Below, one piece after another: positions 1 through 32,504 of a stretch of DNA of 32,504 bases (position 1 is its first letter; each line of letters starts with the position of its first letter). Origin of the DNA: Pseudomonadota bacterium. Its GTDB lineage: Bacteria; Pseudomonadota; Gammaproteobacteria; Steroidobacterales; Steroidobacteraceae. Where the stretch lies: assembly GCA_947453225.1 (NCBI GenBank), contig CANGFV010000011.1, forward strand, positions 1-32,504. The letters are read 5' to 3'. The translations under genes and the position numbers were made by a program. Below the pieces are notes generated by a model. The model was not told the DNA's origin. It worked only from the letters and a program-made list of their open reading frames with translations, and did no database searches.

Positions 1-1
1 A

Positions 2-178
2 CTCGAACGCGTAACCCGTGATGGGTATATCAGTGATTATTCTGGGGTACGTATTGCTAAAAACGGCAGGCGCTTTGTGATTCAAAATGCAACGGTGTGG
101 AATTTACGATCGGAAAGTGGGGCGTACCGTGGTCAGGCAGCAATGTTTAAAAATTGGACCTATATATGTAACATATAG
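2..178 (+). CDS. MEKHLA-domain protein, C-terminal part (5' end outside window)
   Basis: An open frame runs from the window edge to a TAG at 176-178 and gives 58 residues. It contains RDGYISDYSGVRI, then GRRFVI, then ATVWNL and GQAA. As I recall it, this is the conserved end of the small stand-alone bacterial MEKHLA-domain proteins (PAS-like fold, also found at the C-terminus of plant HD-ZIP III factors). The biochemical role in bacteria is not established. No start is visible because the gene begins left of the window. The frame ends 97 bp before the next gene. Identification is from remembered family sequence only. Confidence 0.72.
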   Translation, partial: LERVTRDGYISDYSGVRIAKNGRRFVIQNATVWNLRSESGAYRGQAAMFKNWTYICNI

Positions 179-275
179 AAGTTAAAAACTAATCTGACAG
201 CTACAAACTAAAAAATAGAACTGTTAGATCAAGTCGAAACTTCTTCATATTAATGCAAAATACAGGGCTATACAG

Positions 276-842
276 TTGCATCACCGTATTCGTTCATGGC
301 TTTATAGTTTGGTCTTCGGAGTTGGGAGTGCGCTAATCTGGAGCATGTTTTTGGTCGAATCAGGCAACAGGCACGTTGGTGCTATCTTTTTCGGATTGAT
401 CGTATCAGCCATCGCTGGACTAGTCAGCAACCTCAAGCTTGGTAAGTTATTGAATGATTGGCTTTACCAAAAGATTGCATTAAAGACGGCTGATCGAGTT
501 GTAACAGAAGCTGCCCGACGCGGGAATGTATTCGTGGGAAGATATGAAGAAGGTCGCGTGTCTGCTGATTACGTTAGAGTCTACGAATTCAAATATGGCT
601 CGCTACAGCTAAGAATGACAACAGATGGAATGATTGAAATCGCGGCTTTTGCGCCGTTAAATTACGGAGGCGGATGCATGTTCCCTCCACCAAAAGACTG
701 GGACATGAGGAATGCCCTCTGTGGACAAGGGTATCGTGTTCCTCAGAGTAATAGAGAGGACTTTTTGATCAAAGTAAAAGAAGTCTCAGAGTGGCTTGTT
801 GAAGCACAGTCAGACTTTGATGCCGGCGGGTTTCCTAAATAA
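276..842 (+). CDS. Uncharacterised membrane-anchored protein
   Basis: I do not recognise this 188-residue protein. Two hydrophobic segments lie near the N-terminus (about residues 9-28 and 34-52), followed by a soluble domain of about 130 residues with a Gly-Gly-Gly-Cys / Pro-Pro-Pro-Lys-Asp-Trp stretch near residues 130-142. The layout suggests an inner-membrane hairpin anchor with the rest on one face. The start is TTG at 276: the in-frame upstream stop is at 225-227, no ATG or GTG in frame lies between, and a CAGGG Shine-Dalgarno-like sequence sits 8 nt upstream. It is convergent with recG (36 bp gap, no clear terminator). The region looks more AT-rich than the core genes, so it may be an accessory gene. 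The reading frame is credible; the function is unknown. Confidence 0.6.
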   Translation: MHHRIRSWLYSLVFGVGSALIWSMFLVESGNRHVGAIFFGLIVSAIAGLVSNLKLGKLLNDWLYQKIALKTADRVVTEAARRGNVFVGRYEEGRVSADYVRVYEFKYGSLQLRMTTDGMIEIAAFAPLNYGGGCMFPPPKDWDMRNALCGQGYRVPQSNREDFLIKVKEVSEWLVEAQSDFDAGGFPK

Positions 843-878
843 ATTAATTAACTTTGAGGTTGTCATTGTAGGGTGTGC

Positions 879-2978
879 TCAGACCTTCCCAAACTGCTCA
901 CTCTGGCCAATCCAGCGTTTTAAAAGTGGCTCAACCTTTTCAGGATGATCTCTAAGTAAAGTATCAGCCGCTTTCTGTACTTGTGGCAGTAAATCCGCAT
1001 CGCGCATTAAATCTGCGACACGTAATTGAACCAAACCAGTTTGTCGTGTGCCGAGTAACTCACCAGGGCCACGAATTTCGAGATCATAGCGCGCAATTTC
1101 AAAACCATCGTTAGTCTCACGCATGATGCGTAGGCGGGTGCGGGCGACTTCACTTAACGGATATTGATAGAGTAGTACGCAACTGCTTTGTGCACTGCCA
1201 CGACCGACACGGCCACGCAATTGATGCAGTTGTGCCAATCCCATGCGTTCTGCATTTTCAATCACCATCACACTGGCATTGGGTACATCTACGCCCACTT
1301 CAATCACGGTAGTGGCCACCAGTACATCGGCTTGATGCGATTTGAATTGTTCCATGACGGCATCTTTTTGTTTGCCGTTCATGCGGCCATGTAATAACTC
1401 GATACGTAACTCAGGTAAGGCAGCGCGTAGCGTGGTATAGGTCTCTTCAGCGGCTTGCGCACTGAGTAGTTCCGATTCTTCAATCAAGGGGCAGACCCAG
1501 TACACCTGTCGTTGTTGTAAGCAGGCTTCACGCACACGTTGCACGATTTCATCACGGCGACTGTCGGGAACCACTACCGTTTGTACCGGTGTGCGCCCTG
1601 GAGGTAGTTCATCAATGACCGATACATCTAAATCGGCATAGGCGCTCATCGCTAAAGTCCTTGGAATGGGTGTGGCGGTCATGATCAATTGATGTGGGTA
1701 ATGTCCTGCATCTAGGCCTTTTTCACGGAGCAATAAACGCTGATGCACACCAAAACGATGTTGTTCATCGATGATGACTACGGCCAGCTTTGAAAAAACC
1801 ACTTCAGATTGAAATAACGCGTGGGTACCAATAGCGATGCGTGCTGTTCCTAAAGCGAGCGACTCCAAAATAGCTGTACGAGTTTTGCCAGTATGTTTGC
1901 CTGTCAGTAATACGACCTCAATATTCAGCGGTGCTAACCAGCGTTGAAAATTGCGCGCATGCTGTTCGGCTAATAATTCTGTGGGGGCCATCAATGCGGC
2001 TTGCATGCCACACGCCACCGCTTTGAGTGCTGCCAAGGCGGCAACTACGGTTTTGCCAGAGCCTACATCACCTTGTACTAAGCGCAACATGGGTTGGGGT
2101 TGCGCAAGGTCGCGTTCAATCTCTTGCCAGACGCGTTGTTGTGCAGCAGTCAACTGAAAAGGCAATGAGCTGCGGAACTGTTGTAACAGCTCATGGCCTT
2201 GCTGCAAGGCGTAACTTGCATCGCGTTTAATGTCTTGACGGAGTTGGCGCAAACTCAGTTGCTGCGCCAGAAGTTCTTCGAAGGCGAGACGGCGTTGTGC
2301 AGGATGACGACCTGCGGCCATTAACTCAAGGCGCGCATCGGGGGGTGGACGATGTACGTAAAGTAAAGCCGCTTGGAGTGTGGGCCATCGTGCGTCAGGT
2401 AATAAATCAACAGGCAACCAATCATGAATGCTGTGTTGTCTGAGCGTCTCTAAAGCAGCGGTACTGAGTTGACGTAGGCGCGCTTGTTGTAGTCCTTCAC
2501 TGGCTGGATAGATGGGCGTGAGCGTGTCGTTATCTGGAGAATCACTTGTGCCAGTGATCCGGCGATATTCTGGATGAACCATCTCTAAGGTTTGCGGTCC
2601 TGATCGCACTTCCCCAAAACATCGCAATCGTGTGCCGCGCGCCAGTTGAGTTTGTTGTGCGGCACCAAAGTGAAAAAAACGTAGCGTTAGCCAGCCAGAG
2701 TCATCGCTAATTCGTACCAGCAATTGGCGACGACCACGAAAGGCCACTTCACTGAGTTGGATTTCGCCTTCCACCACTGCACGCATCCCAGCTTGCAGGC
2801 TGCCGAGTGGGATGGTTTGCGTACGATCTTCATAGCGAAACGGCAAATGAAACAGCACATCTTGAATAGTGCGAATGTCTAGCGTTGCCAATTTTTCAGC
2901 CAGTGCCGTCCCCACCCCCCGTAGCGACGTGACTGGACTTAATTCCGTCACAGCAGCCTTATTTGAAGTGCCTGCCAT
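879..2978 (-). CDS. recG: ATP-dependent DNA helicase RecG
   Basis: RecG is a monomeric superfamily-2 translocase that regresses stalled replication forks and unwinds Holliday junctions and R-loops. The 699 residues match the family length (about 690). An N-terminal wedge/OB region is followed by the helicase core: Walker A GDVGSGKT at 303-310, Walker B DEQH at 404-407, motif III TATPIPRT at about 434-441, and later the C-terminal helicase motifs including QLRGRVGRG. Start ATG at 2978. It is the last gene of the leftward gmk-rpoZ-spoT-ridA-recG cluster, as spoT and recG are linked in E. coli (there with trmH). A weak AT-rich hairpin separates it from ridA. Confidence 0.97.
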   Translation of the reverse strand: MAGTSNKAAVTELSPVTSLRGVGTALAEKLATLDIRTIQDVLFHLPFRYEDRTQTIPLGSLQAGMRAVVEGEIQLSEVAFRGRRQLLVRISDDSGWLTLRFFHFGAAQQTQLARGTRLRCFGEVRSGPQTLEMVHPEYRRITGTSDSPDNDTLTPIYPASEGLQQARLRQLSTAALETLRQHSIHDWLPVDLLPDARWPTLQAALLYVHRPPPDARLELMAAGRHPAQRRLAFEELLAQQLSLRQLRQDIKRDASYALQQGHELLQQFRSSLPFQLTAAQQRVWQEIERDLAQPQPMLRLVQGDVGSGKTVVAALAALKAVACGMQAALMAPTELLAEQHARNFQRWLAPLNIEVVLLTGKHTGKTRTAILESLALGTARIAIGTHALFQSEVVFSKLAVVIIDEQHRFGVHQRLLLREKGLDAGHYPHQLIMTATPIPRTLAMSAYADLDVSVIDELPPGRTPVQTVVVPDSRRDEIVQRVREACLQQRQVYWVCPLIEESELLSAQAAEETYTTLRAALPELRIELLHGRMNGKQKDAVMEQFKSHQADVLVATTVIEVGVDVPNASVMVIENAERMGLAQLHQLRGRVGRGSAQSSCVLLYQYPLSEVARTRLRIMRETNDGFEIARYDLEIRGPGELLGTRQTGLVQLRVADLMRDADLLPQVQKAADTLLRDHPEKVEPLLKRWIGQSEQFGKV

Positions 2979-3004
2979 GAAATGATGAGCTGATATGAAA
3001 AACG

Positions 3005-3030
3005 AAACTCATGTAAGTGAGGTTGAGTTT
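3005..3030 (-). terminator. Weak hairpin between ridA and recG
   Basis: On the minus strand a 7-bp stem AAACTCA/TGAGTTT with a 12-nt loop is followed by CGTTTTT. The stem is AT-rich, so this may be an inefficient intrinsic terminator or only a chance repeat. If it functions, it would lower recG expression relative to ridA/spoT. Confidence 0.3.
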
Positions 3031-3041
3031 TAAATGAGTCT

Positions 3042-3422
3042 TTATAGTTCGACAACGCAATCCATTTCTACTTCAGCACCCTTAGGCAAGGCTGCGACTT
3101 GAATGGCGGCGCGCGCAGGATACGGCTGAGTGAAGTACTCACTCATGATTTGATTGACCAACGCAAAATGACTGAGGTCAGTGAGAAATACATTTAATTT
3201 AGCCACGTGTGAGAAATCACCGCCAGCAGCTTTAATGATGGCCAGCAAATTTTCAAATACACGGCGAATGTGTGCATCCATCTCACCAGTGACTAATGCG
3301 CCGGTATTTGGATCGAGAGGGATTTGACCGGAGACATACACGGTGCTGCCACACTTCACAGCTTGTGAATATGTACCAATGGCTTGGGGCGCATGCGGTG
3401 AACTGATAATGGTGCGAGACAT
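3042..3422 (-). CDS. ridA: RidA family enamine/imine deaminase
   Basis: RidA (YjgF/YER057c/UK114 family) hydrolyses reactive 2-aminoacrylate and other enamines made by PLP-dependent dehydratases, releasing keto acid and ammonia and protecting PLP enzymes. The 126 residues are full length for this trimeric family. The conserved arginine that binds the carboxylate is R104 in [15 protein letters not shown], and the acidic end AEVEMD follows. The gene lies 9 nt after spoT and 63 nt before recG on the same strand, so it is probably cotranscribed. In E. coli the spoT-recG interval holds trmH instead. The ATG start at 3422 gives the standard family N-terminus. Confidence 0.93.
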
Positions 3423-3431
3423 ATAAGACCT

Positions 3432-5594
3432 TTAAGAAGCTCGAGGCTGACTACGCGTTACTTTGACGACATCAGGCATTTTGCGCAATCGCTTGATGAC
3501 CTGTGCCAAATGATGGCGGTCGTTGACGAGGAGTTCAAAGATTTCCGTACTGACATTGCCATCACGGTTATTGATGGTGACTTTTTCAATGCTGGTATGC
3601 GTGGCCGCAATTTCTGACGAGATCGCTGCCAGCACACCGATGCGACTTTTTACGTGAATGCGTATTTCTGACACAAATAACTTTTCAGGCGCGGCCTGCC
3701 AAGACACAGACAGCCACTTTTCTGGTTGCTTACGATAAGTTTTAAGATTTGGACACGATTCGCGGTGAACAACTAAGCCATGACCGCTAGTGACATACGC
3801 CATGATCGGATCATTAGGAATCGGAAAGCAGCAGCGCGCATAGGAAACGCTCAGGCCTTCAGTGCCGGCGATGGCCAGTGGGCCACTGTCTTTAACTTTG
3901 TTACCCACTTGGCTACTTGGCAATAGTCGTCGTGCAACTAATGGCGCCAAGCGCTCGCCCAAGCCAATTTTCTCTAGAAGCTCAGTCGCGCCAGTCAGTT
4001 GCAGTGAATGCGCTAGAGCATCTAGTTGTTGTTCACTAATGTTTTTATAAGCGAGGTTAATTTCTTCAAGCGCTTGGCTGAGCATGCGTTTGCCCAATTC
4101 TGCTGCCTCGCCTTTTTTCAGGTTCTTCAAATAATGACGAACCGATGCGCGGGCCTTGGCGCTGACGACAAAGCTATCCCAAGTCGGATTAGGCGTAGCG
4201 CCCTTGGCGGTAATGATTTCGACCGTCTGACCATTTCTGAGTGGGGTACGCAGCGGTACTAAACGACGATCAATTTTCGCGGCCACACAGCGATTGCCAA
4301 CGTCTGTGTGTACTGCATAGGCGAAATCCACGGGAGTAGCACCACGCGGCAGACGACGAATATCGCCCTTAGGAGTAAAGACGTAAACCTTGTCTGGGAA
4401 TAAATCTACTTTGACGCTTTCCAAAAATTCTTCGGAGTTACCGCCATGCATATCTACCAAGTGTTGAATCCATTTGCGTGCGCGATCATGACCGGCCATG
4501 GTTTCATTCGCTTCGCCTGACTTATATTGCCAGTGCGCTGCCACACCAGACTCTGCAGTTTGTTGCATGCCTTCGGTACGCAGTTGTACTTCTACAGGCC
4601 GGCCATTGGGTCCGAACAATGTAGTGTGTAGCGACTGATAGCCATTGACTCGAGGAATGGCAATGTAGTCTTTAAAGCGGCCTGGCATGGGTCGATACAA
4701 ACTATGCACCAACCCCAGACAGCGATAACAAGTATCCACACTATCGACAATGATGCGGAAGCCGAAGACATCGACGATGTCATTGAGTGAAGTGCGCTTG
4801 CGCTTCATTTTTTGGTAAATGCTAAAGGGGTGCTTTTCTCTACCTTCCACTACGCCTTTAATGCCGGCTTTGTTCAGCGCTTCTTCAATGGTGGATTTAA
4901 TTTTGTCGACAAACTGTCTTTGATTGCCGCGCGCGACCTTGACCGCCTTTTCAATCACCTTGTAGCGATTGGGATATAGCGTTCGTAGCCCAAGATCTTC
5001 CAATTCATTCTTAATGTTGTAAATGCCAAGACGATTGGCGATGGGCGCATAAATATCGAGTGTTTCTTTAGCGATAGCGCGACGTTTTGCTTCGGGCATG
5101 GCGCCGAGAGTGCGCATGTTGTGTGTCCGATCGGCCAGCTTCACCATAATGACGCGGATGTCTTGCACCATCGCCAGCAGCATTTTGCGGAAACTTTCTG
5201 CTTGGGCTTCGGCACGACTGGTGAATTGCACCTGATCCAGTTTTGATACACCGTCAACAATCTCGGCGACTTCTTTGCCGAATTTCTCGGCAATTTCATC
5301 TTTGAGCGTTGGGGTATCTTCAATGACATCATGCAAAATAGCGGCAATGATGGTTTGGCTGTCCATGTGCAGGTCAGCCAACAAATCAGCCACTGCTACA
5401 GGATGAGCAATGTAAGGCTCGCCGCTACGGCGCTTCTGCCCCTCATGCGCTGAGGCGCCAAACTCATAGGCTTCACGAATCTGTTCCACCTGATCCGGTG
5501 GCAGATAACTTTCTAATTTATTTAAAAGTTGCGTGATGCCGATCGCGCGTCGTCCAATGGGCAGAAAACCAAAGAAGGACGCGCTATCGACCAT
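3432..5594 (-). CDS. spoT: Bifunctional (p)ppGpp synthetase/hydrolase SpoT
   Basis: The protein makes and degrades the stringent-response alarmone (p)ppGpp. Domains in order: HD hydrolase (residues about 40-200; H64, H88-D89 and D155 are the metal/catalytic positions), nyrD synthetase domain (about 240-360), TGS (about 398-460), a Cys-containing ZFD/CC region (CCFPIPND) and a C-terminal ACT domain (about 645-720). The synthetase domain carries RFKD (306-309), the RxKD signature of bifunctional Rel/SpoT enzymes rather than ExDD of monofunctional RelA; with an intact HD motif, both activities are expected. At 720 aa it is slightly longer at the N-terminus than E. coli SpoT (702); no alternative Met lies before residue 77. 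It follows rpoZ by 33 nt. Confidence 0.96.
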   Translation of the reverse strand: MVDSASFFGFLPIGRRAIGITQLLNKLESYLPPDQVEQIREAYEFGASAHEGQKRRSGEPYIAHPVAVADLLADLHMDSQTIIAAILHDVIEDTPTLKDEIAEKFGKEVAEIVDGVSKLDQVQFTSRAEAQAESFRKMLLAMVQDIRVIMVKLADRTHNMRTLGAMPEAKRRAIAKETLDIYAPIANRLGIYNIKNELEDLGLRTLYPNRYKVIEKAVKVARGNQRQFVDKIKSTIEEALNKAGIKGVVEGREKHPFSIYQKMKRKRTSLNDIVDVFGFRIIVDSVDTCYRCLGLVHSLYRPMPGRFKDYIAIPRVNGYQSLHTTLFGPNGRPVEVQLRTEGMQQTAESGVAAHWQYKSGEANETMAGHDRARKWIQHLVDMHGGNSEEFLESVKVDLFPDKVYVFTPKGDIRRLPRGATPVDFAYAVHTDVGNRCVAAKIDRRLVPLRTPLRNGQTVEIITAKGATPNPTWDSFVVSAKARASVRHYLKNLKKGEAAELGKRMLSQALEEINLAYKNISEQQLDALAHSLQLTGATELLEKIGLGERLAPLVARRLLPSSQVGNKVKDSGPLAIAGTEGLSVSYARCCFPIPNDPIMAYVTSGHGLVVHRESCPNLKTYRKQPEKWLSVSWQAAPEKLFVSEIRIHVKSRIGVLAAISSEIAATHTSIEKVTINNRDGNVSTEIFELLVNDRHHLAQVIKRLRKMPDVVKVTRSQPRAS

Positions 5595-5627
5595 AGTGAT
5601 TAACCGGCGGGATTAATCTGTGTGTGC

Positions 5628-6011
5628 TTATTCGGCGTCTTCAGATTCTGCCTTAGTGGCTTGAGCGTCATCTTTGAATTCTTGTTTGAAGCTTTCGGCA
5701 AAATCATCGCCAAAGTCATCATCCAGTCCGCCCTTTATACCAAGGTGAGGCGCGCGGAAATCATCCGGCATCATCATGTCCAAGGCGCTGAGTTCAGGTG
5801 TTGGTGGGCGATCCACTTCGTCCAAGATTTCAGGACCGACATGACCGGCAGCAATTTCGCGCAGCGCGATAACTGTGGGCTTGTCGTTTTCGCGGTCAAC
5901 GGTGGCTTCAGCACCATTGGCAATGCGACGGGCACGTTTGGCGGCAACCAACACCAGATTGAACAAGTTGGGCACGTTTTGCAGACAATCTTCAACGGTA
6001 ATGCGGGCCAT
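5628..6011 (-). CDS. rpoZ: RNA polymerase omega subunit with long acidic tail
   Basis: Omega assists folding and assembly of beta' and forms part of ppGpp binding site 1 in RNA polymerase. The start used is ATG at 6011 (MARITVEDC), the universal omega N-terminus; an in-frame ATG 7 codons upstream exists, but the SD (AGG) is 7 nt before 6011. Residues 1-70 hold the conserved core, including the KRAR...[16 protein letters not shown] region. At 127 aa the protein is longer than E. coli omega (91): residues about 78-127 form a strongly acidic, probably disordered tail (16 Asp/Glu in 50). Adjacent to spoT, as is usual. Confidence 0.95.
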
Positions 6012-6042
6012 ACGGACACCTGAGAAATTCAAAAGGACGACA

Positions 6043-6071
6043 ATTATAGCGGGCGAATCGCTGGGAGATAA
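6043..6071 (-). promoter_or_regulatory. Sigma70 promoter of rpoZ-spoT
   Basis: On the minus strand, -35 TTATCT (6071-6066), a 17-nt spacer and a perfect -10 TATAAT (6048-6043) lie in the gmk-rpoZ gap. Transcription would start near 6036, giving a leader of about 25 nt before rpoZ. This suggests rpoZ-spoT-ridA-recG can be expressed independently of yicC-gmk. Confidence 0.72.
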
Positions 6072-6098
6072 CCCGATTTACTAAAATTCAGAGTAAAT

Positions 6099-6725
6099 TT
6101 AAGAGGTTAACAGCCCCGCAATGACCGGCTTTAGGGCGGGTCGGTCGGCGCGTAATACGCTGCCCTGACCCAAAACAATGGCATGTAACTCCGCCAATGC
6201 CGTCTCGAACTGATCATTAATGACTACATAGTCGAATTCCGCCCAATGACTCATGTCGCTGACGGCATCGCGCAGTCGTCGCTCAATCACCGCCTCATCA
6301 TCCGTGCCACGACCGCGCAAACGGCGCTCTAGTTCGGCACGGCTGGGCGGCAAAATGAAAATGCTGCGACAGCTGGGCAGCGTACTGCGAATTTGTTGCG
6401 CGCCTTGCCAGTCAATTTCCAAAATCACGCTCGTGCCCTGCGCCAGTATTTGTTCCACTTGAGTGCGTGAAGTCCCATAGTAGTTATCAAAGACTTGGGC
6501 ATGCTCTAAAAAATCACCGGCAGCAATCATGCGTTCGAATTCCGCATGGGTGATGAAGTGATAGTCGCGACCATTCACTTCATTGGGACGCATCTTGCGG
6601 GTGGTGTAGGAAATAGAAAAACGCAGGCTGGGTTCTAACTGCAGCAGGGCCTTGACCAATGACGTCTTACCCGCGCCAGAGGGTGCAGCGATGACATACA
6701 AGTGTCCTGAAGTGGTCGGCACCAT
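6099..6725 (-). CDS. gmk: Guanylate kinase
   Basis: The enzyme phosphorylates GMP to GDP with ATP, feeding GTP, dGTP and ppGpp synthesis. The 208 residues fit the family. The P-loop APSGAGKTS spans residues 14-22 and is followed by the GMP-binding region SYTTRKMRPNEVNGRDYHF (about 39-57) and the lid with R-rich LERRLRGRGTDD. The start at 6725 is 3 nt after the yicC stop, so translational coupling is likely. It stands upstream of rpoZ-spoT, the common proteobacterial order linking guanine nucleotides to the stringent response. Confidence 0.97.
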   Translation of the reverse strand: MVPTTSGHLYVIAAPSGAGKTSLVKALLQLEPSLRFSISYTTRKMRPNEVNGRDYHFITHAEFERMIAAGDFLEHAQVFDNYYGTSRTQVEQILAQGTSVILEIDWQGAQQIRSTLPSCRSIFILPPSRAELERRLRGRGTDDEAVIERRLRDAVSDMSHWAEFDYVVINDQFETALAELHAIVLGQGSVLRADRPALKPVIAGLLTS

Positions 6726-6728
6726 AGG

Positions 6729-7595
6729 TTATTCCACGTTCTGAATCTGCTCGCGCATTTGCTCAATGATCACTTTGATCTCAACGGCAGCGCGCGTGGT
6801 GTCCGCATCTTGTGACTTAGAAGACAGCGTATTGGCTTCGCGATTTAATTCTTGCATGAGGAAATCTAAGCGGCGCCCTGCAGGTTCATCAGAAGAAATG
6901 ACGCTGCGAATTTCTACCAAGTGACTGCCTAATCGATCCATTTCCTCATCAACGTCCATTTTATGGGCAAATATCACTAGTTCTTGCTCAAGCCGATCAT
7001 GATCGGTGGGGGTGGGCAGTGTGGCTAGGCGCGTGAGCAAGCGTTCACGCTGTCGAGCTGAAATATCTGGCAACTTAGTTTTAACCAGGGCTACCTGCTG
7101 GGTGATGGCGATACAGCGCTGCTCAAGTAGTTCGTGAATACGACTACCTTCGCGGCTACGCATTTCATTTAACTCAACCAAAGTCTTTTTAACCAATGAT
7201 TGTGCAGCAACCAGCAGTGGACTGTTGTCACGTTCCGCTTCTTTAAGTAGGCCGGGCCAGCGCAGCACATCAAGGGCGCTGATAGGAGCGTCGGCCTGTA
7301 GCGTACTGCGTACAGTATTTAGGCGGCCATGCAGTTGGTGTAATAACTCCAGATTCAGCTCCTGCAGTTGCGCCTTGGTATCGCTCGACTTCAAATATAG
7401 GCTGGTATCAACTTTGCCACGGCGCAGCCCAGTGGCAATCAGTTGTCGCAACTCACTATCTAGTGAACGCAGGTCTTCAGGAAGGCGCAGCGAGACCTCC
7501 AGAAAACGGTGATTGACGGTGCGTATTTCGCACACCAAGGTGCCCCATTCGCCCTGACATTCTTGTCGGGCAAAACCAGTCATACTGCGAATCAT
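6729..7595 (-). CDS. yicC: YicC/YloC family endoribonuclease
   Basis: YicC-family proteins are stress-associated proteins, now regarded as endoribonucleases; E. coli YicC has been linked to degradation of the small RNA RyhB. The protein opens with the family signature MIRSMTGFA, has the NHRFLEVSLRLPE segment, and ends with the DUF1732 region (RLDFLMQELNREANTLSSKS). I chose ATG at 7595 (288 aa, normal length); the open frame extends 29 codons upstream to 7682, but that extension has no family resemblance. It is the first gene of the leftward cluster and is divergent from the PP2C gene. Confidence 0.94.
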   Translation of the reverse strand: MIRSMTGFARQECQGEWGTLVCEIRTVNHRFLEVSLRLPEDLRSLDSELRQLIATGLRRGKVDTSLYLKSSDTKAQLQELNLELLHQLHGRLNTVRSTLQADAPISALDVLRWPGLLKEAERDNSPLLVAAQSLVKKTLVELNEMRSREGSRIHELLEQRCIAITQQVALVKTKLPDISARQRERLLTRLATLPTPTDHDRLEQELVIFAHKMDVDEEMDRLGSHLVEIRSVISSDEPAGRRLDFLMQELNREANTLSSKSQDADTTRAAVEIKVIIEQMREQIQNVE

Positions 7596-7717
7596 CAAAT
7601 GCTCATCTTGGTCAAAACAAATAAAAGTTTGGCGAAAGGTTGGTAGATGGAACCACCAGTGCTTTTTTTCGCCTGAGGGCACTGCTATAAGGTGCTGAGC
7701 AAAGTGTATCAGTATCG
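7596..7717. promoter_or_regulatory. Divergent intergenic region yicC / PP2C gene
   Basis: These 122 bp separate two divergently read genes and must hold promoters for both. A TATAAG -10-like element for the rightward gene lies at 7686-7691, but the matching -35 region is only a T run. An inverted repeat CAGTGC / GCACTG flanks a T-rich stretch (about 7656-7684). No promoter here is well enough formed to be sure of. Confidence 0.35.
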
Positions 7718-8497
7718 ATGCAGTGCCGCCTTACTTGGAATGTTGCTGGAGAGCCTGGTTTGGAAGTTGAAGTAGCACAGATCAGCCTGCGGGGTGATCG
7801 CATGGAAAATCAGGATCGTGTGGGCATCATCACTACGACCGACAGTTCGTTGTTGCTTGTGTTGGATGGTATGGGCGGGCATGCCGATGGCAGTTTGGCA
7901 GCGATGACGGCGTTGCAAAGTATTAGCGATGCCTTTGCGCAGCAAGCGACCCCTCTGCTTGATCCGCTGGGATTCATTCATCTGGCGCTGGGTCGTGCAC
8001 ATCAGGCGGTGATGCAGTTGGGTGCCGGTCGCCCTTCAGAGGCCAGGCCGCGCGCTACAGTGGCGTTGTGTCTAGTGCAGCAGGGCATAGCGTATTGGGC
8101 GCATATCGGTGACAGTCGTGTTTATCATGTGCGCAACGGACAGGTGCTAGAGCGCACACGCGATCATAGTCATATGGAGGTGTTGCTCAGTCAGGGACGG
8201 ATCACTGAAAATGAAATAGCGGGTCATCCCATGCGTAATTTTGTGGAATGTTGCTTAGGTGGCGAACCTAAAATCCCCGAAATGAGCCTGAGTACCGCTA
8301 GACGGCTACAGTCAGGAGATATGCTGCTGCTATGTACCGATGGCGTCTGGGCAAAGTTTAAAGATGCTGAAATTGCTGACTTCATGCGTGAGCAGGTATC
8401 GTTACAGTCAGCATTAAATTCACTGGCGGAGCGAGCAGTAACGGCTGCAACACCGTATAGTGACAATGCGACCGCAGCCGTGCTGCGCTGCGACTAA
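7718..8497 (+). CDS. PP2C-type serine/threonine protein phosphatase
   Basis: A compact soluble PPM/PP2C phosphatase of 259 aa, expected to remove phosphate from Ser/Thr residues using two Mn/Mg ions. Metal and catalytic motifs are complete: GDRMENQD (26-33, with D33), DGMGGHADG (50-58), GDSR (131-134), CTDGVW (206-211) and SDN (248-250). No transmembrane or sensor domain is fused to it. In related genomes a Ser/Thr kinase often sits beside it; none is present here, so the partner is unknown. The ATG at 7718 has no clear SD, and a slightly later start is possible, though the GDR motif is preceded by only 25 residues. Confidence 0.93.
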   Translation: MQCRLTWNVAGEPGLEVEVAQISLRGDRMENQDRVGIITTTDSSLLLVLDGMGGHADGSLAAMTALQSISDAFAQQATPLLDPLGFIHLALGRAHQAVMQLGAGRPSEARPRATVALCLVQQGIAYWAHIGDSRVYHVRNGQVLERTRDHSHMEVLLSQGRITENEIAGHPMRNFVECCLGGEPKIPEMSLSTARRLQSGDMLLLCTDGVWAKFKDAEIADFMREQVSLQSALNSLAERAVTAATPYSDNATAAVLRCD

Positions 8498-8519
8498 CTT
8501 CACTTAAATCAGGTTGAAT

Positions 8520-9272
8520 ATGAATTCTAATCAGCTAAGCACTCGGCCGAGTGGTCGGGCCGAGGATGAACTGCGGGCCGTCAAGTTCACTCGTGGCTTT
8601 ACCCGTCATGCCGAAGGCTCGGTGCTCGTTGAGTTTGGGCAAACACGCGTGTTGTGTACTGCTTCTGTTGAAGAAAGCGTGCCAGCGTTTTTACGCGGTA
8701 AAGGTCAAGGTTGGGTGACGGCTGAATACGGTATGTTGCCGCGAGCAACACATACTCGTTCACCGCGTGAAGCCGCTAAGGGTAAACAAACAGGGCGCAC
8801 TCAAGAAATTCAGCGTTTAATCGGACGCGCCTTGCGTGCTGTTATTGATTTAAAAGGGTTGGGCGAGCGCACGATCACTATCGATTGCGATGTGTTGCAG
8901 GCTGATGGCGGGACGAGAACAGCGGCAATTTCTGGGGCGTATGTAGCCTTGGTTGATGCAATTGATGCGCTAATGCGTAAGGGAACGCTCAAATCAACGC
9001 CCATTCATGCCCAAGTGGCTGCGATTTCTGTGGGTATTTGGTCAGGCCGTGCGGTATTGGATTTAGATTACGCTGAAGATTCTTCCGCCGAAACCGATAT
9101 GAATGTGGTCATGAACAACGGCGGTGGCTTTGTTGAAATTCAAGGCACGGCAGAAGGACATGCCATGCAGCGTCATGAGCTAGATGCATTGTTAAATCTT
9201 GCCGTGCAAGGGATTAATCAATTGCATGCGCTACAACTTGAAGCGCTGAATACTGAGGTGGAAGCGCGCTAA
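8520..9272 (+). CDS. rph: Ribonuclease PH
   Basis: RNase PH is a phosphate-dependent 3'-5' exoribonuclease that trims tRNA 3' ends and degrades structured rRNA; it forms a hexameric ring. Typical motifs are the N-terminal [39 protein letters not shown], and the phosphate-binding [13 protein letters not shown] start it at ATG 8520 (250 aa) because AGG at 8511-8513 is 6 nt upstream; the frame could also begin at TTG 8514. The stop overlaps the rdgB start by one base (TAATG), indicating translational coupling. Confidence 0.96.
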
Positions 9273-9883
9273 TGCGTGTGGTGCTTGCTACTAATAACGC
9301 CGGTAAGTTGCGTGAGTTACAGGCGATGTTGCAGCCCTTAGGGTTTGATGTGCTGCCTAAGTCGCAGTTCACCCGTGAAGAAGTCATCGAAGATGGCGAT
9401 AGTTTTGTTGCAAATGCACTGCTGAAAGCAAGACATGCGGCGCGCGTTTCAGGTTTGCCGGCCATTGCTGATGATTCGGGCATTGAAGTGGACGCGTTAC
9501 ACGGCGCCCCTGGAATTTATTCAGCGCGTTATGCTGGGGTAAATGCCAGTGATGCAGATAATCTCAACACACTATTGCATGCATTAAATGATGTTGAAGA
9601 TAAGGCGCGTACTGCGCGTTATCGGTGTGCGTTAGTGTATGTGCGCCATGCAAAAGATGAAAACCCGATAATCTGTGAGGCCAGTTGGGAAGGACGTATT
9701 ACGCGGTATACACAAGGTGCGGGCGGCTTTGGTTACGACCCTATTTTTTGGTTGTCTGAGTATGGCTGTACCGCCGCAGAACTCAGTGCCGAGCTGAAAA
9801 ACAGCATCAGCCATCGCGGTCAGGCGTTGCAGCAATTATTGCGCGCTTTATCTAATGCTTCCGCTGGGTCTGCGTTGTGCTAG
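9272..9883 (+). CDS. rdgB: XTP/dITP diphosphohydrolase (RdgB/HAM1)
   Basis: The enzyme hydrolyses non-canonical purine triphosphates (dITP, XTP) to monophosphates, keeping them out of DNA and RNA. The 203 residues match the family. Signature segments: ATNNAGKLRELQAML near the N-terminus, the ADDSGIEVDALHGAPGIYSARYAG catalytic region, and GAGGFGYDPIF and SHRGQAL near the C-terminus. It overlaps rph by 1 nt and hemW by 7 nt, so rph-rdgB-hemW is one translationally coupled operon, as in many beta- and gammaproteobacteria. Confidence 0.96.
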   Translation: MRVVLATNNAGKLRELQAMLQPLGFDVLPKSQFTREEVIEDGDSFVANALLKARHAARVSGLPAIADDSGIEVDALHGAPGIYSARYAGVNASDADNLNTLLHALNDVEDKARTARYRCALVYVRHAKDENPIICEASWEGRITRYTQGAGGFGYDPIFWLSEYGCTAAELSAELKNSISHRGQALQQLLRALSNASAGSALC

Positions 9884-11022
9884 TTGCGCCACCATTGGCG
9901 TTGTATGTCCATTTTCCATGGTGTGTACAAAAGTGCCCCTACTGCGATTTCAATTCTCATAAAGCGCCCGGGCAGTTGCCCGAACAACAGTACATTAGTG
10001 CGTTGCTGGAAGATTTTGCGCGTGATGTTATCGGGCACGAGCATCGACCATTGGTGTCTATTTTTATGGGTGGCGGGACGCCGAGCCTTTTTAGTCCAGA
10101 AAGTATTGCGCACTTATTAGAAGAGATAAAAAAACAAATACCAGTCAGTGAGACTTTAGAAGTTACGCTTGAAGCTAATCCGGGCACCATTGAACATGGG
10201 CGATTTGCAGGTTATCGCGATGCGGGTATCAATAGAGTGTCCTTGGGTGCGCAAAGTTTTGATTCAGCGCAGCTGACTAAGCTGGGGCGTATTCATGGCA
10301 GTGACGATATTGCGGTGGCGGTAGATGAGCTCAGAAAAGCAGGTATTGATAACTTCAATTTAGATTTGATGTATGGGCTGTCTGGGCAGACGCTCAGCGA
10401 AGCATTGTCAGATTTGCGTCAGGCCATTGCATTGCAGCCGACACATTTATCGCACTATCAATTAACGCTTGAGCCCGGTACGCCATTTTTTCATCGACCG
10501 CCGCAATTACCAGATGATGAGCAGTGTTTTGCGATGCAGCTTGAATGTCAGGCGCTGTTGGCTGCGGCGGGTTATCAGCACTATGAAGTGTCTGCTTATG
10601 CTCAATCAGGCTGTCGGTCAGTGCATAACTTAAATTATTGGCAGTTCGGTGATTACTTTGGCATTGGCGCTGGGGCGCACGGCAAATTGACTCACAACGC
10701 TCAAGTGGTGCGTACTGAGCGTGTGAAACCACCTCGGCAATACTTAGCTGCTTCAGTGTCGCAGCGCCTGATACGGTATGAGCCGGTCAATGAAACAGAG
10801 TTACCGTTTGAATTCATGCTCAATGCGTTGCGCTTACAGGATGGATTTACTCAGTCATTGTTTGAGTTGCGCACGGGCTTGCTGTGGTCGAGTATTGAGT
10901 CGCGCGTGATGCTGGCTGAGCAGCGGGGATTGCTAGTGAAAGAGGTGGATCAGCGTTGGGTGCCCACTGCGTTGGGGCGGCAATTTCTCAACGATTTGGT
11001 TTCCTTGTTTTTAGCGAATTGA
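9877..11022 (+). CDS. hemW: HemW, radical SAM heme chaperone
   Basis: HemW resembles coproporphyrinogen III dehydrogenase (HemN) but acts as a heme chaperone delivering heme to respiratory proteins. The radical-SAM cluster motif is CVQKCPYC (C16, C20, C23), spaced CX3CX2C as in HemW/HemN; GGGTPSL follows. At 381 aa it has the HemW length and lacks the extra N-terminal part of HemN. The start is GTG at 9877, overlapping the end of rdgB, so re-initiation is expected. A 5-bp hairpin (11041-11055) follows the gene, but it has no U-tract. Confidence 0.94.
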   Translation: MLVAPPLALYVHFPWCVQKCPYCDFNSHKAPGQLPEQQYISALLEDFARDVIGHEHRPLVSIFMGGGTPSLFSPESIAHLLEEIKKQIPVSETLEVTLEANPGTIEHGRFAGYRDAGINRVSLGAQSFDSAQLTKLGRIHGSDDIAVAVDELRKAGIDNFNLDLMYGLSGQTLSEALSDLRQAIALQPTHLSHYQLTLEPGTPFFHRPPQLPDDEQCFAMQLECQALLAAAGYQHYEVSAYAQSGCRSVHNLNYWQFGDYFGIGAGAHGKLTHNAQVVRTERVKPPRQYLAASVSQRLIRYEPVNETELPFEFMLNALRLQDGFTQSLFELRTGLLWSSIESRVMLAEQRGLLVKEVDQRWVPTALGRQFLNDLVSLFLAN

Positions 11023-11342
11023 GCGCTCATCGAAATTGTTAGGCGAACCGCGCCTGAGGGTCGGAATCGCTAAGTCCTTGTTCGGCCTGAAAATGTGATT
11101 TAGATCGCGTTTTTTCTTGACATATTACAAATCTATCAAACCTGCCGACGGTTTTTATGCACAATCCAGATGCCTTTCATATGAGATAAGGCCTTGGTGC
11201 CGATTTGGCAGGTGATACCTCAAGCGACGACTGTAAGTTATTGTTTTATATGATTAATGATGGTGGTTAATTTTTGACCACACCTGCAAAATATGTTCAA
11301 AGATGCCAACTTGGCGATTTTATGACACGGTAATGCACAGAC

Positions 11343-11365
11343 TTATCCACAGCTTTTGTGGATAA
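11343..11365. repeat. Inverted pair of perfect DnaA boxes
   Basis: TTATCCACA, five bases (GCTTT), then TGTGGATAA: two consensus high-affinity DnaA boxes facing each other on opposite strands. The two half-sites are exact inverted copies, so the RNA could also form a 9-bp hairpin. Confidence 0.85.
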
Positions 11366-11453
11366 CCCGTATGGGCCTATGCGGGGTGCTGGGGATGGGT
11401 TGTTGTCGCTAGCTGAGCTGAGTGTGAGTTGTTATCCGTTGCTGCAGTTTTCT

Positions 11454-11482
11454 TGCGCAAGTGCAAAGGCACGGCTACACTG
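11454..11482 (+). promoter_or_regulatory. Probable rpmE promoter
   Basis: TTGCGC (11454-11459), a 17-nt spacer and TACACT (11477-11482) give a reasonable sigma70 promoter. It overlaps a 10-bp palindrome CTTGCGCAAG (11452-11461), which could be an operator. The expected start near 11489 leaves a leader of about 38 nt. Confidence 0.5.
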
Positions 11483-11504
11483 CGCGCCCCATTTTTCTGG
11501 AACC

Positions 11505-11517
11505 GGGCGTTGCGCCC
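11505..11517 (+). promoter_or_regulatory. Hairpin in rpmE leader
   Basis: GGGCG-TTG-CGCCC forms a compact 5-bp GC stem ending 9 nt before the rpmE ATG, where a Shine-Dalgarno sequence would lie; no clear SD is seen. Autoregulatory leaders have been proposed for L31 genes in several bacterial groups, so a ribosomal-protein-binding structure is possible but unproven here. Confidence 0.4.
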
Positions 11518-11526
11518 AATACAGTC

Positions 11527-11727
11527 ATGAAAGCCGGCATTCATCCCGAATACAAAGACATCACCGTAACTTGCAGCTGCGGTAATGCATTCACCACTCG
11601 TTCAACGGGCAACAATTTGCAGTTGGAAGTGTGTTCTAACTGCCACCCGTTTTATACCGGTAAGCAAAAGACGGTTGATACCGGCGGTCGCGTCGATAAG
11701 TTCCGCAAGAAATACACTCGCGGCTGA
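11527..11727 (+). CDS. rpmE: 50S ribosomal protein bL31 (zinc-binding form)
   Basis: bL31 bridges the 50S and 30S subunits. The 66 residues starting at ATG 11527 ([12 protein letters not shown]) are standard for the family; the open frame extends 22 codons upstream, but that part crosses the predicted promoter and leader hairpin and is not conserved. Cysteines C16, C18, C36 and C39 complete the zinc-binding (C+) type, which is usually replaced by a zinc-free paralogue under zinc starvation. A strong terminator follows, so the gene is monocistronic. Confidence 0.96.
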
Positions 11728-11778
11728 TCAGTCATTACTGCAACTGGATTTAACATTCAGTTGCTGGACGTTGTGTTC

Positions 11779-11810
11779 AAGGCGCTTTGTCGGTTCAAAG
11801 CGCCTTTTTG
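11779..11810 (+). terminator. rpmE intrinsic terminator
   Basis: A perfect 10-bp stem AGGCGCTTTG / CAAAGCGCCT with loop TCGGTT runs into TTTTTG. A textbook rho-independent terminator. Confidence 0.93.
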
Positions 11811-11946
11811 TTTGTGTATCGATCTGACGGGCCACGGATCATTTCCACCGGTGTTAGCTTTCCGCTAAGATTGCCCGTCTTGAATCAAGCTGTTTGATGA
11901 GGGTTGTGGCAAGTCCATCGCCCACAAGTTTGTCTGGAGAGTGGAT

Positions 11947-12567
11947 ATGCAGTTTCGTTCGACTTTGCTGGTGAGTCTGGTGCTAATGGCTTCTATGCCA
12001 ATGACCGCGGCCGTTGCCGAAGGTGATGCCGCGCGTGGCAAAACGCTGGCTTACACCTGTCAGGGTTGTCACGGTATTCCCAATTACAAGAATGCTAATC
12101 CAACTTATAGCGTGCCAAAGTTGGGTGGTCAGCAGGCCGCCTATTTGGTGGCCGCACTAAAGGAATATGCGTCTGGCGATCGCGCGCATCCCACGATGCA
12201 CGCTCATGCGGCCAGTAATAGTGAACAGGATCGCGCCGACATGGCTGCGTTTTTTGCCGGCAAGGGCCCGCGTAAAACACCAGTAGTAGGTAAAGCACCT
12301 GCGGCAGCTGCCGTGTGTGCTGCATGTCATGGGGCCGATGGTCAGCCTGTGGGTCCTGAATATCCAAATCTTGCCGGCCAACATGCCGATTACTTGGTAC
12401 AGGCGCTACGCGACTATAAGAGCGGTAAGCGCAAGAATGCCATCATGTCAGGCATTGTCGGCGCATTGGCTGATAAAGATATTCCAGCGATTGCTGCCTT
12501 CTACGCCAGCCAAACCGGTTTGTGCGATACCAAGCAAATTGCTGACAGTGGGCAATGTAAAAAATAG
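11947..12567 (+). CDS. Periplasmic diheme cytochrome c (c4-like)
   Basis: An exported diheme electron carrier made of two tandem class-I cytochrome c domains. A signal peptide (hydrophobic core about residues 7-18, cleavage probably after AAVA, residue 24) precedes heme motifs CQGCH (38-42) and CAACH (124-128). Likely axial methionines are M84 and M167, one per domain. C193 and C204 near the end could form a disulfide. Length (206 aa) and arrangement resemble cytochrome c4, which donates electrons to terminal oxidases. I start at ATG 11947, 6 nt after GGAGA; a GTG at 11941 is also in frame. It is bracketed by terminators, so it is transcribed alone. Confidence 0.92.
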   Translation: MQFRSTLLVSLVLMASMPMTAAVAEGDAARGKTLAYTCQGCHGIPNYKNANPTYSVPKLGGQQAAYLVAALKEYASGDRAHPTMHAHAASNSEQDRADMAAFFAGKGPRKTPVVGKAPAAAAVCAACHGADGQPVGPEYPNLAGQHADYLVQALRDYKSGKRKNAIMSGIVGALADKDIPAIAAFYASQTGLCDTKQIADSGQCKK

Positions 12568-12592
12568 TCTCTAATCAATTTATGAGTGATTC

Positions 12593-12616
12593 AAAAGGCC
12601 GGGCGACCGGCCTTTT
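12593..12616 (+). terminator. Terminator after cytochrome c gene
   Basis: A 10-bp perfect stem AAAAGGCCGG / CCGGCCTTTT with tetraloop GCGA, followed by a T-rich stretch. The symmetry and flanking A/T runs mean it could also act on leftward transcripts. Confidence 0.92.
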
Positions 12617-12651
12617 CTTTCGGTCAATCTTTTAATCCTAAATAACACGGC

Positions 12652-13269
12652 ATGATCGACACCTTAAGCAAGGCGGCAGCACAAATGAGCATCTCGCTTA
12701 GTGCTGCTCAAGGTGAATCACTGCTGAAATTATTAAATGAGCTAAATGATTGGAATCAGCGCATTAATCTGACTGCAATCCGCGATCCGCAGCAGCAACT
12801 GAGTAAACATCTGCTTGATAGTTTGTCGATTCAGTCGTATTTGCAGGGTCGTTACATTGCCGATATTGGCACCGGCGCCGGCTTTCCTGGATTGCCTCTA
12901 GCGGTGATTAATCCAGATAAAGAGTTTTTATTGATTGATTCTATTAATAAGAAATTACGCTTTGTCGAACATGCCGCTGCAGTGATGCAATTGTCCAATG
13001 TGTCTGTACTACACACGCGCGCTCAGGATTACCGGCCTGTGCGTCTATTTGACTGTGTGGTCTCGCGCGCTATGGGCTCGATTGAAAACTTTGTGCTGTG
13101 GTGTGGTCATCTGTGTGCACCGCAGGGACGTTTACTGGCCATGAAAGGACGTTATCCCGAGGAGGAGTTAGCCGCAGTGCCTAAAGGCTGGCGGGTGGTC
13201 GCAGTACATGAATTAAAGATTCCTGGACTAGACGAACAGCGCCATCTTGTGGAACTCTGCCGGACTTAA
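12652..13269 (+). CDS. rsmG: 16S rRNA (guanine527-N7)-methyltransferase RsmG
   Basis: RsmG (GidB) makes m7G527 in 16S rRNA; its loss gives low-level streptomycin resistance in several bacteria. The 205 aa are full length. The SAM-binding loop IADIGTGAGFPGLPLAV lies at about residues 69-85, and NDWNQRINLTAIRDP near residue 40 is the usual N-terminal signature. It is followed 61 nt later by parA, matching the widespread rsmG-parA-parB order. In most relatives mnmG precedes rsmG; here rpmE and a cytochrome c gene do. Confidence 0.96.
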   Translation: MIDTLSKAAAQMSISLSAAQGESLLKLLNELNDWNQRINLTAIRDPQQQLSKHLLDSLSIQSYLQGRYIADIGTGAGFPGLPLAVINPDKEFLLIDSINKKLRFVEHAAAVMQLSNVSVLHTRAQDYRPVRLFDCVVSRAMGSIENFVLWCGHLCAPQGRLLAMKGRYPEEELAAVPKGWRVVAVHELKIPGLDEQRHLVELCRT

Positions 13270-13330
13270 GTGCGCTTTTAATGATAGCTTTAAGGTCAAC
13301 TACCGTTCGTTGTTCGCAAGTCGGCATTTC

Positions 13331-14137
13331 ATGAAACGTGTCATCGCAGTAACCAATCAAAAAGGCGGTGTGGGTAAGACCACCACAAGCGTCAATTTGA
13401 CCGCCTCGTTGGCGGCGACGCAGCGTCGTGTTTTATTGATTGATATGGATCCACAAGGCAATGCCACCATGGGCTGTGGAGTTGAAAAGCGCGGACTACA
13501 GCATTCACTCACAGAGGTGTTGTTAGGCGAATGCACCATTGAGCAAGCGCTACAGCCAATAGAGCACAGCAAATTTACGCTGTTGCCTGGCAATCAAGAT
13601 TTGGTTGCTGCCGAAGTGCAGTTGACCCGCAGCTCTGGTGCCGAAACTCGTCTGCGTGAAGTGTTAGCGCCCATCCGTTCGCAATTTGATGTCATCGTCA
13701 TTGATTGCCCACCCTCGCTGAACATGCTGACGATTAATGCCTTAGTCGCTGCAGATTCGGTACTGATTCCGATGCAATGTGAGTATTACGCGCTTGAAGG
13801 GCTGACAGCGCTGGTTGAGACCATTGAGCAAATTAAGGCCAGCGCTAATCCCGTGCTGCATATCGAGGGCATTCTGCGCACCATGTACGATCCTCGGAAT
13901 AACTTGGCCAATGAAGTGTCGCGCCAATTAATTGAGCATTTTGGTGAGCAGGTGTATCGCACTATGATTCCGCGCAATGTGCGTTTGGCCGAAGCGCCGA
14001 GTCATGGTCAGCCCGCGCTGGTTTACGATAAAGACTCCCGTGGCGCGTTGGCTTATTTGGCGCTGGCGGGAGAAATGCTACGTCGAGAGGATGATCGAAT
14101 GGCGGGGTTGGCGCTGGCGCGCGGCACTGAGAAATAG
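13331..14137 (+). CDS. parA: Chromosome-partitioning ATPase ParA (Soj)
   Basis: ParA binds DNA non-specifically as an ATP dimer and moves ParB-parS complexes to segregate replicated origins. The start chosen is ATG 13331 (MKRVIAVTNQ), giving 268 aa and the deviant Walker A KGGVGKTT at 11-18; the open frame begins 28 codons earlier inside rsmG, but that extension is not family-like. DMDPQGNAT and the VIDCPPSLNMLTINAL Walker B region are intact. No N-terminal HTH, so this is the chromosomal (short) type. parB lies 76 nt downstream. Confidence 0.96.
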   Translation: MKRVIAVTNQKGGVGKTTTSVNLTASLAATQRRVLLIDMDPQGNATMGCGVEKRGLQHSLTEVLLGECTIEQALQPIEHSKFTLLPGNQDLVAAEVQLTRSSGAETRLREVLAPIRSQFDVIVIDCPPSLNMLTINALVAADSVLIPMQCEYYALEGLTALVETIEQIKASANPVLHIEGILRTMYDPRNNLANEVSRQLIEHFGEQVYRTMIPRNVRLAEAPSHGQPALVYDKDSRGALAYLALAGEMLRREDDRMAGLALARGTEK

Positions 14138-14213
14138 ATTTCGGCTGGAGTCTGCTCGGTCTACGCGATTACACTGCGCTATTATTTATTGAACACTAAT
14201 AACTGAAAAAATT

Positions 14214-15116
14214 ATGGTCACTAAGCGTTCTAGTTTAGGGCGTGGACTCGGTGCCTTACTGAGCCAAACTTCCCCAGCTGCTCAGCCACAAGTTGCTTCA
14301 CCGACAGCGAGCAAGGATGGCGATTTAGCGAAGTTGCCAATCGATTTGCTGCAGCGCGGTAAATATCAGCCGCGTATTGATATGCGGCAGGAGTCGCTGC
14401 AGGAACTGGCCGATTCCATCAAAGTACAGGGCATTATTCAGCCGATTGTTGTGCGTCCACTCGGTGATCAAACCCCCGGGCAGCCCCTACGCTATGAAAT
14501 TATTGCCGGTGAGCGACGCTGGCGTGCGGCGCAGTTGGCAGGATTGCATGAGGTACCTGCGCTCATTCGCCGTATTCCGGATGAGTCCGCCATTGCCATG
14601 GCGCTCATTGAGAACATCCAGCGTGAAAATCTCAATCCCTTAGAAGAAGCCAAGGCACTCGCCCGTTTAATCAGCGAGTTCGAGATGACTCACCAAACTG
14701 CCGCCGAGGCGGTGGGGCGCTCGCGTGCGGCGGTGTCTAACTTATTGCGTCTCTTGGATTTAGCCGACGAAGTGAAGCAAATGTTGGAGCAGGGCGAGCT
14801 GGAGATGGGCCATGCCCGCGCTCTGCTTGGCCTCAGTGGTGCCCGTCGACAGGTTGAAGTGGGTGCCTTGGTAGTGAAAAAAGGCTTGTCGGTGCGAGAT
14901 ACCGAAGCGCTGGTTCGCCGCATGGAAAAGAGTGAAACTGCACCTGATGGTCCCTCGCCACGCCCTGATCCTGACATTAAGCGATTGGAAAGCGAATTGG
15001 CTGAAAAACTGGGTGCCAAAGTCCAGTTGCAACATAGTGGCAAGGGCGGCGGCAAGTTGGTGATCAGCTATAACAGTCTGGATGAGCTAGACGGTATTTT
15101 GGTGCGAATTAAATAA
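14214..15116 (+). CDS. parB: Chromosome-partitioning protein ParB (Spo0J)
   Basis: ParB is a CTP-dependent DNA clamp that loads at parS sites near the origin and recruits SMC. The 300 aa contain the N-terminal SLGRGLGALL box that interacts with ParA, the CTPase motif GERRWRAAQLAG (99-110), ENIQRENLNPLEEA, a helix-turn-helix at about 160-182 (TAAEAVGRSRAAVSNLLRLL), and a C-terminal dimerisation domain. ATG 14214 gives the normal N-terminus. I could not find a parS site by eye in this window. Confidence 0.96.
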   Translation: MVTKRSSLGRGLGALLSQTSPAAQPQVASPTASKDGDLAKLPIDLLQRGKYQPRIDMRQESLQELADSIKVQGIIQPIVVRPLGDQTPGQPLRYEIIAGERRWRAAQLAGLHEVPALIRRIPDESAIAMALIENIQRENLNPLEEAKALARLISEFEMTHQTAAEAVGRSRAAVSNLLRLLDLADEVKQMLEQGELEMGHARALLGLSGARRQVEVGALVVKKGLSVRDTEALVRRMEKSETAPDGPSPRPDPDIKRLESELAEKLGAKVQLQHSGKGGGKLVISYNSLDELDGILVRIK

Positions 15117-15141
15117 GCGAGCTCCATTGAGGGCTGCTTCT

Positions 15142-15170
15142 GAGGGCGGACCGTTCTTTTCGGTGCCCTC
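15142..15170 (+). other. Hairpin after parB
   Basis: GAGGGC and ACCG pair with CGGT and GCCCTC (one two-base bulge, loop TTCTTTT), 25 nt after parB. There is no U-tract, so it may be a weak terminator or a 3'-end stabilising structure rather than a strong stop. Confidence 0.4.
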
Positions 15171-15193
15171 GTGAAATAAAAACTCGTCATTTC

Positions 15194-15222
15194 TTGAAGC
15201 TAGGGTATTCACTCCCTATAAT
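15194..15222 (+). promoter_or_regulatory. Promoter of the atp operon
   Basis: -35 TTGAAG (15194-15199), a 17-nt spacer and a perfect -10 TATAAT (15217-15222). Transcription should start near 15229, giving a leader of about 95 nt before atpI. Confidence 0.82.
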
Positions 15223-15267
15223 GCGCCGCCTTCACGGGCGCCCCTGCCTGTAGGGATCCGAATTGGG

Positions 15268-15295
15268 CCACATTGCGTTAGCGTGTGGTTTTTTT
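15268..15295 (+). terminator. Terminator-like hairpin in the atp leader
   Basis: CCACA, then a short inner stem (GC-GTTA-GC), then TGTGG and seven T residues. It is the shape of an intrinsic terminator and lies downstream of the atp promoter but 27 nt upstream of atpI, so atp transcripts must pass it. This suggests attenuation or partial termination in the leader. Confidence 0.6.
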
Positions 15296-15322
15296 CATGC
15301 CCAGCTTTTAGACGGGGTTTAG

Positions 15323-15703
15323 GTGATTAGTAACCCGGTTACAAAAGCTAGACGACAGGCCTTGGTCATCGTGTGCAGCCAAGTTGTTGCCACCAGTCTG
15401 ATGGCGCTGGTTTTTGGTGTCTTAGCGGGTACCAGCCAGGCATTATCGGTTGTCGTTGGTGGTGGTGTGGGGGTATTGGCAACAGCCTATATGGCATTTT
15501 CTGTGCTTCGGCATGGTTTAGGTGCCTCGATGGCTCGCGTCATGTGGGGATTTGTGATGGGCTGGGCTATTAAGGTGCTACTGACCTTGGCTTTGCTCGT
15601 GATTGCTTTTCGTTCTCCAGCATTGAAGCCGGCCTATGTGCTGGCGGCATATGTGGTGAGTTTTGTCGTTTATGGTTACGCGGCGCTTCGTAGCTCGCGT
15701 TGA
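15323..15703 (+). CDS. atpI: ATP synthase protein I (AtpI)
   Basis: A small hydrophobic accessory protein of FoF1 ATP synthase, thought to help c-ring assembly or stability. 126 aa with four likely membrane helices (about residues 14-31, 37-58, 72-96, 102-120) and a basic N-terminus. The start is GTG at 15323 with GGGG 5 nt upstream. It is the first gene of the atp operon, 22 nt before atpB. Sequence conservation in this family is low, so the call relies on position and topology as well. Confidence 0.87.
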   Translation: MISNPVTKARRQALVIVCSQVVATSLMALVFGVLAGTSQALSVVVGGGVGVLATAYMAFSVLRHGLGASMARVMWGFVMGWAIKVLLTLALLVIAFRSPALKPAYVLAAYVVSFVVYGYAALRSSR

Positions 15704-15722
15704 CGAATGGGACTGATTGTAG

Positions 15723-16568
<846 letters not shown>

Positions 16569-16612
16569 AGTTTGTTTTCGGTTTGAATGTTTTTGTTTTG
16601 ATGTTTTTTTAA

Positions 16613-16912
<300 letters not shown>

Positions 16913-16941
16913 TTCGTTAAGCGCATTACTGCGGGACCGCC

Positions 16942-17421
16942 ATGAACCTTAATGCAACTATGATTGGTCAAGGCATCGCATTCGCGATCCTGATCTGGTT
17001 TTCAGTCAAGTTTATCTGGCCAGAACTGACCAATGCTATTGAAGAGCGTCAGAAGAAAATTGCTGAAGGCTTAAGTGCTGCCGACAAGAGCCAACAGTCT
17101 CTTGTTGAGGCCAAAGCTCAAGCTACTGACATCATCAAGGAAGCGCGCGATAAGGCTGCCAAAATTGTTGATCAGGCGAGTCGTCGTTCCAATGAAATGG
17201 TCGACGAAGCGAAAAACACCGCAATTGCTGAAGGGCAGCGTTTAATTAACGATGCACAGCAAGAAGTGTCGCTGGAAAAAGGTCGCTTACGTGATCAGTT
17301 GCGTGCTGAAGTGGGCGCTCTGGCGATTACCGGTGCGGCTCGGGTTCTGGGACGTGAAATTGACGCTAAGACCCATGCTGATCTGATCGAACAGCTGGCT
17401 GTTGAAATAGAGCGCGGGTAA
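16942..17421 (+). CDS. atpF: ATP synthase Fo subunit b
   Basis: The peripheral stalk subunit: one N-terminal membrane helix (about residues 9-27) followed by a long charged coiled coil rich in Ala, Lys, Glu and Gln, typical of the b dimer. 159 aa matches E. coli b (156). It links subunit a to delta and F1. It lies 29 nt after atpE and 10 nt before atpH. Confidence 0.96.
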   Translation: MNLNATMIGQGIAFAILIWFSVKFIWPELTNAIEERQKKIAEGLSAADKSQQSLVEAKAQATDIIKEARDKAAKIVDQASRRSNEMVDEAKNTAIAEGQRLINDAQQEVSLEKGRLRDQLRAEVGALAITGAARVLGREIDAKTHADLIEQLAVEIERG

Positions 17422-17431
17422 GGGAGTAAGC

Positions 17432-17968
17432 ATGGCCGAAAAAGCCACCATCGCACGACCCTATGCGCGCGCTGCGTTTGAATATGCGCAGCAGCATGGT
17501 CGCTTTGAGCAATGGTCTGCATCCTTGGCGGCTGCAACTGCGGTGACTGACGATGCCGCAGTACGGCGCTTGCTGAATCATCCTCACGTATCGCCAACGC
17601 AGTTGGTTGCTTTGATTAACGAGGTGGTTGGTCAGCAATTCGATGAGGCTGTGCGCAATTTTATTGCCACCTTGGCGCAGAATCATCGTCTTGTTTTGTT
17701 GTCTCACATTACTCAAATGTATGAGGCCATGCGTGCTGATGCGGAAAGCGTCGCCGATGTACAAGTGATCTCTGCAGTGCCACTAGATGCATCGCAACAG
17801 CAGCGATTGGCCGCGGCGTTAAAAAAGCGGCTCAATCGCAATGTACGCATGCATTGTTCAGTCGATGCAAAGTTAGTGGGTGGCGCAGTGGTTCGTTACG
17901 GCGATCTGGTGATTGATGGTTCGGTGAAAGAACGTCTCGCCCGTCTCGCTCATGTGATTACTAATTGA
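17432..17968 (+). CDS. atpH: ATP synthase F1 subunit delta
   Basis: Delta joins the b-subunit stalk to the top of the F1 hexamer. 178 aa with the N-terminal ATIARPYARAAFEYA signature and the C-terminal VGGAVVRYGDLVIDGSVKERL motif of the family. GGGAG precedes the ATG by 6 nt. Position between atpF and atpA is canonical. Confidence 0.96.
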   Translation: MAEKATIARPYARAAFEYAQQHGRFEQWSASLAAATAVTDDAAVRRLLNHPHVSPTQLVALINEVVGQQFDEAVRNFIATLAQNHRLVLLSHITQMYEAMRADAESVADVQVISAVPLDASQQQRLAAALKKRLNRNVRMHCSVDAKLVGGAVVRYGDLVIDGSVKERLARLAHVITN

Positions 17969-17986
17969 TTTTTTAGAAACCGGCAC

Positions 17987-18002
17987 ACTCGGTTGACCGA
18001 GT
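17987..18002 (+). other. Perfect hairpin upstream of atpA
   Basis: ACTCGG-TTGA-CCGAGT, a 6-bp stem with a tetraloop, ends 6 nt before the atpA Shine-Dalgarno GAGGA. It may influence mRNA processing or translation of atpA. Confidence 0.6.
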
Positions 18003-18020
18003 TCCTGTGAGGAAGTGGAA

Positions 18021-19559
18021 ATGTCTATCAAGGCCTCTGAAATTAGCGACCTGATCAAAAACAAGATTGCACAGTTTTCAGCTGCAACTGAAGACCGCAA
18101 TGTAGGTATTGTGGTCACCGTGACTGACGGTATCGTGCGTGTACACGGTCTTGCCGATGTGAAGTACGGCGAAATGCTTGAATTCCCAGGCGGTAGCTTT
18201 GGTCTGGCGTTGAACCTTGAACAAGATTCAGTCGGTGCCGTGGTGCTCGGTGAATACAAGCACATCGCTGAAGGCGACACGGTGAAAACCACAGGCCGTA
18301 TTCTTGAAGTGCCCGTCGGCGAAGGCCTGCTCGGTCGCGTAGTGGATGCGTTGGGTAATCCAATTGATGGCAAAGGTCCAATCAATGCAGCGCGCCAAGC
18401 GCCCATTGAGCGCGTAGCGCCAGGCGTGATTTATCGTAAGTCGGTGAATCAGCCTGTACAGACCGGTTATAAGGCCGTTGACTCGATGGTGCCAATTGGT
18501 CGTGGTCAGCGAGAATTAATCATCGGTGACCGCCAGACTGGTAAGACCGCAATGGCTGTTGATGCCATCATCAACCAGAAGGGCAGCGGCATTAAATGTA
18601 TCTATGTAGCTATCGGTCAGAAGCAATCTTCGATTGCAAACGTGGTACGTAAACTTGAAGAGCACGGTGCAATGGATCACACCATCATTGTCGCTGCTTC
18701 TGCTTCAACGCCAGCAGCCATGCAATATCTTGCGCCGTATGCTGGTTGCGCCATGGGTGAGTACTTCATGGATCAAGGTGAAGACGCCTTGGTCATTTAC
18801 GATGACTTGACCAAGCAAGCTTGGGCCTATCGTCAAATTTCCCTATTGCTGCGTCGTCCTCCAGGTCGTGAAGCCTATCCTGGTGACGTGTTCTATTTGC
18901 ACTCACGTTTGCTTGAGCGCGCTGCGCGTGTCAACGAAGAGTATGTTGAAAAGGCCACCAATGGTCGCGTGAAAGGTAAGACCGGTTCGTTAACTGGGTT
19001 GCCCATCATTGAAACTCAGGCCGGTGACGTGACTGCATTCGTGCCGACTAACGTGATTTCGATTACCGACGGTCAGATCTTCTTGGAATCTGATTTGTTC
19101 AACGCCGGTGTACGTCCTGCAATGAACGCCGGTATTTCCGTGTCCCGCGTAGGTGGTGCCGCTCAAACCGACATCATCAAGCGCTTAGGCGGCGGTATTC
19201 GTCTGTCATTGGCGCAGTATCGTGAATTGGCTGCGTTCTCGCAGTTTGCTTCTGATCTGGATGAGGCCACTCGTAAACAATTGGAACGCGGTCAGCGCGT
19301 GACCGAGTTGATGAAGCAAAAGCAATACGCTCCAATGTCTGTGGCTGAAATGGCATTGTCCATTTATGCCGTGAACAATGGTTATTTGGATAAGGTAGAC
19401 ACCAAAAAGGTGGGTGCATTTGAAGCTGCACTGCAGTCGTTTGCTAAGACCTCATTCAAGGCAGATGTTGATGCCATCAATGCTGAGCCCGTGCTGAAGA
19501 AGCACGAAGCTACGCTGAAAAAGATTTGTGACGAGTTCGCAGCGTCAGGCAGTTACTAG
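18021..19559 (+). CDS. atpA: ATP synthase F1 subunit alpha
   Basis: The non-catalytic nucleotide-binding F1 subunit. With the ATG at 18021 (SD GAGGA 7 nt upstream) it has 512 aa and the familiar [13 protein letters not shown] start; a GTG two codons earlier is also in frame. Walker A GDRQTGKT spans 169-176, the same place as in E. coli. The family motif [22 protein letters not shown] and the later [10 protein letters not shown] are present. 52 nt, holding a perfect hairpin, separate it from atpH. Confidence 0.98.
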
Positions 19560-19595
19560 GCCGTTATTTGTTGACTCACCAGTACTGACACCGAC

Positions 19596-20459
19596 ATGCC
19601 AGGCACAAAAGAAATTCGCACCAAGATCGCGAGTATTAAAAATACTCAGAAGATCACCAAGGCCATGCAAATGGTGGCCGCCAGCAAAATGCGTAAGGCG
19701 CAGGATCGCATGCGTGCCTCGCGTCCTTATGCTGAGCGTATTCGTCGGGTGATTGGTCACTTGCGTTTGGCAAACCCTGACTTCAAGCATCCCTATCTTG
19801 TGGATCGTGAAGCTAAGTCAGTCGGTCTGATTATCATCAGTACTGATCGTGGCTTGTGCGGTGGTCTGAACGTTAATTTGTTTAAGGCAGCGATGGCTTC
19901 TATGCGCGAATGGCAGGCCAAAGGCTGCAGCGTTCATCTAAGTCTGATTGGTTCAAAGGCGGTACAGTTTTTCCGTCGTCTAAAGAATGTCGATACTTTG
20001 GGTACCGTGACGCATTTAGGTGATCATCCTCATGTGGCTGATTTAGTCGGCAACGTAAAAGTGATGCTCGATATGTACTGTGAAGGTAAGTTAGATCGCT
20101 TGTTTGTGGTCAATAACGTATTCGTGAACAGCATGACTCAGAAGCCAACCGTGAAGCAATTGTTACCGGTGGTGACTGAAGATGGCGATAAGTTGCAGAA
20201 AATGTGGGATTACATCTATGAACCTTCAGCTGCAGAACTGCTAGATGGTTTGTTGATGCGCTACATCGAATCTCAGGTGTATCAGGGCGCAGTTGAAAAT
20301 GTCGCCTGCGAAATGGCTGCACGAATGGTGGCCATGAAGAGCGCAACCGATAACGCCGGTTCGTTGATTCAAGAACTGCAGCGCGTGTACAACAAGGCTC
20401 GTCAGGCTGCGATTACCAAGGAAATTTCGGAAATCGTGGGTGGCGCAGCAGCTGTGTAA
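19596..20459 (+). CDS. atpG: ATP synthase F1 subunit gamma
   Basis: The central rotor shaft. 287 aa, with the conserved N-terminal helix [19 protein letters not shown] and [13 protein letters not shown], the [12 protein letters not shown] loop, and the C-terminal [18 protein letters not shown] helix that inserts in the alpha3beta3 cylinder. No clear SD precedes the ATG; it lies 36 nt after atpA and may be coupled. Confidence 0.97.
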
Positions 20460-20504
20460 TGGTTTTGATTAAAGAATTTTTGTATAGAGTTTTAGTGTTG
20501 ACTC

Positions 20505-21963
<1,459 letters not shown>

Positions 21964-21981
21964 GCAGGCATAAGGCAGATC

Positions 21982-22398
21982 ATGGCAACTATTCATGTTG
22001 ATGTCGTAAGCGCTGAAGGTGAAATCTTCAGTGGCGAAGCGACAATGGTCTTTGCACCAGCGCAGTTGGGTGACATCGGCATTGCGCCGCGTCACGCACC
22101 CTTGCTCACCACGTTGCGTCCGGGTGAATTGCGTGTGCAGTTACCCTCGGGTGAAGAGCAGCATGTGTATGTTTCGGGTGGCGCGTTAGAGATTCAGCCG
22201 CATCTGGTGACAGTACTAGCCGATACAGCAATTCGTGCGAAAGATCTGGATGAAGCCGCTGCTCTGCAAGCCAAGCAACGTGCTGAGGATGCGCTGGCAA
22301 ATCGTACTGACGCAATCGAGGTGGCGGAAGCACAGGCCGAATTGCTGCGTGCGGTGGCACAACTCAAAGCCATCGGTCGGTTGCGTAAGCAAAAATAA
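21982..22398 (+). CDS. atpC: ATP synthase F1 subunit epsilon
   Basis: The rotor subunit that couples gamma to the c-ring and can inhibit ATP hydrolysis. 138 aa: an N-terminal beta-sandwich ([15 protein letters not shown]..., [14 protein letters not shown], ...[11 protein letters not shown]) and a C-terminal two-helix region ([17 protein letters not shown]...). It is the last atp gene; AAGG precedes the ATG by 7 nt and a terminator follows. Confidence 0.97.
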
Positions 22399-22430
22399 TC
22401 ACTGTTGTAAGCACCTGTATCATGTGCACT

Positions 22431-22466
22431 AAACGCGTCCGCAGAGTTACTCCGGGCGCGTTTTTA
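22431..22466 (+). terminator. Terminator of the atp operon
   Basis: AAACGCG plus TCCG pair with CGGG plus CGCGTTT around an 11-nt loop (one T-G wobble), followed by a T run (TTTTTATTT). A good rho-independent terminator 32 nt after atpC. Confidence 0.87.
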
Positions 22467-22499
22467 TTTGTCATAACTAAAAGAAATCAGCGTAACGAC

Positions 22500-22528
22500 T
22501 TGTCTGGCGTATTTGACCCGCCTACAGT
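22500..22528 (+). promoter_or_regulatory. Possible glmU promoter
   Basis: TTGTCT (22500-22505), 17-nt spacer, TACAGT (22523-22528). A moderate sigma70 match downstream of the atp terminator; a start near 22535 would leave about 22 nt before glmU. Confidence 0.4.
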
Positions 22529-22556
22529 TGTGTAATTGATCTACTAGGATTACCTC

Positions 22557-23921
22557 ATGTCATTGTCCATCGTTATTCTGGCGGCCGGTCAAGGCAAGCG
22601 CATGAATTCAAAGTTGCCCAAGGTGTTGCAGCCCTTGGCGGGCGTGCCTTTGTTGAGCCATGTGCTCCATACTGCCCGTAGTTTGCAGGCGGCGTATATT
22701 CATGTGGTCTATGGTCATGGCGGGGAACAAGTCCGTGCTGCGATTAACGATTCGGCAATCAACTGGGTCTTGCAAGCGCAACAACTCGGCACCGGTCATG
22801 CGTTGGCGCAAGCCATGCCGCACATTGCCGATGATCAAACGGTATTAGTGCTCTATGGCGATGTACCACTGACACGCCCACAAACTTTGCAGCCTTTACT
22901 GGATGCGGTGGCGCAAGGGTCGGTGGGATTGCTCAGCGTTAAGTTAGCCGACCCCACCGGTTATGGCCGCATTGTGCGTAATAACATGGGTGGCGTTGTG
23001 CGTATTGTTGAACACAAGGATGCCAACACTAAAGAACGCAGCATTGATGAAGCTAACACGGGTTTGCTAGCCGCTAAAGCCAGTCAATTAAAGCAATGGC
23101 TGGCGCAACTAAAAAATGACAATGCACAGGGTGAATATTATTTGACCGATATCGTCACGATGGCGGTACGCGATGGTGTAAAGGTTGAGGCGATATTGGC
23201 GCCGAGTGAAGCGGAAGTATTGGGCGTGAATGATAAAACTCAACTCGCTGAAGTCGAAGCGCACTTACGTAGTTGGCGTGCTAAAGAGTTGATGCAACAA
23301 GGTGCGACATTAGCTGATCCTACGCGCATTGATATTCGCGGTGAAGTTACAGTCGGCAAAGATGTATTCATCGATGTTAATGTCGTATTCATAGGTCGCG
23401 TGCATTTAGCCGATGGCGTGCGCATTGGTCCAAACTGTTTCATCAAAGACACATCGATTGCTGAAGGCACAGAGCTGTTTGCCAATTGCGTGACCGATCA
23501 AGTGGTTATTGGCCCAGAATGTCATATCGGTCCTTTTGCGCGGTTACGTCCAGAGACCAAGCTGGCTGACCATGTGCACATTGGTAACTTTGTAGAAGTG
23601 AAAAAGAGTCAGATTGGTTCTGGTAGTAAGGCCAATCATCTCACTTATATTGGCGATGCGACGGTGGGCAGCGGCGTGAATGTTGGCGCGGGTACCATCA
23701 CGGTGAATTACGATGGCGCCAATAAATGGCAAACCGTGATTGAAGATAATGTCTTTATCGGTTCAGGCTCGATGTTGATCGCGCCAGTCACGATTGGCAA
23801 AGGTGCCAATACCGGTGCAGGCTCGACCATTACCAAAGATGCACCTGCGGGTAAGCTCACTTTAGCGCGCTCTAAACAAGTGACAATTGAAGGTTGGAAG
23901 CGTCCTACTAAAAAGTCTTAA
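22557..23921 (+). CDS. glmU: Bifunctional GlmU (GlcN-1-P acetyltransferase / GlcNAc-1-P uridyltransferase)
   Basis: GlmU makes UDP-GlcNAc for peptidoglycan and LPS in two steps. 454 aa, as in E. coli (456). N-terminal Rossmann-like uridyltransferase: LAAGQGKRM near residues 7-15, LYGDVPL, and EANTGLL. From about residue 250 a left-handed beta-helix of hexapeptide repeats carries the acetyltransferase, with GPFARLRPE, NHLTYIGD and NYDGANK. The ATG is preceded by AGGA. glmS follows after 81 nt, so the two UDP-GlcNAc genes are neighbours. Confidence 0.98.
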   Translation: MSLSIVILAAGQGKRMNSKLPKVLQPLAGVPLLSHVLHTARSLQAAYIHVVYGHGGEQVRAAINDSAINWVLQAQQLGTGHALAQAMPHIADDQTVLVLYGDVPLTRPQTLQPLLDAVAQGSVGLLSVKLADPTGYGRIVRNNMGGVVRIVEHKDANTKERSIDEANTGLLAAKASQLKQWLAQLKNDNAQGEYYLTDIVTMAVRDGVKVEAILAPSEAEVLGVNDKTQLAEVEAHLRSWRAKELMQQGATLADPTRIDIRGEVTVGKDVFIDVNVVFIGRVHLADGVRIGPNCFIKDTSIAEGTELFANCVTDQVVIGPECHIGPFARLRPETKLADHVHIGNFVEVKKSQIGSGSKANHLTYIGDATVGSGVNVGAGTITVNYDGANKWQTVIEDNVFIGSGSMLIAPVTIGKGANTGAGSTITKDAPAGKLTLARSKQVTIEGWKRPTKKS

Positions 23922-24002
23922 CTTCAGCATTAATCGAGTTATTGCGAGTTACAATACAAAGAATGCCTGCGCTATAAGCGGCTCTCATGTAAGAGGTTTG
24001 AT

Positions 24003-25841
24003 ATGTGTGGAATTGTGGGTGGAGTAGCCAAGCGAGATATCGTGCCGATCCTGATCGAGGGTCTGCGTCGCCTTGAATATCGCGGTTACGACTCTGCGGG
24101 TTTGGCGGTGCTGACCGACAGTCAAAAACTCGGGCGCCTACGCACTGTAGGTAAAGTCAAAAATCTCCAAGAAGCCTTGGATGACAGTCCTACTTCAGGA
24201 CGATTAGGCATTGCGCATACACGTTGGGCGACACATGGTGCGCCTGCTGAACGCAATGCACATCCGCATATTTCTAAAGATGGAATTTCCATTGTGCATA
24301 ACGGCATCATCGAAAATCATGATGAGCTGCGCGAGGAACTCATTCAGTTGGGTTATAAATTCGAATCTGAAACTGATACCGAAGTCATTGCGCATCGCAT
24401 TCATCACCACATGTTGAAGCTCGATGGTGATCTGTTCAAATCTGTGCGCGCTACCGTTGCAGAATTAGAAGGCGCGTATGCGCTAGCTGTACTCTCTGAA
24501 AATACACCAGACAAACTGGTGTTAGCGCGTGAGGGCTGTCCTGTGGTTATTGGTGTGGGTGACGGCGAGCACTTCGTCGCCTCAGATGTCTCTGCGTTGC
24601 TGCCTGTGACGCGTAACTTCATGTTCCTTGAAGAAGGCGATGTCGCTGAAGTGTATGGTGATCACTTGCGCGTATTAGATCGCGAAGGTCAAGTCGTGCA
24701 ACGTCCAGTGCGTGTCAGTGAGTTGTCAGCCGATGCGGCAGAGAAGGGCGATTACCCGCATTACATGCTCAAAGAAATTTATGAACAATCACGTGCGGTG
24801 GCGCAAACGCTTGAAGAGCGTGTTGCTGGCGGTAAGTTACTTGAAGCTGCATTTGGTCCTACCGCGATGGATGTGCTGCGCCGTACGGAAGCAGTACAAA
24901 TTGTGGCGTGTGGTACCAGTTATCACGCGGGTGTGGTCGCCAAGTATTACATTGAACAAATCGCACAACTGCCGTGTTGGGTGGAAGTGGCTAGCGAATA
25001 TCGCTATCGCAATCCTGTGGTGCCTAAAAACACTTTGTTCGTCACCATTTCTCAGTCGGGTGAAACTGCGGATACGCTGGCTGGATTGCGTATGGCCAAG
25101 CAAGCAGGCTATCTGTCTTCACTGGCCATTTGTAATGTACCCGAAAGTTCATTAGTGCGTGAATCGGAACTGGTGATGCTTACGCGTGCAGGCCCTGAAA
25201 TTGGCGTGGCTTCTACCAAAGCGTTTACCACGCAACTCACTGCGCTAGGTATGTTGGTGGTCGCGCTGGCAAAGTTTCATAGCGCAGATGCAGAACGCGA
25301 ACGTAATTTGGTACAGCGCTTGATTGAAATCCCAAACTTGATTGAAAAAACATTAAAGCTAGATGCAACGATTAAAGAGTTGGCCAAGTCTTTTGCTGAT
25401 AAGCATCACGCATTGTTTTTAGGTCGCGGGCAGATGTACCCCATTGCAATGGAAGGCGCGCTTAAGCTCAAAGAAATTTCATACATTCATGCCGAGGCTT
25501 ATCCTGCTGGTGAACTTAAGCATGGGCCATTGGCATTAGTTGATACCGACATGCCTGTGATTGTAGTGGCGCCAAATAATGACTTACTAGAAAAGCTGAA
25601 GTCCAACATGCAAGAAGTGCGTGCGCGCGGTGGTGAGTTATATGTTTTCGCCGATCCAGATTCAGGTATCGAATCCTCTGAAGGTGTGACCGTGATTCAT
25701 ATGCCAAAGCATATCAGCCACTTCCAAGCTGCGATCATTTACACCTTGCCACTTCAGTTGTTGTCCTATCACTGTGCCATTCTTAAAGGCACGGATGTAG
25801 ATCAACCAAGAAACTTGGCGAAGTCAGTCACGGTGGAGTGA
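24003..25841 (+). CDS. glmS: Glutamine-fructose-6-phosphate aminotransferase (isomerizing) GlmS
   Basis: GlmS makes glucosamine-6-phosphate from fructose-6-phosphate and glutamine, the first committed step to UDP-GlcNAc. 612 aa, close to E. coli (609). The class-II glutaminase domain begins with catalytic C2 (MCGIVGG) and includes [13 protein letters not shown] and VHNGIIENH; two SIS domains follow with [17 protein letters not shown], and the C-terminal end [17 protein letters not shown] sits 6 nt before the ATG. No glmS ribozyme is expected or seen in the short leader. Confidence 0.98.
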
Positions 25842-25960
25842 TCTCAATAGGATCTCTGTTCATGATTGATCGAAATGCAGTGATAAACCATTTAACATAA
25901 GTTTTGGAAGGTTGTCGGCGGATTTTACAATTCAGAGATTTCATGATGGAGTTTAGTGCG

Positions 25961-25981
25961 CAACAACGCAACAAGTTGTTG
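25961..25981. repeat. CAACAA repeats upstream of sigma54 promoter
   Basis: CAACAA-CG-CAACAA-G-TTGTTG: a direct repeat followed by an inverted copy with a 1-nt centre. It lies 24-44 bp upstream of the -24 element and could be a binding site for an activator of the PEP-CTERM gene. Function is inferred from position only. Confidence 0.4.
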
Positions 25982-26004
25982 ATACATATAAACGATGAGC
26001 TTTG

Positions 26005-26020
26005 TGGTATAAAAATTGCA
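26005..26020 (+). promoter_or_regulatory. Sigma54 (-24/-12) promoter
   Basis: TGGTATAAAAATTGCA matches the consensus TGGCACRNNNNTTGCW at every defined position except two C-to-T changes, with the obligatory GG-N10-GC spacing (GG 26006-26007, GC 26018-26019). Start expected near 26031. Sigma54 control of PEP-CTERM genes, with the PrsK/PrsR two-component system, is known in other bacteria. Confidence 0.7.
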
Positions 26021-26035
26021 GGCTTAACTGTTTAG

Positions 26036-26054
26036 GTGTGGCATTCAGCCACAC
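26036..26054 (+). other. Hairpin at 5' end of PEP-CTERM mRNA
   Basis: GTGTGGC-ATTCA-GCCACAC, a perfect 7-bp stem starting about 5 nt after the predicted transcription start and ending 17 nt before the SD (GAGGAG). No U-tract follows. A 5'-terminal stabilising stem is the simplest reading. Confidence 0.6.
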
Positions 26055-26080
26055 AAATTTAGGATCATTGAGGAGAAAAC

Positions 26081-26803
26081 ATGAAAATTCATTCTATAAG
26101 CTTTGCTTTACTGGGGTCGTTCCTCAGCGCGTCTGTTTGTTTTGCTGGCACAGTGTTAGGGGGTGCTACCCTTCCATACACTGCTACTGTACATAGTGGC
26201 ACTGTATCCCCAAGTTCATACCTAAACTACGTATCTGGTGGTAGTGGTTGGACGGGTATAGCTGCGGGAACCGGCGCAACCAACGAATTTGCTTACTCTG
26301 TATCTGATGCTGTTTCTACTGCCGATCACAAAGCCGCGCAGTTCGATCCGGCAATATTATTTCATAGTCAATCAGCCTTGAACTCTGTCATTGCTGTCTC
26401 TGGAATTGAGCATGGCTGGAATGCGAGCAATACAAATGAATTCTGGGAACCGTTTGAATTTCGTATCTTTGGCTGCACAACATCATCGCTGAGTGCTTGT
26501 AACGAGCAGGGTACAATCACTGACATCTGGGAATTAGGTGTTGATGATGTAACAGCTTATAAAAATGGAGATGATTGGACTTCTCAGTGGGCTTTCAACC
26601 AGTCATATAATTACTTTGCTGTGTTTTCGGGTGACGTTCTCGTAGGGGGAAACTATTCTCCTGGCGAAGGAGAGATTGATGCATTGGCAGCTGGAATTAC
26701 CTCAGTTCCTGAGCCAAGCACTCTTGCTCTCCTAGGTCTAGGTTTGGGAGGAATTTTCTTTTCTCGTTCGCGTAAGAGTCAAAATCTTTCATCGAGAAAG
26801 TAA
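26081..26803 (+). CDS. PEP-CTERM sorting-domain secreted protein
   Basis: A 240-aa exported protein. A signal peptide covers residues 1-22 (hydrophobic core about 8-18, cleavage near SVCFA). The middle is rich in Ser, Thr, Gly, Asn and aromatic residues with no domain I recognise. The C-terminus has the full PEP-CTERM signal: VPEPSTLALL from residue 209, a hydrophobic helix, then a basic end (SRSRK). Such proteins are processed by exosortase and usually linked to exopolysaccharide, biofilm or floc formation. No exosortase or polysaccharide gene is in this window, so it is a dispersed target gene. A strong SD (GAGGAG) and a sigma54 promoter precede it. Confidence 0.92.
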   Translation: MKIHSISFALLGSFLSASVCFAGTVLGGATLPYTATVHSGTVSPSSYLNYVSGGSGWTGIAAGTGATNEFAYSVSDAVSTADHKAAQFDPAILFHSQSALNSVIAVSGIEHGWNASNTNEFWEPFEFRIFGCTTSSLSACNEQGTITDIWELGVDDVTAYKNGDDWTSQWAFNQSYNYFAVFSGDVLVGGNYSPGEGEIDALAAGITSVPEPSTLALLGLGLGGIFFSRSRKSQNLSSRK

Positions 26804-26816
26804 ATCACTCGGCTCC

Positions 26817-26853
26817 AGATGGCAGGCTACAACTTAAACCTGCCATCTTATTT
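26817..26853 (+). terminator. Terminator after PEP-CTERM gene
   Basis: A perfect 10-bp stem AGATGGCAGG / CCTGCCATCT with a 12-nt loop, followed by TATTT. The U-tract is short, but the position 13 nt after the stop fits. Confidence 0.75.
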
Positions 26854-26862
26854 AAGTTGAAA

Positions 26863-27396
26863 TCAGTCAACCGAAGTATGCATCTCATGCTGCATGTCGC
26901 CATGATTCATATGTTCGCTAGTTTCTGATTGGTAACCAAATAAACTTGGGTCGGTCATGCCAGCAATCATGGCGATGTGGCCGAAGATCAGAAACAACGC
27001 CACGCAGATGGCATGTACTTTCAGTTTGGCGTCTTGTCCCAAACCTTTATTCACTAATCCAAATTCTTGCAACGCAATCCAAATGAGTGGCAGCCCGCTA
27101 ATTAGGTAACTGAGTACCGCCACCACATCAATGAATGTGCGCCATTCACCGGCAGTCGTGAGTGGCAATACTGCATTCTTGGTGAGATACACAATCACGC
27201 CGATGAAGTACATACCAACAAGCATGCCGGTATAACGATTAAGAGCAGCGACTGTGCCATCGAGTTTGCGAGTAAAGAGCAGGTATAGTTCGGTGATTGC
27301 TAGAGTTTCTGCCAGCACTACGGGAATCGCCATGAAGATCAGCAGATTCCAAGGTTGGTTGTCTGCTAGCAGTTGCATGTAGTGAGTCATGTTCAT
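26863..27396 (-). CDS. Four-helix membrane protein with His/Met-rich C-terminal tail
   Basis: I do not recognise this 177-aa protein with certainty; it may belong to an uncharacterised DUF membrane family. Hydrophobic segments lie at about residues 18-41, 57-73, 89-109 and 127-147. The last 20 residues hold four His and three Met (H162, M163, H165, M168, H170, M172, H173), typical of soft-metal (copper, silver or nickel) binding tails, though no metal is proven. GAGG is 7 nt before ATG 27396. It is convergent with the PEP-CTERM gene and divergent from slyD. Confidence 0.75.
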   Translation of the reverse strand: MNMTHYMQLLADNQPWNLLIFMAIPVVLAETLAITELYLLFTRKLDGTVAALNRYTGMLVGMYFIGVIVYLTKNAVLPLTTAGEWRTFIDVVAVLSYLISGLPLIWIALQEFGLVNKGLGQDAKLKVHAICVALFLIFGHIAMIAGMTDPSLFGYQSETSEHMNHGDMQHEMHTSVD

Positions 27397-27514
27397 GGCG
27401 CCGCCTCGATGAGTTCGGTGATTGAAGTTCGGTGCATAGTTAATAGGGTTTGTGCGTTACTTTCAATGTGCTCGCTGTTTTGTCGAAATTCAGACGATAT
27501 TTGCACCGAATTCG

Positions 27515-27543
27515 TTGACGGATTGGATGCCGCATGGTGTAGT
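27515..27543 (+). promoter_or_regulatory. Probable slyD promoter
   Basis: TTGACG (27515-27520), 17-nt spacer, TGTAGT (27538-27543): a near-consensus -35 and a 4/6 -10. It lies 38 nt before the slyD start. Confidence 0.5.
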
Positions 27544-27581
27544 GGGTGAATTATTAAGCAGCTAATCCGTTGGAGTTTTTG

Positions 27582-28067
27582 ATGAAAATTGCGAAAAACC
27601 AAGCCGTGCAAATTCACTACACCCTCAAAAATGATGCCGGTGAGGTGTTGGATTCATCGGATGGTGCGGAGCCGTTGGCCTATTTGCAGGGTCACGGCAA
27701 TCTGATTTCAGGTCTTGAAGCGGCACTTGAAGGTAAGCGTGCCGGCGATAAGCTGAATGTCAGCATTGCACCTGCCGATGGTTATGGGGTGCACGATGCG
27801 TCACTGGTACAAGAAGTGCCACGTAGTGCGTTTAAGGGCATTGATGACATTCAAGAAGGTATGCAGTTCCGCGCCGAGTCTAACCAAGGGCCACGCATGG
27901 TGACGGTAACTAAGGTGACTGAAGCAACTATTACGGTAGATGGCAATCATCCGCTGGCAGATCAGACGCTGCACTTTGCAGTGGAAGTCGTCGATGTCAG
28001 AGCAGCCACTGAAGAAGAATTGAGCCACGGACATGTACACGGCCCAGGCGGTCATCACCACCATTAA
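27582..28067 (+). CDS. slyD: SlyD-like FKBP-type peptidyl-prolyl isomerase
   Basis: A cytoplasmic prolyl isomerase and chaperone. An FKBP domain split by an insert-in-flap domain (about residues 70-125) is the SlyD layout; SSDGAEPLAYLQGHGNLISGLE and GYGVHD are family motifs. The C-terminus is a short His-rich tail (HGHVHGPGGHHHH), like a reduced version of the nickel-binding tail of E. coli SlyD, which serves hydrogenase maturation. Start is ATG 27582 (161 aa), 6 nt after GGAG; the frame could begin at TTG 27570, which would place the SD inside it. A bidirectional terminator follows. Confidence 0.94.
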   Translation: MKIAKNQAVQIHYTLKNDAGEVLDSSDGAEPLAYLQGHGNLISGLEAALEGKRAGDKLNVSIAPADGYGVHDASLVQEVPRSAFKGIDDIQEGMQFRAESNQGPRMVTVTKVTEATITVDGNHPLADQTLHFAVEVVDVRAATEEELSHGHVHGPGGHHHH

Positions 28068-28096
28068 TCGTTAAGACAGCTTAACTAGAAAAATAG

Positions 28097-28136
28097 CTGG
28101 CGGCCGAATTCATCATTCGCCGCCAGTTTTTATTTT
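28097..28136. terminator. Bidirectional terminator between slyD and leuA
   Basis: CTGGCGG and CGAAT pair with ATTCG and CCGCCAG (one bulged C) and are followed by TTTTTATTTT; on the other strand the stem is followed by a TATTTTT run. It serves the convergent slyD and leuA genes, and its T-tract overlaps the leuA stop codon. Confidence 0.93.
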
Positions 28137-29808
28137 AGCGACTCACAAGCGCGTCTCGCTTCATCGCTCTGTTCACAGCACTGAGTACGGCCACTAGCGA
28201 GGCGCTGACAATATTGTCGTGCATGCCGACACCAAACAGTGTCACGCGTGCAGGCGTGGTGATTTCCACAAAAGCAATGGCTTTGGCTTTGCTGCCGCTA
28301 CCAATCGAACGCTCTTCATAGGACAACACATCAAACTGTAGACCGAGTGCATCAATCACTGCATTGATTGGGCCATTGCCCTTACCACTGAATGTGGCAT
28401 CTCGCCCGTTGTGATTAAGCTTGAGCGTGATCTGTTCATGATCACTCCCATCTTGCGCAGTAACTAATTGATGCGCACGATAAGTGTATGCGCCCAATTG
28501 CTCTAGATATTCGCGATTGAATAACGCCCATATTTCAGCCGAGTTGAGTTCCTTGCCGGTAGTGTCCGTGACCGCCTGTACTACTTGGCTGAATTCAATC
28601 TGCAAACGGCGCGGCAGCGCTAGGTCATAGTCACGTTCAAGTAGATATGAAATACCGCCTTTGCCCGACTGACTATTCACGCGAATAACTGATTCGTAAG
28701 TACGTCCAAGATCGCGTGGATCGATCGGCAAATAAGGTACTTCCCACAAATCAGTTTCCTTGCGCGCCGCAAAGCCTTTTTTAATCGCATCCTGATGTGA
28801 GCCAGAAAAAGCAGTGAACACCAAATCACCTACATATGGATGCCGTGGATGAATCGGCAGTTGATTGCAGTATTCCACACAGCGCGCAGCTTCATTGATA
28901 TTAGAAAAGTCGAGTTGCGGATGAATGCCCTGCGTGTACATATTTAATGCCAGCGTGACAACGTCTACATTACCAGTGCGCTCACCATTACCAAACAGCG
29001 TACCTTCAACGCGATCGGCGCCGGCCATTATGCCTAATTCAGCAGCAGCAACCGCAGTGCCCCGATCATTGTGGGGATGCAACGAGATAATCAGGCTGTC
29101 ACGATATTTAATATGCCGACAAAACCATTCAACTTGATCGGCATAAATATTCGGCGTGGCCATTTCCACAGTAGCGGGTAAGTTCAAGATGACTTTATGT
29201 TGCGGCGTGGGCTGCCACACTGCATTAACGGCATCACAAATTTCTACCGCGAACTCGAGTTCAGTGCCGGTGAAACTTTCTGGACTGTATTGGAATACCC
29301 ATTCGGTGTCAGGCCGCTGCTGCGCATGTTTCAGCACACACTCGGCACCACGTACCGCAATATCAATAATCCCCGCCATATCAAGATTAAATACAACGCG
29401 ACGTTGCACAGTAGAAGTGGAGTTATACAAATGAACGATGGCACGTCGTGCGCCACGCAGTGCTTCGAACGAACGTGCAATTAATTCAGGACGCGCCTGA
29501 GTAAGAACTTGAATAGTGACATCCTCAGGGATTAGTTGTTGTTCGATGATCTGACGTACAAAATCAAAGTCAGTTTGCGACGCCGCGGGAAAGCCGACTT
29601 CAATTTCTTTGAAGCCTGTTTTTACCAGCAGCTCAAACATTTGTAGTTTGCGCTGCGCATCCATCGGTTCAATAAGCGCTTGATTGCCATCGCGCAGATC
29701 AACGCTACACCACATTGGTGGCTGCGTGATGCTGGCATTGGGCCAGCGTCGATCGGGTAGATCAATCGCCTTAAAGGCACGATATTTGGTGTCAGGCTGA
29801 GTCAACAT
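28135..29808 (-). CDS. leuA: 2-isopropylmalate synthase
   Basis: The first committed enzyme of leucine synthesis: acetyl-CoA plus 2-ketoisovalerate to 2-isopropylmalate. At 557 aa it is the longer LeuA class that begins with YRAF...DLPDRRWP rather than the E. coli 523-aa type. The HMGL-like TIM barrel has [12 protein letters not shown] (34-45, metal ligand D40), [22 protein letters not shown] (metal His pair) and [10 protein letters not shown]; the C-terminal regulatory domain, which gives leucine feedback inhibition in the family, follows. leuB/C/D are not adjacent. Its 180-nt leader encodes a Leu-rich peptide. Confidence 0.97.
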
Positions 29809-29874
29809 GATGTCTCTCGTTCAATGCATGTAGCGACTGTTGCGTCGATACAAATATAAAGGGGATTTTGAGAA

Positions 29875-29931
29875 GCGCCTGTAGGCGCGAGAAGATTATG
29901 TTGCGTCTAGCGACGCAGGTGCAGGCGCGCA
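29875..29931 (-). promoter_or_regulatory. Candidate leu attenuator hairpins
   Basis: Minus-strand RNA can form GCGCC-TACA-GGCGC (29888-29875), a terminator-like but U-poor stem followed by UUCUC, and TGCGTC-GCTA-GACGCA (29917-29902) at the leader-peptide stop. GCGCCTG at 29928-29922 can instead pair with CAGGCGC at 29881-29875, which excludes the first stem. The upstream strand (29940-29927) can also pair with 29988-29972 at the peptide start. Mutually exclusive pairings of this kind are the hallmark of attenuation, but the terminator is weak. Confidence 0.5.
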
Positions 29932-29990
29932 CCCAGCAACGAACCGCCGCGACGGGGCAGTAAAGATGTTGGTTGCTGGAGGTTGCGCAT
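29907..29990 (-). CDS. leuL: Leucine-rich leader peptide of leuA
   Basis: A 27-codon frame, ATG 29990 to TAG 29907, with Leu at positions 4, 10, 11, 18, 19, 23 and 25, that is 7 of 27 residues including two Leu-Leu pairs. It ends 98 nt before leuA and lies in the leuA leader. There is no SD; the predicted +1 of the leuA promoter falls on the A of the ATG, so the message would be leaderless. Leader peptides rich in the end-product amino acid are the sensors of transcription attenuation. The gene name is used by function, not by sequence match with E. coli LeuL. Confidence 0.55.
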   Translation of the reverse strand: MRNLQQPTSLLPRRGGSLLGARLHLRR

Positions 29991-29996
29991 GAGTAG

Positions 29997-30026
29997 AATC
30001 TAGCAGTCCTGAGTGAGTTAAATCAA
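29997..30026 (-). promoter_or_regulatory. Probable leuA promoter
   Basis: Minus-strand TTGATT (30026-30021), 18-nt spacer and TAGATT (30002-29997). Start expected at about 29990, in the oxyR-leuA gap and exactly at the leader-peptide ATG. Confidence 0.55.
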
Positions 30027-30045
30027 GCCTGTAAGTGAGCTGAAC

Positions 30046-30942
30046 TTAAGAATCTGTGAGTTTGCAATGTGTAATGACATCGCACACCGCTTTGATGGCC
30101 GCGCTGCGCGTGCTGCTTTTGCGCCATACCGCGCCCACGGTGCGGGTAGGAATGGGTTTAGGGAATGGCTTAATGACCACGCTCTTATCGGTACCGAACG
30201 GTCCCTGTGTGGATAGTTTAGGAAGTAGCGTCACGCCCATACCGGCAGCCACCATTTGCCGTAAGGTTTCCAAGCTAGTGGCGCGATAGTCCTGATCTTC
30301 GTCTAAATCAGCATGAGCGCAAATATCCAGCGCTTGATCGCGCATGCAATGACCGTCTTCCAGTAATAGCAAAGCATCGCTAGCCAGTTCATTTAATTTC
30401 ACACTGGCTTTGTCACTCAGTGGATGACCCTTAGGCAAGGCAATCACAAAGTCTTCATCATATATTTTGCAGGTGTCCACACCATCGGCATGCACAGGTA
30501 ACGCAAGGATGCCCATATCAATTTCGCCAGCCCGTAGTGCTCTTAACAGCGGCTCTGTTTGATATTCGTACAGCATCAATTTGAGTTTGGGCAGGTGTTT
30601 ACGTAACTGCTTAGCAATCTGCGGCAGTAGGTAAGGACCAATGGTTGGAATCAGCGCCAGTTTAAGGCTGCCACTTAACGGATCGCGCTGACCACGTGCC
30701 ATACTCAGTAGTTCATCGCTGTCATCCACAATGCGTCGTGCACGCATCACCAGTTGTTCACCTACTTCGGTCAATGCCACGCGCCGCGGTTGGCGCTCGA
30801 TTAACTCGACGCCTAGATATTCTTCTAACTTTTTTAGCTGTGCGGACAGTGTCGGTTGACTGACATGACAACGTGCTGCCGCTTTACCGAAATGTCGGGT
30901 ATCCGCTAGGGCGACCAAGTAGCGCAGATCACGCAGGTTCAT
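30046..30942 (-). CDS. oxyR: Hydrogen-peroxide-sensing LysR-type regulator OxyR
   Basis: A LysR-family activator that senses H2O2 by forming an intramolecular disulfide and then induces catalase, peroxiredoxin and iron-storage genes. 298 aa: winged HTH at residues 1-60 (MNLRDLRYLVALADTRHFGKAA, CHVSQPTLSAQLKKLE) and a C-terminal effector domain. The redox cysteines fall exactly at C199 and C208 as in E. coli, within EDGHCMRDQALDIC, followed by RATSLETLRQMVAAGMGVTLLP. AGGGA precedes the ATG by 8 nt. It is 26 nt after yajQ, so probably cotranscribed with it. Confidence 0.96.
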   Translation of the reverse strand: MNLRDLRYLVALADTRHFGKAAARCHVSQPTLSAQLKKLEEYLGVELIERQPRRVALTEVGEQLVMRARRIVDDSDELLSMARGQRDPLSGSLKLALIPTIGPYLLPQIAKQLRKHLPKLKLMLYEYQTEPLLRALRAGEIDMGILALPVHADGVDTCKIYDEDFVIALPKGHPLSDKASVKLNELASDALLLLEDGHCMRDQALDICAHADLDEDQDYRATSLETLRQMVAAGMGVTLLPKLSTQGPFGTDKSVVIKPFPKPIPTRTVGAVWRKSSTRSAAIKAVCDVITHCKLTDS

Positions 30943-30968
30943 ATAAGTATTCCCTGATTGGGTTTAGA

Positions 30969-31451
30969 TCAGTCGCGAAAGTTGGTGAATTGTAGTGGCA
31001 TTTCAAGCTTGGCGTTGCGCACCATCGCAATAACTTCTTGAAGATCGTCACGGCTTTTACCAGTAACGCGTACTTGTTTATCCTGCAAGGCGGCTTGTAC
31101 TTTAATTTTGGAGTCTTTAATCAAGCGCTGAATCTTTTTGGCCAGTTCACTATCAATGCCTTCACGTAGAGTAACCACCTGCTTTGCAGTGGCGAGATTC
31201 ACATCTGGATCATCAATTTTCATGCATTGCACATCAATACCACGTTTGGCCAGTCGCAGGCTGAGTATGTCTAGCATTTGCTTGAGTTGAAATTCGGCAG
31301 ATGCGCTTAAGGTGATTATTTTTTCGTTTAGCTCAAACTTAGCATTGGCACCTCTGAAATCAAACCGAGTGCTCAACTCGCGACTGGCCTGATCAACCGC
31401 ATTAATAATTTCGTTCTGTTGTAATTCAGAAACAATGTCGAAGGAGGGCAT
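30969..31451 (-). CDS. yajQ: YajQ family nucleotide-binding protein
   Basis: A UPF0234/YajQ protein of 160 aa, full length. MPSFDIVSELQQNEIINAVDQA and STRFDFRG are family hallmarks, and KVQAALQDKQVRVTGKSRDDLQ lies near the C-terminus. Members bind nucleotides; the Xanthomonas homologue binds cyclic di-GMP and partners with a LysR-type regulator. Here the gene sits directly before oxyR, itself a LysR-type gene, which makes a functional link worth considering but not shown. It follows the lipoprotein gene by 46 nt. Confidence 0.95.
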   Translation of the reverse strand: MPSFDIVSELQQNEIINAVDQASRELSTRFDFRGANAKFELNEKIITLSASAEFQLKQMLDILSLRLAKRGIDVQCMKIDDPDVNLATAKQVVTLREGIDSELAKKIQRLIKDSKIKVQAALQDKQVRVTGKSRDDLQEVIAMVRNAKLEMPLQFTNFRD

Positions 31452-31497
31452 GGCTATCGTTCTCGGCGAAAGAGGATTGAGTGTACTACTTTAGTCG

Positions 31498-32259
31498 TTA
31501 GCGCGTTGGAACCGCCCAGGGCAGGGCAACCTGTCGCAAGCCATCTTGAGTGTCTGGTTCTACATCTTTAATAGCAGTAGCTAAGGCTGCGGTCCCGTTG
31601 CTGGCGTTTATCCAAAGTTGTCCTTCTAATTGACCTTGAGTGTTAACGCGGCCTTTGAATAACACGGCGCGTCCTGCACCGATGCCGCCGAAATAAACCT
31701 CATCGCCATGGGTTTGACCATAAACGGTTAGCGTTTCGTTGTTTTGGTTGATGATCAGCTTGCCATCTATGGCATCAAATGTTTGTTTAAGGTGTAGCGT
31801 CACAGGCGCACTGAAATGATCAGGGCTGTTCGCGGTTAGTTGCCAGAAGCCAGAGACATCTGCATTGTCAGTCGATGATTGTTCGATAAAACGGTAGGTT
31901 TTATTAAGCTGAGCCGAAAACGGAAAGTGGTGTACTTTGCCCTGAGGGTCAGTCAATTGCAGTTCACCTTTGAGTGCATTACGACTAATGCTGGCTTTGA
32001 GTTGTCCGGCACCTGCGGGCAGTGTTGCGTATAAATTGTTGTCTTTCACCTGGACTTCAGTTGCAGGCAGCATTTCATCGTTTTGTAATAGCCAGACTTG
32101 CGTTGCTTCATTTTCGGTAGTAACACGTAATTGGAGGGGAATTTCTCCGCCATTAATCTCAATGGTCGCACGGTAGTCACCAGTCAGGGGCGTGGTGAGT
32201 TTGGCGCAAGCCGACAATAACAGGGTGAACAAAAGCAGGCAGTGTTTAAGGTGGGTCAT
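31498..32259 (-). CDS. Putative lipoprotein, unknown function
   Basis: I do not recognise the family. The 253 aa begin with a lipoprotein signal peptide, basic/hydrophobic then LLSAC with the lipidated Cys at position 18. The mature part looks like an all-beta protein with many short amphipathic strands (GDYRATIEI, GKLIINQNNETLTVYGQ, GQLEGQLWINASNG) and few charged helices. Residue 19 is Ala, not Asp, so outer-membrane sorting is expected by the Lol +2 rule. It is upstream of yajQ on the same strand and divergent from the partial ABC gene. Confidence 0.82.
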   Translation of the reverse strand: MTHLKHCLLLFTLLLSACAKLTTPLTGDYRATIEINGGEIPLQLRVTTENEATQVWLLQNDEMLPATEVQVKDNNLYATLPAGAGQLKASISRNALKGELQLTDPQGKVHHFPFSAQLNKTYRFIEQSSTDNADVSGFWQLTANSPDHFSAPVTLHLKQTFDAIDGKLIINQNNETLTVYGQTHGDEVYFGGIGAGRAVLFKGRVNTQGQLEGQLWINASNGTAALATAIKDVEPDTQDGLRQVALPWAVPTR

Positions 32260-32380
32260 ATGCCAATTAGAAAATAATCCTGTAGTTATTTTGCCGGAGT
32301 GCAGGGGTTGTGGGTTAATTCTTAACGTCCTGTCATCTGCAGGCGGCAGAACGCGGTGTCTACCCGCGTAACCTATCGAT

Positions 32381-32411
32381 TTGTAACCACTTTATAACCA
32401 TTCTATAACTG
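32381..32411 (+). promoter_or_regulatory. Promoter with 11-bp-phased repeats before ABC gene
   Basis: TTGTAA (32381-32386), 17-nt spacer, TATAAC (32404-32409) form a sigma70-like promoter. TAACCA, TAACCA and TAACTG start at 32384, 32395 and 32406, exactly 11 bp apart, so the same DNA face is repeated three times across the promoter. Confidence 0.5.
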
Positions 32412-32465
32412 ACCCTGATACCACTCTCGGGGTAGGATGGCTAACCCTTGTAGGTGTTTAGCCCC

Positions 32466-32504
32466 ATGTCCATTACCCTCGATCAAATTACCAAGCGTTA
32501 CCAG
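32466..32504 (+). CDS. N-terminus of probable ABC transporter ATPase (3' end outside window)
   Basis: An ATG at 32466 opens a frame of 13 codons to the window edge, reading MSITLDQITKRYQ. Short beta-strand, then a xKRY/F-type aromatic at this position is typical of ABC ATPase N-termini (A-loop). The fragment is far too short to name a substrate. It has a plausible promoter upstream and diverges from the lipoprotein gene. Confidence 0.5.
   Translation, partial: MSITLDQITKRYQ

Follow-up and report, generated by a model that had tools for sequence, protein, structure and literature searches.

The hemW-rpmE intergenic region

The window, that is, the whole stretch of DNA analysed (32,504 nucleotides), is contig C11 of a genome assembled into 116 contigs and 1.86 Mb. 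Named from their Pfam domains, its genes include recG, a RidA-type gene, spoT, gmk, yicC, a PP2C phosphatase gene, rph, rdgB and hemW, followed beyond a gap by rpmE, a cytochrome c gene, rsmG, parA, parB, the atp operon, glmU and glmS. An open reading frame of 253 amino acids (31498-32259, minus strand) had no Pfam match at E 0.001. The nearest named relatives of the ParB protein were two MAGs (88 and 83% identity), after which came records that included Steroidobacteraceae, Steroidobacter and Woeseia.

The hemW stop (11022) and the rpmE start (11527) are separated by 504 bp, in agreement with the gene-free gap of about 500 bp reported in an earlier note on this DNA, which had drawn attention to a cluster of DnaA boxes there. 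The gene orientations given in that note (leftward left of 7.6 kb, rightward to 26.8 kb) were as claimed, and neither mnmG nor dnaA stands beside the boxes, these genes being located on contigs C66 and C7, respectively. Instead, rsmG, parA and parB follow (12652-15116), with mnmG absent upstream of them. The order hemW-rpmE-cytochrome c-rsmG-parAB is also contiguous in the two closest relatives (L038 and L039), and in L042, a further relative that was fetched, rsmG-parAB occurs without hemW and rpmE.

The AT-rich stretches described earlier are present locally, but the gap as a whole is just 53% A+T, slightly above the rest of the window, where GC content is mostly 0.45-0.53. The reported scarcity of GATC was evident, with one site in the gap compared with 4.1 per kb across the window. 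An Rfam scan of positions 10900-11700 matched no RNA element at E values up to 1, and this reading of the gap was rejected. A sigma-70-like promoter was sought in the gap and none was found; with no promoter-like site, and with one terminator-like site where 0.6 were expected, a plain promoter or terminator was also rejected. The features of the gap and its two neighbours are as follows, with offsets counted from DnaA box I.

9877-11022, plus strand: hemW (radical SAM, HemN_C), left neighbour of the box cluster
11155-11163, plus strand: far DnaA box TTATGCACA, offset 202, oriented as boxes II and III
11234-11246, plus strand: predicted IHF-consensus site TAAGTTATTGTTT, one mismatch to TAAnnnnTTGATW, offset 119
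11265-11279, no strand assigned: putative Fis-consensus palindrome GGTTAATTTTTGACC, 0 mismatches to GNTYAAWWWTTRANC, offset 86
11331-11339, plus strand: DnaA box III, TAATGCACA, one mismatch, start 12 bp from the box II start
11336-11365, minus strand: match to the core pattern TTATNCACA-N5-TGTGNATAA-N3-TGTG, 30 bp, 0 mismatches
11343-11351, plus strand: DnaA box II, TTATCCACA, start 14 bp from the box I start
11357-11365, minus strand: DnaA box I, TTATCCACA, opposed to boxes II and III
11527-11727, plus strand: rpmE (ribosomal protein L31), right neighbour of the box cluster

DnaA boxes and the 30-bp core

A pattern scan of the window recovered the three exact TTATNCACA boxes of the earlier note, at 11155-11163 (+), 11343-11351 (+) and 11357-11365 (-), together with its near match at 11331. 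The window contains four exact boxes in all, a mildly unusual number (1.33 expected on average; eight of 100 shuffled sequences reached four). The core pattern was matched once in the window and in none of 100 shuffled sequences, even when up to three mismatches were allowed. It is the arrangement of the boxes, rather than their number, that is not due to chance.

Read on the minus strand, boxes I, II and III have start offsets of 14 and 12 bp, with box I facing the other two. The same offsets and orientations were found in both E. coli DARS sites, DARS1 (2108+, 2122- and 2134- in the fetched stretch L217) and DARS2 (1636+, 1650- and 1662- in L218), which the core pattern matched at one and two mismatches, respectively. 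No match was detected at up to four mismatches in the fetched E. coli oriC, datA and priA-rpmE stretches or in the dnaA region of the genome studied here. According to a passage of PMC5742627, DARS1 and DARS2 share equally spaced boxes I-III with an opposed box I, and it is this structure, three boxes at fixed spacing with box I opposed to boxes II and III, that is found and conserved at the present locus. By analogy with the E. coli sites, the hemW-rpmE gap very likely holds a DARS (DnaA-reactivating sequence), where ADP-DnaA is returned to ATP-DnaA.

Conservation of the core

The core was present in 281 of 296 genomes of the order at up to two mismatches, the other 15 having no core anywhere at that threshold, and in 309 of 369 genomes drawn from the class, five of which belong to the order. 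A reversed-pattern control gave zero matches in every row of the order scan and throughout the class scan; the match counts of some genomes include palindromic self-matches. When 2,074,000 bases of three single-contig relatives (G030, G013 and G062) were sampled, the only matches were three cores on the rpmE side, the core near priA in G062, and two palindromic self-matches.

Of 59 relatives, the present genome counted, 54 gave a HemW match. In the best 30 of these 54 hemW loci, the present one included, the core was located between hemW and rpmE in every case, with zero or one mismatch, and among the places of the matches listed for the other 24 hemW genomes it lies beside hemW in at least 12. 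A separate placement of the cores found the hemW position adjoined by a core in 23 of 23 genomes. Because the loci are akin to each other, counts over loci are not independent. The check on relatives suggested in the earlier note, which had named a lack of box conservation in close relatives as the outcome that would speak against an origin, gave the opposite result, namely strong conservation; the results below support the view that this conservation is due to something other than origin function.

In three more distant genomes of those 24 (G043 and G056 of family f9 and G048 of family f14), the fetched hemW regions were without a core at up to four mismatches, and the core stands upstream of priA instead. 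The rpmE-side site may have been lost there or may be a late gain elsewhere. In four other genomes (G062, G099, G105 and G178), the core is between rdgB and rpmE with no hemW match between these genes, so that rpmE is a steadier neighbour of the core than hemW. Seven genomes of family f12 (L223-L229) have a common core match with two mismatches, GTATCCACATTTTCTGTGGAAAAACYTGTG, which in L223 is located between the gene for the ATP-synthase epsilon subunit and an amidase gene.

Accessory sites and their geometry

The 30 hemW loci were compared by anchoring each on its core and orienting it by hemW. A Fis-type 15-mer with at most two mismatches was detected at offset 85-87 in 28 of the 30 loci (null mean 0.02 in 500 shuffles), and an IHF-type 13-mer at offset 118-122 in 23 loci with at most one mismatch (null mean 0.022) and in 29 with at most two. 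At offset 200-219 the far DnaA box was exact in 24 loci, had one mismatch in five and two mismatches in one. In the null, single bases were shuffled and the loci were treated as independent although they are related; over the 250 bases compared, L038 and L039 duplicate L009 and L010. The DNA between the core, the Fis-type site, the IHF-type site and the far box showed little conservation. The IHF-type site of the present locus has one mismatch to the consensus (TAAnnnnTTGATW, as given in an excerpt of PMC8682772), and that of one locus from the same genus has three.

Over the 30 loci, the core lay anywhere between 190 and 542 bp from the hemW match and between 105 and 246 bp from the rpmE match, whereas its distance to the Fis-type site was fixed at 85-87 bp, which indicates that the conserved unit is the element itself and not an rpmE promoter. 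The corresponding offsets in E. coli DARS2 were 93 and 109 for IHF-type sites and 211 for a DnaA box. As in DARS2, consensus matches at the present locus predict an IHF site at a defined spacing from the core.

Assignment of the palindrome at 11265 to Fis is the weakest step of this reconstruction. We take GNTYAAWWWTTRANC to be the Fis consensus, which would make the palindrome TGGTCA-AAAAA-TGACCA a Fis-type site, and it could belong to another regulator. A scan of E. coli DARS2 with this consensus gave a best match of three mismatches and did not recover the known sites, so the scan is a weak guide and a Fis site beyond the IHF-type site could be overlooked here.

Location of the chromosome origin

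The earlier note had proposed the box cluster as oriC or as a DnaA-binding regulatory locus. The regulatory part of this proposal is in keeping with the DARS-type core, but the origin part was not supported, since the skew minimum is by dnaA in two relatives and a better candidate exists between dnaA and dnaN in the present genome. Within the window, all 1-kb segments between about 7 and 28 kb had positive GC skew, and the values left and right of position 11250 were +0.069 and +0.081, with no sign change at 11.2 kb.

The GC-skew check called for in the earlier note was run by sampling skew in the three single-contig relatives, and the minimum was located by dnaA, not at the hemW-rpmE site, in two of them. 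G030 is a single contig of 3,467,246 bp in which 0.21 Mb separates the hemW-rpmE core (3.2505 Mb) from dnaA (3.462 Mb). All 10-kb bins between 3.15 and 3.43 Mb had negative skew; from there to 3.464 Mb the skew was weak and its sign varied, and ten of ten 20-kb samples between 0.02 and 1.6 Mb were positive. Cumulative skew was lowest at the last sampled base (3.464 Mb), which places the minimum by dnaA and the contig's end. In G062, a genome of another family (3,105,498 bp), cumulative skew over 2.52-2.84 Mb was lowest in the bin at 2.69-2.70 Mb, with a second dip at 2.74-2.75 Mb nearly as low. The rpmE-side core (2.596 Mb) is 0.09 Mb from dnaA (2.686 Mb) in this genome. Its coarse skew samples were noisy, and those at 0.50 and 3.06 Mb had an unexpected sign. 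The skew of G013 (contig C1, 4,649,652 bp) was weak and uninformative, as its sign change at about 2.72-2.85 Mb fits neither dnaA (2.351 Mb) nor the hemW-rpmE site (2.437 Mb), being about 0.3-0.5 Mb from both.

The dnaA-dnaN gap of the present genome (contig C7, L006 7109-7337) is 229 bp long, has an A+T content of 73% and contains three exact DnaA boxes, and one further exact box was found near the dnaA start. This is a classical origin layout and likely the oriC of this genome. Six of the 30 fetched dnaA loci (the gene with up to 1.5 kb on each side) had no exact DnaA box. The chromosome origin is most likely at dnaA, and the box cluster beside rpmE is very probably not the chromosome origin.

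Alternative explanations

If the hemW-rpmE gap were oriC, DnaA would open the DNA and replication would start there. An origin would be consistent with the three exact DnaA boxes and their strong conservation, with the local AT-rich stretches and the IHF-type site, and with parAB lying only a few kilobases away. This explanation is nevertheless very improbable, given that the skew minimum lies beside dnaA in G030 and G062, that skew in G030 is negative across 3.25 Mb, and that window skew does not switch at the boxes. The core pattern is absent from E. coli oriC, two families (f9 and f14) lack the core at hemW, and the three boxes of the dnaA-dnaN gap are set in DNA of 73% A+T compared with 53% in the hemW-rpmE gap. 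A datA-like site, at which DnaA boxes and an IHF site inactivate or titrate DnaA, is likewise very improbable. DnaA boxes flank the IHF-type site on both sides, as an excerpt of PMC5742627 gives for datA, and the core is 32-212 kb from dnaA where both share one contig. However, both DARS sites match the core pattern, whereas the E. coli datA stretch that was fetched does not at up to four mismatches, and the opposed pair of boxes I and II is called a prominent feature of DARS in the same excerpt.

It is also conceivable, though hardly to be expected, that DnaA acts at the locus as a transcription factor on the promoter of rpmE and, at a second site, of priA. Cores are indeed located upstream of both genes, and the copy at priA in the present genome is 33 bp from the priA start. 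The variable core-rpmE distance, which reaches about 0.7 kb in two class loci (L279 and L280), argues against this explanation, as do the failure to find a sigma-70-like promoter in the gap and the presence of other class cores beside different genes, such as ksgA and xseA. Promoter control and a DARS role could coexist.

A second core at priA and distribution in the class

The genome studied here contains a second DARS-type core on another contig.

C20:24365-24394 (L277 1501-1530): second DARS-type core, one mismatch, 33 bp from the priA start, with pntB beyond

Among 26 such second loci, hand-chosen from the matches listed and including one (L287) from the class scan, priA stands beside the core in 24; the exceptions are L311 and L316, the latter in a stretch that ends at the contig's end. 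In a set of 29 priA loci, which leaves out L311, L316 and L325 and adds six best-match loci, the Fis-type site was found at offset 85-87 in 16, the IHF-type site at 118-122 with one mismatch or fewer in nine, and an exact far box at 193-197 in 16. In the own genus (L276 and L277), the priA cores have a weak Fis-type match at a shifted position and lack the IHF-type site and far box. No priA-side core was detected in G030 at up to two mismatches.

The rpmE-side and priA-side cores flank dnaA in G013 (85 and 211 kb away), G023 (94 and 199 kb), G062 (90 and 102 kb) and G099 (68 kb each). A counter-example is G003, a genome of the own genus, in which both cores are on its contig C11, 96 kb apart, and dnaA is on its contig C8. 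The genes priA and rpmE are neighbours in E. coli; the two cores are on opposite sides of dnaA in four of the five genomes judged, at 68-211 kb. A DARS in the E. coli priA-rpmE gap, from which cores at both genes could have descended, was looked for, and none was found there at up to four mismatches.

Of 30 class loci (L279-L308), two are at hemW-rpmE, nine have priA in the DNA fetched around them, in one case at a distance of about 1.2 kb, and the remaining 19 are elsewhere, including beside ksgA (three) and xseA (one). The cores that adjoin ksgA are from genomes of family f81 (L303, L304 and L305), and in two of these, L304 and L305, a second core is located about 2.2 kb away.

A broader proposal, which we regard as tentative and on balance doubtful, is that DARS are class-wide rather than special to E. 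coli relatives, and that many genomes of the order have two of common design, at rpmE and priA, with a DNA-bending geometry (core, Fis-type site, IHF-type site, far box) unlike that of E. coli. The arrangement in G003 weakens this proposal. Cores near dnaA are copied soon after initiation and would, if the proposal is true, reactivate DnaA at a different time in the cell cycle from the distant E. coli sites.

Partner proteins and proposed mechanism

Genes for the proteins expected to act at such a site were identified in the present genome with NCBIfam models: hda (TIGR03420, 233 bits, cut-off 194.8), ihfA for IHF-alpha (TIGR00987, 169 bits, cut-off 120.25), ihfB for IHF-beta (TIGR00988, 147.5 bits, cut-off 119.95) and fis (NF001659, 108.7 bits, cut-off 99). 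In E. coli, ADP-DnaA is made by RIDA, and DARS2 requires IHF and Fis, according to excerpts of PMC4245941 and PMC5742627.

On the E. coli model, ADP-DnaA would occupy boxes I and II head to head, with box III occupied alongside. DNA bending by IHF (at 11234-11246) and Fis (at 11265-11279) would fold the region of the far box (11155) against the core complex, whereupon ADP would be released from DnaA and apo-DnaA would take up ATP. The site would in this way offset the Hda-driven inactivation of DnaA (RIDA). What is observed here is a conserved set of sites in fixed geometry, in a genome that carries hda, ihfA, ihfB and fis; protein binding, nucleotide exchange and a cell-cycle role at hemW-rpmE we infer from E. 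coli. The position of the Fis-type site on the core side of the IHF-type site, together with the reversed far box, suggests that the looped complex would be built differently from that of E. coli.

Implications

The primary DARS paper is reportedly that of Fujimitsu (2009), and a paper on the head-to-head interaction is said to date from 2019. DARS as such are known, their control of DnaA having been worked out in E. coli, and what appears new in the present loci is their wider spread and the different placement of the putative Fis site. Conservation of the DARS2 core has been described as specific to gammaproteobacteria that are relatives of E. coli (PMC4245941), and PMC5742627 speaks of E. 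coli-proximal beta- or gammaproteobacteria. A search of titles and abstracts within the open-licence PMC scope returned no report of a DARS at hemW, rpmE or priA, or in Steroidobacterales, and no priority is claimed.

The core pattern, with its empty control and its matches in 309 of 369 class genomes, provides a simple way to map DARS, and such mapping could be used to ask if the ATP/ADP switch of DnaA is an ancestral trait. For structural work, a natural variant is offered by the invariant geometry and its displaced Fis-type site. For those who search for origins, the locus is a caution that clusters of DnaA boxes near parAB may be DARS and not oriC.

Comparison with known systems

E. coli oriC and datA resemble the hemW-rpmE site in combining DnaA boxes with an IHF site, as described in the oriC and datA literature (for datA, in an excerpt of PMC5742627), but differ from it in that the fetched stretches contain no DARS core at up to four mismatches. 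A DARS core has also been described in Vibrio cholerae and other relatives of E. coli, according to portions of PMC6090056 and PMC8682772. In those portions, the DARS-like sites of V. cholerae are reported at the uvrB and mutH positions, whereas the sites in the present order are elsewhere. Orthology with DARS1 or DARS2 by position was likewise not found in the genome studied here, where the two cores adjoin hemW-rpmE and priA, not uvrB or mutH.

E. coli DARS1, between bioD and uvrB, has the same core and is the closest in sequence, its box III being TAATACACA compared with TAATGCACA here. It differs in having no far box or IHF-type site in the 330 bases scanned, and in its location, which is upstream of uvrB and about 1.5 Mb away from oriC.

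E. coli DARS2, which is situated between rppH and mutH, agrees in the arrangement of boxes I-III (offsets of 14 and 12 bp, box I opposed) and likewise has IHF-type sites some 90-120 bp from the core start and a DnaA box about 200-210 bp away. The rppH-mutH gap also holds a core copy with four mismatches (L218 1952-1981), about 0.3 kb from the DARS2 core and on the same strand. DARS2 has two IHF-type sites compared with one here, and the far box of the present locus is reversed relative to that of E. coli. The essential Fis site of DARS2 (FBS2-3) lies beyond the IHF sites, as inferred from excerpts of PMC4245941 and PMC8682772, whereas the Fis-type site predicted here is between the core and the IHF-type site. 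DARS2 is about 0.96 Mb from oriC, compared with 32-212 kb between core and dnaA in the 11 genomes in which both were found on one contig, a range in which fragmented assemblies favor short distances.
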